Source of the DNA: Pseudanabaena sp. lw0831
GTDB lineage: Bacteria; Cyanobacteriota; Cyanobacteriia; Pseudanabaenales; Pseudanabaenaceae
DNA: 64,000 nt
Reading direction: 5' to 3'
Assembly (NCBI RefSeq): GCF_016584665.1
Contig: NZ_BBJB01000110.1
Span: forward strand, 1-64,000
The position numbers and the translations under genes were made by a program. The notes under the pieces were generated by a model. It did not search any database and had not been told where the DNA came from. It worked only from the letters and a program-made list of their open reading frames with translations. Of the stretch, positions 1-64,000 are shown in pieces. The number at the start of each line of letters is the position of its first letter. Positions within the stretch are counted from its first letter, which is position 1.

Positions 1-27
1 GGACTTTGAAAGAATTTTATTTTCTTG

Positions 28-56
28 TTCCCCCAGAATTGGGGATTTAGGGGGCT
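28..56. repeat. C5/G5 palindromic repeat, copy 1
   Basis: The sequence shows a run of C, a short spacer, GGGGATTT and AGGGGGC. It resembles the common cyanobacterial intergenic repeat in which CCCCC is followed by two G-runs. A second copy lies at about 131-166, downstream of the M48 protease gene. Confidence 0.5.
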
Positions 57-130
57 TAAAGAGATCGAAACGTAGACAGCTAGACTTGTGTGTACACGGT
101 AGTTGAGAAAGGGGGGAGAATTTAATTTGA

Positions 131-166
131 TTCTTCCCCCTTTACAAGGGGGATTGAGGGGGATCT
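131..166. repeat. C5/G5 palindromic repeat, copy 2
   Basis: CCCCCTTTACAAGGGGG is followed by ATTGAGGGGGATCT, so the left C-run can pair with either G-run. An upstream G-run at about 111-117 can pair with the C-run as well. The repeat sits just after the stop of the minus-strand M48 gene and may act as its terminator. Confidence 0.55.
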
Positions 167-173
167 CTTAGAT

Positions 174-1151
174 TTATTGACGCTTAATACGATTAATTTC
201 GGCTTGCAATTCGTCAATTTGACGTTTTAGACGTTCTGCTTCGCTCTCTGACTTTTTATCTTCTTTGGGAGATTGAGACACATCAACTGCGCCAGTCGTA
301 TCTCCACGCTTATAATTGCCAGATTTAATATTGCGATACTCTTCCGAATCTGCCCATTCACGAATATAGTGAACTCGCTCAACTGGGAATGGATGACTAA
401 GCATCGAGCCAGCCCCAAAACCGTTGTAAAGCATAAATTTATAAATTTGATTGAGATTATCTTTGTCGAGTTCTTGATAGGCATCCGATTGACGAATAAA
501 CTCTGGCAAGCTCAACTCATGGGCAAAGGCAGAACTTCCACCCGACAACTTCATCATTGTAGAGAGAACAGTATCTAGCTCATCGGTAACTAACAAAGCT
601 GCGCGATCGCTTGATAATTCTGCCTTACGTCTCCATTCAAAAAACGCATAAATCAAACCACTACTAACAATCCCACCCAAGCCAAACGTCATTTCGCTTA
701 TAGTTGAAACAACACTCATTACCCACATTGCCATCTGGATTAATGTGGTGTGACCGCATTTAATATGACCAAGTTCATGGGCAAGTACAGCGCGAATTTC
801 TTCTTCAGTGAGCAGATCTAACAATCCCGAATTAATCACAATGTAGGGATGATCTTTCCCAAGGGCGTAGCTATTGGCTGCAGGATTTTGCGAGACAAAT
901 AGCGTTGGTTCTGGCTGCACATCAAGGTCAGCAATACATTCCCGAAAGATACGATGAATGGTTGCATATTGACGATGGCTGACCTGAATACTATTACCAA
1001 TGTGGTAAATCGTTTGCGGACGCTCATACATAAACTCAACAAATTTACCCGCCACAAGATCGAACCCAGGGACGCTGCGGAGGGCTTGTTCAGCTTGGCG
1101 ATCGAGGGGATGGCGAAAGGCTTCGCTAGAAATTCCTGTATAACGTGGCAT
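174..1151 (-). CDS. M48 family membrane metalloprotease (HtpX-like)
   Basis: This is a zinc metallopeptidase of the M48/HtpX type, a family that degrades damaged or misfolded membrane proteins. The catalytic HELGH motif is at residues 125-129, and the probable third zinc ligand is Glu178 in KAELSSDRA. A hydrophobic stretch at about 135-172 suggests one or two membrane segments. The C-terminus (from about 285) is charged and probably coiled-coil, ending in a run of E, R and K heptads. At 325 residues the length is normal. The gene stands alone, with a C5/G5 repeat downstream and a hairpin upstream at 1197-1234. A second M48 protein is encoded at 10974-11873. The family is clear; the substrate is unknown. 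Confidence 0.88.
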   Translation of the reverse strand: MPRYTGISSEAFRHPLDRQAEQALRSVPGFDLVAGKFVEFMYERPQTIYHIGNSIQVSHRQYATIHRIFRECIADLDVQPEPTLFVSQNPAANSYALGKDHPYIVINSGLLDLLTEEEIRAVLAHELGHIKCGHTTLIQMAMWVMSVVSTISEMTFGLGGIVSSGLIYAFFEWRRKAELSSDRAALLVTDELDTVLSTMMKLSGGSSAFAHELSLPEFIRQSDAYQELDKDNLNQIYKFMLYNGFGAGSMLSHPFPVERVHYIREWADSEEYRNIKSGNYKRGDTTGAVDVSQSPKEDKKSESEAERLKRQIDELQAEINRIKRQ

Positions 1152-1196
1152 AGTTTTGTCCGTTCATTTGTTCGCGCTTTGCTCCATTTTATCTAT

Positions 1197-1234
1197 AAAA
1201 ACAAAATGTGGCGCTAAGCGCCACATTTTGTTTT
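1197..1234. terminator. Perfect hairpin, core GGCGCTAAGCGCC
   Basis: AAAACAAAATGTGGCGCT is followed by its exact complement with a one-base centre. It lies between two minus-strand genes and is abutted by a second hairpin at 1240-1286. Confidence 0.75.
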
Positions 1235-1239
1235 ACAAA

Positions 1240-1286
1240 CCTAAAAAGAGAAATCGCCCGCTACGCGGGCGATTTCTCTTTTTAGG
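1240..1286. terminator. Perfect hairpin overlapping the 3' end of the 1282-1776 gene
   Basis: The arms begin CCTAAAAAGAGAAATCGCCC around a CGCTACGCG tip. The right arm contains the stop codon of the minus-strand gene, so the palindrome includes coding sequence. It is a likely rho-independent terminator. Confidence 0.75.
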
Positions 1287-1776
1287 AAGGTTTTGGAAAA
1301 CGGCGTAATAACGCCACCACCCACCAGATCATGAATATGAAAAATGCCCCAAACAAAGCCCAAGGTAGAGGTAAATTAAGATCTTTGATCGGGCTAAGAT
1401 TAGCCAGAAATGTCAAATGAAAAATTGCGATCAATAACAGCATGGTGGCAACTCCAACCCAAGACATATGTACATTAAAAAAACTTAATGTCTCTTCTTT
1501 GCGATCGCCTGACAACCAATATTCACGATGGGGCAAATTAATCATGGAAGTTGGCAAATGCCGAAGCATTAAAGGGAGAACCAGCGTAAAAGAACTGGTA
1601 ATCGCTAACGATACAAAATAGAGAATAAAGTAGGTCAGCTTAGAGGAATTTCCATTGACCTTGCCTGTCACATCAAAATGCGAACCAACGATATTTGGCA
1701 GTAATGGATAGAAGTAAATAGTTTGAGCGATCGCTAAACCAAACAAGAACAGAACAATATACAACGGTAATTTCAT
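1282..1776 (-). CDS. DUF1648/SdpI-like membrane protein
   Basis: This is a protein of about 164 residues with four hydrophobic segments: the N-terminus (LYIVLFLFGLAIAQ), about 45-70, about 105-128 and about 138-155. The sequence after the first helix (YPLLPNIVGSHFDVTGKVNG) fits the DUF1648 pattern of P, H/N, F and G around an extracellular loop, as in SdpI-type immunity proteins. The start at 1776 is preferred over 1806 because a GAGGAG ribosome binding site lies about 10 bases upstream of it. The function is unknown. A membrane role follows from the helices only. Confidence 0.6.
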   Translation of the reverse strand: MKLPLYIVLFLFGLAIAQTIYFYPLLPNIVGSHFDVTGKVNGNSSKLTYFILYFVSLAITSSFTLVLPLMLRHLPTSMINLPHREYWLSGDRKEETLSFFNVHMSWVGVATMLLLIAIFHLTFLANLSPIKDLNLPLPWALFGAFFIFMIWWVVALLRRFPKPS

Positions 1777-1824
1777 CGCTGTACGCTCCTCGAAAATATT
1801 TTGCAATTATAGCAACCGCAAGAC

Positions 1825-1881
1825 ACAAAACCCAGAAAGTAAAGGCGACGATTTGCGCCGCCTTTACTTTCTGGGTTTTGT
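1825..1881. repeat. Hairpin with ACAAAACCC outer arms
   Basis: ACAAAACCCAGAAAGTAAAG pairs with CTTTACTTTCTGGGTTTTGT, with a GGCG...CGCC tip that is slightly imperfect. It lies between the divergent genes at 1776 and 1947, so it cannot be a terminator for either. This supports a repeat-element origin. The AAAACCC arm matches family A palindromes elsewhere in the window. Confidence 0.7.
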
Positions 1882-1946
1882 AACAAAAGTCTACTGTTAG
1901 GATACGTTACACTCATCAGAAGGCTAAAGTATAAGTAGCAATTTAT

Positions 1947-3080
1947 ATGGAGTCAAATAGCTTGTCACCAACTCAACTCGCAAACATGGCTGGTCAAAAC
2001 ATATCAGGATTAGACGAAACCTTAGATCAACTCAAGACTAGTGATCTGCATGTGGTCGAAACTTGTCCGCTATTAGCACCAGTGGAGGTAAAAGCAGAAT
2101 TACCGATTACCACAACGATCGCCAAAGTCGTAGCAAGTGCTAGAGCCAGAATCAGAAATATTTTGAATGGTAGCGATCGCCGCTTACTAGTTGTCGTTGG
2201 GCCTTGCTCAATTCATGATGTCAGAGCTGCGCGTGAGTATGCCGAGAAGCTTGCAAAATTCCGCGATGAGGTAAGCGATGCGCTGGAAATCGTGATGCGG
2301 GTTTATTTCGAGAAGCCCCGCACCACTGTTGGCTGGAAAGGGCTGATTAATGATCCGCATCTCAACGGTACATTTGATATTAATTTCGGTATCCGCATGG
2401 CTCGGGAATTATTGCTGGATGTGGCAAAGTTGGGCTTGCCCAGTGCTACCGAACTGCTCGATCCTATTGTGCCGCAGTACCTTGCGGATCTGATTTCATG
2501 GACAGCGATCGGGGCGCGGACTACTGAGAGTCAAACTCACCGTGAAATGTCCTCTGGCTTATCAATGCCTGTAGGTTTCAAAAATGGCACAGATGGCAGT
2601 ATTGATGTGGCGATTAACGCCTTGCTGTCAGCTCGCCAGCCCCACCGTTTTCTTGGGGTTAATAATGAAGGTCGAGCAAGTATTGTTACCACGACAGGCA
2701 ATCCTGATGGGCATATCGTTTTACGTGGCGGAAAGCAGGGGCCAAATTACGACAAAACCCATGTAGATGCGATCGCCAATCGTCTTAGCGATCGCAAGCT
2801 ACAGCCATACATGATGGTTGATTGCAGTCACGACAATAGCGGACAAGATTACAATCTTCAGCCGAGTGTGTTGCAAGATATCGCTGAGCAAGTACGTAAT
2901 GGCTCAGAGCATATTGTCGGTATTATGCTTGAAAGTCACCTCAATCGGGGTAAGCAGCCTTTGAAAGAATTGGCAAAACTGGAATATGGCAAGAGTATTA
3001 CCGATGGTTGTATTAACTTTGAGACAACTGTTGATGTTTTAACAGATCTCGCTAACGCAGTGCGATCGGGACGATTTTAA
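1947..3080 (+). CDS. aroF: 3-deoxy-7-phosphoheptulonate (DAHP) synthase, class I
   Basis: This enzyme condenses phosphoenolpyruvate with erythrose 4-phosphate, the first committed step of the shikimate pathway, in the cytosol. It is recognised by LLVVVGPCSIHD (about 88-99), MRVYFEKPRTTVGWKGLINDP (split across about 121-141) and the C-terminal MVDCSHDNSGQD metal-binding region. At 377 residues it is slightly longer than the E. coli-type AroF/AroG/AroH proteins, with an N-terminal extension of about 30 residues rich in N, S and Q. The allosteric amino acid cannot be predicted from the sequence. A hairpin at 3081-3130 follows the stop directly and is shared with the convergent Uma2 gene. Confidence 0.93.
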   Translation: MESNSLSPTQLANMAGQNISGLDETLDQLKTSDLHVVETCPLLAPVEVKAELPITTTIAKVVASARARIRNILNGSDRRLLVVVGPCSIHDVRAAREYAEKLAKFRDEVSDALEIVMRVYFEKPRTTVGWKGLINDPHLNGTFDINFGIRMARELLLDVAKLGLPSATELLDPIVPQYLADLISWTAIGARTTESQTHREMSSGLSMPVGFKNGTDGSIDVAINALLSARQPHRFLGVNNEGRASIVTTTGNPDGHIVLRGGKQGPNYDKTHVDAIANRLSDRKLQPYMMVDCSHDNSGQDYNLQPSVLQDIAEQVRNGSEHIVGIMLESHLNRGKQPLKELAKLEYGKSITDGCINFETTVDVLTDLANAVRSGRF

Positions 3081-3130
3081 TAAAACCCAAAAAAATCGCC
3101 CGCTACGCGGGCGATTTTTTGGTTTTATTA
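3081..3130. terminator. Bidirectional terminator hairpin between aroF and a Uma2 gene
   Basis: TAATAAAACC and GGTTTTATTA form the outer arms and AAAATCGCCCGC pairs with GCGGGCGATTTT around a TAC tip. It lies between convergent genes and overlaps the last codons of the minus-strand gene. Confidence 0.8.
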
Positions 3131-3799
3131 AAGATTCTCTTTGACAAAAGCGCGAAACTTAACTTCAGCAGCAATCTCGTCCTGTTGCGCTTCTTCTAGA
3201 AAGTTATATAAATATTCTTTTTGCATCCAAGGGAAAGTAGGACTGCGATCGCACTCTACATATTGTGCTTCTTGCAATGTATAAATCTTTAATTCTTGTC
3301 CATTAAACCGCCAAAATTCAGGCACTCCCATACTGGCATAAAGCCTGTTTTTATCAATATCGGTGTGAGTAATGTCCACTTCAACAACTAGATCGGGAGG
3401 TGGATCTTGACTAAAATCAACAGTTTTTCCTGCAACTTTCGGTTGATTCTGAATATAAAATGCACAGTCTGGCTCAGCACCTCGTTCAAGATCGGGGCGA
3501 TTGATCGTCGTTGAGCGCATTGATTTGAGTTTCAGCCCCATACCTAAGACCAAAATGCGAATAAATAAACCAATTAATTCACTTGAGTATTCGTGAGTTT
3601 CTAAAGGCATAGTGATTTCAAGAATGCCGCGATCGTAGGTGAGCCGTGCGGCGCGACTGTCAGGAAGAGCATTGAGAATTTGCTGATACGACAGCCAACT
3701 AATTCCTCTTAGCGCAACTCGATTTTCGCCTTGTCTCGATACTGCAGTAACTGCCGAAGTTAGAGGTTGTGCTTCTGGATGTGAAACAGTGAGAACCAT
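3128..3799 (-). CDS. Uma2 family protein (PD-(D/E)XK-like), copy 1
   Basis: Uma2 (formerly DUF820) is a family greatly expanded in cyanobacteria, with a restriction-endonuclease-like fold and unknown role. Visible features are YDRGILEITMPLETHEYSS (about 79-97), the PDLVVEVDIT core with acidic catalytic-type residues (about 145-154) and MGVPEFWRF (about 168-176). At 223 residues it is somewhat longer than the usual 185-200 because of an N-terminal extension. It is convergent with aroF and shares a terminator hairpin with it. Related copies are at 27699-28280 and 34559-35146. Confidence 0.8.
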   Translation of the reverse strand: MVLTVSHPEAQPLTSAVTAVSRQGENRVALRGISWLSYQQILNALPDSRAARLTYDRGILEITMPLETHEYSSELIGLFIRILVLGMGLKLKSMRSTTINRPDLERGAEPDCAFYIQNQPKVAGKTVDFSQDPPPDLVVEVDITHTDIDKNRLYASMGVPEFWRFNGQELKIYTLQEAQYVECDRSPTFPWMQKEYLYNFLEEAQQDEIAAEVKFRAFVKENL

Positions 3800-3864
3800 G
3801 TGTTAACCATAACTCTGCTTAAAAATATTCTAATACCAATTTTCAAGATGGAGTTGCCATTTTG

Positions 3865-3933
3865 AAAACCCAAAAACGCAAAATACAAAATGCCCGCTGA
3901 GCGGGCATTTTGTATTTTGCGTTTTTGGATTTT
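3865..3933. repeat. Family A palindrome (inner stem) upstream of the Uma2 gene
   Basis: AAAACCCAAAAACGCAAAAT continues to a CCCGCTGAGCGGG tip and returns as its complement, with one or two mismatches near the base. The right flank ATTACGACGAAGTACTTA (3934-3951) is the conserved outer arm also seen at 61330-61349. The left flank from about 3830 (TAATACCAATTTTCAAGATG) resembles family C. Confidence 0.7.
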
Positions 3934-3950
3934 ATTACGACGAAGTACTT

Positions 3951-3985
3951 AAAAGAGAAGGGGTGCATTGCGCCCCTTCTCTTTT
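3951..3985. terminator. clpB terminator hairpin
   Basis: AAAAGAGAAGGGGTGC and GCGCCCCTTCTCTTTT pair around a short loop. On the minus strand this is a GC stem ending in a T run immediately after the clpB stop. Confidence 0.8.
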
Positions 3986-6602
3986 AGGAAACAGTTATTA
4001 GATCAGAGGAAAGTCGCTTGAAGGCGAGGCGCTCGTTTTCGATATCGACAAAGATGGTGTCGCCATCAGCATAATCGCCTCGCAAAATCCCCTTCGCGAT
4101 TTGGGTTTCCAGTTGACGCTGGATGATTCGCTTTAGTGGACGCGCTCCGTAAACAGGATCGTAGCCAACTTCGGCGATGAAATCTAGAGCCGCATCGGCA
4201 ATTTTCAATGTCATGCGGCGATCGCCTAAACGTTGCTCTAAACGTTGAACTTGAAGTTTAACGATACGGCGCAATTCATCACGACGTAGAGCATGGAAGA
4301 TCACAATTTCATCAATACGATTCAAGAACTCTGGACGGAAACTCGATCGCATTGATTCCATAACCCGATCGCGCATCTCTTCGTATTTAGAATCATCACC
4401 AGCAATATCGAGAATAAACTGCGAACCAACGTTACTGGTCATAATGATAATTGAATTCTTAAAGTCAACCGTACGACCTTGAGAATCTGTCACACGACCA
4501 TCATCGAGAATTTGCAGCATGATGTTAAACACATCAGGATGTGCTTTCTCAATCTCATCAAAGAGAATTACCGCATAAGGACGACGACGAACTGCTTCCG
4601 TCAGTTGACCGCCTTCTTCATAACCAACATATCCAGGAGGTGCGCCCACTAAACGAGAAACGCTATGTTTCTCCATATATTCCGACATGTCAATTCGCAC
4701 CATCGAATCTTCGGTATCGAAGAGATAGGCCGCGAGAGCTTTGGCTAGTTCTGTTTTACCAACACCCGTTGGGCCTAAAAAGATAAAGCTAGCAATTGGA
4801 CGATTAGGATCTGCGAGTCCTGCTCTAGAGCGCTGAATGGCATCAGCGATCGCAGTTACAGCTTCTTCTTGACCAACTACGCGATCGTGTAGCACATCTT
4901 CCAATTGCAAGAGCTTCTCTTTTTCAGATTCCACCAACTTACTGATCGGAATGCCCGACCATTTCGAGATAATCTCCGCAATGTCTTCTTCTGTGACCTC
5001 TTGACGCAATAGCGATCGCCCTGAAGTTTGCGCTTCTTTAAGATTGACCTCACCGACTTCTAGTTGGCGTTGCAAGTCTGTCAGCTTGCCATACTTGAGT
5101 TCCGCAGCTTTGTTTAGGTCATAATCCCGCTCAGCTTGCTGAACTTCTACATTCACATGTTCAATACTTTCCTTCAACTTGCGAATGTTATCGATGACAC
5201 TTTTTTCAGCTTCCCATTGCGCTTTGAGCGTGGTTTGTTCTTCCTTCAAGTCGCCCAGTTCTTTGTGCAATTTCTCCAAACGTTCTAGAGATTCGCGATC
5301 TGTTTCTTTTTTTAGGGAGAGGCATTCCATCTCTAGCTGAATCACCTTACGGTTGATTTCATCAAGGGCTTCAGGTTGAGAGGTGATTTCCATTTTTAGC
5401 TTAGCAGCAGCTTCATCGACGAGATCGATCGCTTTATCTGGCAAGAAACGATCGCTGATGTAGCGATTAGAAAGAGTTGCCGCCGCTACTAGAGCAGTGT
5501 CAGAAATTTTCACGCCATGGTGCAACTCGTAGCGATCGCGCAACCCACGCAAAATCGAGATCGTATCTTCGACATTAGGTTGATCGATGTAAACCTGTTG
5601 GAAACGACGTTCGAGAGCAGCATCTTTTTCAATATATTTGCGATATTCATCTAGAGTTGTTGCACCGATACAACGCAACTCACCCCGAGCTAACATTGGT
5701 TTGAGCAGATTACTCGCATCCATCGAGCCTTGAGTCGCACCCGCGCCAACTACAGTATGAATCTCATCGATAAAGAGAATAAATTGACCGCTTGATTCCG
5801 TAACTTCCTTAAGAACAGCTTTCAATCTTTCTTCAAATTCTCCACGATATTTTGCCCCCGCAATCAAGGCTCCCATATCAAGAGCAATCAGCTTCCGATT
5901 TTGGAGTGATTCAGGCACATCACCACTGAGAATACGTTGCGCTAAACCTTCCGCGATCGCAGTTTTACCTACCCCTGGTTCACCGATTAATACAGGATTA
6001 TTTTTGGTGCGGCGCGACAAAATCTGGATCGTGCGACGGATTTCATCATCGCGACCAATCACAGGATCGAGTTTGCCTTCACGCGCTAATTCAGTGAGAT
6101 CGCGACCATATTTAGTCAACGCTTCATATTTATTCTCAGGAGATTGATCGGACACTTTTTGTTTGCCTCGGACTTGCTGAATTACATTACGGAGCTTCGC
6201 TTCATCAAGTCCCATTTCCTGATAGAGAGTCTTCCCGAAGCGATCGTCTTTGCAGTAGGGGAGCAAGATATGCTCAATGGAGATAAAATCATCGCCAAAA
6301 CTTTTACGTTCCTTTTCGGCGCGATCAAATAATACTTCTAAATTTTTGCCCAAGTATACAGAACTATTGGAACTCGATACTTTTGGCTGACGATTGATAA
6401 ACTCATCGGTGCGATCGCGCAATTTTTGAATATTGATCCCCGCCTTACTAAAGATGCTAGCTGCTAGTCCTTCTTCTTCTAGTATTGCTTTAAGTAAATG
6501 CTCTGGCTCGATCTGCTGTTGCTGAGACGCTTTCACCACATCGGGTGTTCTTGCGATCGCTGCCCATGCTTTCTCGGTACATTGATTGTTAGTTGGTTGC
6601 AT
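3984..6602 (-). CDS. clpB: ATP-dependent disaggregase ClpB
   Basis: ClpB is a hexameric AAA+ chaperone that, with the DnaK system, pulls proteins out of aggregates after heat stress. The 872 residues are full length: an N domain (about 1-150), nucleotide domain 1 with Walker A GEPGVGKT (about 206), a coiled-coil middle domain (about 410-530), then nucleotide domain 2 with Walker A GPTGVGKT (about 608) and a C-terminal domain. The middle domain marks it as ClpB rather than ClpA or ClpC. A perfect ribosome binding site, GGAGGT, lies 8 bases before the start. No CIRCE element was seen upstream. Cyanobacteria usually have two ClpB proteins, and which one this is cannot be decided here. Confidence 0.93.
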
Positions 6603-6795
6603 CGCGAGTTACCTCCTGTGGTTTAAAAGTCTCTATAAATATCTTAAGGCGTAAGGCTTTTAAACGGGATCGGTTATACGTCGCTAAAGGGTGCGTGTTG
6701 CCGTACATTGGGATTACATTTGGCTGCTACAGTACATCAGCTAAGCTGACTTTTGTTCTAGGCATATTTGCGATCGCTTGCATGTTGATAGATTT

Positions 6796-6812
6796 ATGAG
6801 TATGGCGATCGC
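6796..6812. repeat. 17-bp HIP1-containing direct repeat, copy 1
   Basis: ATGAGTATGGCGATCGC is found at 6796-6812, 7637-7653 and 7701-7717, all in the same orientation. The copies flank the xisH/xisI pair on both sides. Confidence 0.7.
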
Positions 6813-6828
6813 ATTGTCGCCACGCTTA

Positions 6829-7167
6829 TCATGCAACGGCAAATCCTGTATATTGACGAACTTTTGGGTGACGAAATCCAAGGACAATATCATTCTTAGA
6901 TACACCTGCATCTATCAAGTCAGTTACTATACCTTCTTCCGTATCATCATACTGAATCCAGATTTTGTCATTGACTAAACTCAGATGAATAGGAGTACTG
7001 TGAAGGTATTGGTCATCGTTCCAGCCAATGTCGAGAACTAGATATTGTCCGCGCTCATCATCAAATAATACTTGAGATGTATAAGCATCAGGTATTGTAG
7101 AGCGATAGTCGGCGTGATTTTGGAGTACTTGTTGAATAATCTGACGATATTTTAATTGGGTATCCAT
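6829..7167 (-). CDS. xisI: XisI-like protein (fdxN element excision controlling factor)
   Basis: This 112-residue protein matches the XisI family: an N-terminal helical part (YRQIIQQVLQNHADY), then LFDDERGQYLVLDIGWNDDQY and the signature KIWIQYDDTEEGI followed by DLIDAGVSKNDIVLGFRHPKVR. In Anabaena, XisI and XisH are needed with the recombinase XisF for fdxN element excision in heterocysts. Most cyanobacterial copies occur in strains without that element and their role is open. The 5' end overlaps xisH by 16 bases, so the two are probably translationally coupled. Confidence 0.88.
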   Translation of the reverse strand: MDTQLKYRQIIQQVLQNHADYRSTIPDAYTSQVLFDDERGQYLVLDIGWNDDQYLHSTPIHLSLVNDKIWIQYDDTEEGIVTDLIDAGVSKNDIVLGFRHPKVRQYTGFAVA

Positions 7168-7571
7168 TGGACAATTACCTCACTTTCATCATCAAAAACA
7201 ATTAGCTTGATAATCTGATTTGTAAGTAGCATCTGCCCTAATTGTATCGTGAATATGCTGTTGAAGGTTAGGCGGGAGACTGCAAGATAGAGATCGCGCT
7301 CAATTTTTGTTTCGTTGAGAATTTGGCGATATAAGATGTACTGTCCCAAAGCTTGTTCTAAATCCTTAACATCAGACTGACCTACAAAGCTTTTTACTTC
7401 TACAACAATTTTTTGGATACCTTTTTCAGCACTGATCAGGCGTTCTGCTCCTAAGTCCGCAGATAAACGCTTTTTCCCAATTTGCAGTGGAAATGGATCG
7501 TGGGTAATTGTCCAGCCATCTTTTTCTAAGGCTGTTTTGACAGTATTGTGATAAATGTCTCTTGCTGGCAC
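7152..7571 (-). CDS. xisH: XisH-like protein (fdxN element excision controlling factor)
   Basis: This 139-residue protein matches XisH, which always pairs with XisI. The start (MPARDIYHNTVKTALEKDGW), the segment ADLGAERLISAEKG and IVVEVKSFVG form a D...EVK pattern like that of PD-(D/E)XK nucleases. A nuclease-type fold is therefore plausible, but activity is not shown. It is first in a two-gene operon with xisI downstream. The pair is bracketed by 17-bp direct repeats, and no xisF or other recombinase is present in the window. Confidence 0.88.
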   Translation of the reverse strand: MPARDIYHNTVKTALEKDGWTITHDPFPLQIGKKRLSADLGAERLISAEKGIQKIVVEVKSFVGQSDVKDLEQALGQYILYRQILNETKIERDLYLAVSRLTFNSIFTIQLGQMLLTNQIIKLIVFDDESEVIVQWIPN

Positions 7572-7636
7572 AAGTTAAAACTGTGAAGTTGTATGTGTCA
7601 GTATACGAGATCGCTTGATTGATTCCTGATTTGTGT

Positions 7637-7717
7637 ATGAGTATGGCGATCGCCTATTCATTTCATAGATAAAACCTCTTAATTGCTTGCTGACAGGTTG
7701 ATGAGTATGGCGATCGC
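7637..7717. repeat. Two further copies of the 17-bp HIP1-containing repeat
   Basis: ATGAGTATGGCGATCGC occurs at 7637-7653 and 7701-7717, upstream of xisH, and again at 6796-6812 beyond xisI. Confidence 0.7.
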
Positions 7718-7785
7718 GTCTTCATCAATAGCTATAATAAAAACATCGCGTTTGAATTAATAATTTAGTCAATCAGAGTAAATTT

Positions 7786-8028
7786 ATGACTGCAACACTT
7801 GTCAAACCGTCATTACTAATTCATGAGATTTGCGTTGAGAAATTTGGCAATCTCAATCTGTTTAAGTTTAGCGATCGCCTACAGGATCGGATGGAGTTGC
7901 TTCTAGAGAAAAGAAAAGTGGAGCCGCTTTCTCTTGAAGAAATTCCTGAGTTAGAAACCATTGGGGAGCTAGATCGAATTTTTACACACATGAATGCCAT
8001 GCTTGCTGCTCAAAATGTCAATTCCTGA
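7786..8028 (+). CDS. Small hypothetical protein, 80 residues
   Basis: The family was not recognised. The protein is acidic, begins with a Thr/Val-rich stretch and has a central helical part (FSDRLQDRMELLLEKRK) followed by EPLSLEEIPELETIGELDRI. Its composition resembles small cyanobacterial proteins that travel with toxin-antitoxin or Uma2 genes, but no partner is evident. HIP1 usage is normal, unlike the AT-rich gene that follows. The start ATG lies 9 bases after an AGAG-like sequence. It is probably real because of codon use and the clean start. Confidence 0.55.
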   Translation: MTATLVKPSLLIHEICVEKFGNLNLFKFSDRLQDRMELLLEKRKVEPLSLEEIPELETIGELDRIFTHMNAMLAAQNVNS

Positions 8029-8120
8029 TAAAATCTGGCAATGTATAGCCAGATTAGAATAGATCTTTAACTGTATTGAGCTATTAAGTTAAGATATAAA
8101 TCAAGTTGTAATTACTATTA

Positions 8121-10235
8121 ATGTCTACAAACAAACTACTCGAAGAAATAAAAACAGCACTTGAAAAAAGCGATAAAGCTTTAATTAGCCAATCAATTAA
8201 AAAACTAATCAAAAAAGAACCAGAAAGATGGATAGCGTTACTACATATATCAGATGTTATACCTAATCCTACGGAAATAAATGCTTTTGACGAAACTATC
8301 AGACTTTTAGTCTTGGCATTACTAGATATACAACATGATGATGATTTTACGAACATTCATCTCATTAAAGAATTATTACCACTTAGTCAATTTCACACTG
8401 TTTTTTCAACAATAAGGAATAAACTTGAGAATCTTCCTGTGTGGGAAAAGCCAATAATTGCACTTATTCAAAGATTTGGGGCTTTTATACAAGATCAAGA
8501 AGATTTAATTTATATGGAGGCAGATAACGCTACTAACGAAAAAACATATAATCTTTTAAATGTAACATTAAGTGATGATTTCCCGAACAAGTTGGGAGGT
8601 AGTAATACAAACCTACTATCAATTTATGAAGACATATGTGAGAGTTTTCAGTTAGTACTTTCATATTGTGCATACAAATACAAAAACAAGTTATATGGCA
8701 ATATTGAGTTACTAATCTCACCTTATAATAATACTAATTTTAATGATTTACTAGTTCTTTCGGGTGTTTGGAGAATATACAAATCTTTATGGGAAGAGAT
8801 TAAATATTCGGGATGGACATACGATATATTAACAAAGGAAGATAATACTCTTATCTATAGACCTCAAGATATAGAAGATTATATACGTTTTAAAGTAGCT
8901 GGAATTAGAAAACAAGAAATTGATTGGGAAATTGGTTGTTTTGCCAATCTATCTAATAGTTTTAACTCTATCAAAATACAAAAAGAAATCATAAAAAAAC
9001 TAGCCAAATCTATAAATGTTCCTCAATTTAATTCTGAATGGGATGGAAAAATTAATGTAGAATTATTCCAAAAATCTTTAAATCAGAATTGGGATTCTAT
9101 TTTGGAGAAAAGGTTGTTAGATGAATATCATTACAACAATATTCTAAATAATGTTGTTCTAGGAAAATCTCCTAAAGTTATCAAATGGGAAATATATTGG
9201 AAAATAATATCAGCATTAAAATTATTGTCAAAAATTTTTAAAGTTGCTTTTTTGTGTCAATTAGATAAAGAAGTAAGTGATAATATTTTAAGAAAAGCAA
9301 TTTTTCTTAATAAGAATAAGCTATGTAGTTTCCTATCTGCAAATATTGGTATTAGCCTTAAAGAAAGTGAAATTTGCATTGAAATTTTAACTTTTGATTC
9401 AAAATTACCTCATCTTGAAATCTGGGATACTCCACTAATTGAAGCTGGTAATAACAGGATATTATTTATACCTAGTATTATTAATAATGGTAGTCCTTAT
9501 CGGGCTGCTGAAAATATTTGTGCTACATGGAATGAACATATTGTTGATAAAAAAGGTTATCTTTTTGAAGATGAAATTATACAGTTCTTAAATTCAATTC
9601 CAACAATTGATGTGCATGGAAACCTAAAGTTTAAGAATAAATATAACAATGATTTGGAATGCGATATTGTTGCTAGGTGGGAGGAGTATCTAATTTTTAT
9701 AGAAGTAAAATGTACGAAAGCAATCTTTAGCCCTTCAGATGTTTCTCGAGCGCGAAAGCGTATAGATAAAGCAATTGATCAGTTAAATATACGTAGGGAT
9801 GCTTGTTTAGAAAATTGGGAAGTATTCAGAAAATCTGCTTCCAAACTAGAATTACCTGTAAAACCTTTATCTGCTGATAAAATAATTCTTATTGCTGTTA
9901 CTAATGTATTAGAATTTACAGGCTGGAAAACTCGTGATGTGATTGTAACAGATGAGTTTTGCTTGAGACGCTTTTTTGATGAGGCTAATGTTGAAGTCTA
10001 TTTAGGAGAAGAGCGAATTGGGGCAATAGGTAAAATCAGAGAGAAAGAATTACCGACAGTAGCAGAATTTTTGACATACTTAGAAGATCCACCTCAAGTT
10101 AAAAATGTAAGAAAACACTTAAAATTTGCTCCTATATCTCTTCCAACTATTAATGATACTGATCCAAAGATTGCAATGTTTAGTATGACTTATGTTCCAC
10201 CAAATGATTTAGATATAGTTCCTACTTCTCCATAA
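8121..10235 (+). CDS. Large protein with C-terminal PD-(D/E)XK nuclease-like domain
   Basis: This 704-residue protein belongs to no family I can name. Most of it (about 1-470) is helical and rich in K, N, I and L. The C-terminal part has a restriction-endonuclease-like signature: FEDEIIQFL (about 484), ECDIVARWEEYLIFIEVKC (about 514-532), then a basic helix SRARKRIDKAIDQL. This gives the E...D...ExK pattern of Mrr/NERD-like nucleases. The gene is far more AT-rich than its neighbours and has almost no HIP1 sites, a sign of recent transfer. No clear ribosome binding site is seen. Neighbours are xisHI and a broken toxin-antitoxin locus. Anti-phage or anti-plasmid defence is one possibility, by inference only. 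Confidence 0.75.
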   Translation: MSTNKLLEEIKTALEKSDKALISQSIKKLIKKEPERWIALLHISDVIPNPTEINAFDETIRLLVLALLDIQHDDDFTNIHLIKELLPLSQFHTVFSTIRNKLENLPVWEKPIIALIQRFGAFIQDQEDLIYMEADNATNEKTYNLLNVTLSDDFPNKLGGSNTNLLSIYEDICESFQLVLSYCAYKYKNKLYGNIELLISPYNNTNFNDLLVLSGVWRIYKSLWEEIKYSGWTYDILTKEDNTLIYRPQDIEDYIRFKVAGIRKQEIDWEIGCFANLSNSFNSIKIQKEIIKKLAKSINVPQFNSEWDGKINVELFQKSLNQNWDSILEKRLLDEYHYNNILNNVVLGKSPKVIKWEIYWKIISALKLLSKIFKVAFLCQLDKEVSDNILRKAIFLNKNKLCSFLSANIGISLKESEICIEILTFDSKLPHLEIWDTPLIEAGNNRILFIPSIINNGSPYRAAENICATWNEHIVDKKGYLFEDEIIQFLNSIPTIDVHGNLKFKNKYNNDLECDIVARWEEYLIFIEVKCTKAIFSPSDVSRARKRIDKAIDQLNIRRDACLENWEVFRKSASKLELPVKPLSADKIILIAVTNVLEFTGWKTRDVIVTDEFCLRRFFDEANVEVYLGEERIGAIGKIREKELPTVAEFLTYLEDPPQVKNVRKHLKFAPISLPTINDTDPKIAMFSMTYVPPNDLDIVPTSP

Positions 10236-10401
10236 ACTTAGTTCTTTTTAAATTTTTGTGCTTGGAATATTGGCGGTGTGGTTGTGGTGGTTTGAAAGAT
10301 GGGGCGATCTCTGTTTGGTTGGTTTTTTGAGAGGCGATCGCAGAGATTAATTTTCTAAGGCTATAATTACTTTAGAAACTTTGCGATGGAAGAGGTATTC
10401 T

Positions 10402-10656
10402 ATGTCAATAGTTGTTACCCTTAACCCCAAATTAGAAGCACTGCTCCATAGTAGAGCCGCCAAACAAGGTCAAGATGTTAATTTTATCGCATCTGAATTA
10501 TTAGCAAATATCTTAGATTGGGAAGAAAAAGATTCAGAAGAAGCTATCAAAGGTATTCAAACAGGACTTGATGATTTTGAGGCAGGACGATATCGATCTT
10601 TTCAAGATTTTGCTCAAGAACAACGCCACAAGTATAATCTGCCAGCCAATTCATGA
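10402..10656 (+). CDS. Antitoxin-like protein (ribbon-helix-helix type)
   Basis: This protein of about 84 residues has an N-terminal beta strand and helices (IVVTLNPKLEALLHSRAAKQ) fitting a ribbon-helix-helix DNA-binding domain, and an acidic C-terminus (LDDFEAGRYRSFQDFAQEQR) of the kind that covers a toxin. The ATG at 10402 is preferred over the TTG at 10381 because the conserved part begins there. The stop overlaps the start of the following toxin fragment (ATGA), the usual antitoxin-toxin arrangement. Since the toxin is truncated, this is now probably an orphan antitoxin. Confidence 0.7.
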   Translation: MSIVVTLNPKLEALLHSRAAKQGQDVNFIASELLANILDWEEKDSEEAIKGIQTGLDDFEAGRYRSFQDFAQEQRHKYNLPANS

Positions 10657-10814
10657 ACTACCGCATCGAAATCTCAAGTATTGCTGAAGCTGAGGCAGAT
10701 AGCGCATTTTTACGGCTATCGCAAATCTCTTCTTCTACCAAAGCAAGTCAATGGTATTCAGGATTGCTAGAAGCGATCTCGTCTTTATCTCAAATGCCTA
10801 AGCGTTGTCCATAG
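10653..10814 (+). pseudogene. Truncated ParE/RelE-type toxin
   Basis: Translation from the ATG overlapping the antitoxin stop gives 53 residues: MNYRIEISSIAEAEAD, then a helix with QWYSGLLEAISSLSQMPKRCP, then TAG. This is the N-terminal half of ParE/RelE toxins, which in full-length members continues after 'P.RC' with the catalytic beta strands. The stop removes that half. The sequence after it is HIP1 repeat DNA rather than a frameshifted remainder. Confidence 0.65.
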
Positions 10815-10832
10815 TTGATTGATTTTCTGAAA

Positions 10833-10896
10833 GGCGATCGCACTTTATGGAGATTGGATAGGCGATCGCTGGCTATGGGGATGAATAGGCGATCGC
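10833..10896. repeat. Three regularly spaced HIP1 sites
   Basis: GGCGATCGC occurs at 10833, 10861 and 10888, that is with spacings of 28 and 27 bases, within about 65 bp just after the toxin fragment. Confidence 0.6.
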
Positions 10897-10920
10897 GTTG
10901 TACTTTTGGGTGGATGATTT

Positions 10921-10965
10921 CAAAAACAAAAGAGACCGCACAATGTGCGGTCTCTTTTGTTTTTG
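10921..10965. terminator. Terminator hairpin for the M48 gene at 10974-11873
   Basis: CAAAAACAAAAGAGACCGCA and its complement surround a short CAA/TG centre. It lies a few bases after the stop of the minus-strand M48 gene. Confidence 0.8.
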
Positions 10966-10973
10966 ATTATGAT

Positions 10974-11873
10974 TTAACGGAAGCGCGATCGCCAAATTCT
11001 TTGGTAATCACTATCATTCAAACCACCTGAAGTATTCAAATTATTCGCTTGAATTGATTGATTGAGTGCGGCAATGCGATCTTCCGTCGCAGGATGAGTA
11101 CTTAAAAAGGCTGGAGCACCACCACCGCGTGAGCTAGTTAGTTTTTGCATAAAAGCTGGCATCGCTCTAGCTGCAAACCCCGACTTAGTAATATTTAGCA
11201 AGCCTCGACGATCGGCATCAAACTCGGCTTCACGGCTATTTGGTAAACGCAATGCCAAGTCAACCCCAATGCCAACTAAGCGATCATCACCAACACCTAC
11301 AATTGTGGCAATACCTTGGGCGATCGCCATTTGTTTCATTTGCTCTAATGAATGACGACCTGTGATATGCCCCATTTCGTGACCGATTACGCTGGCAAGT
11401 TGGGCCACATTGTCGGCAGCAGCGATCGTGCCAGTATTAATGTAGACAAACCCGCCCATAGTCGCGAATGCATTGAGGTTTGTGTCATCGACTACGCGGA
11501 AAGTATAAGGAATATTTGGGCGATCGCTAGTGGGAACTAAAATTTGTCCTAAGCGACTAACCAATGCATTAGCAGCAGGATCTCGACTGATGCGGACTTC
11601 TTGCTGAATTTGGCTATCAATCTGTTGACCTAGTGAAACTTCTTCATTGTCGCCAATGCTAGAAAGCTGAATGATTTGGATTGCGGATGGCAGAATGCGA
11701 AACAAATCAGATAGATCAAGCGCATTAGCTACAAAAGGATTCAGCGAAACAGCCAACAATAAAGACATCAGTAAGGCGATCGCAAATTTCCAGTAATGCT
11801 GAAGTCTTCTGCTAGTTGATGCGATAAATTTTTGACTAATTGAATTTGATAGCTTAGCGATCGATATTTTCAT
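10974..11873 (-). CDS. M48 family metallopeptidase, periplasmic or membrane-anchored
   Basis: This is a 299-residue zinc peptidase similar to the BepA/LoiP/YcaL group that acts on outer-membrane or periplasmic proteins. A hydrophobic segment at about 29-50 (FAIALLMSLLLAVSL, ending near VANA) is a signal peptide or anchor. The catalytic HEMGH is at residues 165-169 and the third ligand is probably Glu217 in REAEFDADRRG. The C-terminus ends in FLSTHPATEDRIAAL, typical of this group. It differs from the cytoplasm-facing M48 protein at 174-1151. No TPR domain follows, unlike BepA. Confidence 0.88.
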   Translation of the reverse strand: MKISIAKLSNSISQKFIASTSRRLQHYWKFAIALLMSLLLAVSLNPFVANALDLSDLFRILPSAIQIIQLSSIGDNEEVSLGQQIDSQIQQEVRISRDPAANALVSRLGQILVPTSDRPNIPYTFRVVDDTNLNAFATMGGFVYINTGTIAAADNVAQLASVIGHEMGHITGRHSLEQMKQMAIAQGIATIVGVGDDRLVGIGVDLALRLPNSREAEFDADRRGLLNITKSGFAARAMPAFMQKLTSSRGGGAPAFLSTHPATEDRIAALNQSIQANNLNTSGGLNDSDYQRIWRSRFR

Positions 11874-11981
11874 ATTTACAATTACCTCAAACTTTACTGA
11901 ATCTTATGTTTATCGGCTTTGGACAATATTTTTTGGATAGATCCCCACCACTAGAGCCACCACCACAAAGTCAGAACATGT

Positions 11982-12022
11982 GATGACAATAAAAATTTGC
12001 GATGCAAATTTTTATTGTCATC
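11982..12022. repeat. Perfect hairpin upstream of the M48 gene
   Basis: GATGACAATAAAAATTTGC, GAT, then the exact complement. It lies between the divergent M48 and nadA genes, so it is not a terminator of either. The nearly 300-base gap at 11874-12172 holds nothing else recognisable apart from AT-rich promoter-like sequence before nadA. Confidence 0.7.
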
Positions 12023-12172
12023 ATGCTATTGAATATTATTTGACGCAAACCTAGCTAGGAAAGTTGCAAAAATTTGATCTCTTACATTAGACAGATATAT
12101 TTTTGGTAGTTTCTACTATAATTAAATATAATAAATGAATAACTTTCACTATTACTCACTATCTTTATTTCC

Positions 12173-13168
12173 GTGAGGCAAACCGTGTTTCTCACCGCTC
12201 CCAAGACTGAACAGCTTGACCGCCAAGTTTCGCAAAACTCCATTCCCAGAGACCTATTCAAGGCGATCGCCGATCTTAAGAAAGACCTAAATGCCGTAAT
12301 TTTGGCGCATTATTACCAAGATCCTGATCTTCAAGATATCGCAGATTATATCGGTGACTCCCTCGGTTTATCACAAGCCGCCGTCAATTGCCAAGCAGAT
12401 GTGATCGTCTTTCTGGGCGTACATTTTATGGCTGAAACTGCCAAAATCCTGAACCCCAACAGATTGGTGTTGCTACCCGATCTGGATGCAGGTTGCTCTC
12501 TAGCGGATAGTTGTCCGCCCGCTCGCTTTGCAAAGTTTAAAGCTGAACATCCAGATCATATGGTGATTTCTTACATAAATTGCTCCGCAGACATCAAAGC
12601 CCTGAGCGATATTATTTGCACCAGTGCCAATGCTGTAGCGATCGTCAATCAAATCCCCAAAGATCAGCCGATAATCTTTGCACCTGATCGCAACCTTGGA
12701 CGCTATGTAATTGAACAAACAGGACGAGATATGTTGCTATGGGATGGAGCCTGCATCGTTCATGAAATCTTTTCTGAACGCAAATTAATCCAACTCAAAC
12801 TCAGTCATCCCGAAGCAGATATCATCGCGCATCCTGAATGTGAGGCGAATGTATTACGACATGCTGATTTCATTGGTTCGACTACGGGATTACTAAAGTA
12901 TGTCCAGAAAAGTGATCGCCAAGAATTTATCGTGGTTACCGAGTCTGGTGTAATCCATCAGATGCAAAAGGCATCGCCATCTAAAAAATTCATCCCTGCT
13001 CCCCCCAACAGCAATTGCGCCTGTAATGAATGCCCCTATATGCGCCTGAATACTCTAGAAAAGGTCTATCTAGCCATGAAAAACCGCTCTCCTGAAATAG
13101 TTCTCGATGAGTCAATTCGTCAAGCAGCACTGAAGCCAATGCAACGGATGCTAGAAATGTCGGCGTAA
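12173..13168 (+). CDS. nadA: Quinolinate synthase NadA
   Basis: NadA condenses iminoaspartate with dihydroxyacetone phosphate to quinolinate in NAD synthesis, using an oxygen-sensitive [4Fe-4S] cluster. The 331 residues include the N-terminal [20 protein letters not shown] (about 42-61), [13 protein letters not shown] with the first cluster cysteine (about 102-114), and [13 protein letters not shown] near the C-terminus. The GTG start at 12173 is the most upstream plausible one. A later in-frame start cannot be excluded because the first 25 residues are not conserved-looking. A hairpin that includes the stop codon follows (13167-13203). Confidence 0.93.
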
Positions 13169-13203
13169 GAACAGGAGAGGCGCAAAGCGCCGTTCCTGTT
13201 CTT
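13167..13203. terminator. nadA terminator hairpin
   Basis: AAGAACAGGAGAGGCGC and GCGCCGTTCCTGTTCTT surround AAA, with one internal mismatch. The left arm begins in the nadA stop codon, and the right arm reaches the stop of the convergent small gene. Confidence 0.75.
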
Positions 13204-13375
13204 ATTGATATAGCCCAATGTTTTCTTTCATAGCAAACTGTTTATATTGTTGATGATTGATCATTAAGTCATCTAATAGTTGCTGAACTAAATTCCAGTC
13301 AGCAAATCCATGGCTCGTTTCAGCAATAATTTGTTGGCGGAGAGTTCTAATTCGTTCAAGATTAACTTGTGTCAT
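13202..13375 (-). CDS. Small hypothetical protein, 57 residues
   Basis: The reverse strand encodes 57 residues beginning MTQVNLERIRTLRQQII, with a helical, charged composition (HGFADWNLVQQLLDDLMINHQ) and ending ENIGLYQ. The frame is open from a clean ATG to the stop at the nadA terminator. The protein resembles short conserved cyanobacterial proteins of unknown role, but no family was identified. A GAGAT-like sequence before the ATG is a weak ribosome binding site. Confidence 0.5.
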   Translation of the reverse strand: MTQVNLERIRTLRQQIIAETSHGFADWNLVQQLLDDLMINHQQYKQFAMKENIGLYQ

Positions 13376-13478
13376 ATTCTCATCTTTTTTATCTCTGCAA
13401 GTTCAAATTTACAGCTACTGATAGATAAGGTTTGGTATCGCAGAACTCAAAACACAAGATAAGTGCGGAAATCATGAT

Positions 13479-13527
13479 AAAAAACCTAAAAAAGTCAGCG
13501 CTTTGCGCTGACTTTTTTAGGTTTTTT
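13479..13527. terminator. menG terminator hairpin
   Basis: AAAAAACCTAAAAAAGTCAG and its complement surround a CGCTTTGCG tip. The right arm overlaps the last codons of the minus-strand menG. Confidence 0.8.
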
Positions 13528-14227
13528 GCAAAACTAATATTCCCATCATGCCGTTAGCGATCGCATAGTGAGTTGCCTGAGTAAATCCAGCAGCTCTGGC
13601 AAGTTTTACCTGTTCTGCACCAATCGGAAATCTTGCCAGACTTGGTGCAATATAGGCATACTCCTCAGTCATCGCAAACCGATCAGCCAGTGGCACAACC
13701 ACACGATCTAAATAAAAATCCTGAAAAATTTGCATCAAGCGATCGCTAGGACGATGAAAATCTAAAATCGCGGCAGTTGCGCCATTTTTCAAGACACGAT
13801 GTAATTCGGACAAGCATTGAGGAATATTTGCCACATTTCGCAAACCATAGGCTAAGGTCGCGCCATCAAAAGTATTGTCCGCAAAAGTTAGGCTCAAAAC
13901 ATTTCCCTCTTGCCATGTCAGACATTTCTGGATTTTCGGCAAATAGTTTTTGGCTTTATCGGCAGCGATCGCTAATAGTTCTTTAGAGAAATCAACGCCG
14001 ATCACTTGACCAGTGGGGGCAACTTTTTGAGCGACTAAAGCCGTCATATCTCCCGAACCACAACAAAGATCAAGCCATTTTTCCCCTTGCTGTGGCTCAC
14101 ACCAACCCAATGCCATTTTCTTCCAGATCCGATGCTGACCTAAGCTCAGGAGATCATTGAAGCGATCATAAACTGGAGCAATGCGATCGAAAATCTGTTG
14201 AATATCAGTTTCCGAAAGTTGAGACAT
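13517..14227 (-). CDS. menG: Phylloquinone/menaquinone methyltransferase MenG (UbiE family)
   Basis: This 236-residue SAM-dependent methyltransferase belongs to the UbiE/MenG family. In cyanobacteria the enzyme makes the last methylation of phylloquinone, the photosystem I cofactor. Motif I is WLDLCCGSGDMTAL (about 50-63). The UbiE signatures YDRFNDLLSLGQHRIWKKMA (near the N-terminus) and YGLRNVANIPQCLSELHRVL (about 126-145) are present. The substrate is inferred from the organism type, not from the protein alone. Confidence 0.9.
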   Translation of the reverse strand: MSQLSETDIQQIFDRIAPVYDRFNDLLSLGQHRIWKKMALGWCEPQQGEKWLDLCCGSGDMTALVAQKVAPTGQVIGVDFSKELLAIAADKAKNYLPKIQKCLTWQEGNVLSLTFADNTFDGATLAYGLRNVANIPQCLSELHRVLKNGATAAILDFHRPSDRLMQIFQDFYLDRVVVPLADRFAMTEEYAYIAPSLARFPIGAEQVKLARAAGFTQATHYAIANGMMGILVLQKT

Positions 14228-14356
14228 GGTGTTACCTAAAATCTAAAACTTAACAATGGTAGATGTTGGCGCAACGCCTCCACATCCACCATTGCTAAGC
14301 ATAATCGCTGAGCGGATTGATATGCACGAGTTTTATCATCATGCAACAATGTAATA

Positions 14357-14473
14357 CTAGTAGTAAGTAACTCAGAATAAGTTAAAAAAACAGATCTAAG
14401 ATCTGTCCCGCCCGCCACGCGGGCGGGACAGATCTTAGGGTTTTGTATTTAATTTTGAGTAGCTACTTACTAG
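14357..14473. repeat. Family A palindromic element with complete arms
   Basis: The inner perfect stem at 14396-14438 (CTAAGATCTGTCCCGCCCGC, CAC, complement) is surrounded by weaker outer inverted arms. The left starts CTAGTAGTAAGTAACTCA at 14357. The right, read on the reverse strand, starts CTAGTAAGTAGCTACTCA at 14473 and continues with AATTAAATACAAAACCC. The whole unit is about 117 bp. It lies between divergent menG and the gene at 14503. Confidence 0.7.
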
Positions 14474-14502
14474 ATATTGGCAGTAAAATATTTGCCCTAA
14501 CT

Positions 14503-15102
14503 ATGCAAAAACTTTGGTCTAGTAAAAATAAGCGATCGCAGCCATTGCCACCAGAAAGCGAAGATGAATCTTCACCAGCAGCAGAGGTATTGGATCATGA
14601 AGCCCCCACTTCTTCGGATGGCGTTTTGAAATATTTCTCAAAATTGCTAAAGAAACCTTTTAAATCACCAATTCCTGCATCTTGGTTATTTTTTGCTTTG
14701 GGAGTTGGCGGAGTCACCATTGCAGCAATATTTGGATTGCAGTATCTCACAGCACCTGATGCAGCAACCGATAGCAATCTTGCCTGTAAATCAAAAATTA
14801 ATGGAGATTGGCAAACGCCCTTTGGCAAGGTGACTTTGCAAGAACAGAGCGAAAATCTAGTTTCAGGGAAATACGAATATGCAAATTTTGAACGTGGCAA
14901 AATTGCGGGTGAGTTAACAGGTAAATTGAGCAACAATGTTATTATCTTTGACTGGAAAGAAACTCCCAAACAGCTACCGCAACAACAGGGGAAAGGGATT
15001 CTAGTTTTTGGTGAAGGCTGCAAAGAGTTTTATGGAAGCTATGGGACTGGGGAAAGCACCAACAATTTTGGTAACTGGCAAGGCTCTCGGTTGACAAAAT
15101 AA
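14503..15102 (+). CDS. Hypothetical single-pass membrane protein
   Basis: This protein of about 199 residues has no recognised family. It has a charged Ser/Glu-rich N-terminus (about 1-60), one membrane helix (about 62-84, SWLFFALGVGGVTIAAIFGL) and a C-terminal soluble domain of beta type starting KSKINGDWQTPFGKVTL. This domain holds two spaced cysteines (ACKSK and GEGCKEF) that could form a disulphide outside the membrane. The start at 14503 is preferred because the 20 preceding in-frame codons lie within the family A palindrome. Conserved cyanobacterial homologues are likely, but I cannot name them. Confidence 0.6.
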   Translation: MQKLWSSKNKRSQPLPPESEDESSPAAEVLDHEAPTSSDGVLKYFSKLLKKPFKSPIPASWLFFALGVGGVTIAAIFGLQYLTAPDAATDSNLACKSKINGDWQTPFGKVTLQEQSENLVSGKYEYANFERGKIAGELTGKLSNNVIIFDWKETPKQLPQQQGKGILVFGEGCKEFYGSYGTGESTNNFGNWQGSRLTK

Positions 15103-15168
15103 TCTTTTCTTGATCAGTTTGATGGCGCAACTTTGCACCATCAAACACATAATCTGCATATTTTAGCT

Positions 15169-15963
15169 ATGTCTAATTCTCCTTACTTGTTACTTGTCGA
15201 AACTAGCGCCATTATTTCTACAGATCCAAATACTTGGCATGCGATCGCAAAGTTGGGAGAATGCCTTTTGCCAGAAGTTGTGGCGATCGAAATTAAAAAT
15301 ATAGCTAATGGTAAAGCTGAAGGTAACGAGACAACGGCAAAACAATTTCAAAATTCGTTAGAATTCAACTGGCAAATTACAACCTTAACCGCCAAACACG
15401 CTGACTTAGTGATTAGAACCACCCAAAATCTCAGTCGTCAGACAAGATTGATGATCAATGTTGCACAGAGTGCAGTTGGAGTCGCGAATGCTCATCCAAA
15501 ACAATGTGTGGTTTTAATCTCTGATGAAATATCTTTACGCGATCGCATTGCCAAGCTAGACTCCAAAAACCTATGTGCTATTCCCTCCGCAGTTGCCCGA
15601 CAATGGTCTAGAACCGATCAAGCACCACCAATTGTGCATCAGTCAATCAAGTATTTACAACAACAAATATCTGAACCAGATAATCAATTTCCACGTCAAA
15701 CCGATACTATATATCTAAGCACTTCTAGCTCAAGCGCTACTGCTGAACAAAAAATAAAAGATAACCAAAAAATCAATCCGAATTATAGACAAATTGGGAT
15801 AAGTCTTGTGAAATTCGGGTTGGCAACAACATTTTTAGTTTCAATCTTATTATTTGGATGGCGGCTAGCTCAGCCCAAAAAATTTCAACAGTTCTGGGAA
15901 AAAAATGGTTTGCCACCTTTACCTAAAATACTGGTTCAGCCCAATCAACCCAACAAAAACTAA
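15169..15963 (+). CDS. PIN-domain-like protein with C-terminal membrane anchor
   Basis: About 264 residues. The N-terminal part (LLLVETSAIISTDPNTWHAI, then LLPEVVAIEIKNIANGKAEG) looks like a PIN-type ribonuclease fold, with E and D at the expected first positions and ISDEISLRDRIAKLD (about 122-136) as the second acidic region. A Q/S-rich linker follows, then one membrane helix at about 218-236 (FGLATTFLVSILLFGWRLA). This architecture occurs in cyanobacteria, with unknown substrate. The start ATG at 15169 precedes the conserved domain by only a few residues. Confidence 0.6.
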   Translation: MSNSPYLLLVETSAIISTDPNTWHAIAKLGECLLPEVVAIEIKNIANGKAEGNETTAKQFQNSLEFNWQITTLTAKHADLVIRTTQNLSRQTRLMINVAQSAVGVANAHPKQCVVLISDEISLRDRIAKLDSKNLCAIPSAVARQWSRTDQAPPIVHQSIKYLQQQISEPDNQFPRQTDTIYLSTSSSSATAEQKIKDNQKINPNYRQIGISLVKFGLATTFLVSILLFGWRLAQPKKFQQFWEKNGLPPLPKILVQPNQPNKN

Positions 15964-16018
15964 AAAAACTATCCCCTTATGACATTTTCAAAATTAAAGA
16001 CACTGTTGACAAATAGGG

Positions 16019-17689
16019 ATGCAAACTATGGATATGGGCGACACTAAAACAGAATCCTTTGAACTAATCGAAAAACTAAATGAGATCGGCATTGCGCTCT
16101 CGGCAGAAAAAAATACGCCCAAATTGCTAGAGATGATTTTGAGAGGGGCAAAAACCATCTTAAATGCCGATGGAGGGACGCTATATCTTGCAACTGAGGA
16201 CAAAAAGCATCTCCAGTTTGAAATCATTATGAATGACTCACTGGGAATCATGATGGGAGCCAAGCTAGGAGAGCCAATCCCTTTTCCCGCTTTGCCGCTC
16301 TATGATGAGGCAGGCAATCCCAACAATACAATGGTGGCAGCCCATGCTGCTTTGTATAAAAAAACGATTAATATCCCTGATGCCTATGTTGCTGATGGCT
16401 TTGACTTTGCGGGAACTAGAGCTTTTGACATCCAAATGGGCTATCGATCAAAGTCATTTTTGACTCTGCCCATGCTCAATCATGAGAATGAATTGATTGG
16501 GGTGCTGCAACTAATCAATGCCAAAGGGTCTAAAAACAATCAGATTATTGAATTTTCCAAGGTTTCCCAGCGTATTGCTGAGTCTTTAGCATCGCAAGCC
16601 GCGATCGCCTTAACTAACAACAAATTGATCGGTCAATTCCGCGAACTATTTGAGTCATTTATTAACCTCATGTCAGAGGCGATCGACAAAAAATCGCCCT
16701 ACAACGGTGCTCACTGCAGGCGTGTCCCCACCCTAACGATGATGATCGCTGACGCTGCTTGCGAAGCTGATTATGGAATTTTTAAAGATTTTGAATTAGA
16801 TGAAGATGAACGATACGAACTGAAAATTGCGGGTCTGCTCCATGATTGTGGTAAGGTCACCACTCCAGTGCATGTGATCGATAAAGCCACGAAGCTAGAA
16901 ACAATTTTTGATCGCATTCACTTAATCAATACCCGCTTTGAAATACTGAAACGGGATGCCGAAATTAGTTTTCTCAATCAAAAAATGGCAGCGATCGAGT
17001 CTGGCAACCTCAGTGTCATTCCTGAGTTAGAAGAGTCATTTCAGCAAAAACTTGCCCAATATTCTAGCGATCAAGATTTTCTCCGCATTTGTAATATTGG
17101 GGGAGAATTTATGAGCGATGAATATAAAGAGCGATTGCAAATAATCGCCTCCTATCGCTGGATCGATCCTAAAGGTGTTGAGGTAAATTTCTTAACTGAG
17201 GATGAAGTATATAACCTAAATATTTCCAGAGGAACGCTTACTGCTGAAGAGCGCAAAACTATCAACGATCACATTGTGGTCACAATTGAAATGCTTGAGA
17301 AATTGCCCTATCCACGCAATCTCCGTCGTGTACCAGAATATGCTGGCGGTCATCATGAACGTATGGATGGTAAAGGCTATCCGAAAGGGCTGACCCGCGA
17401 ACAAATGTCTTTACCTGCGCGAATGATGGGAATAGCCGATATTTTTGAAGCCCTTAGCGCTAAGGATCGCCCCTATAAAAAAGGTAAAACCTTGACAGAA
17501 TGTCTGCAAATTCTCGGTAAAATGAAGCAGGGTAACCATATCGATCCTGATCTATTTGATCTATTTGTCAGCGAAAAAGTTTATTTACGCTATGCCAATG
17601 AATATCTTGATCCCGATCAGATCGATGAGGTAGATGAAAATAAGATTCCAGGTTACACGCCTCCTTTTGCTTACTTTTTTGATACCTAG
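16019..17689 (+). CDS. GAF and HD-GYP domain phosphodiesterase
   Basis: This 556-residue signalling protein has an N-terminal GAF domain (about 18-190) and a C-terminal HD-GYP domain (about 215-530). HD-GYP domains hydrolyse cyclic di-GMP. Metal-binding motifs are visible: LLHDCGKVTTP (about 277-287) and HHERMDGKGYPKGL (about 446-459), which includes the GYP signature, then ADIFEALSAKDRPYK. Between them lies an insertion of roughly 100 residues (about 300-400) that is long for the family. An alternative start at 16028 has better spacing from AGGG. A hairpin follows at 17697-17743. Confidence 0.85.
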   Translation: MQTMDMGDTKTESFELIEKLNEIGIALSAEKNTPKLLEMILRGAKTILNADGGTLYLATEDKKHLQFEIIMNDSLGIMMGAKLGEPIPFPALPLYDEAGNPNNTMVAAHAALYKKTINIPDAYVADGFDFAGTRAFDIQMGYRSKSFLTLPMLNHENELIGVLQLINAKGSKNNQIIEFSKVSQRIAESLASQAAIALTNNKLIGQFRELFESFINLMSEAIDKKSPYNGAHCRRVPTLTMMIADAACEADYGIFKDFELDEDERYELKIAGLLHDCGKVTTPVHVIDKATKLETIFDRIHLINTRFEILKRDAEISFLNQKMAAIESGNLSVIPELEESFQQKLAQYSSDQDFLRICNIGGEFMSDEYKERLQIIASYRWIDPKGVEVNFLTEDEVYNLNISRGTLTAEERKTINDHIVVTIEMLEKLPYPRNLRRVPEYAGGHHERMDGKGYPKGLTREQMSLPARMMGIADIFEALSAKDRPYKKGKTLTECLQILGKMKQGNHIDPDLFDLFVSEKVYLRYANEYLDPDQIDEVDENKIPGYTPPFAYFFDT

Positions 17690-17696
17690 ACAAAAA

Positions 17697-17743
17697 GGAC
17701 AAAAGCTAACGGCGGCGCTAAGCGCTGCCACTAGCTTTTGTCC
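17697..17743. terminator. Hairpin after the HD-GYP gene
   Basis: AGGACAAAAGCTA...TAGCTTTTGTCCT with an imperfect GGCGGCGCTAAGCGCTGCC tip, a few bases after the stop codon. Confidence 0.7.
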
Positions 17744-17838
17744 TAATAAGTTTGCTAGCTATACTAGTTGGAAAACTGCTATAAGATATTCTCTGTTTTG
17801 CAGATTATTTCCTCAAAAAATTGATTTTGTACCTATTT

Positions 17839-18582
17839 ATGTTCGCCCAGTTTCGCTCTCAATATCCTCAAGGTCGTATCCAGACAGAGATGCTACCTAA
17901 AATAGATGGGCTTCATGCTTTTAGGGCAATCGTCTCTGAAGGAGATGCAATCATGGGTACAGCTACGGCAGTAGATAGCGATCTCGAAATAGCTGAAGAT
18001 CGGGCAGTAAAACGTGCACTTGCGATCGCAGGGCTTGCCTTTGACAATAGTTTTGATCATAACTACGGCAATTATGGAGGGCGATCGCCAATGCTAACGC
18101 AAGTATCGCGGGAGTCATCGATCAACTCCCTCCCATCCGCTAACTTTAATGCGTTAGGAGCAGTGGGATCTGGGCAACTCACTGAGCATAACGATTCCCT
18201 ACCCTTGACGCATACGACACAGACTATTCAAGCTGAATCAGCCATAGACTATGCCATTGAATATGGAGGGAATGATCATCTACCCGAAACTGAGGTAGAG
18301 TTATCTTCTTTATCTCATCCGACTGAAATAACCGCACCGAGCAAGTCCTCAGCACCCCAAATTTCGCCTGAGCCTGTTGATCTATCAGACGCAATTTCTA
18401 AGATCGATGTGGAGATGGAGCGGCTAAGATGGACTAAAACACAGGGTCGCGATTATTTGGTGAGAACTTTTGATAAAAAGTCCCGTCAGCAATTAACCAA
18501 TGACGAACTGTTACAATTTCTCAGTCATTTAAAATCGCTACCAACACCACATCGACAGTCAGCAAACGACGATTTCTTCTAA
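17839..18582 (+). CDS. Hypothetical protein, about 247 residues
   Basis: The family was not recognised. The N-terminal region (FRAIVSEGDAIMGTATAVDSDLEIAEDRAVKRALAIAGL) is an ordered block that resembles cyanobacterial phycobilisome- or DNA-associated proteins of unknown role. The middle (about 75-180) is low complexity, rich in S, P and T. The C-terminal block (DVEMERLRWTKTQGRDYLV, then TNDELLQFLSHLKSLPTP) looks like a conserved small helical domain. The ATG at 17839 is chosen over the TTG at 17821. It precedes a ycf46-like gene but is separated from it by a hairpin. Confidence 0.55.
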   Translation: MFAQFRSQYPQGRIQTEMLPKIDGLHAFRAIVSEGDAIMGTATAVDSDLEIAEDRAVKRALAIAGLAFDNSFDHNYGNYGGRSPMLTQVSRESSINSLPSANFNALGAVGSGQLTEHNDSLPLTHTTQTIQAESAIDYAIEYGGNDHLPETEVELSSLSHPTEITAPSKSSAPQISPEPVDLSDAISKIDVEMERLRWTKTQGRDYLVRTFDKKSRQQLTNDELLQFLSHLKSLPTPHRQSANDDFF

Positions 18583-18602
18583 AATTATTTATTAAAACCC
18601 GC

Positions 18603-18631
18603 TATAAAAACTCGCCTAGCGAGTTTTTATA
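18603..18631. terminator. Short perfect hairpin
   Basis: TATAAAAACTCGC, CTA, GCGAGTTTTTATA. It lies between two plus-strand genes and is consistent with a terminator for the upstream one. Confidence 0.7.
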
Positions 18632-18649
18632 AATCCAAGGCATCTGTGC

Positions 18650-20299
18650 ATGAAATCTCTCAATTTCAAAGAAGAACTTAGTCTGCTGATTCGTGCTAAA
18701 TGCCCGATCATTTATGTCGTGACATGGGAAGAAGAACGCGCCGAAAAGGCGATCGCCCAAGTTGCGCAGGAATGTGGCCCGCCACGTCAGATGCTCTATT
18801 ACGATCTCGTGCGTGGTTTTGAGCATAATCAAGAAGGCAAAAATAATTTGTTGCAAGCCTTGCAAATTGTCGAGAATAGCGATCGGCAAACAGCAACTAT
18901 TTATGTATTTCGAGATTTGCATCGACGTTTAGCCTCACAGCGTCTCGATGAGATTTTAGTCCGCCAACTTCGCAATCTCTATCGAAGTTTTCGCAATTCG
19001 CGAAAGACTTTGATTTTGTTGAGTCCTTTATTAGAAATGCCATCGGAACTCGAAGAACAGGTTGCCGTGCTCTATTTCCCATTACCTGAAAATACAGAAA
19101 TTCGGAATATCATCGAACAGATGATTCCGCCTGAACAGTTGCGAATGGAAGGAAATAGCCTTGAACAACTGATTAAAGCTTGTATGGGTATGACCCGCGA
19201 TCGCATTTGTCATACGCTCTCTAAATCAATTGTGCAGAAACATTTTCTCAATGAATCAGATATTGATCGGGTTTTAATTGAGAAGCAAAAACGGATTCGT
19301 CAAACGGAGTTTTTAGAATTTTTCACACCAAATGAAACGCTAGATAGCATTGGGGGATTAGATAATTTCAAGCTGTGGCTGATGCAGCGTCAGCAAGCCT
19401 TTTCTGACGAAGCGAGAGCCTTTGGCTTACCAAATCCTCGAGGCGTTCTGCTGCTTGGCATTCAAGGAACAGGTAAGAGCCTCTGTGCGAAGGCGATCGC
19501 TAATCTTTGGCGGCTACCACTATTACGATTGGATGTGGGGCGCTTATTTGGCAGTCTAGTTGGACAGTCTGAAAGCCGCACTCGCCAAACGATTCAGCTA
19601 GCCGAAGCCCTTGCACCTTGCATTCTCTGGATTGATGAAATCGATAAGGCTTTTGGGGGTATCTCTAATAGTACGGGCGATTCGGGCACGAGTCAGCGTG
19701 TATTGGGGACATTACTAACATGGATGCAGGAAAAATCTAGTCCCGTATTTGTCGTAGCTACAGCAAATAATATCCATGCTTTGCCGCCCGAACTATTGCG
19801 AAAAGGACGATTCGATGAATTGTTCTTTATCAATTTGCCTACCTATGAAGAACGCAAAGAAATATTCTTGCTCCATTTGAAACGTTTTCGCCCGATGGAA
19901 TTACGCAATTTCGACATTGATCAAATGTCAGCTATTTCAAAGGAGTTTAGTGGCGCAGAAATCGAACAGGCGATCGTGGAAGGCATGTACCGTGCTTTCC
20001 ATCAGCAGCGCGATGTTAATACCGAGGATATTTTAGGTGCGATCGCAGAAACCTATCCTTTAGCTAGTACAGCTAGGGAGCAGATTAGCTTCATGCAGGC
20101 ATGGGCAACTCAAGGAAGAGCGCGGAGTGCTTCACGGGGTGAAGTAATTGATATCCCAAGTGATAAATTAAGCGCGAAATTAGGCGATATTACTTTGATG
20201 GACAATGCAACTAAAGTGATAAACGACAAGTCAAGAAGTAAACATCGTCCTTTACCTTTACCACCTTTACCTCAAATTAAATCCAGTTCTGACTCATGA
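18650..20299 (+). CDS. Ycf46-like AAA family ATPase
   Basis: This 549-residue AAA ATPase matches the Ycf46 family of cyanobacteria and algal plastids, associated with inorganic-carbon and photosynthesis responses. A degenerate N-terminal domain (about 1-230) begins with CPIIYVVTWEEERAE. The AAA module follows, with GIQGTGKS as Walker A (about 271-278) and CILWIDEIDKAFG as Walker B (about 325). An arginine-rich sensor region (LPPELLRKGRFDELF) and a helical lid come next. The stop overlaps the start of the DUF3038 gene by four bases (ATGA), so the two are translationally coupled. Confidence 0.85.
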   Translation: MKSLNFKEELSLLIRAKCPIIYVVTWEEERAEKAIAQVAQECGPPRQMLYYDLVRGFEHNQEGKNNLLQALQIVENSDRQTATIYVFRDLHRRLASQRLDEILVRQLRNLYRSFRNSRKTLILLSPLLEMPSELEEQVAVLYFPLPENTEIRNIIEQMIPPEQLRMEGNSLEQLIKACMGMTRDRICHTLSKSIVQKHFLNESDIDRVLIEKQKRIRQTEFLEFFTPNETLDSIGGLDNFKLWLMQRQQAFSDEARAFGLPNPRGVLLLGIQGTGKSLCAKAIANLWRLPLLRLDVGRLFGSLVGQSESRTRQTIQLAEALAPCILWIDEIDKAFGGISNSTGDSGTSQRVLGTLLTWMQEKSSPVFVVATANNIHALPPELLRKGRFDELFFINLPTYEERKEIFLLHLKRFRPMELRNFDIDQMSAISKEFSGAEIEQAIVEGMYRAFHQQRDVNTEDILGAIAETYPLASTAREQISFMQAWATQGRARSASRGEVIDIPSDKLSAKLGDITLMDNATKVINDKSRSKHRPLPLPPLPQIKSSSDS

Positions 20300-20850
20300 C
20301 CTCCAATCCTGTGCCATCCTTTGAAAACCCAGATTTGCCTCAGTTGCAGGCAATCAAGGCGCATTTGGATTTAGTGCTGCTTGCCCTAGAATCATTGACG
20401 GGACTTGGTTCCGATGAAATGTTGGCGGTTGCCGAAAAGTTAGGATTTGAAGAGATTTTAAGCGATCGCATTACACTGTGGCGCTTGCGGCAGGCTAGCC
20501 CTTTACGCAAGGGCAAGGGGCGCAAAAAGCTAGATGTTGATGAAGCAAGGGCTATGACTTTAATTAGTTGTACGTTGGCAGCACAGCAACAATTTGCAAT
20601 CCGCAATGCTGTTGCTCAGTTAGAGAAATGCACGGCTCTAAAGCGTACGCCCCACCGCGAACCGATTTTGGGTGATTATCTCGATCGCTTTAATAGTCTG
20701 TATCAAGAACGGATGGCTGAGGAGGAGCAAGCTAAACCTGAAGAGATCCAACGCTTAGCCTTAAAACTATTAATAGATTTACTGTTTTACAGCTCCCAAA
20801 TTGGCTCACGTCGCTTGTGGGTAGCGTTATTTGAGCGATCATCGCACTAA
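20296..20850 (+). CDS. DUF3038 domain protein
   Basis: This 184-residue protein matches the cyanobacterial family DUF3038: LDLVLLALESLTGLGSDEML (about 24-43), RITLWRLRQASPLRKGKGRK and LDVDEARAMTLI. It is helical and soluble with no catalytic motif, and its function is unknown. Its start overlaps the stop of the ycf46-like gene, which ties its expression to that ATPase. Confidence 0.75.
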   Translation: MTSNPVPSFENPDLPQLQAIKAHLDLVLLALESLTGLGSDEMLAVAEKLGFEEILSDRITLWRLRQASPLRKGKGRKKLDVDEARAMTLISCTLAAQQQFAIRNAVAQLEKCTALKRTPHREPILGDYLDRFNSLYQERMAEEEQAKPEEIQRLALKLLIDLLFYSSQIGSRRLWVALFERSSH

Positions 20851-20851
20851 G

Positions 20852-20889
20852 ATTTTTTTGTGGCACGGCGAAGCTGCGCTACAAAAAAT
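20852..20889. repeat. Imperfect hairpin
   Basis: ATTTTTTGTGGC and GCTACAAAAAAT flank a CGGCGAAGCTG centre. It lies between DUF3038 and DUF1993 genes. The mismatches make it one of the more degenerate hairpins in the window. Confidence 0.5.
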
Positions 20890-20991
20890 TTGAGGTTGCA
20901 GAAACTTAAGGTAAGTATCAAAAAGTTGCGATCGGTTATAGTGATAGACAAGCAACAAAGATTAATTTTTCAAGAATCTGGAGAAGCATTA

Positions 20992-21501
20992 ATGTCCATT
21001 TCTATGTATCAGGTTGCAGTTCCTTCCCTAGTGCGATCGCTAAATAATCTAGTCGCAATTCTAGAGAAGGGAGCGACTCATGCTGAAGCAAAAAAAATCG
21101 ATCCCTCGGTTCTCATAGGGAGTCGTTTGTATCCCGATATGTTACCGCTCAGCCGTCAAGTGCAAATTGCTTCGGATATTGCTAGACGTGGTGTTGCTAG
21201 GTTGGCGGGTGAAGAAGCACCTGCATTAGAAGATAAGGAAACCACGTTTGCGGAACTTTGCGATCGGCTTAAGAATGTACTTACATTCATCGAGTCTTTC
21301 ACTCCTGAACAGATTGACGGTTCTGAAGAGAAAGTAATTACTTTGCCTATGGGTAAAGAGACCATGACTTTTGCGGGACAAGCCTATTTGCTGTTCTTCA
21401 TTTTGCCAAATGTCTATTTCCATGCGGCAACTGCCTATGACATTCTCCGACATTGCGGTGTTGAGCTAGGCAAGCGTGATTTCTTGGGCGCTCCTCAATA
21501 A
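20992..21501 (+). CDS. DUF1993 family protein
   Basis: About 169 residues matching DUF1993: ATHAEAKKIDPSVLIGSRLYPDMLPLSRQVQIASD (split here as about 29-63), ARLAGEEAPALEDKETTFAEL, and the C-terminal NVYFHAATAYDILRHCGVELGKRDFLG. The family is helical, related to DinB-like four-helix proteins, and of unknown function. The ATG at 20992 fits the family N-terminus. The in-frame upstream extension to 20860 runs through a hairpin and is unlikely to be translated. Confidence 0.85.
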   Translation: MSISMYQVAVPSLVRSLNNLVAILEKGATHAEAKKIDPSVLIGSRLYPDMLPLSRQVQIASDIARRGVARLAGEEAPALEDKETTFAELCDRLKNVLTFIESFTPEQIDGSEEKVITLPMGKETMTFAGQAYLLFFILPNVYFHAATAYDILRHCGVELGKRDFLGAPQ

Positions 21502-21565
21502 TATTCCTAAAACCAAAAGCTCTAGATGGAGGCGAAAAGTATTTGTCAGTGCGATCGCCTACCCA

Positions 21566-22531
21566 TCAAGCAAATTTACGCAACATTTTGAAAAAGTAGG
21601 GAATATGATATTTCGCCGCCGCTTCATCGTCGGTTTGTTTTGCATAGAAGTCTCTGGCAATTTCTAGTGAGAGTTGATCTCTATACACAGAAACATCTCT
21701 ACTCCATTCATCACTTGGGTGAACTTGATGCCAATATTCTTTAGCTTTTCGGGTAGTTAGCAAACTAAAAATTAGTTCGTGTTTTCTATTCTCATCTATG
21801 GCATTTTGAAATTCATTTATCCAGCTATCTTTGAGTTTATCTATTCCACTAAAATCTAGTCCAGCACAGTGATTAATACGAGAACATGCGATCGCAAAGT
21901 TAGTTTTTAAATCAGCGTCTGAACATAGATCTTGAGACATTTCGAGATAAATATCTTCAAGTAATAGTTCGCTGTCTTTGTATAATGGCTGGATGGAATA
22001 TCCATCAAATATTGATTGAAGTGCTGGAACTAAAAAGTATGCTTCTTTATGAATCAATCCTGTCACTAATATTTCATGAGGTTCTTGATCGTTATCAGCA
22101 TTAGCCTCATTAATTTTTATCTTGTCATAAAGGCTGCAAAAGATTTCCTGTGTATTTGAGAATCGATAGTTATAAATAGGTCTTATTTGAATATCGAGAT
22201 CTACGATCGCAAATATTTTTTTAGGATGAAAATATTGATTATCTATATCCTCCTCAAGCATTTCTAGAAGGGTGAAGTATGTATTTGCAACATTGTTACA
22301 GTCACCACAATTAAAAAACTCTGGTCGAGAATTCCTCCAATCACTAGGAATACAAGCTTTATAAAAATTTGAATCTGGCAATGTATCCATTCTTCCATAG
22401 GATTGTGGAGATGGTCTACCTTGTTCTTTAGGAATAATTCCTTCGCATAAAACAATAATCTTGTTACGAATTTTACGTTGCTTTAAAATTATTTCGCAAT
22501 GCTGCTTTAATTCTTTCTCACTAAAACTCAT
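21566..22531 (-). CDS. TOPRIM/DUF4435-like protein paired with an ABC-type ATPase
   Basis: The family is not certain. The N-terminus has NKIIVLCEGIIPKEQG (about 24-39), with the invariant Glu-Gly of a TOPRIM or OLD-type nuclease, and IFAIVDLDIQ (about 107-116) supplies the DxD acidic pair after an insertion. GLIHKEAYFLVPALQ follows. The gene starts 2 bases after the stop of the ATPase gene, so the two are one operon. This ATPase-then-TOPRIM order resembles OLD, Gabija and PARIS-like defence systems. The block is AT-rich relative to the flanking housekeeping genes. A defence role is inference. Confidence 0.6.
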   Translation of the reverse strand: MSFSEKELKQHCEIILKQRKIRNKIIVLCEGIIPKEQGRPSPQSYGRMDTLPDSNFYKACIPSDWRNSRPEFFNCGDCNNVANTYFTLLEMLEEDIDNQYFHPKKIFAIVDLDIQIRPIYNYRFSNTQEIFCSLYDKIKINEANADNDQEPHEILVTGLIHKEAYFLVPALQSIFDGYSIQPLYKDSELLLEDIYLEMSQDLCSDADLKTNFAIACSRINHCAGLDFSGIDKLKDSWINEFQNAIDENRKHELIFSLLTTRKAKEYWHQVHPSDEWSRDVSVYRDQLSLEIARDFYAKQTDDEAAAKYHIPYFFKMLRKFA

Positions 22532-22533
22532 AA

Positions 22534-24024
22534 CTAATCACTACGTCTTTCTGTGAGTTTTGGTTCTAATACTTTGACATGAGAAGGTGTTAGAGCATTA
22601 CATAATTCATAGGAATGAGTCGCTAATATATATTGATTGCTAGGAGACCATTCAACTAAATCTGAAACAATTTGATACTGCCAATCTGGATGTAATGCAA
22701 GATCAACTTCATCCATTAATACAATTGCATTTTCTATATTGTTATGCTTCAACCAAATATAAATACTTAGCCTTTTTAGTTCACCATGACTTAAATCTTC
22801 AGGTTCTAGTTCAACTGTTATACCAGATATTTTTTTTGTAAATGTTAATCCTGAAAAGTCTGATCTTAAATTAACTTTTTTATCTTGAAGTAAAAGCTCT
22901 AAATCTTTTAACAAATTTTGATAGCTATTGCCATATTCACCTGTTTTTAGGGCTTCTCTAAAATCCCGATCTCTTGCAGTTTTGAAATATTCAATAAGTA
23001 AATCAACTGCCAAAAAATCATAAGTAAAAAGTCCAGACAATTTAGAATTAGATTTGGTAAGAAAGGAATAATAATCATTTCTATCTGAAAACAGAGATTT
23101 TCTGGATTTTTTAGATAGGAATAAAAAAACTTGAGTTGATGGAGCAGCTAAGAATACCTTTCTTGATAGTTGGCTGAGGAATTGCTGAAGCAAATCTGTT
23201 TTTAAATTCTTTATTTTACAAAGTAAAGCTATATCATCAGATTCATCATCTTTAGCAGAGTATGTAGATATATATTTAGTTTTAGCTAGCTTTAATTTAG
23301 ACTTTAAAAGTTCAATTTCTGCATTTAGAGAAGTTATTTTATAATTAGAAATCTTTTGCTTATCCAATAAGCTTGATTTAGCTTGTTCAAGTTTTTTGGG
23401 TAAATCTAAAGACAGCTTATCGGTATCCTCTGTTTCCAAAATAATATCTAAATCTAATAACTGCGTTCTTAGGGTTTCGATAAAGAATAATTTAGATGAA
23501 TCGTCTGAATCATTATCTATGACATATGCAGCATTTGGGCTTAATAGTTCTGGATATTTAGAGTCTATTTTTTTTATACTCTCTTGTAATCTCTTTAATT
23601 TATTGGATAAATCAGTGGATTCTTTCTGTGCAATCTTTAATCCTGCAAATACAGAAAAGCTTATCCGCTTTTCTTTCCTCGTGCTATTTGAAGTATTTGA
23701 TGCTTGCTCAACGATAAAATCTTTACAGACAAAAAATTCTAGTTCTAGGTTTTTTTGACCCTCCCAAATATTAATGATTGCTAACACTCTTTGATCCTCG
23801 CCTTTATGTAAATCAAATCCATTAAGCAAATTTTTTAAGGCGAGAAAACTATCAGAATTACCTGAGCAATGTAGCAATACAAAAACTAGTTGCAATAGAG
23901 TACTTTTCCCGCCACCATTTTGGCTGCCGAGTGGGAAAACTCTAGGAGTAAAATCTTTCTCGAAAGTGATATCTACATCCTTTAGAACCCGAAAATCAGG
24001 AACTTGAACTCTTTGTAAATGCAT
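22534..24024 (-). CDS. AAA/ABC-type ATPase with coiled coil (RecF/OLD-like)
   Basis: This 496-residue ATPase is of the SMC/RecF/OLD kind. Walker A is GSQNGGGKST (residues 33-42). A long coiled coil occupies about 125-270. The ABC signature LSHGELKRL, Walker B AIVLMDEVDLALHP and switch His in ILATHSYEL all lie in the last 100 residues. It has no nuclease domain of its own; the adjoining gene encodes a TOPRIM-like one. Such pairs are frequent in anti-phage systems. Plain DNA repair is less likely given the AT-rich block and the toxin-antitoxin neighbours. Confidence 0.8.
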   Translation of the reverse strand: MHLQRVQVPDFRVLKDVDITFEKDFTPRVFPLGSQNGGGKSTLLQLVFVLLHCSGNSDSFLALKNLLNGFDLHKGEDQRVLAIINIWEGQKNLELEFFVCKDFIVEQASNTSNSTRKEKRISFSVFAGLKIAQKESTDLSNKLKRLQESIKKIDSKYPELLSPNAAYVIDNDSDDSSKLFFIETLRTQLLDLDIILETEDTDKLSLDLPKKLEQAKSSLLDKQKISNYKITSLNAEIELLKSKLKLAKTKYISTYSAKDDESDDIALLCKIKNLKTDLLQQFLSQLSRKVFLAAPSTQVFLFLSKKSRKSLFSDRNDYYSFLTKSNSKLSGLFTYDFLAVDLLIEYFKTARDRDFREALKTGEYGNSYQNLLKDLELLLQDKKVNLRSDFSGLTFTKKISGITVELEPEDLSHGELKRLSIYIWLKHNNIENAIVLMDEVDLALHPDWQYQIVSDLVEWSPSNQYILATHSYELCNALTPSHVKVLEPKLTERRSD

Positions 24025-24112
24025 ATAAACTCCTGTTGTTTTCTTGTAAGCGCTTAATCAATCGATTCCTGCTCAATTAATTTTACTGCATCTGCCAAAA
24101 TCTCATCGCGAT

Positions 24113-24385
24113 CTAATCTGGAAACTTTCTCGCTGAATGTAATATTCGCAAAATATCGACAAAACTTCCATTAACCCGATACACGATGAAATAAGGATTG
24201 ACCACAATTTCTCTTGTCTCCTTGACTCGCCCAACACGTCCCATTTCTGGAAAAGTTTCCAATTGCTTTACAGCACTGCGAATCTTGATTACCAATTTTA
24301 AAGCCGCCTCTGGATTGTCTCTAGCAATATATTCATGAATTACTTCTAGATTATGTAGGGCTTTGCGTAACAACCTAACTTTCAT
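24113..24385 (-). CDS. RelE/ParE family toxin
   Basis: About 90 residues with the ParE/RelE pattern: MKVRLLRKALHNLEVIHEYI, NPEAALKLVIKIRSAVKQLE, FPEMGRVGRVKETREIVVN, PYFIVYRV and the C-terminal VDILRILHSARKFP. ParE poisons gyrase and RelE cleaves mRNA on ribosomes; which applies here cannot be told. The start at 24385 overlaps the 3' end of the antitoxin gene by 11 bases. It appears complete, unlike the fragment at 10653-10814. Confidence 0.85.
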   Translation of the reverse strand: MKVRLLRKALHNLEVIHEYIARDNPEAALKLVIKIRSAVKQLETFPEMGRVGRVKETREIVVNPYFIVYRVNGSFVDILRILHSARKFPD

Positions 24386-24620
24386 TAAAGCGCCCAAACA
24401 TCATGTCTACCTCTTCATCACTGGCAAAATCTTCAGCATTTGCCTCAGCGATCGCTAAATTAATTTCCGCAATCTGCCACCTATAAATCTCAATATAATT
24501 CTCGATCGCCTCATTCAACAGGTAAGAGCGATCGCGATCTAGTTCCTTAGCGATCGCATCTAATGCTTCACGCTTTGTGCGATCGAGCCGAAAGGTAATT
24601 GTTTCCTTAGCTGCTGACAT
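24375..24620 (-). CDS. Antitoxin of a RelE/ParE pair (ribbon-helix-helix)
   Basis: About 81 residues. The N-terminal ETITFRLDRTKREALDAIAKELDRDRSYLLNEAI (about 5-38) is a ribbon-helix-helix DNA-binding domain of the CopG/RelB kind. The acidic C-terminus (ANAEDFASDEEVDMMFGRF) fits the toxin-binding part. The ATG at 24620 is preferred over a start at 24650. The gene precedes and overlaps its toxin partner, so repression of their shared promoter by this protein is expected. Confidence 0.82.
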   Translation of the reverse strand: MSAAKETITFRLDRTKREALDAIAKELDRDRSYLLNEAIENYIEIYRWQIAEINLAIAEANAEDFASDEEVDMMFGRFNES

Positions 24621-24688
24621 CGTATTATTAAATAATGCGTTGTAATACAATATATTATAGCAACCGTCAAAGTTTTTAAGATGTAAAA

Positions 24689-24735
24689 CCCAATAATTGA
24701 ATGGCGGCGCAAAGCGCCGCCATTCAATTATTGGG
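24689..24735. terminator. leuS terminator hairpin
   Basis: CCCAATAATTGAATGGCGGC and its complement surround a GCAAAGC tip, with AAAA before it and a few bases to the leuS stop. It also separates leuS from the antitoxin promoter. Confidence 0.8.
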
Positions 24736-24740
24736 CAAGT

Positions 24741-27320
24741 CTAGACAACTACAAAATTCACCAATTTTCCGACAACTGCAATTACTTTCTTGATCTCCTT
24801 ACTTTCGAGATACTTCTGTGCAGCTTCCGAGCTACGGGCATATTCCTCTAAGGCTTGCTTGTCATTGCTGGCACTAGATGGCACTTGGAGGCTGCCGCGA
24901 ACTTTGCCATTGATTTGGATTACGAGGGTAATCTCATCAACGGTGAGCGCATCTGGATCGTGGGTGAGCCAAGGCTGTAAATGGATTGAATCTGAGTGAC
25001 CGATCGCTGACCAAAGTTCCTCAGCAATGTGTGGCGCAAAGGGAGCAAGCAAGGTTAAGAGAGTTTCGACACCTTCTAGGAAAGTAGCAGAACTCTTATC
25101 TTCAGCATCTTGCAAAGCATTACTAAGCTTCATCATTTCCGAAATCGCGGTATTCAGTTGATAGCCACCATCAAAATCTTCGGAGACTTCCTTAATGGCG
25201 ATGTGAATGGCTCGGCGGAGATTCTTATCAACTTTTTTAGAAATACCATTCTGTTTAGTTTCTGCAAAGCTGGTAACTAAGCGCCACACTCGATTTAAGA
25301 AGCGTTGTTGCCCTTCTACGTCCGCATCTTCCCATTCCAAATCCTTTTCAGGAGGAGCTTTAAAGAGAGTGAACATCCGCAAAGTGTCGGCTCCATATTT
25401 CGCGATCGCCACTTCAGGAGATACACCATTGCCCTTAGATTTGGACATCGTGGCATAGAGCGCTTGCAAAGGTTCGCCAGTTTTGGGATCTTTAGGATCT
25501 TTGGGATCGACTAAAGCTGAGGGAACCCATTTGTCCTTGCCGCCTTTGTTAGGGTTCATGTAAGTCAAGCCCTGTACCATGCCCTGCGTCAGCAATCTCG
25601 TAAATGGTTCATCAAAATCGAGTAAGCCGCGATCGCGTAAAACTTTAGTCATAAATCGCGAATAGAGCAAGTGCAAAATCGCATGTTCCACGCCACCAAC
25701 ATATTGATCCACAGACATCCAGTTATTGATGGCATTGCGATCGCCTATTTCTTGATCGTTCTTAGCATCGGCAAACCGCAAGAAGTACCAAGAGGAATCG
25801 ATAAAGGTATCCATCGTGTCGGTTTCGCGCTTGGCGGCTGTGCCGCATTTAGGACAATGGACATTTACCCAAGATTCTAATTGGGCTAGGGGTGACGCGC
25901 CGCGACCTGTGAGTTCGACATCTTCGGGCAAGGCGATCGGTAAGTCAGCATGGGGAACAGGAACGATGCCACAACTAGGGCAATGGATGACGGGAATTGG
26001 ACAGCCCCAATATCTTTGGCGGGAAATCAACCAATCACGCAAGCGATAGGTAATTTTGGCAGTTCCCCATTGCTTTGATTCCGCAAGTTCGATGATTTTG
26101 GTTTTCGCTGTTACGGAATCCAATCCGTCAAATTCACCTGAATTAACCATAGTTCCAGATTCAGTATAGGCAGCCTTTAGTTCTTCACCAGTGGCGTTAG
26201 GCGCATTAATTACTGTTTGGATTGGAAGGTTATATTGTTTTGCAAAGGCAAAATCGCGGACATCATGAGCGGGAACTCCCATCACTGCGCCTGTTCCATA
26301 TTCAAATAGAACATAGTCCGCAATCCAAATTGGGACTTCTTTTCCAGTAAATGGATTAACTACACTTGCGCCGATCGCTACACCACGTTTGGGACGATCA
26401 TCTGAGGTGCGATCAATTTCGCTGAGATTTTTGACTTCTTCGATGAATTTGCTGACGGCTTCTTTTTGAGCAGGGCTGGTCAATGTCTCGACTAAAGGAT
26501 GCTCTGGAGCAAGCACGACATAACTCACACCGTAAACTGTGTCAGGGCGTGTGGTGAATACAGTAATTTTTTCGTCACTGCCAACAATCAGGAAACTTAG
26601 CTCTGCGCCTGTGGATTTGCCGATCCAGTTGGCTTGCATGATCTTGACATTGGATGGCCAGTCGGTGAGCTTGTCCAAATCTTGCAAAAGTTGTTCGGCA
26701 TAGTCAGTGATTTTGAAGAACCATTGACGCAATTTGCGCTTCTCAACGATCGCACCTGATCGCCAAGATCTACCTTCATTATCAACCTGCTCATTCGCAA
26801 TTACGGTCTGATCAATGGGGTCCCAGTTAACCTTTGCTTCTTTTTGATAAGCTAAACCCGCTTCCAAAAATTGCAAAAAAATCCATTGTGTCCATTTGTA
26901 ATAGTCGGGAGAACAGGTTGCTAATTCACGATCCCAGTCGTAGGACAAGCCCACTTGCTGAAGCTGCGATCGCATATTGGCGATATTAGCGTAAGTCCAT
27001 TTGGCGGGATGCGTATTGCGATCGATCGCTGCATTTTCCGCAGGCAATCCGAAGGCATCCCAGCCCATCGGGTGCAATACTTGATAGCCTTGCATTCTTT
27101 TGTAACGGGCGATGACATCGGTGATCGTGTAGTTACGGACATGCCCCATATGCAGATCCCCTGATGGATAGGGAAACATTGACAGCGCATAGAATTTCTT
27201 TTTTTGACTGCTATTTGCCGCGCTAACTGCGTCATTGTTTACTTTGTCAAGTTGCATCTGCGCCCAAACTTTCTGCCATTTGGGTTCGATCTGCTGGGGG
27301 TTATATCTGGTTTCCATCAC
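24741..27320 (-). CDS. leuS: Leucyl-tRNA synthetase
   Basis: This class I aminoacyl-tRNA synthetase charges tRNA-Leu. The 859 residues are full length for the bacterial enzyme. The HIGH-type motif is HMGH (57-60) and the KMSKS-type motif reads TMSKSKGNG in the C-terminal half, so its first Lys is replaced. The editing domain (CP1) with TTRPDTVYG (about 263-271) and a zinc-binding CPSCG...CPKCG module (about 450-500) are present. It is separated from neighbours by hairpins on both sides. Confidence 0.96.
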
Positions 27321-27339
27321 GTATCAGTCTATATGCGAA

Positions 27340-27378
27340 TATGAAGGTGAGCAACGCGATGCGCTGCTCACCTTCATA
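27340..27378. repeat. Hairpin upstream of leuS
   Basis: TATGAAGGTGAGCA and TGCTCACCTTCATA surround ACGCGATGCGC. It lies between divergent leuS and the small gene at 27415, so it is not a simple terminator. Confidence 0.65.
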
Positions 27379-27414
27379 CTTAATAATACTAAACATCAAG
27401 CCCTAATCTAACTT

Positions 27415-27621
27415 ATGTCACCCGATTATATAAAAGCTCAACTAATTTTGCTTATTTCAATTGTGGCGGCGATCGCCTTTGTTGGCTGCATTTATGAATT
27501 GTCATACGGTGCGCCAGATTTTGGCTTTGCAGTTACTTGGGCAATTTTGCTAATCAGCTTACCTGTAGGTGTCTATAGCTTTGTCAAAGCAGTCAGTCTC
27601 GCTCGAAAATCTATGCAATAA
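27415..27621 (+). CDS. Small two-helix membrane protein
   Basis: 68 residues with two hydrophobic helices, about 9-27 (QLILLISIVAAIAFVGCI) and about 37-58 (FGFAVTWAILLISLPVGVY), and a basic C-terminus (KAVSLARKSMQ). No family is recognised. Helix spacing, an ATG in good context and a following hairpin suggest a real gene. Confidence 0.55.
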   Translation: MSPDYIKAQLILLISIVAAIAFVGCIYELSYGAPDFGFAVTWAILLISLPVGVYSFVKAVSLARKSMQ

Positions 27622-27637
27622 AATTTATGCAACCACA

Positions 27638-27663
27638 AAAAGGGTGCGCCAAGCGCACCTTTC
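27638..27663. terminator. Short hairpin after the small membrane protein gene
   Basis: AAAGGGTGCGC, CAA-centred, then GCGCACCTTT. One mismatch. It lies about 15 bases after the stop. Confidence 0.6.
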
Positions 27664-27698
27664 GTCGAATAAAAATCCACCATGATCTTAGGTGAAAC

Positions 27699-28280
27699 AT
27701 GATGACAGCTCAATTAATTACGCCAAGCTCTACGTTTAACATTCATAAGTTCACAGTGCAGCAATATGAGCTTATCCTCGAAGCGGGAGTATTTGCTGAA
27801 AGCGATCGCCTTGAACTAATTAACGGAGAAATCAGAGTAATGTCCCCCATTGGCAGGAAACATGCGGTTTGTGTAGCGAAAACAGCTAGAGCTTTTCAAA
27901 TCAAGTTAGGCAATCAGGCTTTTATCTGGACACAGAATCCAATTCTCCTCAGTAATTATTTTCAGCCACAGCCCGATCTTGCCATACTCAAATGGCGTGA
28001 TGATTTTTACGCAGAGGCTTTACCCACACCTGATGATATTTTGTTAATTATCGAGGTTGCGGATAGCACGATCGCCTATGATCGTGATGTCAAAAGCCCT
28101 CTTTACGCTGCGAATGGGATTTCAGAAATGTGGCTATTTGATGTGAATAAAAAAGTAGTAGAAGGATATTCACAACCATCAGCATCAGGATATAAGCGGA
28201 TGCAGCGCTATGAACAAAATGAAACTTTAGCAATGATGGCTCTACCTGACATAGTTTTTAGCTGGGAAGAGATATTTTGA
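27699..28280 (+). CDS. Uma2 family protein (PD-(D/E)XK-like), copy 2
   Basis: 193 residues matching the Uma2 family. The sequence has YELILEAGVFAESDRLELINGEI (about 23-45), then MSPIGRKHAVCVAK, QPDLAILKW and the catalytic-type ILLIIEVADST (about 117-127), followed by YAANGISEMWLF. These are standard family positions. Length is typical. It is the only clean member of the three here that has both the His/Gly block and the EVADST core in full. Confidence 0.85.
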   Translation: MMTAQLITPSSTFNIHKFTVQQYELILEAGVFAESDRLELINGEIRVMSPIGRKHAVCVAKTARAFQIKLGNQAFIWTQNPILLSNYFQPQPDLAILKWRDDFYAEALPTPDDILLIIEVADSTIAYDRDVKSPLYAANGISEMWLFDVNKKVVEGYSQPSASGYKRMQRYEQNETLAMMALPDIVFSWEEIF

Positions 28281-28346
28281 GACGCTTTGCTTTGCAATAA
28301 AGCACTCTGACCAGTCATGCAGATTCATGTTTTACAGGAGAAACCC

Positions 28347-29888
28347 GTGAAAATCTTACTGGTTGAAGACGATCTTCATTCTGCGGAAATACTTTTGCAG
28401 CTACTAGCAGAGTCGCATTACACAATTGATTCTGCTCTAAATGCTAAGACTGCGTGGCAATACATCGAAACCTATGCCTACGATTTGATCATTCTCGATA
28501 TTATGTTGCCTGATAGCGATGGCATTGGGCTATGTACCAATCTTCGCGCCGCTGGTTACAATACCCCCGTGCTATTGCTAACCGCAAAGGATAGTACCAA
28601 CGATCGCGTGATGGGTTTAGAGGCAGGTGCGGATGACTATGTGGTGAAGCCCTATAACTTTCAGGAATTAGTGGCAAGGATTCGGGCACTGTTACGGCGC
28701 TATAGCGATCGCGATACTCTCATTCAGGAGTTAACATGGGAGCGGCTTCATCTGGATATTAGAGCAAATACATTTAGTTATAACCAGAAATCTTTACGCT
28801 TAACCCAAAAGGAATATCGGCTATTAGAACTGTTTCTCAGACATCCTCAACAAATATTTAGCCGTAGTGCTTTGATCGATCAGGTGTGGTCGGCAGGAGA
28901 GTTTCCCAGTGAGGAGGCGGTGACTACACATATTAAGGGATTACGTCAAAAGCTGAAGGTGGCGGGACTACCTATAGACCCAATTGAGACATTATATGGA
29001 TTGGGATATCGCCTCAAACCTGCGCCTGTTGAAGTTGCGGATCTGCCTGTTCAGCCTGTAGTGACAAATCCTTTACCTGAGGAAACCTTACCGCAGATAG
29101 ACAAAACGCGAGTGTTGGAGGTAATTGCGATAATGACTAAGAAATTAATCGCAATTTTGCCAGAATCGATCGCGCTTTTACGTCGAGTAGAGATCGCTTT
29201 AGATCAGGGCAACTTGGACGCAGATTTGCGCTATGAAGGATATATGGAGGCACATCGGCTCATTGGATCGATGGGTTCATTAGGTTTTCCAGAAGGATCG
29301 GCGATCGCATTTCAGATCGAGCAGATACTAAAAAATGATTTTGCTTTAGTACAGACTGATACGCCGATGTTGCGGCAATTGATTACCGATTTAGAAGCAA
29401 GTGTTTGTGACTCAGTTAAGCCTGTAACTCCTACTATTAATCTATCTCAACCTCAATCTCATAACTCACAACAACAGCAAGGCGATCGCTCCAAAGTAAT
29501 GATTGTCGATGACGATCCACATATCTTGAAGATTTTGCGGGTTTTACTAGAACGTTGGGATCTTGAGGTGATCGCTTTGCAAAATCCTCAGCAGTTTTGG
29601 CAGATCTTGGAATCAACTTCTCCCGACCTACTGATTTTAGATTTGATTATGCCAGCCTGTAACGGTATTGATTTATGTCAATCCATGCGAGCATCCTCGC
29701 TATGGCAAGATTTACCGATTGTGTTTTTATCTGCCCATAGCGATCGCGAGACAGTTCGTCAATTGTTTGTAGCTGGCGCTGATGATTATCTCAGCAAGCC
29801 AATTGTGGAGGAAGATTTGTATACACGTATTCTCAGCCGTTTAGAGCGTAGTCGTCTATCGAGGCAGTCGGCACGTAGATATAAATAA
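28347..29888 (+). CDS. Response regulator: receiver, winged helix, Hpt-like, receiver
   Basis: About 513 residues. The GTG at 28347 is preferred over an ATG at 28317 because AGGAG lies 6 bases upstream and the protein then begins directly with the receiver strand MKILLVEDD. Order: receiver 1 with phospho-acceptor Asp in LIILDIMLPDSDG (about 45-57), OmpR-type winged helix (about 130-220), an Hpt-like segment with AHRLIGSMGSLG (about 300), receiver 2 with LLILDLIMPACNG (about 430). The usual Lys after the Hpt His is Ile here. It precedes the cyanobacteriochrome kinase and may be its output DNA-binding protein. Confidence 0.85.
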   Translation: MKILLVEDDLHSAEILLQLLAESHYTIDSALNAKTAWQYIETYAYDLIILDIMLPDSDGIGLCTNLRAAGYNTPVLLLTAKDSTNDRVMGLEAGADDYVVKPYNFQELVARIRALLRRYSDRDTLIQELTWERLHLDIRANTFSYNQKSLRLTQKEYRLLELFLRHPQQIFSRSALIDQVWSAGEFPSEEAVTTHIKGLRQKLKVAGLPIDPIETLYGLGYRLKPAPVEVADLPVQPVVTNPLPEETLPQIDKTRVLEVIAIMTKKLIAILPESIALLRRVEIALDQGNLDADLRYEGYMEAHRLIGSMGSLGFPEGSAIAFQIEQILKNDFALVQTDTPMLRQLITDLEASVCDSVKPVTPTINLSQPQSHNSQQQQGDRSKVMIVDDDPHILKILRVLLERWDLEVIALQNPQQFWQILESTSPDLLILDLIMPACNGIDLCQSMRASSLWQDLPIVFLSAHSDRETVRQLFVAGADDYLSKPIVEEDLYTRILSRLERSRLSRQSARRYK

Positions 29889-29972
29889 GTACTCAAACCC
29901 CTTAAAGTTGAGCCCCGCAGGGGCGCAACTTTAAGGGGTTTGGTTTGTAATTAATTATGTACATCTACTTAC
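29884..29972. repeat. Family A palindromic element
   Basis: Inner stem 29895-29941 (AAACCCCTTAAAGTTG, a GCCCCGCAGGGGC tip, complement, one A:G mismatch). The right outer arm, read in reverse, is GTAAGTAGATGTACATAATT and continues AATTACAAACC; the left arm contains AAGTACTC. It matches the arms at 14357-14473 and 61252-61349. It also follows the response regulator stop and could terminate that gene. Confidence 0.7.
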
Positions 29973-30007
29973 CGTCATGGTTAAATATCCCCACATCGGC
30001 TTGATTA

Positions 30008-30030
30008 CTTCAGATTGTCTTCATTTTTAT
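30008..30030 (+). promoter_or_regulatory. Shared upstream motif, copy 1
   Basis: CTTCAGATTGTCTTCATTTT followed by TAT lies about 70 bases before the kinase ATG. Close matches occur at 32831-32854 and 33437-33458 upstream of two other genes in this cluster. It is a candidate operator. Confidence 0.5.
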
Positions 30031-30100
30031 AGGTTAGGCTAAAGCTACTTACTGTCTCAAGTTATGCAAAAAAAGTATTTTCTCAATATTGCCCAAACTC

Positions 30101-32269
30101 ATGCCAGATTCATCTTCCAACCTTATTTCTAGCTCAATTTCTAGCTCAATTTCTAGCTCAATTTCTCAATTCACTCGTCAGATGAGGCGATCGCAGCAGC
30201 AAGAGGTATTAATTGCCAAAATTGCGCTCCATATTCGGCAATATCTTGATTTAGATGAGATTCTGAATGCGATCGTCCAAGAAGTACGACTCTTTTTGAA
30301 AGCCGATCGCACTGTGGTTTATCAGTTCAATCCTGATATGAGTGGGAGGGTTGTCGCTGAGTCGATCTTGCCACCTTGGGAAGCTTGTCTCCATCGACAA
30401 CTGAGTGATGAACACTTTCCTGAGACTATGGGCGGCGCGTATCGAGAGGGAAGAGTTTTTGTCGCACCTGATGTGTATAAGGCGAATCTCAGTGAATGTC
30501 ATTTGCAAATGCTAGAACAGTTCCCCACAAGGGCAAGTTTGATCGTACCCATCCTCCGCCCCAACAACAAAACCGATCCTCTGTGGGGCTTGCTATGTAC
30601 CTATCAATGTTTTGAGCCGCGCGTTTGGGAAGAGACAGATATTCGCTTACTTCAGCAATTATCAGTACAATTAGCGATCGCGATTCAACAAGCTGAACTC
30701 TATCGCAATCTTCAGATCGCAAATCTCTCTTTAGAGAAAGAAATTGAGGAACGTAAAAAAGCCGAACTTGCACTTAAGCTAGCTAAAGCAAACTTAGAAG
30801 CTCGCGTTGCCGAGCGCACTGCCGAGCTATATCAACGCCAACAAGAATTTATCTCCCTTGCCGAGAATTCACCTAATGCAACTATGCGCCTCGATCTCCA
30901 ACTGCGTCACCTCTACGTTAATCTAGCTGTAGAAAGAGCTACAGGTATTCCTGTTAAAGCCTTTCTGGGTAAAACTCTTCGAGAGATGAAATTTCCTGAG
31001 AAGAATGTAACCATGCTCGAATCTGCTGCTCAAAGATTGCTCGAAACTGGCGAAGACCAGCGATATGAAGTCGAATATCCCTTACCAGAAGATCGGGGAA
31101 TGGGATATTATCGCGCTCATATTATTCCTGAACATGCTCCAAATGGCGAAATTGCCACGATACTATCGATCTTCTATGACATTACGCAAAACAAACTAAA
31201 TGAAATAGCTCTCCAAGAATCAAACCGTCGTTGGCGATATTTACTAGATAATGTGAGCTTAATCGTGGTTGGGTTGAACTGTGCGGGAGAAGTGGAATAT
31301 ATCAATCCATTTTTGCTAAACATTACAGGCTATGCAGTAGATGAAGTCATCGGCAAAGACTGGTTCTCTCAATTTATACCCCAGATCGATCGATCGGAGA
31401 TCAGAGAGATTTTTTCTAGCCTGCTGATTAATGACTTTCCGAAATATTATCAAAATGCCATTTTCACTAAAGCAGGTGAAGAAAGAATGATCTCTTGGAA
31501 CAATACCATCCTGCGCAATCAAGAAAACGAAATTATTGGAACACTAAGCATTGGTGAAGATATTACTGAAAAATTAAAGGTTGATCGCATCAAAAGTGAA
31601 TTTATTTCCATTGTTAGTCATGAACTTAGGACTCCTTTAACTTCGATTCGTGGGGCGTTAGGCTTGCTATCTTCGGGCGTATTAGCTAATCGACCTGAAA
31701 CTGCCCAAAACATGCTCAATATTGCCTCCTCAGACACAGAAAGGTTGGTGCGGCTAGTCAATGACATTCTCGACTTAGAGCGTTTAGAATCCAGCAAAGT
31801 CACCCTAGATCGCAGCTGGTGTGATGTGCATGGGCTATGCCAACAGGCGATCGAAACTATGCAGGCGATCGCTGCCGAAAGCCAGATCGAAATATTATGC
31901 AATGTCCCGTCGCAGCAGATTTTTGGCGATTGCGATCGCCTTGTCCAGACCTTAGTTAATTTGCTCAGTAATGCGATTAAGTTCTCGCCGCCTCAAAGTC
32001 AAGTGCATCTGGAAGCTGGACAAATTGCCGATGAGATTGTCTTTCGAGTACGCGATCGTGGTCGTGGTATTCCAGCCGATCATCTAGAAAGTATTTTTGA
32101 GCGCTTCAACCAAGTTGATGCTTCCGATTCTCGCCAAATGGGAGGCACAGGTTTAGGTCTAGCGATCTGTCGCAGCATTGTCCAACAACATGGTGGCAAG
32201 ATTTGGGTAGAGAGTGTATTGTCAGAAGGCAGTACCTTTTGGTTTACCATTCCCCATCGCATAAGCTAA
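30101..32269 (+). CDS. Cyanobacteriochrome-type sensor histidine kinase (GAF-PAS-PAS-HisKA-HATPase)
   Basis: About 722 residues from the ATG at 30101 (a TTG 12 bases upstream is possible). After a Ser-rich leader come a GAF domain (about 40-205), a coiled coil, two PAS domains (about 250-370, 375-490), HisKA with SHELRTPLTS (His507) and a HATPase with GTGLGLAI. The GAF domain holds LSECHLQMLEQF, the bilin-binding Cys-His pair of cyanobacteriochromes (Cys133), plus downstream IVPIL and LWGLLCTYQC. The DXCF site reads DEHF, so a second cysteine is missing there. It is probably a photoreceptor kinase. Bilin type and colour are unknown. Confidence 0.85.
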   Translation: MPDSSSNLISSSISSSISSSISQFTRQMRRSQQQEVLIAKIALHIRQYLDLDEILNAIVQEVRLFLKADRTVVYQFNPDMSGRVVAESILPPWEACLHRQLSDEHFPETMGGAYREGRVFVAPDVYKANLSECHLQMLEQFPTRASLIVPILRPNNKTDPLWGLLCTYQCFEPRVWEETDIRLLQQLSVQLAIAIQQAELYRNLQIANLSLEKEIEERKKAELALKLAKANLEARVAERTAELYQRQQEFISLAENSPNATMRLDLQLRHLYVNLAVERATGIPVKAFLGKTLREMKFPEKNVTMLESAAQRLLETGEDQRYEVEYPLPEDRGMGYYRAHIIPEHAPNGEIATILSIFYDITQNKLNEIALQESNRRWRYLLDNVSLIVVGLNCAGEVEYINPFLLNITGYAVDEVIGKDWFSQFIPQIDRSEIREIFSSLLINDFPKYYQNAIFTKAGEERMISWNNTILRNQENEIIGTLSIGEDITEKLKVDRIKSEFISIVSHELRTPLTSIRGALGLLSSGVLANRPETAQNMLNIASSDTERLVRLVNDILDLERLESSKVTLDRSWCDVHGLCQQAIETMQAIAAESQIEILCNVPSQQIFGDCDRLVQTLVNLLSNAIKFSPPQSQVHLEAGQIADEIVFRVRDRGRGIPADHLESIFERFNQVDASDSRQMGGTGLGLAICRSIVQQHGGKIWVESVLSEGSTFWFTIPHRIS
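30126..30167 (+). repeat. In-gene 12-bp tandem repeat encoding Ser-Ser-Ser-Ile
   Basis: TCTAGCTCAATT is repeated three to four times in the leader of the kinase gene and gives an (SSSI)n stretch. It keeps frame, so copy number changes would alter the leader length only. Confidence 0.7.
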
Positions 32270-32270
32270 G

Positions 32271-32311
32271 AATAATTGTAGAGTCGAGCTTCGCTCGACT
32301 CTACAATTATT
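32271..32311. terminator. Perfect hairpin after the kinase gene
   Basis: AATAATTGTAGAGTCGAGC, TTC, complement. It begins 2 bases after the stop codon and ends in a T-rich run. Confidence 0.8.
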
Positions 32312-32368
32312 GGGTTCTAAATCGCGCAGGTTATTTGATTTGCAATCCTAAGAGAAGAGTCTAAATTT

Positions 32369-32743
32369 ATGACGGCCAAATCAATTTTACTGATAGATGA
32401 CGAGCCAAATATTGCGGAAGTCATTGCTGTATGTCTAGAAAGCTTTAAAGGATGGAAAGTGCAAGTCGCTAATTCTGGGAAAGCAGGACTTAGTATTGTG
32501 GAAACCCTCAAGCCCGACGCAATTCTCCTTGATGTGATGATGCCGACAATGGATGGCATCACTGTCTATCAAAACTTGCAAAAAAATCCAGCTACTCAAA
32601 ATATCCCCGTCATCTTCTTAACTGCGAAGGTACAGGCAAGCGATCGCGAAAAATTTGCTCAACTAGGGGTAGTCGGTACAATCGCCAAGCCATTTGAGCC
32701 TCTCAAAATTTCCGATCAAATTGCTCAGATGTTAAACTGGTAA
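32369..32743 (+). CDS. Single-domain response regulator (CheY-like), paralogue 1
   Basis: 124 residues comprising one receiver domain: acidic pair in ILLIDDEPN (about 6-14), phospho-acceptor Asp in AILLDVMMPTMDG (about 51-63), Thr in IFLTAK and Lys in IAKPFEPLK. There is no output domain. It is closely similar in order and sequence to the receiver at 32909-33295, indicating tandem duplication. It lies downstream of the cyanobacteriochrome kinase, its likely phosphodonor. Confidence 0.9.
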   Translation: MTAKSILLIDDEPNIAEVIAVCLESFKGWKVQVANSGKAGLSIVETLKPDAILLDVMMPTMDGITVYQNLQKNPATQNIPVIFLTAKVQASDREKFAQLGVVGTIAKPFEPLKISDQIAQMLNW

Positions 32744-32751
32744 ATACAGCT

Positions 32752-32794
32752 CCAAAAGAGAGTAGCAGTGCGAAGCACTGCTACTCTCTTTTGG
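32752..32794. terminator. Perfect hairpin between the two receivers
   Basis: CCAAAAGAGAGTAGCAGTGC, GAA, complement. It follows the first receiver gene and ends in TTTTTA. Confidence 0.8.
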
Positions 32795-32830
32795 TTTTTA
32801 TGTCCTGACAAACTTGACGAAAGCTATATA

Positions 32831-32854
32831 TCCTCAGATTATCCTCATTTTTAT
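32831..32854 (+). promoter_or_regulatory. Shared upstream motif, copy 2
   Basis: CTCAGATTATCCTCATTTTT lies about 55 bases before the ATG at 32909. It is close to the motif at 30008-30030 (CAGATT, TC, TCATTTTTAT) and to the partial copy at 33437-33458. Confidence 0.5.
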
Positions 32855-32908
32855 TTTCTACACTATAAACTTTAGTCAGAAGATAAATTGCGCCGATTCA
32901 AAGCCACA

Positions 32909-33295
32909 ATGACAAATACATCTAGTAGCAAAACGATTTTATTGATAGACGATGAAGAATATATTTGTCAAATTGTGCAGACTTGCGTAGAAATTTTTAG
33001 CGACTGGCAAACAGCGATCGCGAGATCGGGCGAGGAGGCATTAGCGACAGTTGCAAATCTCCAACCTGACGCGATTGTGCTGGATATGCACATGCCAAAT
33101 ATGGATGGCTTTACCGTCCTCAAAAAATTACAAGCCGATCGCCAACTGACGAATATTCCTGTGGTGTTATTGACTTCTCGCGTAGATCTGACCGAACCTC
33201 AAAAAATTGCTCAGCTAGGAGTCAAAGGTGCGATCGCCAAACCTTTTCATCCGACTAAGCTTGTCGATCAAATCACCAAGATTTTAGACTGGTAG
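32909..33295 (+). CDS. Single-domain response regulator (CheY-like), paralogue 2
   Basis: About 128 residues from the ATG at 32909 (a TTG at 32888 would add seven). Receiver residues are clear: TILLIDDEEY (about 9-18), IVLDMHMPNMDG (about 55-66), LLTSR and AIAKPFHPTK. It is a stand-alone receiver and a paralogue of the 32369-32743 gene. Both may compete for phosphate from the upstream kinase. The upstream gap carries the shared 20-base motif. Confidence 0.88.
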   Translation: MTNTSSSKTILLIDDEEYICQIVQTCVEIFSDWQTAIARSGEEALATVANLQPDAIVLDMHMPNMDGFTVLKKLQADRQLTNIPVVLLTSRVDLTEPQKIAQLGVKGAIAKPFHPTKLVDQITKILDW

Positions 33296-33309
33296 TGGCT
33301 AGTCAAAAG

Positions 33310-33378
33310 AAAAACTAAAGCCCCAAAAGGTAAAGCGCCAGCTTCGCTGGCGCTTTACCTTTTGGGGCTTTAGTTTTT
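33310..33378. terminator. Long perfect hairpin after the second receiver
   Basis: AAAAACTAAAGCCCCAAAAG continues to a GCGCCAGCTTCGCTGGCGC tip and returns without mismatch over about 33 bp. Confidence 0.8.
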
Positions 33379-33436
33379 AGCGAAAATATTAATTTTTATT
33401 TCAGCTTAAATCACTTTAAGTAAATATTTTGTTAAC

Positions 33437-33458
33437 CACAGAATTTCCTCATTTTTCA
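33437..33458 (+). promoter_or_regulatory. Shared upstream motif, copy 3 (partial)
   Basis: CACAGAATTTCCTCATTTTT lies about 80 bases before the DUF1816 gene start and shares CAGA, TTTCCTCATTTTT with copies 1 and 2. Confidence 0.4.
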
Positions 33459-33538
33459 ATCATAGTCTTGAGATATATGCAAGCCGATTTCGAGATAACT
33501 TAACCTGACTATTTTCCCCATTAAAAATTACCAAAATC

Positions 33539-33847
33539 ATGGATCAACCCCAAATGAGTAGCTCAGTCTATGAATTAGGTTGGTGGATTGAAATATTGAC
33601 CGCACAGCCTCTGTGCCTATATTACTTTGGCGCATTTACAAGTCATCAAGAAGTCAATCAATTAAAATCAGGATTCATCGAAGATCTTCTTTTAGAGAGC
33701 GCCACAATCCTTTGGGTTGATATTCGATTTTGTCAACCCAGTCATATAACTTTGACAAGAGATGCGCTGCGATCGCACTTTCTTTTATCGAAAAAATTGC
33801 CACATTCCGATTTAAATCAAGCTCTGTTGTTTGATATTGCAGCTTAG
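33539..33847 (+). CDS. DUF1816 domain protein
   Basis: 102 residues. The block ELGWWIEILTAQPLCLYYFG (about 12-31) followed by AFTSHQEVNQLKSGFIEDLL fits DUF1816, a cyanobacterial family distantly related to the CpcD-like linker fold of phycobilisomes. The second half is less conserved. Position at the end of a photosensory cluster, with a related upstream motif, hints at light-responsive expression. The role is not known. Confidence 0.65.
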   Translation: MDQPQMSSSVYELGWWIEILTAQPLCLYYFGAFTSHQEVNQLKSGFIEDLLLESATILWVDIRFCQPSHITLTRDALRSHFLLSKKLPHSDLNQALLFDIAA

Positions 33848-33887
33848 GTCAATCATTTTAACTCTTGTTCTTTAGAAGGATTTCAGC

Positions 33888-34370
33888 ATGAAAAATATCA
33901 ATATCTCTTATCAGTGCCATGTTACTGGTCAAGATTCGGCAATTTGGCAACTGCAATGTCATCTACGCATTATCTATCAACAGTTTGGACAGCAAATCGT
34001 GATCGTCTCACCTCAAAACTGTGAAATTGGTTGGTTTATTCCCGCCCAGATTGAAAAACTCGCCACGCAGATTATTCAGGATTTTCAGCTTAATCCTAAT
34101 CGTCTAACTTGGATTGAGCATGACCCTAATTATGTCAGCAGACAAATTTGCACAGAGTACAGCGAGGTCACATTTCAATGGAAACAAGCGATCATCGCCA
34201 CTAATCCACAGTGGCATTCAATCTCCAATGAGTTATTAGGCTGCCTAATCGCTGATACCGACTATAGCGACTCTTGGAGCAAAATTCATTTATTCACAAA
34301 CCCTTCGCGACTACTCCAAAAAGATCCTTATTTGCAAGAAATAAAAGACTATTTTGTAACTTCAGCATAA
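33888..34370 (+). CDS. Hypothetical protein, 160 residues
   Basis: No family recognised. It is a soluble protein with alternating hydrophobic strands (INISYQCHVTGQ, QQIVIVSPQN, LTWIEHDPNY) and a helix (LATQIIQDFQLN). The pattern of conserved aromatic and polar positions suggests an ordered domain. It starts 41 bases after the DUF1816 gene with AGAAGGA before the ATG, a good ribosome binding site, so it is probably co-transcribed with that gene. Confidence 0.6.
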   Translation: MKNINISYQCHVTGQDSAIWQLQCHLRIIYQQFGQQIVIVSPQNCEIGWFIPAQIEKLATQIIQDFQLNPNRLTWIEHDPNYVSRQICTEYSEVTFQWKQAIIATNPQWHSISNELLGCLIADTDYSDSWSKIHLFTNPSRLLQKDPYLQEIKDYFVTSA

Positions 34371-34385
34371 ATTGATTATCCAAAC

Positions 34386-34501
34386 TATAGCAATGTAAGT
34401 TTTGCTTAGGACATAAAACCCAAAAGATGAGTGGCGGTGCTTCGCACCGCCACTCATCTTTTGGGTTTTGATTTGCCCTATCTATCTCTTGCATTGCTAT
34501 A
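34386..34501. repeat. 116-bp foldback element, copy 1
   Basis: The inner perfect hairpin at 34415-34469 (AAAACCCAAAAGATGAGTGG, GGTGCTTCGCACC tip) sits within outer inverted arms TATAGCAATG...CATTGCTATA. A second copy at 42727-42842 differs at about 5 of 116 positions. Together they show a dispersed element. TA at each end may be a target duplication but is ambiguous because it is part of the palindrome. Confidence 0.85.
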
Positions 34502-34550
34502 CAATCAATAAAAAAAGATGTTGCTTTGCAACATCTTTTTTTATTGATTG
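34502..34550. terminator. Perfect 23-bp hairpin adjoining the foldback element
   Basis: CAATCAATAAAAAAAGATGT to GC, TTT, then the complement. It lies just before the stop of the minus-strand Uma2 gene and is its likely terminator. Confidence 0.8.
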
Positions 34551-34558
34551 GCTTGGTT

Positions 34559-35146
34559 CTAAATTCCTGCCTTCACAAAAAACTGCTCTGATGTCACTGC
34601 CAAATCAGGAAATAACTCATCCGTTAATAGCCGATCGCTGCGATAAGTTTCAGGCGGACGATCGACAAAAAACACCGTCAGACTCCGCATTGGTGGATAA
34701 ACTACCCACACTCGATCAACTCCTGCATTCAAATAGTCCATCGCTTTTTGTGCTAACTGGTTAAAAGTCTGATCGGGCGATACAATCTCAATCACTAACT
34801 CAGGCAATACAGGACAAGGGGAATCCTCAAGCCAATCTACAGCAAGGCGATCGTGAGAAACATACAGCAAGTCAGGTACAGGAACCCAATCTTGTCCTCG
34901 TCGTTTGAGAACTACCGACCACTCGACCCTCACTCGCCCACGTCCATCACACCATGCCGAAAGCTCGACCCAAAACACAGTTGTTAAAGAAGAATGAAAA
35001 AACTTTGGTGACATTTTTTTTATGCAATCTCCTTCAAATAGTTCATAACTTCCATCAAGGTCGGGCAATTGCAAAAATTGCTCTAATGTCAGTTTTTGCT
35101 TTACTTCTGATTCAGGCGTAGTTTTTTCAATAACGACACTGGTCAT
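34559..35146 (-). CDS. Uma2 family protein (PD-(D/E)XK-like), copy 3
   Basis: 195 residues of the Uma2 family: LTLEQFLQLPDLDGSYELFEG (about 19-39), VPVPDLLYVSHDRL, LPELVIEIVSPDQTF (about 117-131) with the catalytic-type acidic residues, and MDYLNAGVDRVWVVYPP. It ends with a family-typical VTSEQFF. It is followed by a DUF1818-rpoZ pair transcribed in the same direction but upstream of it. Confidence 0.85.
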   Translation of the reverse strand: MTSVVIEKTTPESEVKQKLTLEQFLQLPDLDGSYELFEGDCIKKMSPKFFHSSLTTVFWVELSAWCDGRGRVRVEWSVVLKRRGQDWVPVPDLLYVSHDRLAVDWLEDSPCPVLPELVIEIVSPDQTFNQLAQKAMDYLNAGVDRVWVVYPPMRSLTVFFVDRPPETYRSDRLLTDELFPDLAVTSEQFFVKAGI

Positions 35147-35170
35147 TTCTTCAACTCCTAGCTGTGGTGA

Positions 35171-35557
35171 TTATCCAACGAGATTTGCGATCGCTTCGAT
35201 TAAAAAAGGTACAGCCGCCGCATCCCAAAAGCCTTCAAAACTTCGCTCAGTCAATAATTGTAAATGCAAAGTAAAAGCATGGGGAAACCCATTAACTTCA
35301 AGACTGATATCTTCAGTTTCCAACGTACAACAAATCTTCTCGCCGTCCGATAGCTCGGCTGCCATAATCTGCATCGTCTCAGCAAGTTGTGATGCTAGCT
35401 TACAAAAATCTTTAAACTCACGTTCAGTTAGCTCGATCGCCCAACTATCCGCCCCCACCAAGCCCCTATACAAATCTACATCCGATCGCAGACCAATCCG
35501 CCAACCTTTACCGCTTAACAACTGCTTAGACGTATCTTGAGATGCGAAATTTAGCAT
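35171..35557 (-). CDS. DUF1818 family protein
   Basis: 128 residues matching DUF1818 of cyanobacteria: GKGWRIGLRSDVDLYRGLVG (about 16-35), DSWAIELTEREFKDFCKLASQLAET (split), and PHAFTLHLQLLTERSFEGFWD. In many cyanobacteria this gene lies directly downstream of rpoZ, as it does here. The function is unknown. A hairpin separates it from rpoZ, so co-transcription is uncertain. Confidence 0.82.
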   Translation of the reverse strand: MLNFASQDTSKQLLSGKGWRIGLRSDVDLYRGLVGADSWAIELTEREFKDFCKLASQLAETMQIMAAELSDGEKICCTLETEDISLEVNGFPHAFTLHLQLLTERSFEGFWDAAAVPFLIEAIANLVG

Positions 35558-35566
35558 ATTAATTAT

Positions 35567-35601
35567 TAGAATTTGGTGGCGCTTTGCGCCACCAAATTCT
35601 A
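35567..35601. terminator. Perfect hairpin after rpoZ
   Basis: TAGAATTTGGTGGCGC, TTT, complement. It lies between rpoZ and the DUF1818 gene, both on the minus strand. Confidence 0.8.
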
Positions 35602-35607
35602 GGGCTT

Positions 35608-35832
35608 TCAGTCGCTCAGAATTTCAGGCTGGGAAATTTCGTCAGACATTTCCAGAATGGCGCGTAAAATCGGCTTCATCATGCGATCGTCATAGTCATC
35701 ATCTTCATAGCGTCTGAGTTTGGCTCGGTTCGCAACTTGAACGGTAATGCGATAACGGTTAGAAGATGCGCTTATCAGTTCTTCGACACGACGAATAATT
35801 TGTGATGAGTCAATAGTGTATCGTTTTGCCAT
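35608..35832 (-). CDS. rpoZ: RNA polymerase omega subunit
   Basis: 74 residues from the ATG at 35832. The cyanobacterial RpoZ signatures are visible: [20 protein letters not shown] (about 10-29), [12 protein letters not shown] and [21 protein letters not shown] at the C-terminus. Omega assists RNA polymerase assembly and, in cyanobacteria, primary sigma factor use. The longer in-frame start at 35880 does not fit the family. The neighbour DUF1818 supports the call. Confidence 0.9.
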
Positions 35833-35913
35833 AAAACCGAAAGAAAATGAGTCTTTTAAGTCTAACGCGATCGCGCTCATCTTGCACTGATTTATTCACT
35901 CGGCGTAAGTATG

Positions 35914-35968
35914 AAACCAATTTTGGTGTTTTCAGCGCCTGCGGCGCTGAAAACACCAAAATTGGTTT
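35914..35968. repeat. Family B-related hairpin between rpoZ and a response regulator
   Basis: AAACCAATTTTGGTGTTTTC continues to CAGCGCCTGCGGCGCTG and returns as its complement. The TATGAAACCAATTTTGG end matches the inner arm of family B elements at 46720-46852 and 57825-57955. Confidence 0.7.
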
Positions 35969-35991
35969 TTATGTAGCTAAGGATATAAAAC

Positions 35992-36036
35992 CCAAGAAAC
36001 TGTACCGCCCGCTACGCGGGCGGTACAGTTTCTTGG
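35992..36036. repeat. Family A hairpin between rpoZ and a response regulator
   Basis: CCAAGAAACTGTACCGCCCG, CTAC tip, complement. The right flank, read in reverse, is GTAAGTCCCTGTGCATAATT and continues with AAAAAACC, matching family A arms. The left flank has GGATATAAAACC. Confidence 0.7.
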
Positions 36037-36166
36037 CTCTGGTTTTTTAATTATGCACAGGGACTTACAGTGAAAATTGGTGGATCAGAAAATATTTCAA
36101 CCAATCAAGTTTTGTGATGTAATATGATGGTCTCGCATAGCTATTTGGGGCGGATTCTTCAAATCC

Positions 36167-36859
36167 ATGACTGCAAAGAAAGTACTGGTAATTGACGACA
36201 GCATCATGATCCGCAAAATGGTTAAAAGCATTTTGGCGGGCAAGTATGATGTCTTAGAAGCAAGTGATGGCAAATCAGGTTTAGACGCTGCTCGCCGAGC
36301 CTTTCCTGACCTAATTTTGCTCGATTTTGTGATGCCCAAATACAATGGCTATCAAACCCTACAGGCAATCCGTCGTGTTGAAGGATTGCAAAAAGTTCCT
36401 GTAATCATGATTTCGGGACTCAAAGAGCAGGTCACCGAGCATGTACCCGAACCATTCACTGAGTTTGATTTCCTCGAAAAGCCATTTGAAGCGGATGTAT
36501 TAGTTGCTCGCATTCAAAACTTTTTGGCTCCTGAGCCTGCGCAACCCATTTCGGCAGCAACTGCTCGATCAGCTGCATCTGCTGCGGCTAGACAGATGCC
36601 GCGTACTGAAGAGCCTACGCTGCAAACAATCATCAATCGTCTGACCGCGACTGAGACTTTGCTAGTACAGGGGATCGAGAACTTGATTCAGCGAGAAGTT
36701 GTTGCGAGGTTTAATGAGTTAAATACTCGAATTGATCATCAAGACAATGCGATCAATTCTTTGACTCAGCGCATGGAAAAAATTTCGGAACAAATTGACC
36801 ACCAAAACAAAGGTCTAATGGTAATTCTGCGCGAGCTAAAATCCTTACAAGGCAAATAA
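36167..36859 (+). CDS. Response regulator with C-terminal coiled coil
   Basis: 230 residues. The receiver (about 1-120) has VLVIDDSIMI (about 6-15), LILLDFVMPKYNG with phospho-acceptor Asp (about 49-61), MISG and FLEKPFEADV. An Ala-rich linker (about 128-145) leads to a predicted coiled coil (about 150-228) with heptads such as LNTRIDHQDNAINSL. No DNA-binding or enzymatic output domain is seen. It may pass its signal through protein contacts, as in PatA- or PilG-type proteins of pili and phototaxis. That comparison is loose. Confidence 0.8.
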   Translation: MTAKKVLVIDDSIMIRKMVKSILAGKYDVLEASDGKSGLDAARRAFPDLILLDFVMPKYNGYQTLQAIRRVEGLQKVPVIMISGLKEQVTEHVPEPFTEFDFLEKPFEADVLVARIQNFLAPEPAQPISAATARSAASAAARQMPRTEEPTLQTIINRLTATETLLVQGIENLIQREVVARFNELNTRIDHQDNAINSLTQRMEKISEQIDHQNKGLMVILRELKSLQGK

Positions 36860-36891
36860 AAAAATGGAGTCGCTAAGCGACTCCATTTTTT
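36859..36891. terminator. Hairpin after the coiled-coil response regulator
   Basis: AAAAAATGGAGTCGCT, A, complement with TTTTTT. It directly overlaps the stop region and precedes convergent cruF. Confidence 0.8.
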
Positions 36892-36906
36892 GTTTTGACG
36901 ATTATT

Positions 36907-37833
36907 TTAACGAGTTGCGATCGTCTCAACTTTAGAAGCATCTACTGCTACAACTGGCATATTTGCGGCAGAGTTAGCGATCGCATTGTCATCTTCACCA
37001 TTAGGCGTGGTCAAATAAAGCACAACAAGTGGCAAAGCGCCAACAACTATACCTAGCAAAGCTGGAACATAAAATCCTGCATTAAAACTCAGGATCAATG
37101 CAAACATGAAATTGCCAGCATACATAATTGCAGGGAAAGTAATTTGCTGACGATTTAGGATTGGTTGATTATCTTTACCCCAAATTAGAGAGGCAACTGT
37201 CATAAATAATGAGCCAGTTCCAAACCAACCAAAAAAGTTTTGGTAAGGCATTCCATAAAATTCTCCTGCTTGATGCCATTCCCAAAAAGGATATGGGGTT
37301 TGACTCATCGCAGGATCAAGTACAAAGTCCCATGATGTCAGCATCAAAGCTCCAAGGGCGATCGCGGCAATTCGATAGCCCCAACCTGTACCGAAGCGCA
37401 TCAAAGTTGCAGATACCAAAAAAGCAGAGAACCCCATATAGAACCATGACAGGGGAATTGTAAATGGAACTAAGTCAGCGATTTTGTAACCTAATCCGCT
37501 CAGATAGGCATAAGCACCAAAAGGAAACCCTGTACTAGTTCCCAATAATTCGCTACTTACCGACAACCCGATCGCAGGAATGCAAAATGCAAGAGTACGC
37601 TTAAGCCCGATAGTTTGCTTACCGTAAAGAAATGCGGCGATCGCGCCAAAAATCATGTAGGATGCCCCGCCATTTTGCATTCCCCATGAAAAGACCTGCA
37701 AACCAGTTTCGGACAAGCTTTCAATAAACTCGGTATTTGGCAGTACAAAAATCAAGCCAAATAGACCAAACACCATTGAAACTAGGTGCATTCCTAAATT
37801 AATCCATTGTGCGGGGATCGCTCGCCTCATCAC
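36907..37833 (-). CDS. cruF: Carotenoid biosynthesis protein CruF (putative 1'-hydroxylase)
   Basis: 308 residues with about seven membrane helices, matching the CruF/DUF422 family. CruF adds a hydroxyl at C-1' of the carotenoid psi end in myxoxanthophyll-type glycoside synthesis. Signatures include GTSTGFPFGAYAYLSGLGYK (about 110-129), VPFTIPLSWFYMG, and TSWDFVLDPAM (about 166-176), with D, H and W residues in the membrane-border region. The partner glycosyltransferase gene cruG is not adjacent. The family call is good, and exact chemistry is inferred. Confidence 0.75.
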   Translation of the reverse strand: MMRRAIPAQWINLGMHLVSMVFGLFGLIFVLPNTEFIESLSETGLQVFSWGMQNGGASYMIFGAIAAFLYGKQTIGLKRTLAFCIPAIGLSVSSELLGTSTGFPFGAYAYLSGLGYKIADLVPFTIPLSWFYMGFSAFLVSATLMRFGTGWGYRIAAIALGALMLTSWDFVLDPAMSQTPYPFWEWHQAGEFYGMPYQNFFGWFGTGSLFMTVASLIWGKDNQPILNRQQITFPAIMYAGNFMFALILSFNAGFYVPALLGIVVGALPLVVLYLTTPNGEDDNAIANSAANMPVVAVDASKVETIATR

Positions 37834-38018
37834 GCCATTTACTCCCAGAAATAGTTGAAATTTATTTGTTTACAGCACTTTGCGCTGAAACCAGAACCAA
37901 GATTTTTGTGGTTCTCTATGATCGCAAATCGCTGTAAGTTTTAATTTTGCTTTAAGTAACTTAACAAAAGTATAAGCTAGCATACCATTCATTTTTGAGT
38001 TTGATGTTCACAGCACTT

Positions 38019-38063
38019 AAAGCTAGAAAGTAATGGCGCTTAGCGTCACTACTTTCTAGCTTT
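38019..38063. terminator. Hairpin at the 3' end of the TPR protein gene
   Basis: AAAGCTAGAAAGTAATGGCG and CACTACTTTCTAGCTTT pair with a mismatched tip. It adjoins the stop of the minus-strand gene. Confidence 0.65.
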
Positions 38064-38574
38064 ATTTTGCTACCCAAATAGCTAAAAGCAAGAGAGAAAT
38101 TGCGATCGCAAACCATAAAAAATTATTATTGCTATTGGTATTTGGTTTCTCAAGGAAAACCTCGCGAAATGGCTTTTTCTCTGCATCACTTGAACTTTTA
38201 GTTCTAGCGACTGGTTTAGATTGATAAGTATCAGGCGACTGTAAAATCGGCACTTCAGAGACAACACCCTCCAATTTGCTCAGTTGTGGCGCAGTCAAAA
38301 TTCCCAACATATAGCGGGCTGATTTCCGCACACTATTAACTGAGTGTTTTTTGAGACCCCGACATATGGAGATCGCCTCCTCCGTCTTACCAACTGCATC
38401 GTAGGCATTAGCCAGCCATATGAGAATTTCGCCGCCCAAAGTAGTTTCTAAAACAGCTAAAGCGCGGGCCCGATCTAGCAGTGCGATCGCCTGCTGATAG
38501 TTGCCACTCTCAAAGTTACTAACCCCTTCTTGATATAGTTGCGATGCTAGTTGCTCAGCACTGATTTCTTCCAT
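38062..38574 (-). CDS. TPR-like protein with C-terminal membrane anchor
   Basis: 170 residues. Two or three tetratricopeptide-like helical repeats (about 8-85) are seen in QLYQEGVSNFESGNYQQAIALLDRA and IWLANAYDAVGKTEEAISICRGL. A charged Ser/Pro/Lys linker follows, then one C-terminal membrane helix (about 150-168, NFLWFAIAISLLLLAIWVA). Tail-anchored small TPR proteins of this kind are common in cyanobacteria, with partner proteins unknown. It lies between cruF and mutT in the same direction as both. Confidence 0.75.
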   Translation of the reverse strand: MEEISAEQLASQLYQEGVSNFESGNYQQAIALLDRARALAVLETTLGGEILIWLANAYDAVGKTEEAISICRGLKKHSVNSVRKSARYMLGILTAPQLSKLEGVVSEVPILQSPDTYQSKPVARTKSSSDAEKKPFREVFLEKPNTNSNNNFLWFAIAISLLLLAIWVAK

Positions 38575-38605
38575 CAGTAAATTTTCATCTCCATTAGTAA
38601 AAAAA

Positions 38606-38652
38606 CAATTTTTGTTAATAGTGCCTCAAAGCACCACCATTAACAAAAATTG
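38606..38652. terminator. Hairpin downstream of mutT
   Basis: CAATTTTTGTTAA and TTAACAAAAATTG pair with a mismatched TAGTGC...GCACCACCA centre. It lies just after the mutT stop on the minus strand. Confidence 0.65.
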
Positions 38653-38658
38653 GATGAC

Positions 38659-39081
38659 TTATTTTTCTTTTAAAGCTTGGACAATTTGATAATTTGCAGC
38701 TGGTAACTGATAGGTATCTAATTCGTCAACCGTAGCCCAGCAAATTTCTGAACAGGCGAGCGTCTGTGGTTCTCCCGAAACATGAGTACAGTGATGCACA
38801 ATCAGACTGACCCGCAATGTTTCATATTCAAAATCGACAGTGATTAAATGATCGCCAACTTCTACTTCGATCGCCAGTTCTTCTTGCAACTCCCGCTTAA
38901 TGCATTCCGCCGCAGTTTCATGTCCCTCAAGCTTGCCACCAGGAAACTCCCAATATCCCGCCAGTTCACCTTCAGGTAAACGGCGATCGATTAGAATACG
39001 TTGGCGATCGCGATCCCAGACCACACCAACACCGATACATCGATACTTTTTAGTTGTTAAATCAGTCATCAAATTAGTCAT
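38659..39081 (-). CDS. mutT: NUDIX hydrolase, MutT-type (8-oxo-dGTP diphosphatase)
   Basis: 140 residues with a complete Nudix box: GKLEGHETAAECIKRELQEEL (split as about 50-70), preceded by YWEFPGG. Enzymes of this branch remove 8-oxo-dGTP from the nucleotide pool. Near-identity to MutT in the WEFPGGK segment supports this, although other Nudix substrates are possible. Its start overlaps the stop of the cysteine synthase gene by 8 bases, so the two are translationally coupled. Confidence 0.85.
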   Translation of the reverse strand: MTNLMTDLTTKKYRCIGVGVVWDRDRQRILIDRRLPEGELAGYWEFPGGKLEGHETAAECIKRELQEELAIEVEVGDHLITVDFEYETLRVSLIVHHCTHVSGEPQTLACSEICWATVDELDTYQLPAANYQIVQALKEK

Positions 39082-40081
39082 CCATAAAGTCCAAGCCTTT
39101 AGACACTGGTGTTAAACCTTTTTCTGCTAACCATTCTGGGTTATACATTCGGCTCTGATATCGACCACCACCATCACAGAGAATTGTCGCGATCGTGTGA
39201 CCTTTACCCAATTTACGCGCCAACTTGACCGCACCAACTGCATTCAACGCCGCCGAACTGCCAATAAACAAGCCATCATGCTTGAGCAAATATTGTGACA
39301 TCTCAATTACTTGCTGGTCAGTTCCTTGGAAAGCTCCATCTAATCTAGCGCGATTAAAATTTGCAGTTGCTCGGTTAATGCCAATGCCCTCTGTAATTGA
39401 ATTACCCTCAGCCTTAAATTCACCCGTCGTCATATAGCTATACAAACCTGAACCAGTCGGATCAATTAAATAGGTAGCAATTTGCGAATTTTGTTCTTTG
39501 AGATAAGCTGTCACACCGCCGATCGTGCCCCCAGTCCCAGAGGACATAACGATCCCATCTAGATCGCCATCAGTTTGACTCCAAATTTCAGGGGCAGTCG
39601 TATGGTAATGCGCGTCAGAATTAGACAAATTTTCAAACTGATTTGCCCAAAAAGAATTGGCAATTTCTTCTGAACGTTTTCGAGCTACGTGATAGTAATT
39701 GTCAGCGCTAGAAAAAGGAGCAGGTGTAGTTAGTTCCACCTCAGCGCCCAAAGTCCTGAGCAAATCAATTTTTTCTTGCGATTGATTGCTCGGCATCACA
39801 ATCACGCTGCGATAACCACGCGCATTAGCAACAAGAGCGAGTCCAATACCAGTATTACCTGCCGTACCTTCCACAATTGTGCCACCAGCTTTGAGTGTTC
39901 CCGCCTTTTCAGCCTCTAACACCATAAATAAAGCTGCCCGATCCTTAACGCTACCACCTGGATTCAGAAATTCAGCTTTTCCTAAAATAGTGCAGCCAGT
40001 CGCTTCTGAAAGAGACTCAATTTTAATTAGGGGGGTATTACCCACAGAGTTAGCAAAACCAATACGAATATCGCGTGTCAT
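39074..40081 (-). CDS. cysK: Cysteine synthase A (PLP-dependent)
   Basis: 335 residues of the fold II PLP family. It makes cysteine from O-acetylserine and sulphide. NTPLIKIESL (about 15-24), NPGGSVKDRAA with the PLP Lys (about 41-51), EGTAGNTGIGLA (about 71-82) and VMSSGTGGTIGGV (about 176-188, phosphate loop) are as expected. The C-terminal DGGGRYQSRMYNPEWL extends slightly beyond classic CysK. A cystathionine beta-synthase-like role cannot be fully excluded. Overlap with mutT marks an operon. Confidence 0.88.
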   Translation of the reverse strand: MTRDIRIGFANSVGNTPLIKIESLSEATGCTILGKAEFLNPGGSVKDRAALFMVLEAEKAGTLKAGGTIVEGTAGNTGIGLALVANARGYRSVIVMPSNQSQEKIDLLRTLGAEVELTTPAPFSSADNYYHVARKRSEEIANSFWANQFENLSNSDAHYHTTAPEIWSQTDGDLDGIVMSSGTGGTIGGVTAYLKEQNSQIATYLIDPTGSGLYSYMTTGEFKAEGNSITEGIGINRATANFNRARLDGAFQGTDQQVIEMSQYLLKHDGLFIGSSAALNAVGAVKLARKLGKGHTIATILCDGGGRYQSRMYNPEWLAEKGLTPVSKGLDFMDD

Positions 40082-40352
40082 GGAATATTACAAGAGATGA
40101 ACTACAGCAAAGATTTACAACTTGTTTATTAACTTCAGTATATTTGGGTCTGTAATTAGTTATATAGATATTTGCAAATTTGAATTTTCTCGGTTTATTG
40201 CAGTTACACATCATTTATTGCAAATAAACACTCTAGATTAGCCAAATCTTGAAAATTTAAATTAGCGATCGCTATATGTGCAACGAATGCATTACTTACC
40301 AAGCATTACAGATGCATTACAGAAAATATAAGTTCTATATTACGGTAAAAAT

Positions 40353-40805
40353 ATGAAATTCTTAGTTGCTATTGACGGCTCTCAGGCTAGCGAAAATGCT
40401 CTTGCGAAAGCCTTGACCTTTGCTACTCCTCTAAAAGCCGAAATTGTCTTGCTGACTGTCGTTGAACCACTCAGTAGCTATATTCCTGAAGTCATGCTGC
40501 CCACTGGTGATTGGGTCGGCTGGCGCGGACTTCCTGACATAGAGCTAGAGCGCAAAATTTTGAGCGCAGGTCAAACTCTGCTACAAAAAGCTCAAGACAC
40601 TTGTCAGTCTGCACAGATAGATGGTCGTACCAGATTGGAAACAGGTCAACCTCGTGATGTAATTTGCTACGTAGCAAAAGAGGAAAGCCCAGATTTAGTA
40701 ATAGTGGGATCGCGAGGATTGGGTTCAGTCGAGCGGCTGATGCTGGGTAGCGTCAGTGATTATGTTGTTCACCATTGTGCTTCACCAGTTTTAGTCGTGC
40801 GCTAA
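40353..40805 (+). CDS. Universal stress protein (UspA family)
   Basis: 150 residues, one Usp domain. MKFLVAIDGSQASENALAKA is the N-terminal strand and helix, and IVGSRGLGSVERLMLGSVS (about 122-140) is the ATP-binding G-2X-G-9X-G-S motif, so an ATP-binding member is expected. The upstream gap at 40082-40352 holds AT-rich promoter-like sequence and one HIP1 site at about 40265, nothing else recognised. Specific role unknown. Confidence 0.88.
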   Translation: MKFLVAIDGSQASENALAKALTFATPLKAEIVLLTVVEPLSSYIPEVMLPTGDWVGWRGLPDIELERKILSAGQTLLQKAQDTCQSAQIDGRTRLETGQPRDVICYVAKEESPDLVIVGSRGLGSVERLMLGSVSDYVVHHCASPVLVVR

Positions 40806-40848
40806 AATTTAACAAGTAATATTTATAGCAAGTTACTATAAACCCCAA

Positions 40849-40903
40849 CCAATATTTTTTGTAAAAGCAACGCTTCAAGTAGCTTGTACAAAAAATTTAT
40901 TGG
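40849..40903. terminator. Imperfect hairpin after the usp gene
   Basis: CCAATATTTTTTGTA and TACAAAAAATTTATTGG flank a mismatched AAGC...GCTT centre about 45 bases after the stop. Confidence 0.55.
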
Positions 40904-40960
40904 TTTGTTTGTTTACAATTTGCCGTACATAGCCGAATACAAAAAACTGCGATCGATACC

Positions 40961-41251
40961 TTGAATAGTTCTCCCATCCGTCAAGTTTTTGTTTGTCAGC
41001 ATCTGACCTGTTCCAAAGATGGTGCGGCTAAAGTTTTGGCAACATTACAACAGCAAAAAATTGTAAATGTAAGTATAAAAGCTTGTGGATGCCTCGGACT
41101 ATGTGGCTCTGGGCCAATAGTTGTTGTGTTTCCAGATAATGTCTATTATTGGCATGTTACACCTAAAAAAGCTCTGGCAATTATTGAAACGCATTTACTC
41201 GGCAATGTAGAGATCCCCTCAATGATGCATCCTCGGCTACATCCTAACTAA
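40961..41251 (+). CDS. Thioredoxin-like [2Fe-2S] ferredoxin domain protein
   Basis: 96 residues matching the thioredoxin-fold [2Fe-2S] ferredoxins (also the NuoE-type domain). CQHLTCSKDGA (about 12-22) gives the first two cysteines, and KACGCLGLCGSGPIVVVFPD (about 41-60) the second pair. Several cyanobacteria carry this small protein. The electron partner is unknown. The start at TTG 40961 lacks a clear ribosome binding site and could be a few codons off. Confidence 0.8.
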   Translation: MNSSPIRQVFVCQHLTCSKDGAAKVLATLQQQKIVNVSIKACGCLGLCGSGPIVVVFPDNVYYWHVTPKKALAIIETHLLGNVEIPSMMHPRLHPN

Positions 41252-41294
41252 ACAATAAGGGTTCGCCGCAAAGCGGCGAACCCTTATTGTTTAG
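41248..41294. terminator. Perfect hairpin at the stop of the [2Fe-2S] protein gene
   Basis: CTAAACAATAAGGGTTCGCC to GC, AAA, complement, 22 bp arms. The left arm contains the stop codon. Confidence 0.8.
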
Positions 41295-41415
41295 GGTAGA
41301 AAAGCCCACATAAATACATGGGCAAACTTAAAAACATTAGCGACAGAAATCAAAATTTCTGAAAAGGAGTTGATATCTATAGATTAATTAATAATCTTAA
41401 AAAAACACAAAAACT

Positions 41416-42339
41416 TTAGTAAGCTCCAAATCCAGATAAAACCTTAGGAACGGTCATCAACAAAATTTTCAAGTCTGACCACAAAGTCCAGTTGCGAAGA
41501 TAATCTAAGTCGCAATCAGTAACTGCATCTAAATCAAGCATTGTTGAACGAGCGCTAACTTGCCAAGCCCCTGTTACGCCTGGCAATGAATTCAGTCTTC
41601 TTTTGCGATCGCCATTAATACGCAAAGCATCATACAAAGCCCAAGGACGTGGACCAACCAAACTCATTTCACCACGCAAAACATTAAAGAGTTGAGGAAG
41701 TTCATCAAGACTATACTTGCGCATCCAACGACCAACATTAGTAATCCTTGGATCGTCTTCACACTTATGAAGTCCAGTTTGACCACACATCACCAGATGA
41801 TGCAGTTTGTCAGCATCAGTAATCATGGTACGAAATTTAATGATTCTAAATAATTTGCCACTTTCACCAATACGCCATTGATGAAAAAATATTGAACCAC
41901 TTGAGCTACTAGCAATAATCACAGCTAATGAAATCATAACTGGACTAAGAATTAAGAGGATTAACAAAGCGGCTAACCAATCCAAAGCCCTTTTTACGAT
42001 CCAAGTGATCGGCTTATGCCTTTGCGGTAGTTCATTCGCCTGAGGCAAGTTCAAAAATACAGCTTTCTCAGATCTACAGCATACATCAGCTAAATTCTTA
42101 AGTTTAGCTTCTCCGATTCTAGGCTCAACTCTAATTAATTTAACTGTAGATTGCCTATACTCACCAGAGATTTCATTAAACATAATAGATTTAAACAGAC
42201 TCAAGTGAGTAGGAAAGAATGAACCTATAGAGATTCTGATTTGCTTGAAGTTGAGCATTGAATTAGATATATAAGAAATCTCTTTTGGGTGATTAGCCAG
42301 TTCATTTACTTGCATTTGACTTACAATTAGACTACTCAT
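41416..42339 (-). CDS. Undecaprenyl-phosphate sugar transferase (exopolysaccharide initiation)
   Basis: 307 residues. The C-terminal bacterial sugar transferase domain (about 110-307) starts with a membrane helix (LAALLILLILSPVMISL) and contains FFHQWRIGESGKLFRIIKFR, the DELPQLFNVLRGEMSLVGPRP motif (split across about 225-245) and LPGVTGAWQVSARS. Enzymes of this family move a sugar phosphate onto undecaprenyl phosphate to begin polysaccharide repeat units. The first 100 residues are not conserved, and it lacks the long multi-helix N-terminus of WbaP-type proteins. It belongs to the cluster with the Wzc-like kinase. Confidence 0.87.
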   Translation of the reverse strand: MSSLIVSQMQVNELANHPKEISYISNSMLNFKQIRISIGSFFPTHLSLFKSIMFNEISGEYRQSTVKLIRVEPRIGEAKLKNLADVCCRSEKAVFLNLPQANELPQRHKPITWIVKRALDWLAALLILLILSPVMISLAVIIASSSSGSIFFHQWRIGESGKLFRIIKFRTMITDADKLHHLVMCGQTGLHKCEDDPRITNVGRWMRKYSLDELPQLFNVLRGEMSLVGPRPWALYDALRINGDRKRRLNSLPGVTGAWQVSARSTMLDLDAVTDCDLDYLRNWTLWSDLKILLMTVPKVLSGFGAY

Positions 42340-42674
42340 TCCTTCCCTCTCTTATTGCCTCTAAGTATCTACAATATCAACATATTCAAAGACAGGAATA
42401 CTAAGAAAACTAAACATCAAAACTGTTTCATTAATTAGGAAATCATCAGATGTATTAAAGTGAACTAGATATCCTATTTGGCAATGTAATCACATATTTG
42501 TTGCATAAACAGACCTTATGTTAGTAACTATGATTCTTCGTATATATACTTATCTATCAATTCCATGTACATAGCAACTACTAGAAGTTAGTAAAAGGTC
42601 ATACTAAAAGTTATACAAAAGTTATATTCTTTGTCCGTATTTTGCTAAAACTTCAAACATATAGTTAAAATAAG

Positions 42675-42726
42675 AAACTAAAAAAGGAGATTAGGTATCT
42701 TTGTACCTAATCTCCTTTTTTAGTTT
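42675..42726. repeat. Perfect hairpin abutting foldback element copy 2
   Basis: AAACTAAAAAAGGAGATTAG then GTA, a short TCTTTG centre and the complement. The foldback element starts at the next base. Confidence 0.75.
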
Positions 42727-42842
42727 TATAGCAATGTAAGTTTTGCTTAGGACATAAAACCCAAAAGATGAGTGGCGGTGCTTTGCGCCGCCACTCATCT
42801 TTTGGGTTTTGATTTGTCCTAGCTATCTCTTGCGTTGCTATA
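42727..42842. repeat. 116-bp foldback element, copy 2
   Basis: This is almost identical to 34386-34501 over the whole 116 bp, with differences at the hairpin tip (GCTTTGCG against GCTTCGCA) and in the right outer arm. The tip changes keep or nearly keep pairing. Confidence 0.85.
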
Positions 42843-42893
42843 TATTCTCAAAATGGCAACGCTATTTTTATAGTCGTATTAACGTAACGTGAG

Positions 42894-43146
42894 GGTAGTC
42901 CTAAAAAGGAAAGGATCTGCGTAAGGCTCTTAGGATAAAGGTTTCACCGAATACAGGAAAAATTGAAGCCCCGAAGTATCTAGGCTGTTTAGGCATTATT
43001 CTGGCTGAATAACCCAATCCTTGACGAATTCATTAGCTTTGCAGCATCTACATAGTGCTGAATCTTAAATATTTTTATACAATAGTAAATCCATGAATTC
43101 CATGCTAGCAGAGTCTTTTGGATATCCTTTCCTTTTTAGGACTACC
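42894..43146. mobile_element. 253-bp non-autonomous element with 23-bp terminal inverted repeats
   Basis: The ends start GGTAGTCCTAAAAAGGAAAG and are exact inverted copies over 23 bases (42894-42916 and 43124-43146). An 8-bp direct repeat AACGTGAG (42886-42893 and 43147-43154) flanks it. The inside is non-coding. This is the structure of a MITE or an internally deleted insertion sequence. The 8-bp duplication narrows the parent family, but it was not identified. Confidence 0.88.
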
Positions 43147-43195
43147 AACGTGAGTTCGATATAGCCATTTGCGCTCAAACCTGAAATATAAAGCT

Positions 43196-43290
43196 ACTCC
43201 CTTCCCACCGAAAGAATAGACGTTGTAAAGTGAAGAATTAGCGGTGCGAGGCTTCGCTGCGCACCACTAATTCTTCACTGGGAAGGGAGT
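43196..43290. repeat. Nested hairpin upstream of the end of the Wzc-like gene
   Basis: An outer inverted repeat ACTCCCTTCCCA...TGGGAAGGGAGT encloses an inner stem AGTGAAGAATTAGCGGTGCG with its complement around GGCTTCGC. It follows the minus-strand kinase gene and may terminate it. Confidence 0.7.
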
Positions 43291-43324
43291 AAGGATTCGA
43301 TTAGTTTTTTTTGAGCTTTAAGCC

Positions 43325-45526
43325 TTAACTTTTTAGAAGATCCTCATCACCAACACCAACTGGGTTATAACTATGTGGTAACTCTTTAACCGCATTAGCA
43401 ATCACTCCGATTAGATTCAGCTTTTGGAGAATAGAGATAGATTGAGAGAATTCACCACGAGTAATACAATCAATGCGAGCCACTGAAACCACACCACCAC
43501 TGCAAGAAGCTATTTGAATTGTATCAACTGTGCCAAGAATCGGAGGCGAGTCAATAATTACGAGGTCATAATCCTGCTCAAACTGGGAAATCAACTTTTG
43601 CATCCACTCGGAACTAAGCAAAGTGACGGAATCGCTAGGAATTGGACCAGCCGTAAGAATATCAATAGCTGAGTTAGATGATTGGATTACATCTTGGCTA
43701 TCCACAGTGCCTTTACTAGAAAGTAATGTCGATAGACCTCTTTCATTGGGTAAATTAAGTTTCTTATGTAAAGATGGCGATCGCATGTCTGCATCAATTA
43801 GCAGGACTCGTTTGTGTAACCGTGCTGCACTAGTGGCAAGCCCAAGAGCAATCGTGGATTTACCTTCACCAGGAAGAGCTGAGGTAATTACTAGCGATCT
43901 GATACTTATTTCTTGGGAAAAACTATTGAGCTGAATATTCTTATAAATTACATCTAACCCCTCCCGAAAAGGTAACCATTGGACAATCTCCACAGTAAGT
44001 GGTGAAACAGATTGACCTTTGAGAAACTGTGGTAGAAAGCCAGAACTTGATTCTTCAGCCTGCAAATATTGGGGAGTCATACCCAGTAATGATAGAGAAG
44101 CAATTTGCTGCTCCAAATCATTATAAGTATGCATCGTATCGTCTTGCATATCCCTAACAAAAGCAGCCATACCACCAATAAATAACCCTGCGACCACACC
44201 AAGCAATAAGTTTCGGCGGAGTGAATCTGCGGCATCAGTTGAACCCAGACTAGCTTCCTCAACAACCTGCCAATCAAAGCCACCACGAGAAATCTCTAGA
44301 CTTAAATCTTGACGGTTTTTGAGCAATGTTTGCAATGTGTCTTGCTGAACTTTCAATTTAGGAATTAAGGTCTCATATTCACCGAGTAATTTAGGTAAGC
44401 GCTTAATCTCAGCTTGTAGATCTTGTTCTTGAAATTCCAAAGAATCAAGTCGGGATTGCGATAATGTAATTTGAGTTTGGGTTTCCGCAATTTGATTCGC
44501 TAAAGTTATATCAATACTACTTAGCTGATCAGCATTCCATTTAGAATAGTTTGATAAATTGACATCTCCTAAAACACTTCTTCTTTCTTCTTCGAGACTA
44601 TTCTGCTGTTGACTAAAACGCAACTCAAGTGCTTCAACAATAGGACTAGCAGATTGAAATCTAGCTTTTTCTCGATTTAGAGCAACTTCTATACTTTGCA
44701 TTTCTAGGACGAGTGCTTGATAGCGTGGCGACTGATTTAAACGGGTAAGTAATACTGCATCCTGTGAAGATAGGTTGAGTTTTTGTTGTAGAGATTCTAG
44801 CCGAGTGACTGCTTGATCATATTCTAATTTGGCAGAGCGTTTTTGTTGCTCAATTCCACTCAGGGCTGTTGTAACTTCTGTTACGCGCTGCGTCACATCA
44901 AACAGATTGTTCCTGCGACGAAATGTTTCGATTGATTCAGAAACTTCAGATATGCTTTGACGTACATTATCAACTTGCTCGTCAATACCTGCTAAACCTT
45001 TCTGTAAACGATTTTGCTGCTGCTCTCGGTTGTAATCAGTATATATTTTTTGAAAAGCTCGTAAAACTTCTCGCGTTTTTACAGGATCTAAGGCAGTGTA
45101 CTGGACTTCAACTATTTTGCTTGGAGAGTCTTTCCCGCCCAGCATATCAATTTTTAAAGATTGAAGTTCAGCCCCTGTAATACCAGGATATTTATCGTTT
45201 AGTAAAATAGCAGCTTTTTGAAATAATGCAGAACTTTTCAGCAACTGTAGTTGTGTTGCATAGTCAATCTGGACATTTGAGTCAAGATTTAAGGATGAGG
45301 CTCCTCCACTCTTGTAAGTTGATTCAACTAGCAAGCGCATTGAACTAGTGTATTTAGGTTTAGAACTAGTATTGATTAAAACAGCAATTACCAAGCCTAC
45401 ACTTAAGCCACCCAAAAGCCAAAAACGTCTACGGGAAAGAACTGCAAAAATTTTCCCATAACCTGGATCTTGCTCAGCGAGAACTGGGGCTGTTTGGTTA
45501 GCCGCATTGATATTCATAGATTTCAC
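43325..45526 (-). CDS. Wzc/GumC-like polysaccharide co-polymerase and BY-kinase
   Basis: 733 residues, inner membrane. An N-terminal Wzz domain with a first membrane helix (about 34-52) is followed by a long periplasmic coiled coil (about 150-420), a second helix near 442-462 and a cytoplasmic kinase. Kinase motifs are SALPGEGKSTIAL (Walker A, about 553), VLLIDADMRSP (Walker A') and LVIIDSPP (Walker B). Such proteins set chain length and control export of exopolysaccharide. The C-terminal tail ends LPHSYNPVGVGDEDLLKS and holds a single Tyr rather than the usual Tyr cluster. Confidence 0.9.
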   Translation of the reverse strand: MKSMNINAANQTAPVLAEQDPGYGKIFAVLSRRRFWLLGGLSVGLVIAVLINTSSKPKYTSSMRLLVESTYKSGGASSLNLDSNVQIDYATQLQLLKSSALFQKAAILLNDKYPGITGAELQSLKIDMLGGKDSPSKIVEVQYTALDPVKTREVLRAFQKIYTDYNREQQQNRLQKGLAGIDEQVDNVRQSISEVSESIETFRRRNNLFDVTQRVTEVTTALSGIEQQKRSAKLEYDQAVTRLESLQQKLNLSSQDAVLLTRLNQSPRYQALVLEMQSIEVALNREKARFQSASPIVEALELRFSQQQNSLEEERRSVLGDVNLSNYSKWNADQLSSIDITLANQIAETQTQITLSQSRLDSLEFQEQDLQAEIKRLPKLLGEYETLIPKLKVQQDTLQTLLKNRQDLSLEISRGGFDWQVVEEASLGSTDAADSLRRNLLLGVVAGLFIGGMAAFVRDMQDDTMHTYNDLEQQIASLSLLGMTPQYLQAEESSSGFLPQFLKGQSVSPLTVEIVQWLPFREGLDVIYKNIQLNSFSQEISIRSLVITSALPGEGKSTIALGLATSAARLHKRVLLIDADMRSPSLHKKLNLPNERGLSTLLSSKGTVDSQDVIQSSNSAIDILTAGPIPSDSVTLLSSEWMQKLISQFEQDYDLVIIDSPPILGTVDTIQIASCSGGVVSVARIDCITRGEFSQSISILQKLNLIGVIANAVKELPHSYNPVGVGDEDLLKS

Positions 45527-45568
45527 TTCTTGTATTTCCAGTAATATAAACCCTTCTGTTTGATGAAG

Positions 45569-46669
45569 TTATTTCTTGATTCCTCTGCTGGCAAAGATTT
45601 CCTCTACGATCTGATCCACCTTTCTGAAGAATACTAACTCGGAAAAGTTAGAGATTGCATGTTCTCGGATTTTGGCGTAGTCCCAATCTACTTTTTGTGC
45701 TTTGATTATTGCATTTTTTAATGATTCCGCAGTTTGTTGTTCAAACAAAATACCCGTTAACTCTGATATTTGTGTGTCCATGACTCCACCAGCACCATAA
45801 GCAATTACAGGTGTACCGCTAGCATTAGCCTCAATGGGGACAAGCCCATAATCTTCTAAAGCTGCAACAATTACAAATTTTGCCTTTGACATGAGCTTGC
45901 ACCGATCGCGATCGCTAACATGACCAAGAAACTGAATATTGGGACGTGCTCTTGCCTGCAATTGTTTCGTTTCAGGACCTTCTCCTGTGATAAGGAGAGG
46001 CAAATCTAGACTATTAAATGCATCGACAATTATATCAAGACGTTTGTAACTAAGATGTCGTGAGGAGACCAGACAGTAATCATCTTTTTGATCTGAAAAA
46101 GAAAATCGACAATCATCAATTGGATAATTTACAACTACAGCATCTTTTTTATAGGTTTCTTGAATCCGTTTGGCAACTGTAGTGGAATTAGCAATGTAAT
46201 AATCTGGTGATTGCGCATAAAAGATGTCTTGTTGGCGCATTCTTTGAAATACTATCTCAATTAGAGGTTTTAAAAAGCTGTATGCGCCATATTCTCTCAA
46301 GTAAGTGTTAGTGTCCCAAAGGAAACGGGTAATGTTGTGGCAAAAGCAAATATGCACCGCATCAGAACGTTTTTGGACTCCTTTAGCAAAACTGGCACTA
46401 CTACTAAGAATCAAATCATATTGCTGAAGGTTAAGCGCATTAAATGCGCTGTAATAAAATGGCGCAAACAGACGAAAGTATTTACGAGTTGCAGGAATTT
46501 TTTGTAAAAATGTAGTGTGAACTAGGCGATCTCCCAAGTCAATGGTATTTTGGCGATCATGAACAGAAGTATACAGATCCGCATCTGGGAAATGTTTGCA
46601 CAAAAGTTCAAATACCCTTTCAGCGCCACCACGTTGCGTAAGATAGTCATGAACTAAAGCAATTTTCAT
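45569..46669 (-). CDS. Glycosyltransferase family 4 (exopolysaccharide)
   Basis: 366 residues with two Rossmann domains (GT-B fold). MKIALVHDYLTQRGGAERVF is the typical start. The C-terminal donor-binding part has YCLVSSRHLSYKRLDIIVDA, ITGEGPE, FLGHVSDRD and the ALEDYGLVPIEANASGTPVIAYG motif with E-x7-E spacing. The sugar and acceptor are unknown. It lies 42 bases upstream of the Wzc-like gene on the same strand, so it is probably in one operon. Confidence 0.9.
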   Translation of the reverse strand: MKIALVHDYLTQRGGAERVFELLCKHFPDADLYTSVHDRQNTIDLGDRLVHTTFLQKIPATRKYFRLFAPFYYSAFNALNLQQYDLILSSSASFAKGVQKRSDAVHICFCHNITRFLWDTNTYLREYGAYSFLKPLIEIVFQRMRQQDIFYAQSPDYYIANSTTVAKRIQETYKKDAVVVNYPIDDCRFSFSDQKDDYCLVSSRHLSYKRLDIIVDAFNSLDLPLLITGEGPETKQLQARARPNIQFLGHVSDRDRCKLMSKAKFVIVAALEDYGLVPIEANASGTPVIAYGAGGVMDTQISELTGILFEQQTAESLKNAIIKAQKVDWDYAKIREHAISNFSELVFFRKVDQIVEEIFASRGIKK

Positions 46670-46719
46670 TTGATTTTAATTAGACTGACTAGGGTTGCGA
46701 ATTTCAAAAAGCAATATTC

Positions 46720-46852
46720 CCACAATTCTCATTATAAAAAATTGGTTTTGATGAAAGTCCACGTGTGCGGACTTTCATCAAAACCAATTTTGGGATGTTC
46801 AGAGCAGTATGCTCTGAACATCCCAAAATTGGTTTCATAATTTAGAGTCGAT
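46720..46852. mobile_element. Family B double-hairpin element, flanked by 10-bp direct repeat
   Basis: Ends are CCACAATTCTCATTAT (left) and, read in reverse, ATCGACTCTAAATTATGAAA (right). Two hairpins (46741-46788 and 46782-46834) share the CCAATTTT arm. AGCAATATTC occurs just outside both ends (46710-46719, 46853-46862), a probable target duplication. The element lies between divergent genes. Confidence 0.75.
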
Positions 46853-46950
46853 AGCAATATTCATAACAAAATCCAACAAAGCATAAAACGTCTTAGAATG
46901 ACAATAGTGAGGTTATATAAAAGTTATATTTATATCTTTAAGGCGCATCT

Positions 46951-49900
46951 ATGACGGCTGATGAGGCGGTGACATTTATAGAGTTGTCGTTAAAAGAGCG
47001 CAGTCTGTCTCGAGTTGAGCAGTCTGTCTTTCTTGGGGTATGGCAATGTTTGTCTTATTCTGAGATTGCTAAGCAGACTGGCTATGATGCTGGCTACATA
47101 AAGCTAGTCAGCCATAAGCTTTGGCATTTATTAACGGAAACTTTTGGCGAGAAAGTAACCAAAAGTACGGTGCAAAATGTAATTCGCCGTCAAATACAAA
47201 AGAATCAATCTGATTCTCCCACGACTGTCCCCAATTTACAGTCTTCGGCAAGCAGCCATCAAGACTGGGGCGAAGTTGTTGATGTTACTTTTTTTTATGG
47301 TCGTAAATCCGAGTTAGAAATCCTAGAAAAATGGATAGATCCCGATCGCTGTCGGTTGGTGGCACTTTTAGGCATGGGTGGATTGGGCAAAACAGCCCTG
47401 TCTGTTAAATTAGCTCAGCAATTGCAAGGTAAATTTGATTTTGTGGTGTGGCGATCGCTAAATAATGCCAAAACCCCAAGTGAAATGTTGACTGCTGTGA
47501 TCCATTTCCTGTCACAACAGAAAGAAACTCCTGATACCACGGATACCAATGCCTTAATTTCGAGATTAATGGAATATTTACAGCGCTATCGCTGTTTATT
47601 GGTATTAGACAATTTTGAATCAGTTCTGAAAGATGAAGCTCAAGCGGGGGCGTATCGTAAGGATTTTGAAGGCTATGGCTCGCTGTTAAGAAGGGTTGGT
47701 GAAGTTTCCCATCGTAGTTGTGTAGTGATTACTAGCCGTGAAATGCCAGAAGAAGTCGCCACCTTGGAGGGAGACATCTTGCCTGTGCGTGCCTTGCAAC
47801 TAACTGGGTTAGATGAACCTGCCGCCGAGCGCGTCCTCGAAGCCAAGGGGATCAAAGCCATGAGCGATGATTTGCATCGTTTAGTAGATTGGTATCGTGG
47901 TAATCCTTTAGCACTGAAGATCGCCGCAACTTCGATTAAAGATCTCTATTCAGGTAGTATTAACCGATTTTTAGAACAAAAAACGATCATTTTTAGTGGT
48001 ATCGGCAATCTGATCGAGCAGCAATATCAGAGACTGACTGCCCATGAGAAACAAATCATGATTTGGTTAGCAATTAACCGTGAGCCAGTCCAGCCTAATG
48101 AACTACGCTCCGATATTGTGCCAAAGATCGAGCAAAATCATCTCATGATGTCGCTACGATCGCTAAAAAGGCGATCGTTAGTCGAACATACAGCCGCAGG
48201 TTTTACTCAGCAGCCTGTAGTTATGGAGTTTGTCACCAACTTATTGATTGAGCAAATTTATCAAGAAATCACTCAAGAGCATCCTCTCGGCGCTTTACCA
48301 AGTATCCAATTAAAGCTGAATCGTCAACTTTTCTATTTACGCCACTATGCCTTGATCAAAGCAACCACCAAGGACTATATTCGCCAAAGTCAAACCCGCC
48401 TGATTTTAGAACCTCTGACCACCAAACTTTTAGGGCGTTTGGGTAGTAAACAAATGGTTGCTAAAGAGCTATTTCAGACTCTTGAAGAATTACGAAGACG
48501 AGAACTACGCCCCGACGGAGAAATGAAATCAACCTTCGGCTATGGTGGTGGCAATATTATTAACTTGTTATGCAATCTTGGTATTGATTTAACAGGGACT
48601 GACTTCTCCTATCTAGCTATTCGCCAAGCTTATTTGTCTGAAGTCAAATTACATCGAGTAAACTTTGCTCAGACTGCGGTCATTAAATCTGTGTTTGCGG
48701 AGGTAATTGGCGGAGTCTTATCAGTAGCTTTTAGTACTAATGGCAAATTATTAGCGATCGGTGATACTAAAGGCGATATTCATCTTTGGCAAGTCAGTGA
48801 TGGCAAGCCAATACTCACTTATCGCGGTCATAAAGGATGGGTGGTTTCCGTAGCTTTCAATCCCGAAGGAACGGTTTTAGCTAGTAGTAGTGTTGATCAA
48901 TCGATTAAGTTATGGGATGTCGCAACGGGAGATTGCTTAAATACTCTACAAGGATATATCGGCGCAGTTATGTCAGTTGCCTTCAGCCCTGATGGCACAA
49001 CTTTGGCTAGTGGTCATGCCGATCGCACGGTAAGACTATGGAGAGATGGACAAGCTATTAAAATCTTGCATGGTCATGAAGATATTGTCGAAGCTGTTGC
49101 TTTTAGCTCAAAAGGAAATTTGCTGGCAAGTAGCAGCGATGATTGCACGGTGCGGCTATGGGACATCGATACTGGTGAATGTTTACGTATATTTGAAGGA
49201 CATGAAGATATTGTCTGGTCGATCGCCTTTAGTCACAACGGCAATGTATTAGCTAGTGGTAGTGAAGACAAAACCACAAGACTATGGAATGTGGACACTG
49301 GTAATTGCATAAAGACCTTGACAGGGCATACACATACTGTTTTTGCTGTGAGTTTTAGCCATGATGGCTCAACCCTTGCCACGGGAAGCGGCGATCGCAC
49401 AATCCGTCTTTGGAATCTGAAGACAGCCCAATGCTTTAAAACCTTAACAGGTCATAACCATTGGGTACGTTCAGTTGCTTTTCATCCTGATCGCTTAGTC
49501 CTAGCTAGCAGTAGCGGCGATGAAATGGTAAAACTTTGGGAAATTGATACAGGTTTCTGTATGCGGACTTTTCAAGGTCATACAGGACGATCATGGACAG
49601 TCAAAGGTAGCAATCAGAGCGATACCGATACATCAAGCAATATCTCTAATGAGCATCTCCTTAATCTTTGGGAAGTTACATCAGGAAAGCAGTTTCGGAT
49701 TTTGCAAGGTTATACCAATGCTGTGCGCTCCGTTGTCTTTAATTTAGAGCAAAGCCTGTTAGCTAGTGGTGGTGACGACTCGATTATTCGTCTTTGGGAT
49801 ATCCAATCAGGTCAATGCATTCGGGCTTTGCATGGGCACGCAGGGCATGTTTGGCAAGTCGCCTTTAGTCCTATTGGCACATTGCTGGCAAGTTGTGCGG

Positions 49901-50688
49901 AAGACTGCACGATCAAACTATGGGATGTCAGCAGTGGCAATTGCCTCACCACAATTACCGAACATCCTGATTTAGCCCGAACTTTAGTATTTAGTCATGA
50001 TGGGAAATTGTTGGCGACTGGTGAAACCAGTCGAGTAATTAAACTCAGAGATATTGCCACTGGTGAATGTTTACTTATTCTCCAAGGACATACATCGGCA
50101 ATCTTGGCGATCGCCTTTAGCGCCGATGATCGTTATCTGATCAGCAGCAGTCGCGATAAAACAGTAAAAATTTGGGATACCAAAACTGGAGAATGCGTCC
50201 AAACGTTGGATCAACTTACCGCATTTGCTTCTAATGTCACATTTATGCCAATGCAACCCCACATGGTTTTTGGCTGTGGGGACAAATTAATTTATCGCTG
50301 GAATATCAGAAGTGGTGAATTTATCTCTGAGCCTATAGGTCACGATGGCAATGTTTTGACACTTGCCGCCGATCCCAAAGGAATGTTGCTGGCAAGTGCT
50401 GGCGAAGATGCCCAAATCAATATTTGGAATTGGCAAACTGGCGAAGTGATGGGCACTTTAGTTGGACATATTGGCACTATATATACAGTGTCATTTTCTC
50501 CTAATGGCGATCTGATTGCTAGCAGTAGTCGTGATGAAACAGTCAAACTCTGGGATGTTAAAACAGGTAAATGTATCAAAACCTATCGTGAACCACGTCC
50601 CTATGAAGGGCTAAATATTTCTGAAGCCACAGGTTTGACCTCTGCTCAAAAAGCTAAGCTACTTGCCCTCGGTGCGATTGAAGAATAA
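46951..50688 (+). CDS. STAND protein: N-terminal HTH-like domain, NB-ARC, WD40 repeats
   Basis: 1245 residues. A helical N-terminal domain (about 1-85, [20 protein letters not shown]) resembles the HTH-like part of vMAP-type proteins. An NB-ARC ATPase follows with GMGGLGKT (about 144-151), VLDNFESVL (Walker B) and [10 protein letters not shown]. About 15 WD40 repeats (about 590-1225) fill the C-terminal half. The eighth is degenerate, with a Ser/Asn/Asp insertion. The end [18 protein letters not shown] is typical of cyanobacterial members. STAND proteins oligomerise on sensing a ligand. The signal and output are unknown. Confidence 0.88.
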
Positions 50689-50693
50689 TAGAT

Positions 50694-50714
50694 AGCCGCG
50701 CTTCGCGCGGTTAT
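50694..50714. terminator. Short hairpin after the STAND gene
   Basis: ATAGCCGCGC, TTC-centred, GCGCGGTTAT, 5 bases after the stop. It is one of the shortest hairpins in the window. Confidence 0.65.
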
Positions 50715-50755
50715 TTACTTTTACAGCATCTATTCTTTCGGTGGACAAGGAGTAT

Positions 50756-51895
50756 CTATGATTTGATAACTTGTTCATAAACAGATTTCATTTGCGTCGC
50801 AATTACTTGCCAATCATAATTTTGCTTAACATAGGTTTGGCATTCTTCAGCACTTGGGATTTTTCGCTGTCCAGATAAGGCTTCGCTTATCCCTTGAGCT
50901 AATTGCTTGGTCGTGCTACCTTCTAAGACTAGATCGGCAGAAAATGGCCGTAAAACTTCAGGAATACCGCCTATCGGTGTCCCTAATACAGGCGTACCCG
51001 CAGCTAAAGATTCAATTACGATTAGTCCAAATCCTTCCAGTGATACTGTTGGCACAATCGATAACTCAGCAGCACGATAGGAGAGCGCCAAGTCTTGATC
51101 TGGCACAAATCCCAATAACTGCACATGATCCTCTAATTGCAATTCTTGAATCTGCGATCGCAGAGCCTCGGAGATCGCCCCTTTGCCAGCAATTAGTAGT
51201 AATACATCAGGATGTTGCTTACGCACCAAGGCGATCGCTGTAATCAAATTCTCCAAACCCATACGCTGAACTAATCGTCGCACACAGAGGATAATCCTTC
51301 GATCCTGCGGCCAGCCTAGTTTTTCTCTCGCTTGAGAGATCGTCAAATTCAGATTAAATTCCGCCGTATCAATTCCGCCACCGACGATAAAAATCTTTTC
51401 TAATGGCACATTATAGGTTTTATGTAAAACCTGCCGAAATGATTCTGACAAAACAATAAATCCATTTACCCTCCCATAAACCAGCTTTTCGACCGCCCAT
51501 TTCCCCCAAGTCGATAATCGCCCTGCTCCTTCGGCCTGACTCTCCAATGCCCAAGGTCCATGAAAATGCATCACTAGAGGCAGTTTACCTAAGCGATCTA
51601 GTAAAGGCAAAGTATACAAGGCAAAGTGTGATGCTACCAAATCAAATTCAGAATTTGCGATCGCATGATTGAAAGCTCTTCTCGCACCTAGCAATCGTTG
51701 CCATGTTGAGCTATTTGTCGATGCAAATGTCTGCACTTTCCCACCTGAACTTTGGAAAATGCGATCGGAGCCAGCCACTAAGCCATTAACTTCAACACCA
51801 ACTTTGGGCAGATAGTTTACACAACCGTAATAAACACGCGCTAATCCACCTGCTTCTTCTAAAAACCAGCTTGTACCTAGCTGTAATGTTTTCAT
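50756..51895 (-). CDS. Glycosyltransferase family 4
   Basis: 379 residues of GT-B fold. TSWFLEEAGGLARVYYG opens the acceptor domain, MHFHGPWALESQ is the central motif, and the donor domain has IILCVRRLVQRMGLENLI, LLIAGKGA, LLGFVPDQDLA and SLEGFGLIVIESLAAGTPVLGTPIGG (split across about 280-305). Donor sugar unknown. It converges on the STAND gene and is probably part of the exopolysaccharide locus, though separated from it by that gene. Confidence 0.9.
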   Translation of the reverse strand: MKTLQLGTSWFLEEAGGLARVYYGCVNYLPKVGVEVNGLVAGSDRIFQSSGGKVQTFASTNSSTWQRLLGARRAFNHAIANSEFDLVASHFALYTLPLLDRLGKLPLVMHFHGPWALESQAEGAGRLSTWGKWAVEKLVYGRVNGFIVLSESFRQVLHKTYNVPLEKIFIVGGGIDTAEFNLNLTISQAREKLGWPQDRRIILCVRRLVQRMGLENLITAIALVRKQHPDVLLLIAGKGAISEALRSQIQELQLEDHVQLLGFVPDQDLALSYRAAELSIVPTVSLEGFGLIVIESLAAGTPVLGTPIGGIPEVLRPFSADLVLEGSTTKQLAQGISEALSGQRKIPSAEECQTYVKQNYDWQVIATQMKSVYEQVIKS

Positions 51896-52207
51896 AAAAA
51901 TTTATTAACTATTGACATCTCTACATACAGCAATTCTAAATGGTTTGTATAAGAACATAACTTTCGTCTGTAATCTTCTACAAACTTATGACAATTTGTG
52001 ACAAAAATAACCCATATTTTTTATAAAAGTCGTACATTCAGTGACTTTAATATAAAAAATAGCGGTCTTATATTTAATTGCTCCTGCCTACATACTTTTA
52101 TTACAGCCAATTTAGTAATTTACATCTCCTGTAGTAATACAAGTTCCTAAATTGGTTTCATAATACAAATAGCCGAATTCATTGCTCCAAGTTGGATATC
52201 ACCGCAT
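51896..52207. other. Intergenic region with a family B fragment
   Basis: This AT-rich gap lies between divergent genes. ATTGGTTTCATAATACAAAT at about 52152-52171 resembles the inner end of a family B element without the rest. Promoters for both flanking genes probably lie here, but no clear -10/-35 pair was chosen. Confidence 0.5.
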
Positions 52208-52426
52208 ATGTCTTATTCGATCGCCTCAAATATATGTGAAGGCATAGCCGATTGCGTACCTGCTTGTCCTGTTGCCTGTATCGAGCAGGGTGAGGGCGCG
52301 AACATTAAGGGGACGATTTGGTTTAAGATCGATGCCTCAATTTGTATTGACTGCGGTGTTTGCTTGCAGGTATGCCCTGTTCACGGGGCTATTTTGCCAG
52401 AAGAGCGTCCTGAGTTAGTAATATAA
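52208..52426 (+). CDS. Ferredoxin with two 4Fe-4S-type cysteine motifs
   Basis: 72 residues with eight cysteines. The first set is ICEGIADCVPACPVACI (about 8-24), with four Cys in the spacing found in cyanobacterial ferredoxins of this type. The second is CIDCGVCLQVCP (about 46-57), a classic Cx2Cx2Cx3CP motif. It is a soluble low-potential electron carrier. Whether the first site holds a 3Fe or 4Fe cluster cannot be told. A hairpin follows the stop at once. Confidence 0.88.
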   Translation: MSYSIASNICEGIADCVPACPVACIEQGEGANIKGTIWFKIDASICIDCGVCLQVCPVHGAILPEERPELVI

Positions 52427-52427
52427 A

Positions 52428-52480
52428 AACGAATTTTAATGTTTGCAGCGCCTTCGGCGCTGCAAACATTAAAATTCGTT
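52428..52480. terminator. Perfect hairpin after the ferredoxin gene (family B-related)
   Basis: AACGAATTTTAATGTTTGCA, a GCGCCTTCGGCGC tip and the complement, with 25-bp arms. The right flank TTTCAAAATGAAAATTTCTG resembles the family B end (TTTCATAATGAGAATTGCTG). Confidence 0.8.
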
Positions 52481-52529
52481 TCAAAATGAAAATTTCTGGT
52501 TTTCATGTTTTTTTCTTTTTGATCTGTAG

Positions 52530-52598
52530 TCAGCGTGATAGTATAAACTTCAGTACCAACAGGTAAGTAGCCAAGAGTAAACAGGCTAAGATAGCCAT
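52530..52598 (-). CDS. Possible 22-residue membrane peptide
   Basis: A reverse-strand frame encodes MAILACLLLATYLLVLKFIL then SR, a single hydrophobic helix with a short basic tail, as in small subunits of photosynthetic and respiratory complexes. AGGA lies about 6 bases before the ATG. It does not match the Psa, Psb, Pet or Ndh small subunits I can recall. The upstream in-frame extension to 52742 is unlikely. It could be chance. Confidence 0.35.
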   Translation of the reverse strand: MAILACLLLATYLLVLKFILSR

Positions 52599-52880
52599 GT
52601 TTTTCCTGTAGTACACAAGCTCCGAAGAAATGTATCTGAGTACTACTTGTTGCACATTTTGCAGGTAGCCACCAGATCTACAGCAGCAAGAAGATCGCAA
52701 CTGTGATGCTTTTTGCTGTGATCGGTTTAAAGATAAAAGCACTCAAAGAGTGGGCGATTGTCCCACTTTTTTGTTTTTTTATAGCTTTTTTTTATTTAAT
52801 AGCTTTTTACAGCTTGGCTCCAAAACTCTTACGTCAAAAACAAATAAACGTTCACACTGCAAGCTCAAATCTTAAATTCT

Positions 52881-53342
52881 ATGAGTCATCCTCTAATTCC
52901 GCAAATTTTTCAAATTGCTGAAGAAGTTGCCTCGCCCCTTGGGTTAGAGGTTGTCGATGTTGTATTGCATACCAATAAAAATCCTGTGGTATTGCGGGTC
53001 GATATTCGCAACCCTGATCAAAATACGGGGTTAGAGGACTGTGAACGGATGAGTCGGGCGCTAGAGCCAACTCTTGATGCGGCCGATTTGATTCCCCATG
53101 CCTATGTGTTAGAAATTTCTAGCCCAGGAGCCGAACGTCAGTTACAGGGCGATCGCGAATTTGTGGCTTTTCGAGGTTTCATGGTTACCGTTAGCACAAC
53201 AGTCCTCCATGAAGGCAAGCAAAGTTGGAGCGGACATCTCATGTCACGAAACGAGACGCATGTGACGATTAGTATCAAAGGGCGGATTGTCAATATTCCC
53301 CGTGAACTTGTTGAGCGTGTTGAATTAACCAAAATGGAATAA
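52881..53342 (+). CDS. rimP: Ribosome maturation factor RimP
   Basis: 153 residues, typical for RimP, which acts in 30S subunit assembly. The N-terminal domain has GLEVVDVVLHTNKNPVVLRVDIRN (split across about 19-42), LEDCERMSRALEPTLD and YVLEISSPGAERQL, the family signature (about 74-87). The C-terminal SH3-like part follows. The order rimP-nusA-ylxR is the conserved nusA operon arrangement. Confidence 0.92.
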   Translation: MSHPLIPQIFQIAEEVASPLGLEVVDVVLHTNKNPVVLRVDIRNPDQNTGLEDCERMSRALEPTLDAADLIPHAYVLEISSPGAERQLQGDREFVAFRGFMVTVSTTVLHEGKQSWSGHLMSRNETHVTISIKGRIVNIPRELVERVELTKME

Positions 53343-53348
53343 ATAGAA

Positions 53349-53458
53349 CCTATAGCATTTTGCAAATGATGGCACACTCATTTACAAAGCAAAAAGCAAT
53401 CACAGTAAGGGTTTGGAATTTCCATTTTACCAACGGCAAAATGGAAACCGCTATAGAG
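53349..53458. repeat. Family C-related imperfect repeat between rimP and nusA
   Basis: The ends read CTATAGCATTTTGC and, in reverse, CTATAGCGGTTTCC. Inside are CAGTAAGGGTTTGGAATTTC, matching the family C linker, and a hairpin TTTCCATTTT...AAAATGGAAA (53426-53451). It separates two genes that are normally co-transcribed. Confidence 0.55.
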
Positions 53459-53497
53459 CATTGCAGTTATTGATTTTTATAGAAGCGAGAAATACTT

Positions 53498-54739
53498 ATG
53501 TCATTATTGAATTTACCTGGATTAGGACAAATGGTGGAGGTGATTAGCAAAGAGCGGAATCTACCCAAACATGCCGTCCAAAACGCTTTACGTGAAGCTT
53601 TGCTCAAGGGATATGAGCGCTTCCGCAAAACCTATCGCTCTGATGGAATTAACTTTGAAGAAGAGCATTTTAATAACTTTGATGTAGAACTAGATCTTGA
53701 AGCTGAAGGATTTCGGGTTCTAGCGACAAAGACAATTGTTGATGAAGTTGGTGATGCCGATCATGAAATTGGTTTGTTTGAAGTTCGTGAAGTTGCTCCT
53801 GAAGCCCAAGCTGGAGGAACTGTAGTTGTCGATGTGACCCCAGAACAAGGTGACTTTGGACGCATGGCAGCAATCCAGACTAAACAAGTATTAGCTCAAA
53901 AGCTGAGAGATCAACAACGCAAGATCATTCAAGAGGAGTTTCAAGACATTGAAGGAACTGTTTTACAAGGTCGAGTACTGCGTTTTGAAACTACTTCCGT
54001 AATTGTCTCTGTCAGTAGTGGATTTGGACAACCTGAAGTTGAGGCAGAGCTACCAAAACGAGAACAACTTGCAGGCGAAAGACCCTATCGCCCCAATATG
54101 ACCCTTAAGGTTTATCTAAAAAAGGTCTTTGAAGGTTCACGGCGTGGTCCTCAATTATTAGTCTCACGTGCCGATGCAGGTTTAGTCGTGTATTTGTTTG
54201 CTAACGAAGTACCCGAAATTGAAGAGGAAATCGTTCGTATAGTAGCAGTGGCGAGAGAAGCTAATCCCCCATCGCCCGCTGTTGGGCCACGCACTAAAAT
54301 TGCTGTAGACACACTTGAGCGCGATGTCGATCCTGTGGGAGCTTGCATTGGAGCGCGAGGGGCAAGGATTCAAGCGGTAGTTGCTGAGCTACGCGGTGAA
54401 AAAATTGATGTGATCAGATGGTCACCCGATCCTTCGACTTATATTGCCAATTCATTAAGCCCTGCGCGAATTCATGAAGTACGCTTGATTAATGCCAATG
54501 AAAGAATTGCCCATGTTATTGTCCCTGAGGATCAGCTAAGTCTTGCGATCGGTAAGGAAGGGCAAAATGTACGTTTGGCGGCACGGTTGACTGGCTGGAA
54601 AATTGATATCAAAAATTTGTCAAAGTACGACTATGAAGATGAAGATCGCAAAGCTCAAGAAAGTATTGCGAGGACAGCGCCCATCCTTGAACAATCTGAT
54701 CTAGATGATGAAAATGATTATGACAACAATGAAGATTAA
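53498..54739 (+). CDS. nusA: Transcription termination/antitermination factor NusA
   Basis: 413 residues: N-terminal RNA polymerase-binding domain (about 1-130), S1 domain (about 137-215, EGTVLQGRVLRFE), then two KH domains (about 215-375) with VDPVGACIGARGARIQAVVAELRGEKID (split) and LSLAIGKEGQNVRLAARLTG. The C-terminal acidic repeats of E. coli NusA are missing, as is usual in cyanobacteria. It is followed by ylxR. Confidence 0.94.
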   Translation: MSLLNLPGLGQMVEVISKERNLPKHAVQNALREALLKGYERFRKTYRSDGINFEEEHFNNFDVELDLEAEGFRVLATKTIVDEVGDADHEIGLFEVREVAPEAQAGGTVVVDVTPEQGDFGRMAAIQTKQVLAQKLRDQQRKIIQEEFQDIEGTVLQGRVLRFETTSVIVSVSSGFGQPEVEAELPKREQLAGERPYRPNMTLKVYLKKVFEGSRRGPQLLVSRADAGLVVYLFANEVPEIEEEIVRIVAVAREANPPSPAVGPRTKIAVDTLERDVDPVGACIGARGARIQAVVAELRGEKIDVIRWSPDPSTYIANSLSPARIHEVRLINANERIAHVIVPEDQLSLAIGKEGQNVRLAARLTGWKIDIKNLSKYDYEDEDRKAQESIARTAPILEQSDLDDENDYDNNED

Positions 54740-54757
54740 AAATCTACAGATTACAAA

Positions 54758-54810
54758 ACCCAAAGTTGTAAAGTTGTGCCCCTACGGGGCGCAACTTTAC
54801 AACTTTGGGT
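54758..54810. repeat. Family A hairpin between nusA and ylxR
   Basis: ACCCAAAGTTGTAAAGTTGT then GCCCC, TAC, complement, with one G:T-type mismatch. The right flank AATTACAAGTACTTAG matches family A arms. It lies within an operon, so either transcription reads through or ylxR has its own promoter. Confidence 0.7.
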
Positions 54811-54838
54811 AATTACAAGTACTTAGGAGTAAATTAGC

Positions 54839-55129
54839 TTGGCTCTGAAGCTACACCGTCGTTGTGTTAGTTGCCAATGTATCTCCATCCGCGATACTTT
54901 TTGGAGGGTAGTGCGTGTGCCGATCGCATCAACAGATAAGAACCCCAACGAAGCTAACGCCAAACATGATCAAAATCAAATTCAACTCGATCATGGCATG
55001 GGGCGATCAGCTTATCTCTGTAAAAAGTTGGAGTGTTTACAACTAGCTCAAAAGAAAAATCGCCTAGGGCGATCGCTCCGCACCCAAATTCCACCTGAAA
55101 TTTTTGACATTCTCAAATCACGTCTTTAA
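54839..55129 (+). CDS. ylxR: YlxR family RNA-binding protein (DUF448)
   Basis: 96 residues. RRCVSCQCISIRDTFWRVVR (about 7-26) is the YlxR start, and GMGRSAYLCKKLECLQLAQKKNRLGRSLR (split, about 53-81) matches GRGAYLC and the basic helix of the family. A TTG start at 54839 is supported by TTAGGAG about 8 bases before it. YlxR binds RNA, usually with a gene order nusA-ylxR-infB. Here infB does not follow. Confidence 0.85.
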   Translation: MALKLHRRCVSCQCISIRDTFWRVVRVPIASTDKNPNEANAKHDQNQIQLDHGMGRSAYLCKKLECLQLAQKKNRLGRSLRTQIPPEIFDILKSRL

Positions 55130-55133
55130 GGCC

Positions 55134-55226
55134 AAAGCTCAAAATGGCTACGCCATTTTGAGCTTTTAAAACCCTTACTGGGTTTAGTTTTTAATTGCCG
55201 AAAGTGTGGCGACACTTTCGGCAATT
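55134..55226. repeat. Family C double-hairpin element
   Basis: Hairpin 1 (55134-55166, AAAGCTCAAAATGGC, TAC, complement) and hairpin 2 (55193-55226, AATTGCCGAAAGTGT) are joined by CCCTTACTGGGTTTAGTTTT. The same linker in reverse joins the hairpins at 57718-57815. The right flank GGCAATTGGTATAAACTC mirrors the TACCAATT start there. It could terminate ylxR. Confidence 0.7.
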
Positions 55227-55266
55227 GGTATAAACTCAAATTCAATTAGCAATAATCTGCAAAGTT

Positions 55267-56256
55267 ATGAGTAAACAAACAATTCTGGTCACGGGTGGCG
55301 CAGGCTATATCGGTTCTCATGCAGTCAAAGTACTGCAACAGGTTGGTTATAAGGTGGTGATTTTAGACAATCTCGTCTATGGTCACCAAGATATTGCGGA
55401 AACCCTAGGAGCAGAATTGATTATTGGTGACACTAATGATCGCACTTTGCTCGATCGCTTATTTAGCGATCGCCAAATTACTGCTGTGATGCATTTTGCC
55501 GCCTATGCTTATGTCGGCGAGTCGGTGACGCAGCCAGACAAATACTATCGCAACAATGTGGTTGGAACTTTGTCGTTGTTGGAGGCGATGGTTGCGGCGA
55601 ATATTAAAACCTTTGTGTTTTCTTCCACCTGTGCCAGTTATGGCGTACCACAGCAAATCCCCATTACGGAAGATCATCCGCAAGCACCGATTAATCCTTA
55701 TGGGGCGACCAAGCTGATGGTCGAACGAATTTTACAGGATTTTGATGTCGCCTATGGGCTGAATTCGGTAATTTTTCGATATTTTAACGCCGCAGGAGCC
55801 GATCCTGATGGGGCGATCGGAGAGGATCACAATCCTGAGACACATCTGATTCCACTAATTTTACAAACGGCTTTGGGTATACGCGAAGCGATTACAGTTT
55901 ATGGCTCTGATTATCCAACCGCAGACGGGACTTGCATCCGTGACTATATCCATGTAACTGACTTAGCTGAAGCGCATGTACTGGGCTTGCAATATTTGCT
56001 CAAGGGCAACAAGAGCGAAATTTTTAATCTTGGTAATGGCAATGGCTTTTCGGTCAAAGAGGTAATTAATGCAGCAAAGCAAATTACGGGTAAGCCGATT
56101 AATGTGGTGATGGGCGATCGCCGTGCAGGAGATCCCCCCGCTTTGGTTGGCAGCAGCGAGAAAGCAAGGACAATTTTGAATTGGCAACCCAAATACGCCG
56201 ATTTAAATTTGATTTTGCAGCACTCATGGCAATGGCATCAAAAGCGCCATGCCTAA
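55267..56256 (+). CDS. galE: UDP-glucose 4-epimerase
   Basis: 329 residues of the short-chain dehydrogenase superfamily. TGGAGYIGSHAVKVL (about 9-23) is the NAD motif, and the catalytic set is Ser in FSSTCASYG with NPYGATKLMVERIL (YxxxK, about 145-158). The enzyme interconverts UDP-glucose and UDP-galactose and supplies sugars for the exopolysaccharide and glycolipid pathways. The last codons lie inside the left arm of a long palindrome (56240-56304). Confidence 0.93.
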   Translation: MSKQTILVTGGAGYIGSHAVKVLQQVGYKVVILDNLVYGHQDIAETLGAELIIGDTNDRTLLDRLFSDRQITAVMHFAAYAYVGESVTQPDKYYRNNVVGTLSLLEAMVAANIKTFVFSSTCASYGVPQQIPITEDHPQAPINPYGATKLMVERILQDFDVAYGLNSVIFRYFNAAGADPDGAIGEDHNPETHLIPLILQTALGIREAITVYGSDYPTADGTCIRDYIHVTDLAEAHVLGLQYLLKGNKSEIFNLGNGNGFSVKEVINAAKQITGKPINVVMGDRRAGDPPALVGSSEKARTILNWQPKYADLNLILQHSWQWHQKRHA

Positions 56257-56304
56257 AAAAATTGGACGCTTTGCGTCCAATTTTTTTAGGCATGGCGCTT
56301 TTTT
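56240..56304. repeat. Long palindrome including the 3' end of galE
   Basis: AAAAGCGCCATGCCTAAAAA continues to ATTGGACGC, TTT, and its complement, with 30-bp perfect arms. The left arm contains the codons for the last residues and the stop of galE. It shares the GGCGCTTTT arm with the next hairpin. Confidence 0.8.
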
Positions 56305-56338
56305 AAAAGTGTCGCTTCGCAACACTTTTAAAAAAGCG
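56296..56338. repeat. Second hairpin sharing an arm with the galE palindrome
   Basis: CGCTTTTTTAAAAGTGT and ACACTTTTAAAAAAGCG surround CGCTTCGCA. The overlap with the preceding palindrome gives a three-arm arrangement similar to family B. Confidence 0.75.
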
Positions 56339-56366
56339 ACTCTGGTTTGTTTTTGAGCGCAAAGAG

Positions 56367-56651
56367 CTATAGAAGTTTGTCAATTTTTTGAGCTAGTTCA
56401 AAGTCGAGAGCGCTGATACCATCAGCATCATGGGTGGTGAGATCAATCTTGACTTTGTTATAGACATTAAAAAGTTCAGGATGATGTCCCATCTTGTCAG
56501 CAACGATCGCGACTTTGCTGATAAAGCCAAAGGCTTCAACAAAATCACGAAACTTAAAGTTTTTTTGTAACTTGTGATCAACAACTGACCAGCCTGCCAA
56601 CTGTGCGATCGCAGATGAGATTTCGACCTCAGATAATTTTTGAATAGCCAT
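56367..56651 (-). CDS. Pterin-4a-carbinolamine dehydratase
   Basis: About 94 residues from the ATG at 56651. The family pattern is AIAQLAGWSVVDHKLQKNFKF (about 13-33), FGFISKVAIVADKMGHHPEL with the catalytic His pair (about 41-60), YNKVKIDLTTHDADGIS, and LDFELAQKIDKL. It dehydrates 4a-hydroxytetrahydropterins. In cyanobacteria the physiological partner is not certain. The in-frame start at 56696 gives an unlikely N-terminal extension. Confidence 0.88.
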   Translation of the reverse strand: MAIQKLSEVEISSAIAQLAGWSVVDHKLQKNFKFRDFVEAFGFISKVAIVADKMGHHPELFNVYNKVKIDLTTHDADGISALDFELAQKIDKLL

Positions 56652-56694
56652 GACTTTTGGATGAATACAGAGAGAGTTAAGCCTATATTCACAC

Positions 56695-56745
56695 AAAAAC
56701 TAAAAAAAGAGGCGACACAATGTGTCGCCTCTTTTTTTAGTTTTT
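56695..56745. terminator. Hairpin after the SpoIID-like gene
   Basis: AAAAACTAAAAAAAGAGGCG then ACA, CAATG and the complement. It overlaps the 3' end of the minus-strand SpoIID-like gene and precedes the dehydratase gene. Confidence 0.8.
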
Positions 56746-57546
56746 GATCGGTTGATCTCGATACCACCAAGATAAAATCTGTACCCAATTCCAGCCATTT
56801 TCAGCCATTTGTTGAGTCATTTCTTGATCGAGGTGTTGTCCGTCGGAGACTGGCATATATCCGCCACCCCAGCTAATCCAGTTGCGGGGCAAACGGGCGC
56901 GATAGTAACCCTTAAAACCAGGTCTGAGCATATAGCCTGCGGTTGAGGCGACAGCTTGATCGCTACGACTATGAATTAGGGCGATCGCCTGACCAGTTTG
57001 TGGATCAAAGCGATAGAAGCCTTTATATACTTGATCGCGAGTATCGCTCACTAAATCGTATGGGGCTTCCCCCCATTTGCGTTGACGCTGGGTATTGACA
57101 GCATAGCTACGAGCCGCCACTGCTTGCGCCATTAATGCATCCATATGCCAACTTGCCGGCATTTCGCTAGGCACAACGCTACGAAGATATTCCTCAAGGG
57201 ACAACACATTAACTGCGATCGCCTTGTTATTCCAAGCACGCAATTCGATCTCGCCTGGATAAAGATTGCTGCCGACTTGCACCAATCCATTATTGCTAGG
57301 GGTAATCCGATATGCCGAAGTAAGGGGCAATGTATACCACTTACCAGGATCGAGGCGGCGGCTTGACTGTCCTGATGCTTGCAGGGTCGATGGTTGGGTC
57401 ACAGCTACAGACATTTTGGAGCCATTTTCCTCTCTAACCAAAACCCTCAATAAATTGGCAGCAGCAGCCTGAGATACTCCCGCGACAATTACCAACATCA
57501 AGGACAAAATTAGCGTGTACATCCCTTTGGAGAAGTGTTTCATCAT
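56737..57546 (-). CDS. SpoIID/LytB domain protein, exported
   Basis: 269 residues with an N-terminal signal (LILSLMLVIVAGVSQAAAA, about 12-30). The SpoIID domain follows: NVLSLEEYLRSVVPSEMPASW (about 113-133), MDALMAQAVAARSYAVNT, and VASTAGYML. SpoIID proteins of sporulating bacteria are lytic transglycosylases that act on peptidoglycan. Cyanobacterial members probably act in the periplasm on the cell wall. The catalytic Glu of the PSEMP motif is present. Confidence 0.83.
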   Translation of the reverse strand: MMKHFSKGMYTLILSLMLVIVAGVSQAAAANLLRVLVREENGSKMSVAVTQPSTLQASGQSSRRLDPGKWYTLPLTSAYRITPSNNGLVQVGSNLYPGEIELRAWNNKAIAVNVLSLEEYLRSVVPSEMPASWHMDALMAQAVAARSYAVNTQRQRKWGEAPYDLVSDTRDQVYKGFYRFDPQTGQAIALIHSRSDQAVASTAGYMLRPGFKGYYRARLPRNWISWGGGYMPVSDGQHLDQEMTQQMAENGWNWVQILSWWYRDQPIKN

Positions 57547-57717
57547 TTAGTTAGTCACTTACACCTGTAAGCAAAGAATGTAATTAATTTTGAGTACGAC
57601 TTGAGGCATTTTAGTTTAACCTCGGATAACCAAACAGTTTAGCAAAACAATCTAATTTTGATAAACATTATTTCTGCATACTTATAGCAGCTTTTGCCTG
57701 AATTTTACCGAGGTAAT

Positions 57718-57815
57718 ACCAATTTCTAAAAGTATGGTCACCATTTTGGAAATTAAAAACCAAACTCAGTAAGGTCTTTTAATTTCCAAAATGGTGTTGC
57801 CATTTGGAAATTTCT
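57718..57815. repeat. Family C element
   Basis: TACCAATTTCTAAAAGTATG at the left is mirrored at the right by AGAAATTTCCAAATGGCAAC read in reverse. The arms pair over ACCATTTTGGAAATTAAAA with several mismatches. The centre AAAAACCAAACTCAGTAAGG is the reverse of the linker at 55171-55192. Confidence 0.65.
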
Positions 57816-57824
57816 ATAAACAAG

Positions 57825-57955
57825 CAGCAATTCTCATTATAAAAACCGATTTTTTGAAAGCCAGCCTACGGCTGGCTTTCAAAAAACCGATTTTTGTATT
57901 TCCAGCGCCTTTGGCGCTGGAAATACAAAAATCGGTTTCATAATGAGAATTGCTG
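57825..57955. mobile_element. Family B double-hairpin element with 9-bp target duplication
   Basis: 131 bp with ends CAGCAATTCTCATTAT that are exact inverted copies. Two hairpins with GCCAGCCTACGGCTGGC and CAGCGCCTTTGGCGCTG tips are linked by AAAACCGATTTTTG. The direct repeat ATAAACAAG lies immediately outside both ends (57816-57824 and 57956-57964). It is non-coding and a clear MITE-like insertion. Confidence 0.9.
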
Positions 57956-58009
57956 ATAAACAAGTCACAAAATATCTGCAAACCGCCCTTTAGTACATAA
58001 TGGTAATAA

Positions 58010-58481
58010 GGGAGAGTAAGCGTGCGGTTGCGAAATTTGTCTCAAAATTAACGAAAGGCTATTTCGAGTACAAGTTTTGAGGAAAGTCCGGGCTTCCACG
58101 AAGATCAGGCTGCTGGATAACGCCCAGTGCGAGCGATCGTGAGGATAGTGCCACAGAAAAATACCGCCTGTTGTAGACATAGCGCGAAGCGCTATGTCTA
58201 CAACAGGTAAGGGTGCAAAGGTGCGTTAAGAGCGCACCAGCAGAGTCGTGAGGCTCTGGCTCGGTAAACCCCAGTTGGAAGCAAGGCGAGAGGATACAAG
58301 TGTTGCGATCTTCAGTTGATCTTGTGTCCGTTACTTAATGGGGTTGCTTAGTGAAAGCTAGGCGATCGCAATTAAGTGTGTGCCGCATGAGGTATTTGGC
58401 AACAAATATCCCAGATAGATAACCGCTAAGGCAGTTGTTAAAACTCCTGAAACAGAACCCGGCTTATGTCTTACTCTTCCT
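58010..58481 (+). ncRNA. rnpB: RNase P RNA (bacterial type A)
   Basis: The catalytic RNA of RNase P, which removes 5' leaders from pre-tRNA. The universally conserved GAGGAAAGTCCGGGC is at about 58079, and AGAGGATACAAG, GGTAAACCCCA and the 3' conserved ACAGAACCCGGCTTA are present. GGAGAGTAAG at 58011-58020 pairs with CTTACTCTTCC at 58470-58480 to form P1, which fixes the ends to within a few bases. P12 carries an unusual perfect 41-bp palindrome (58167-58207). Confidence 0.93.
58167..58207 (+). repeat. Palindromic hairpin in the P12 region of rnpB
   Basis: CCTGTTGTAGACATAGCGC, GAA, exact complement, placed between ATACCG and TAAGGGTGC where P12 normally lies. The GCGCGAAGCGC tip is of the same type as the intergenic hairpins of this window. 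Confidence 0.8.
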
Positions 58482-58827
58482 ATTAAAATTCTCCAAAGGC
58501 TAGAAATTACGACACTTCACGCTGTAAATCTGGTCTTTATAACAACAGTTTTTATTGTGCTTACGGCAAGAATAAAAACTCAAAAACTTACTGGGTTTGA
58601 TTTTTGGATTTTCTAATGAGTATATGCCCATTAGAAAATCGCTAGCGGCTTATATATTTTTTGGTTTTGTGCCGTAGGTGGTCAAAAAACAAAAGGCAGA
58701 TTTTAAGTTTTTTGATTGATATTAACCTTGAAGATCTGGTACATCTAGAATCTATATGAGATCGCTTGAATTGCAACCTTAAACTGCATTTGTTCTTACG
58801 AAACATTTTAACTAGAGTAATTAAACT
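58482..58827. other. Intergenic region with a family C remnant
   Basis: About 58568-58641 contains AAAACTTACTGGGTTTGATT, the family C linker, followed by an imperfect hairpin GATTTTCTAATG...CATTAGAAAATC. The rest is AT-rich. No gene is seen. The promoter for the 7TM-HD gene presumably lies in the last 100 bases. Confidence 0.55.
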
Positions 58828-61254
58828 ATGGGAATTGCTCCCAACCATTCATCGTTGCTCCCTGAGACGACCCATCGCATATCTCGCAAGTGGTCTGGTA
58901 GAGCAGTTATAGGAATTACATTTGTCTGCTTGATTTCAACCCTCAGTATTCGTTTTTACTCTGAGCCACGCTTAGGAATCGGTACATTTATCGATCAAGA
59001 TTTACGATCACCAAGAACGATTACTGCAACTGATATCGAGGCAACTAAACAAGCGAAAGAACTAGCTAAACAGCAAGTAATCCCGATCTATCGTAGCAAT
59101 CCTGAGATAGATGCTAATGCCGTAAAGCATCTAGACGAACTTCTGCAAGTAGGCGACAACCTGCGAATATCATCTGGCAACTTACCTTACGTCGATCGCA
59201 AAATCCTCAATGATGACGTGCAACGATATTTTAGACGGATTTCTAATCTGGATTGGTCAGAGTTGCAAGACAGAGCCAATAAACTTGCTGCTAATGTCAA
59301 TAATCAGGCTGCTATAGCTAGTTTTATCAATAGAGATAAAGAACCCCCGTCCGTAGCATTGGCTGAGCTAACTCTATACAAAATTAAGGCTCTTCCCGCC
59401 GACTACCAAAAGCTTATCAATACTGTGACCGATGTGCGCAAAGCTTATGCAATGACTCAAAAGAGAGCCGCAAAAGGTCCAGAGATGTTTCGCGATCGCC
59501 TCTTAGAAATGACCAATGAAGAATGGGAAACTTGCAAGAACCTGACGCGGCAAGCTTTGATCGATGTACAGTCCACAGGGCTTGTGGCTGGATTGCCCGA
59601 TGATATGCTGCAAAAACGGTTAACTAACCTGAGCAATTTGCCAACCAATGAAGAACATCGATCTATGTCGATCGCTTTGCTCATTGCTACAGCCAAGCCA
59701 AATATGACAATTGACTATGTAGGTACAACCGAAAGAGCGATCAAAGCATCTGAATCGGTTCAGGCTCAAAGGATTTCACTGAAAGCGGGTGATTTAATCG
59801 TAAAAGGTGGGGAGAAAATTACTGAGCGACAATTCGTTATTTTAGACGAGCTAAAAATGACACAAAGGCAAGTCAATCTTAGTGGATTGATCTTGATGGT
59901 CGCAACTACAGCAATCTGCTTTGGCATATTTGGCTATGCCAATCAGCGATGGCAATATTTACTCAAAGTAAAATTACACATCAAAGATCTGTGGGCTCTT
60001 GGCATTATCTGTACTGGTAGTGTTCTCGCCACAGTGACTATGGCTCCTAACTTGATCGTATTTCTGCCATTAGCAAGTATTGGTCTAATCATTGGCAGCT
60101 TTTACAGCTCTCGCCTTGCGCTCCTAGTTACCAGTCTCACATCAAGCTTGCTTGCGATCGCGATTAGCCCTGACTTACTGGCACTCGCACCTATAATCAT
60201 TGGCGCAATTGTCGCTGCGGCGATTACTAACCGCCCTCTCACGCGATCGCATCTTGCGGCAACAGGTTTACTTGTCGGCTTTTTACAAGCATCTGTATAT
60301 ATTGCGATCGCACTTATTGCAGGCTCGACTCCACTAGTCCTGATCGCGATTACCGCGCTTCAGTATGCATCGGGAGGACTAATTTCGGCGATCGTCGCTC
60401 TTGGTGCGATTCCCTATCTAGAGCATATTTCTTACGCATTAACCCCTTTTCGTCTTGCCGAACTAGCCAACCTCGATCGCCCTTTATTGCGTCGTCTAGT
60501 CACAGAAACTCCTGGAACTTTTCAACACACTTTATTTGTGGCAAACCTCGCTGAAGCTGCCGCCCGTGAACTGGGAGCCGATACCGCCTTAGTGCGAACA
60601 GGTACGCTCTATCACGATATTGGCAAAACCCTCAGACCTGAATATTTTATCGAAAATCAAATGGGGCAGCCTAACCCCCATGACCTACTTAACGATCCTT
60701 GGGAAAGTGCCAAAATTGTTAAGGAGCATGTTTTAGGCGGCATCAAACTAGCCCAGAAATATCACCTTCCTGAAATGCTGCAAGCGTTTATTCCAGAGCA
60801 TCAAGGCACAATCACGATTAGCTATTTTTATTGCCAAGCTCAAAAGCGATCGGATCATGTAGTTGAGGAAGATTTTCGCTATGTCGGACCAATCCCTCAA
60901 TCTCGCGAGACAGGAGTTGTCATGCTAGCTGATGCCTGTGAAGCTGCCTTGCGATCGCTTGGTACAGAAACAACCCTCGAAGCCGCCAAAAAGCTTCTCA
61001 TGCGAATTTTTCAAGCTCGATGGGATGACGGTCAACTCAAAGATTGCTCTTTGTCTTGGGAAGATTTAGATCGGATTGCTCCTGTATTTATCAAGGTCTG
61101 GCAAGAGCGCAACCATGGCAGGATTAAATATCCACACCTAGCAGACAAACTTGATCCTTCAGGCTCAGCTTTACCCGATCATCTTTGTAAGCCAAAAGAT
61201 TCAGTAACAGCACAAGTTCAGACAGCAATATCAAAAACTATTGCTTTGAAATAG
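58828..61254 (+). CDS. 7TM-HD family phosphohydrolase (PgpH-like)
   Basis: 808 residues, membrane protein. TM1 is at about 29-46, an extracytoplasmic 7TMR-HDED domain at about 50-345, a seven-helix bundle at about 350-540, and a cytoplasmic HD domain at about 560-740 with PGTFQHTLFVANLAEAAAR and the metal motif TLYHDIGKTLRPEYF, then EHVLGGIKLA and PEHQGTITISYFY. Members of this architecture hydrolyse cyclic di-AMP in Firmicutes. The same activity is likely here but is inferred. Length is normal. Confidence 0.9.
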   Translation: MGIAPNHSSLLPETTHRISRKWSGRAVIGITFVCLISTLSIRFYSEPRLGIGTFIDQDLRSPRTITATDIEATKQAKELAKQQVIPIYRSNPEIDANAVKHLDELLQVGDNLRISSGNLPYVDRKILNDDVQRYFRRISNLDWSELQDRANKLAANVNNQAAIASFINRDKEPPSVALAELTLYKIKALPADYQKLINTVTDVRKAYAMTQKRAAKGPEMFRDRLLEMTNEEWETCKNLTRQALIDVQSTGLVAGLPDDMLQKRLTNLSNLPTNEEHRSMSIALLIATAKPNMTIDYVGTTERAIKASESVQAQRISLKAGDLIVKGGEKITERQFVILDELKMTQRQVNLSGLILMVATTAICFGIFGYANQRWQYLLKVKLHIKDLWALGIICTGSVLATVTMAPNLIVFLPLASIGLIIGSFYSSRLALLVTSLTSSLLAIAISPDLLALAPIIIGAIVAAAITNRPLTRSHLAATGLLVGFLQASVYIAIALIAGSTPLVLIAITALQYASGGLISAIVALGAIPYLEHISYALTPFRLAELANLDRPLLRRLVTETPGTFQHTLFVANLAEAAARELGADTALVRTGTLYHDIGKTLRPEYFIENQMGQPNPHDLLNDPWESAKIVKEHVLGGIKLAQKYHLPEMLQAFIPEHQGTITISYFYCQAQKRSDHVVEEDFRYVGPIPQSRETGVVMLADACEAALRSLGTETTLEAAKKLLMRIFQARWDDGQLKDCSLSWEDLDRIAPVFIKVWQERNHGRIKYPHLADKLDPSGSALPDHLCKPKDSVTAQVQTAISKTIALK

Positions 61255-61349
61255 GTACTTTCACAATATAAAACCCAAAAACCTATACAGACCGCTACGC
61301 GGTCTGTATAGGTTTTTGGGTTTTATATTTAATTACGCCGATGTACTTA
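61252..61349. repeat. Family A palindromic element, reference copy
   Basis: Perfect inner stem 61265-61329 (AATATAAAACCCAAAAACCT..., ACCGCTACGCGGT tip). The right outer arm, read in reverse, is TTAAGTACATCGGCGTAATT and the left has AGGTACTTTCACAATATAAA. It starts at the stop of the 7TM-HD gene and can also terminate it. Confidence 0.8.
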
Positions 61350-61623
61350 AAAACACTTAGAAGAAATATAAATAAAAAACATCTTTATATTTTCTTAATC
61401 ATTAAAACGTTTGATTTGATTCTATAAACTCCCCAAGAAGATTGTTATGAAAGCATTACAGTAATCAGTTAAGACATTATTAAGTTTATATTTTATTTGG
61501 GATCGCTAAAATGCTTCCTAAGTAAGGATTAGAGCATGCTTAGACTCCTATTACCACCCTGCATAATTGAACTAATTAATAAATCGTTTTCAATAAATTT
61601 TTGGCAAAGCCAAATTAAAATAT
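61350..61623. other. AT-rich intergenic stretch
   Basis: Nothing recognised apart from AT-rich promoter-like DNA before the Cys-rich protein gene. No inverted repeat of note. Confidence 0.5.
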
Positions 61624-61899
61624 ATGAACACTTCAGGCAACTCAGTTCCAGCTTGTCGATTGTGTCAGCACTACAATCCTGAAGGAAGAAGGGGCGGGTT
61701 TTGTGGGAAATTGGATGTTCCTGTCAGCCCTGCATGGGAAGCTTGTAGCCTAGCAGCCCATCCCTTTGAGCCATCTTGGCAACCTACAAATGATTATAGT
61801 TCTCTGCTGCATAAATCCTTTCCTGATTCAATCCCTCTAACGCAAGAACAAAGCTTAGAACTACAAGAAATTAATATGCGATCGCTCAGTTTCACATAG
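61624..61899 (+). CDS. Cys-rich small protein, conserved in cyanobacteria
   Basis: 91 residues. PACRLCQHYNPEGRRGGFCG (about 9-28), then LDVPVSPAWEACSLAAHPF (about 30-48) supply four cysteines (CxxC...C...C), which could bind zinc or a small Fe-S cluster. I recall this pattern from small cyanobacterial proteins of unknown function but cannot name a family. The C-terminal part is polar and not conserved-looking. Confidence 0.65.
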   Translation: MNTSGNSVPACRLCQHYNPEGRRGGFCGKLDVPVSPAWEACSLAAHPFEPSWQPTNDYSSLLHKSFPDSIPLTQEQSLELQEINMRSLSFT

Positions 61900-62205
61900 T
61901 ATTTAGAATACTGAATCGATCCTAATAGAAATCACAAATAATTTATCTGTCAAACTAAAAATTAAAGTTAGATATTTTACTTACTCTATTAATAATTCCA
62001 ATTTAAAAATAAGCCTTTCATAGAAGTATAGTAATCCTAAATCTCTGGAAGGCTGTAACCAAAGGCGCTATGAAACCAATCTTTAATAATGAGAATTGCT
62101 GGATGCTAGGCATAGCAATCTCAATAATATGCAATTCATAGTAAATTTACATGTGATAATCTTAATTAATTGAGAATTTGCAAGTCTTATTGAGATAGGG
62201 GAAAC
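61900..62205. other. Intergenic region with a family B end fragment
   Basis: ATGAAACCAATCTTTAATAA followed by TGAGAATTGCTGG at about 62068-62101 is one end of a family B element with its hairpins missing. Otherwise AT-rich, with a probable promoter and GGGGAAAC before the GTG of the next gene. Confidence 0.6.
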
Positions 62206-63729
62206 GTGTTAGCAAGGGTTTGGAGCGCAGCAATCTTAGGTATCGATGCCATCCAAGTGGGTGTAGAAGTAGACGTATCAGGAGGATTGCCTGGGATTAC
62301 CTTGGTGGGATTACCCGATACCGCAGTTCAAGAAAGCCGAGAGCGGGTTAAGGCAGCAATCAAAAACGCTGGCTTCGCTTTTCCCATGCGCAAGATTGTG
62401 ATTAACCTCACACCTGCCGATCTGCGTAAAGAAGGTCCCATCTTTGATTTACCAATTAGCATTGGCATTTTAGCTGCCTCCGAACAGGTCGATCCACAGT
62501 TGTTAGGCGATCACTTGTTCTTAGGTGAGGTTTCCCTTGACGGTTCACTTCGCCCTGTTTCTGGCGTATTACCGATCGCTGCCGCCGCTCAGCGCTTAGG
62601 AATGATTGGGATTATTGTGCCGAAGGAAAACGCGCAAGAAGCAGCCTTAGTTAAAGGACTTGCTGTGTATGGATTACAAAGTATTACTGAGGTGGGGGAT
62701 TTCTTAGCCAATCCTGACAAATATCCGCCAGTAATTGCCAATCCCGACCTGAAATGGCATGAAAGTGAATTTAAACTAGATCTTAAAGATGTTAAAGGTC
62801 AACATCAGGCTCGTCGCGCTCTGGAAATCGCCGCCGCAGGCGGACATAATCTGATTTTCGTTGGGCCCCCTGGCTCTGGCAAAACTCTATTAGCAAGACG
62901 CTTACCCAGCATTTTGCCCAATATGAACTTTGATGAAGCTCTAGAAGTGACCAGAATTCACTCTGTGGCTGGCTTGTTAAAAGGTAAAGGAATGGTAAGC
63001 GATCGCCCATTTCGTAGTCCTCACCATTCCGCTTCTGGCCCCTCACTAGTTGGTGGCGGAAGTTTCCCGCGACCTGGGGAGATCACCCTAGCAACAAATG
63101 GCATCCTTTTTCTGGACGAGCTAACAGAGTTTAAGCGAGACGTATTAGAATTTTTGAGACAACCATTAGAAGATGGATTTGTGAGCATTTCCCGCACTCG
63201 CCAATCGGTAACCTTCCCAGCCCAATTTACACTCGTCGCAAGTACAAACCCTTGCCAGTGCGGTTATTACGGTGATTCAGTGCAGCCTTGCACTTGTACG
63301 CCACGCCAGCGTGAACAATATTGGGCAAAATTATCGGGACCGCTAATGGATCGAATCGACTTACAGGTAACTGTGGCAAGATTGAAGCCTGAGGAGATGA
63401 CGCGATCGTCCGAGGGGGAAAACTCTAGTGCTGTTAAGGAAAGAGTACAAACATCCCGCAAAATCCAACAAAATCGATTTCAACAGGAAGCAAGAGTAAA
63501 CTGTAATGCTCAGATGCAATCAAGACATTTACGCCAATGGTGTGAACTAGATAACCCTTCCCGAGACTTATTAGAAGCCGCAATTAAACGTTTAGGTTTA
63601 TCAGCTCGTGCGACTGATCGCATTCTCAAGGTATCCCGCACGATCGCCGATCTAGCCAATGCCGAAAATATTCAAGTAGTTCATGTTGCTGAAGCAGTCC
63701 AATATCGCACCCTTGATCGGGTCACCTAG
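62206..63729 (+). CDS. YifB/ComM family Mg-chelatase-like AAA+ ATPase
   Basis: 507 residues, full length. The N-terminal ChlI-like domain has VSGGLPGITLVGLPDTAVQESRERV (split, about 25-49), the AAA+ module Walker A GPPGSGKT (about 221-228), FRSPHHSASGPSLVGGG, ILFLDELTEF (Walker B) and VASTNPCQCGYYGD. ComM of this family is a hexameric helicase that aids branch migration in natural transformation. The GTG start at 62206 has GGGGAAAC before it. Confidence 0.92.
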   Translation: MLARVWSAAILGIDAIQVGVEVDVSGGLPGITLVGLPDTAVQESRERVKAAIKNAGFAFPMRKIVINLTPADLRKEGPIFDLPISIGILAASEQVDPQLLGDHLFLGEVSLDGSLRPVSGVLPIAAAAQRLGMIGIIVPKENAQEAALVKGLAVYGLQSITEVGDFLANPDKYPPVIANPDLKWHESEFKLDLKDVKGQHQARRALEIAAAGGHNLIFVGPPGSGKTLLARRLPSILPNMNFDEALEVTRIHSVAGLLKGKGMVSDRPFRSPHHSASGPSLVGGGSFPRPGEITLATNGILFLDELTEFKRDVLEFLRQPLEDGFVSISRTRQSVTFPAQFTLVASTNPCQCGYYGDSVQPCTCTPRQREQYWAKLSGPLMDRIDLQVTVARLKPEEMTRSSEGENSSAVKERVQTSRKIQQNRFQQEARVNCNAQMQSRHLRQWCELDNPSRDLLEAAIKRLGLSARATDRILKVSRTIADLANAENIQVVHVAEAVQYRTLDRVT

Positions 63730-63771
63730 ATAATGCATAGAATTTAACTTCAGTTTGAATCACTTCTAGTC

Positions 63772-63853
63772 ATGAGGGCGATTTTGAGGTTTTCAGCGCC
63801 TGCAGTGCTGAAAAAAAGATTTGCAAAGCCAATCTTACATAATGAGAATTACT
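63772..63853. repeat. Degenerate family B element
   Basis: GATTTTGAGGTTTTCAGCGC, an imperfect CAGCGCCTGCAGTGCTG tip, then CCAATCTTACATAATGAGAA and TTACTGG. The order of parts is as in family B, but stems have mismatches, so it looks like a decayed copy. Confidence 0.6.
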
Positions 63854-63856
63854 GGT

Positions 63857-63965
63857 CAGTTCGGGTTAGGCTTGATAGTCTACAAGCGAGAAAGCAAAAG
63901 TCTCACTATGTGAGGATTTTGCTTTCTCGCTCGCAGAAAGAGGGTATTAAATTATCCCGAACTCA
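63857..63965. repeat. Nested hairpin at the right edge
   Basis: Inner arms GCGAGAAAGCAAAA...TTTTGCTTTCTCGC (63886-63930) with TCAC/GTGA nearer the tip, within outer arms AGTTCGGG and CCCGAACT. It may follow the YifB gene as a terminator. Confidence 0.6.
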
Positions 63966-64000
63966 TGTAATTAAGATGATTTAAAAAATTATTTTTGGTT

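Follow-up and report, generated by a model that had tools for sequence, protein, structure and literature searches.

A Pseudanabaena MITE family with a candidate partner insertion sequence and hairpins that appear to flip and re-pair in place

Sequence comparison supported the identification of a 131-bp element, located upstream of rnpB in Pseudanabaena sp. lw0831, as a non-autonomous insertion sequence (IS) derivative, i.e. a MITE. The MITE family is new, although of a type already known, and has a candidate partner IS, and what is unusual is the clarity with which its hairpins seem to be flipped and repaired in place. We find it very probable that the whole is explained by an IS-derived MITE moved in trans, with hairpins that flip and re-pair where they stand by way of template switching during replication. 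The window, meaning the whole stretch of 64 000 nucleotides analyzed here, lies on contig C110 of a 5.26-Mb genome (denoted G000).

The element carried the repeat CAGCAATTCTCATTAT at both of its ends, matching exactly at 16/16 bp, and it was flanked by ATAAACAAG on both sides, which confirmed the 131-bp unit with perfect inverted ends and a 9-bp target duplication described in an earlier note on this DNA (Table 1). Two stems, each with a 3-nt loop, were found between the ends, and comparison with other copies gave a family layout of end-X-hairpin A-X'-hairpin B-X-end with a non-coding interior. No open reading frame of at least 90 aa overlapped the element, and it gave no Rfam match at gathering score, RNase P being the sole Rfam match in the window. 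The DNA fold of the element reached -60.8 kcal/mol (z -16.5) and its RNA fold -85.1 (z -18.7), with 0/200 shuffles equalling the value in either case. The earlier note had also described a linker able to form pairs with the arm of either end, which holds for the copy at 46720 and for the common family layout but not for the 57825 copy. There the left arm, AAAAACCGATTTT, and the linker run in the same sense, so that the right arm, and not the linker, has two possible partners. The three X arms were concordant in 72/123 of the 131-bp copies, in 7 versions, and a third arm turned round exactly as in the 57825 copy was seen in 2/123, with one more copy showing a further change.

Table 1. Positions of the element upstream of rnpB, its parts and its relatives within the window
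Feature	Position	Strand	Basis or remark
Left flanking repeat AGCAATATTC of second copy	46710..46719	.	
Second, older copy, 133-bp type, right end decayed	46720..46852	.	
Right flanking repeat AGCAATATTC of second copy	46853..46862	.	
Single hairpin with family arms, ends unrecognisable	35911..35968	.	
End fragment: arm and start of right end	52149..52171	.	
Single-hairpin remnant, decayed end	52425..52500	.	
Left copy of 9-bp target duplication ATAAACAAG	57816..57824	.	sequence
131-bp MITE, entire element	57825..57955	.	
Left terminal inverted repeat CAGCAATTCTCATTAT	57825..57840	+	
Outer arm X3	57841..57853	.	turned round here, same sense as linker; family comparison
Hairpin B: stem TTGAAAGCCAGCC, loop TAC	57854..57882	.	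family alignment and fold
Linker arm X2	57883..57894	.	family alignment and fold
Hairpin A: stem TGTATTTCCAGCGCC, loop TTT	57895..57927	.	family alignment and fold
Outer arm X1, partner being the linker or X3	57928..57939	.	family alignment and fold
Right terminal inverted repeat	57940..57955	-	
Right copy of target duplication ATAAACAAG	57956..57964	.	sequence
rnpB (RNase P RNA class A), downstream neighbour	58012..58482	+	RF00010, 247.3 bits
Right-end fragment, exact terminal repeat	62068..62101	.	
Decayed hairpin and right end	63772..63854	.	

The family was found to be abundant. The 16-mer of the ends, when allowing at most 2 mismatches, occurred 144 times in G000 (73 + 71), compared with 2 times (2 + 0) for a reversed-pattern control, and element matches (E ≤ 1e-3) were present in 22/25 relatives of the same genus and in 2/32 genomes from outside the genus. 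Together with the empty sites of other copies described below, these numbers bore out the proposal that the element is a transposed unit with further copies in the genome. The second copy in the window, claimed to have a 10-bp flanking repeat, proved to be real and to stand between two AGCAATATTC, but decayed, with 2 mismatches to the 16-mer at its left end and a right end that was more decayed. Five fragments that had been listed could likewise be read in the sequence, though decayed: the end was exact at 62086-62101, had 1 mismatch at 63839-63854 and 3 mismatches at 52483-52498, and the pieces at 35911-35968 and 52149-52171 retained only inner arm or hairpin parts. In the loci collected at that stage, 268 pairs of end-like sequences were 36-200 bp apart, some of them clearly mispairings, and their sizes were 131 bp (123 pairs), 141 bp (23), 133 bp (13), 122 bp (11), 134 bp (7) or 45 bp (5), the 122- and 141-bp elements having the same ends with unrelated interiors. 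Another set, which was chosen by perfect ends and hence does not allow estimates of frequency, comprised 78 stretches of the genome collection with exact ends 84-112 bases apart (43 titled Pseudanabaena and 5 Phormidium tenue FACHB-1050); these held 80 elements, 41 with a 9-bp duplication, 2 with a 10-bp duplication and 37 without, some of the latter at contig edges. The exact end sequence CAGCAATTCTCATTAT gave no match in the literature searched, and no paper on a Pseudanabaena MITE was found among the literature matches listed.

Target duplications were common throughout the family. Among elements of 129-136 bp (n = 161, of which 159 had both flanks), the 9-bp duplication was exact in 68/159 and matched at 8 or 9 of the 9 positions in 104/159, compared with a mean of 0.5 exact duplications when the right flanks were shuffled over all elements; 7 elements matched one base out of register, as expected of 10-bp repeats. 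The exact duplications, here taken from elements of 43-145 bp, showed little consensus, with 91 distinct of 94. Exact empty alleles keeping one target copy were found for the loci L002 (in G017 and G005), L011 (in G017 and G019) and L204 (in SR411), and near-exact ones for L016 (in three genomes) and L288 (in Phormidium tenue). When 20 sites of G000 were queried in six relatives, both flanks were obtained for 5 loci, giving 2 exact and 1 near-exact empty alleles, with other hairpin DNA or other sequence instead at the L014 site and a larger difference at the L031 site. L143, a self-match of neighbouring copies, was discarded from the empty sites, and L362/L211 was imperfect as an empty site. 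Copies of the family were shown by this comparison to have inserted at new sites after the sister species split. At the L002 site, other genomes had insertions offset by several bases (L416, L417 and L439) or, between two repeats resembling the target, what may be a short remnant of an end (L413), which hints at an insertion hotspot there.

Looking for an empty site at the rnpB copy itself, as the earlier note had advised, was less rewarding than for the other family copies: a matching rnpB region was recovered from 24/26 genomes, and no exact empty allele was found among these 24. Element ends (at most 3 mismatches) within 600 bp upstream of the conserved rnpB motif were seen in only 3/24, i.e. 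G000, G017 and G005, at different positions; the copy in G017 had inserted independently and has another duplication, TTTAATCCT, and several other genomes had different hairpins upstream of rnpB. The sequence from about TAGTACATAATGG onward was similar in most of the rnpB loci compared, placing the insertion upstream of that stretch, which presumably represents the rnpB promoter. Another repeat, having a AAAACCAAACTCAGTAAGG core, was noted at 57720-57815, directly to the left of the 131-bp element; a similar sequence is found near rnpB in G005 (L256), and in G017 (L288) it hosts another MITE copy.

An IS with the same ends and 9-bp duplications, of the kind that the earlier note had advised searching for, was found in a sister species, G020, and was undetected in G000. 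Using a search with the 122-bp relative, we there found the family ends flanking about 1418 bp with a 440-aa frame. The ends of this IS were identical to those of the MITE, 4/5 of the copies examined had exact 9-bp duplications, and G020 contained 10 full-length copies of the 440-aa transposase. By its ends and duplications, the G020-type 1.4-kb IS is the likely mobiliser of the MITE. Matches to the transposase (E ≤ 1e-5) were present in 12/26 genomes of the genus, with fragments only in 8 of these 12 and full or near-full versions in G020, G004, G024 and G016 (46% identity). At the same threshold none was found in the draft genome G000 or in the element-rich G005, G008, G010, G012 and G017, from which the mobiliser may have been lost, or in the draft assemblies of which it may have been missed. 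Six Pfam DDE_Tnp_1 loci of G000 were considered as mobiliser and rejected, since none of them contained an end-like sequence within 3 mismatches. In the interiors of the MITE and the IS nothing was recognised as common beyond the ends, so that descent of the MITE from the IS by internal deletion was not supported.

More widely, the transposase gave matches at E ≤ 1e-10 in 22/244 genomes drawn from the phylum and at 1e-5 in 20 plasmid records, some of them non-cyanobacterial. Among 35 homologue loci, in a scan biased to the family end, 5 had ends of the CAGCAATTCT type bounded by exact 9-bp duplications, and the homologue locus L250 had CAGCAATTATTGGT ends with a 9-bp duplication. Carriers of the ends in other phyla had transposase homologues in 4/13 genomes, and 20 loci from other phyla included some related ends but no two of them that were separated by 1-2 kb and flanked by a target duplication, one end pair about 1 kb apart being found in L483. 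Residues D132, D221, E341 and E343 were invariant in 13/13 transposase homologues, and D132, D221 and E341/E343 would be the catalytic DDE residues. Pfam and NCBIfam matches of the 440-aa protein were weak and below cut-off, mostly to IS4 or DDE_Tnp_1, and a sequence search of the PDB gave no convincing match (3 chains, E 0.18-0.73). One homologue was labelled ISNCY and the others transposase or hypothetical. The ISNCY-labelled DDE-type IS of the cyanobacterium Gloeothece verrucosa (WP_013335080.1) has a transposase homologous to that of the Pseudanabaena IS, with 47.6% identity over 97%, and ends of CAGCAATTCTCATTTT in place of CAGCAATTCTCATTAT; other homologues of this type share 9-bp duplications with the Pseudanabaena IS in some cases, and the element in the window differs from such IS in having no transposase. 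A palindromic interior and a high copy number could also be accounted for by transposition of single-strand hairpins, as in IS200/IS605 or REP/RAYT systems, but IS200/IS605 is not known to make target duplications, and such a process is extremely improbable for an element whose inverted ends are long and exact, whose target duplications are 9 bp and whose partner, sharing these ends, is of DDE type.

The hairpins were evaluated using 123 distinct 131-bp copies. Their stems vary yet are 96% paired, with Watson-Crick arm cells at 1784/1845 for hairpin A and 1519/1599 for hairpin B; over the 28 pairs there were 41 alternative pair types, with 235 alternative-pair cells compared with 141 mismatch cells. 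The loops came in reverse-complement pairs, being GAA (33) and TTC (20) or AAA (19) and TTT (15) in hairpin A, and AAC (30) and GTT (12) or GTA (19) and TAC (13) in hairpin B. This symmetry was reached by random relabelling in 0/20000 cases for either loop, whereas column shuffles reached it in 543/5000 and 3627/5000, a null that fails to separate since symmetric columns are what flipping itself produces. The pooled loop counts are therefore not decisive on their own, and the weight is carried by comparison of the same sites.

Eight sites with loops, each common to two or three species, could be compared in that manner, and 4/8 had an exact loop inversion. Both loops were inverted in L067/L283 and in L303/L317 (of the set L276/L303/L317), and one loop in L343/L356 and in L006/L068. 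Loops were otherwise different, without inversion, in L106/L291 and L369/L373, L357/L370 had compensated transversions and a one-base change in one loop, and in L191/L032 the loop of their common hairpin was unchanged. By such comparisons, exact inversion of loops and paired, compensating changes of the arms were shown to occur in copies that remain at a single site. These sites also bear on the possibility of an ordinary MITE with stems that are perfect through youth, having recently transposed from a few masters in which the stem variants arose. That would agree with the many copies having perfect ends and exact target duplications and with their insertion polymorphism, but the copies L067/L283, L276/L303/L317, L343/L356 and L006/L068 have identical or almost identical target duplications across species and are still set apart by inverted loops and by compensated changes in the arms, which argues for change in place and makes youth as the explanation quite unlikely.

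We also compared 182 orthologue-like hairpin pairs defined by common flanks, taken from all collected loci except L140-L251; a few of the pairs may not be true orthologues since the flanks of this MITE family include part of the element. Upon omission of 38 pairs with unequal loop length, 144 remained, with the same loop in 39 and a difference of one base in 39 (2 being inversions), two bases in 26 and three bases in 40. Exact inversions made up 22/40 of those with a three-base difference; flip events are, however, fewer than pairs, because 8/22 came from a single hairpin inside rnpB and 6 of those 8 involved one genome. Counted by group, 11/17 were exact inversions, 4/11 belonging to this family, compared with 1 in 27 expected for random 3-nt loops.

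Concerted hairpin evolution of this kind seems better explained by replication template switching than by selection on RNA, even if the compensated arms could in part reflect selection for pairing. If the hairpins were instead a selected RNA device carried on a mobile element, be it a bistable switch, a terminator or a stabiliser of transcript ends, RNA selection would underlie the covariation of the stems, in agreement with the very strong RNA fold and with the T-rich arms that adjoin GC-rich stems. Selection on the fold does not predict loop inversion, however, and Rfam has no family at the element. An excess of G-T over A-C cells, which favours RNA selection, was present and weak (88 compared with 65, in the orientation of the element and with the constant outer pair, 16/72, omitted), and RNA selection was rejected as the main cause of covariation. 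With a simple open reading frame caller, 10 of 143 insertions were in reading frames and 129 were divided as 55 divergent, 59 tandem and 15 convergent, which is close to the intergenic base pairs of the window (4685/4452/1378) and thus indicates no bias to gene ends; a terminator role was rejected, since placement follows the available intergenic DNA. We consider an RNA device to be unlikely on these grounds.

Template switching in an IS-derived MITE would work as follows. The IS transposase would bind the 16-bp ends in trans, and the element would be moved in a DDE reaction with 9-bp staggered cuts, inserting where intergenic DNA offers room, in the present case ahead of that part of the rnpB upstream region which is conserved. 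As the palindrome is replicated, the nascent strand would switch template there, whereby one arm would be recopied from the other, so that stems stay perfect, and the loop would become inverted. The first and third X being direct repeats, replication slippage from one to the other would drop both hairpins and leave a 45-bp form in which both ends are retained and which may remain mobile. For the host, the element is probably nearly neutral.

Such a 45-bp mini form, having the composition TIR-GAAACCGATTTTT-TIR and corresponding to the 131-bp form minus the stretch from the first to the third X, was found in 11/26 genomes of the genus at up to 3 mismatches, with 0 for the control. It looks like an internal deletion of the 131-bp form, and its X, as compared by eye in G024 and G000, had versions common in the longer copies of the same genome. 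Distinct 45-bp copies in the collected loci had exact 9-bp duplications in 14/34 and 8 or 9 of 9 matching positions in 22/34. In G024, one 45-bp variant is present four times (L393-L396), and these copies were rejected as evidence of independent mobility, their flanks being 100% identical as in a segmental duplication; L393 has an exact 10-bp repeat. L397, a fifth copy sharing this private end variant, stands between different flanks with a duplication of its own at 8/9 bp, which makes one move as a 45-bp unit likely. The L191/L032 site showed a size change in place, from a comparison of 133 bp in UWO311 with 83 bp in G000, the direction of which we infer.

Like cyanobacterial MITEs such as a Microcystis MITE (PMC11448079) and Nezha, which PMC10969869 cites, the present family is small, (nearly) non-coding and multi-copy, with a folded interior and with ends and duplication length in common with an IS. 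The Microcystis MITE, given in PMC11448079 as 187 nt, paired with ISL3 and having an 8-nt duplication, differs from the element in the window in its ends and in its duplication length (8 nt compared with 9 bp). The signature seen here matches the footprints of template switching described in PMC8794818, which counts compensated changes of stems and exact inversions of loops among them and gives examples from bacterial rRNA. Table 1 of PMC8794818 has 69 cases of 'loop inversion only' compared with 9,406 single compensatory changes; those hairpins are in RNA genes, whereas the present ones are mobile and intergenic, with inversions frequent among the changes observed. Minute inversions of chloroplast hairpins (e.g. 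PMC2903610) are also small, palindrome-associated and recurrent among relatives, and are found in plastid spacers and not in a transposable family.

The rnpB hairpin that gave 8/22 of the exact inversions lies at 58167-58207, within the RNase P RNA gene, and had its stem rewritten and its loop inverted between species of the genus. Whether Pseudanabaena has an unusually fast template switching genome-wide, so that MITE, other intergenic and rnpB hairpins flip and homogenise between sister species, we regard as evenly balanced, judging from the comparisons of hairpins. If this should be true, mobile hairpin families would be natural reporters of palindrome-driven replication errors, and covariation alone would mislead as evidence of RNA function in Pseudanabaena genomes. 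Same-site comparisons between close species display loop inversion and compensated stem change in DNA that needs no RNA function. They open the template-switch account of covarying stems to direct testing in a bacterium and warn that covariation is not proof of RNA function. The family furthermore provides an IS and a MITE that pair clearly through identical 16-bp ends, as well as MITEs carrying these ends in MAGs labelled as other phyla.

Contigs of the latter kind, titled Verrucomicrobia, Kiritimatiellae, Gammaproteobacteria and Rhizobiales and possibly misbinned, had 133- to 142-bp elements with unrelated interiors, and the cyanobacterium Phormidesmis had a 122-bp element with exact ends. 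Elements with family ends in the Verrucomicrobia MAG (L149, L155, L169 and L183) hold variants of a GCCGGGTGAGGGCACCCGGC palindrome, which suggests that unrelated hairpins may have been captured as interiors. Two 141-bp elements with the same ends were found 9 bases apart in Pseudanabaena sp. 'Roaring Creek' (L143:6690-6980). In G012, finally, a gene read by eye as guanylate kinase lies between two partial elements with intact outer ends (L103:1508-2368), the bracketed unit being 861 bp and without a target duplication.
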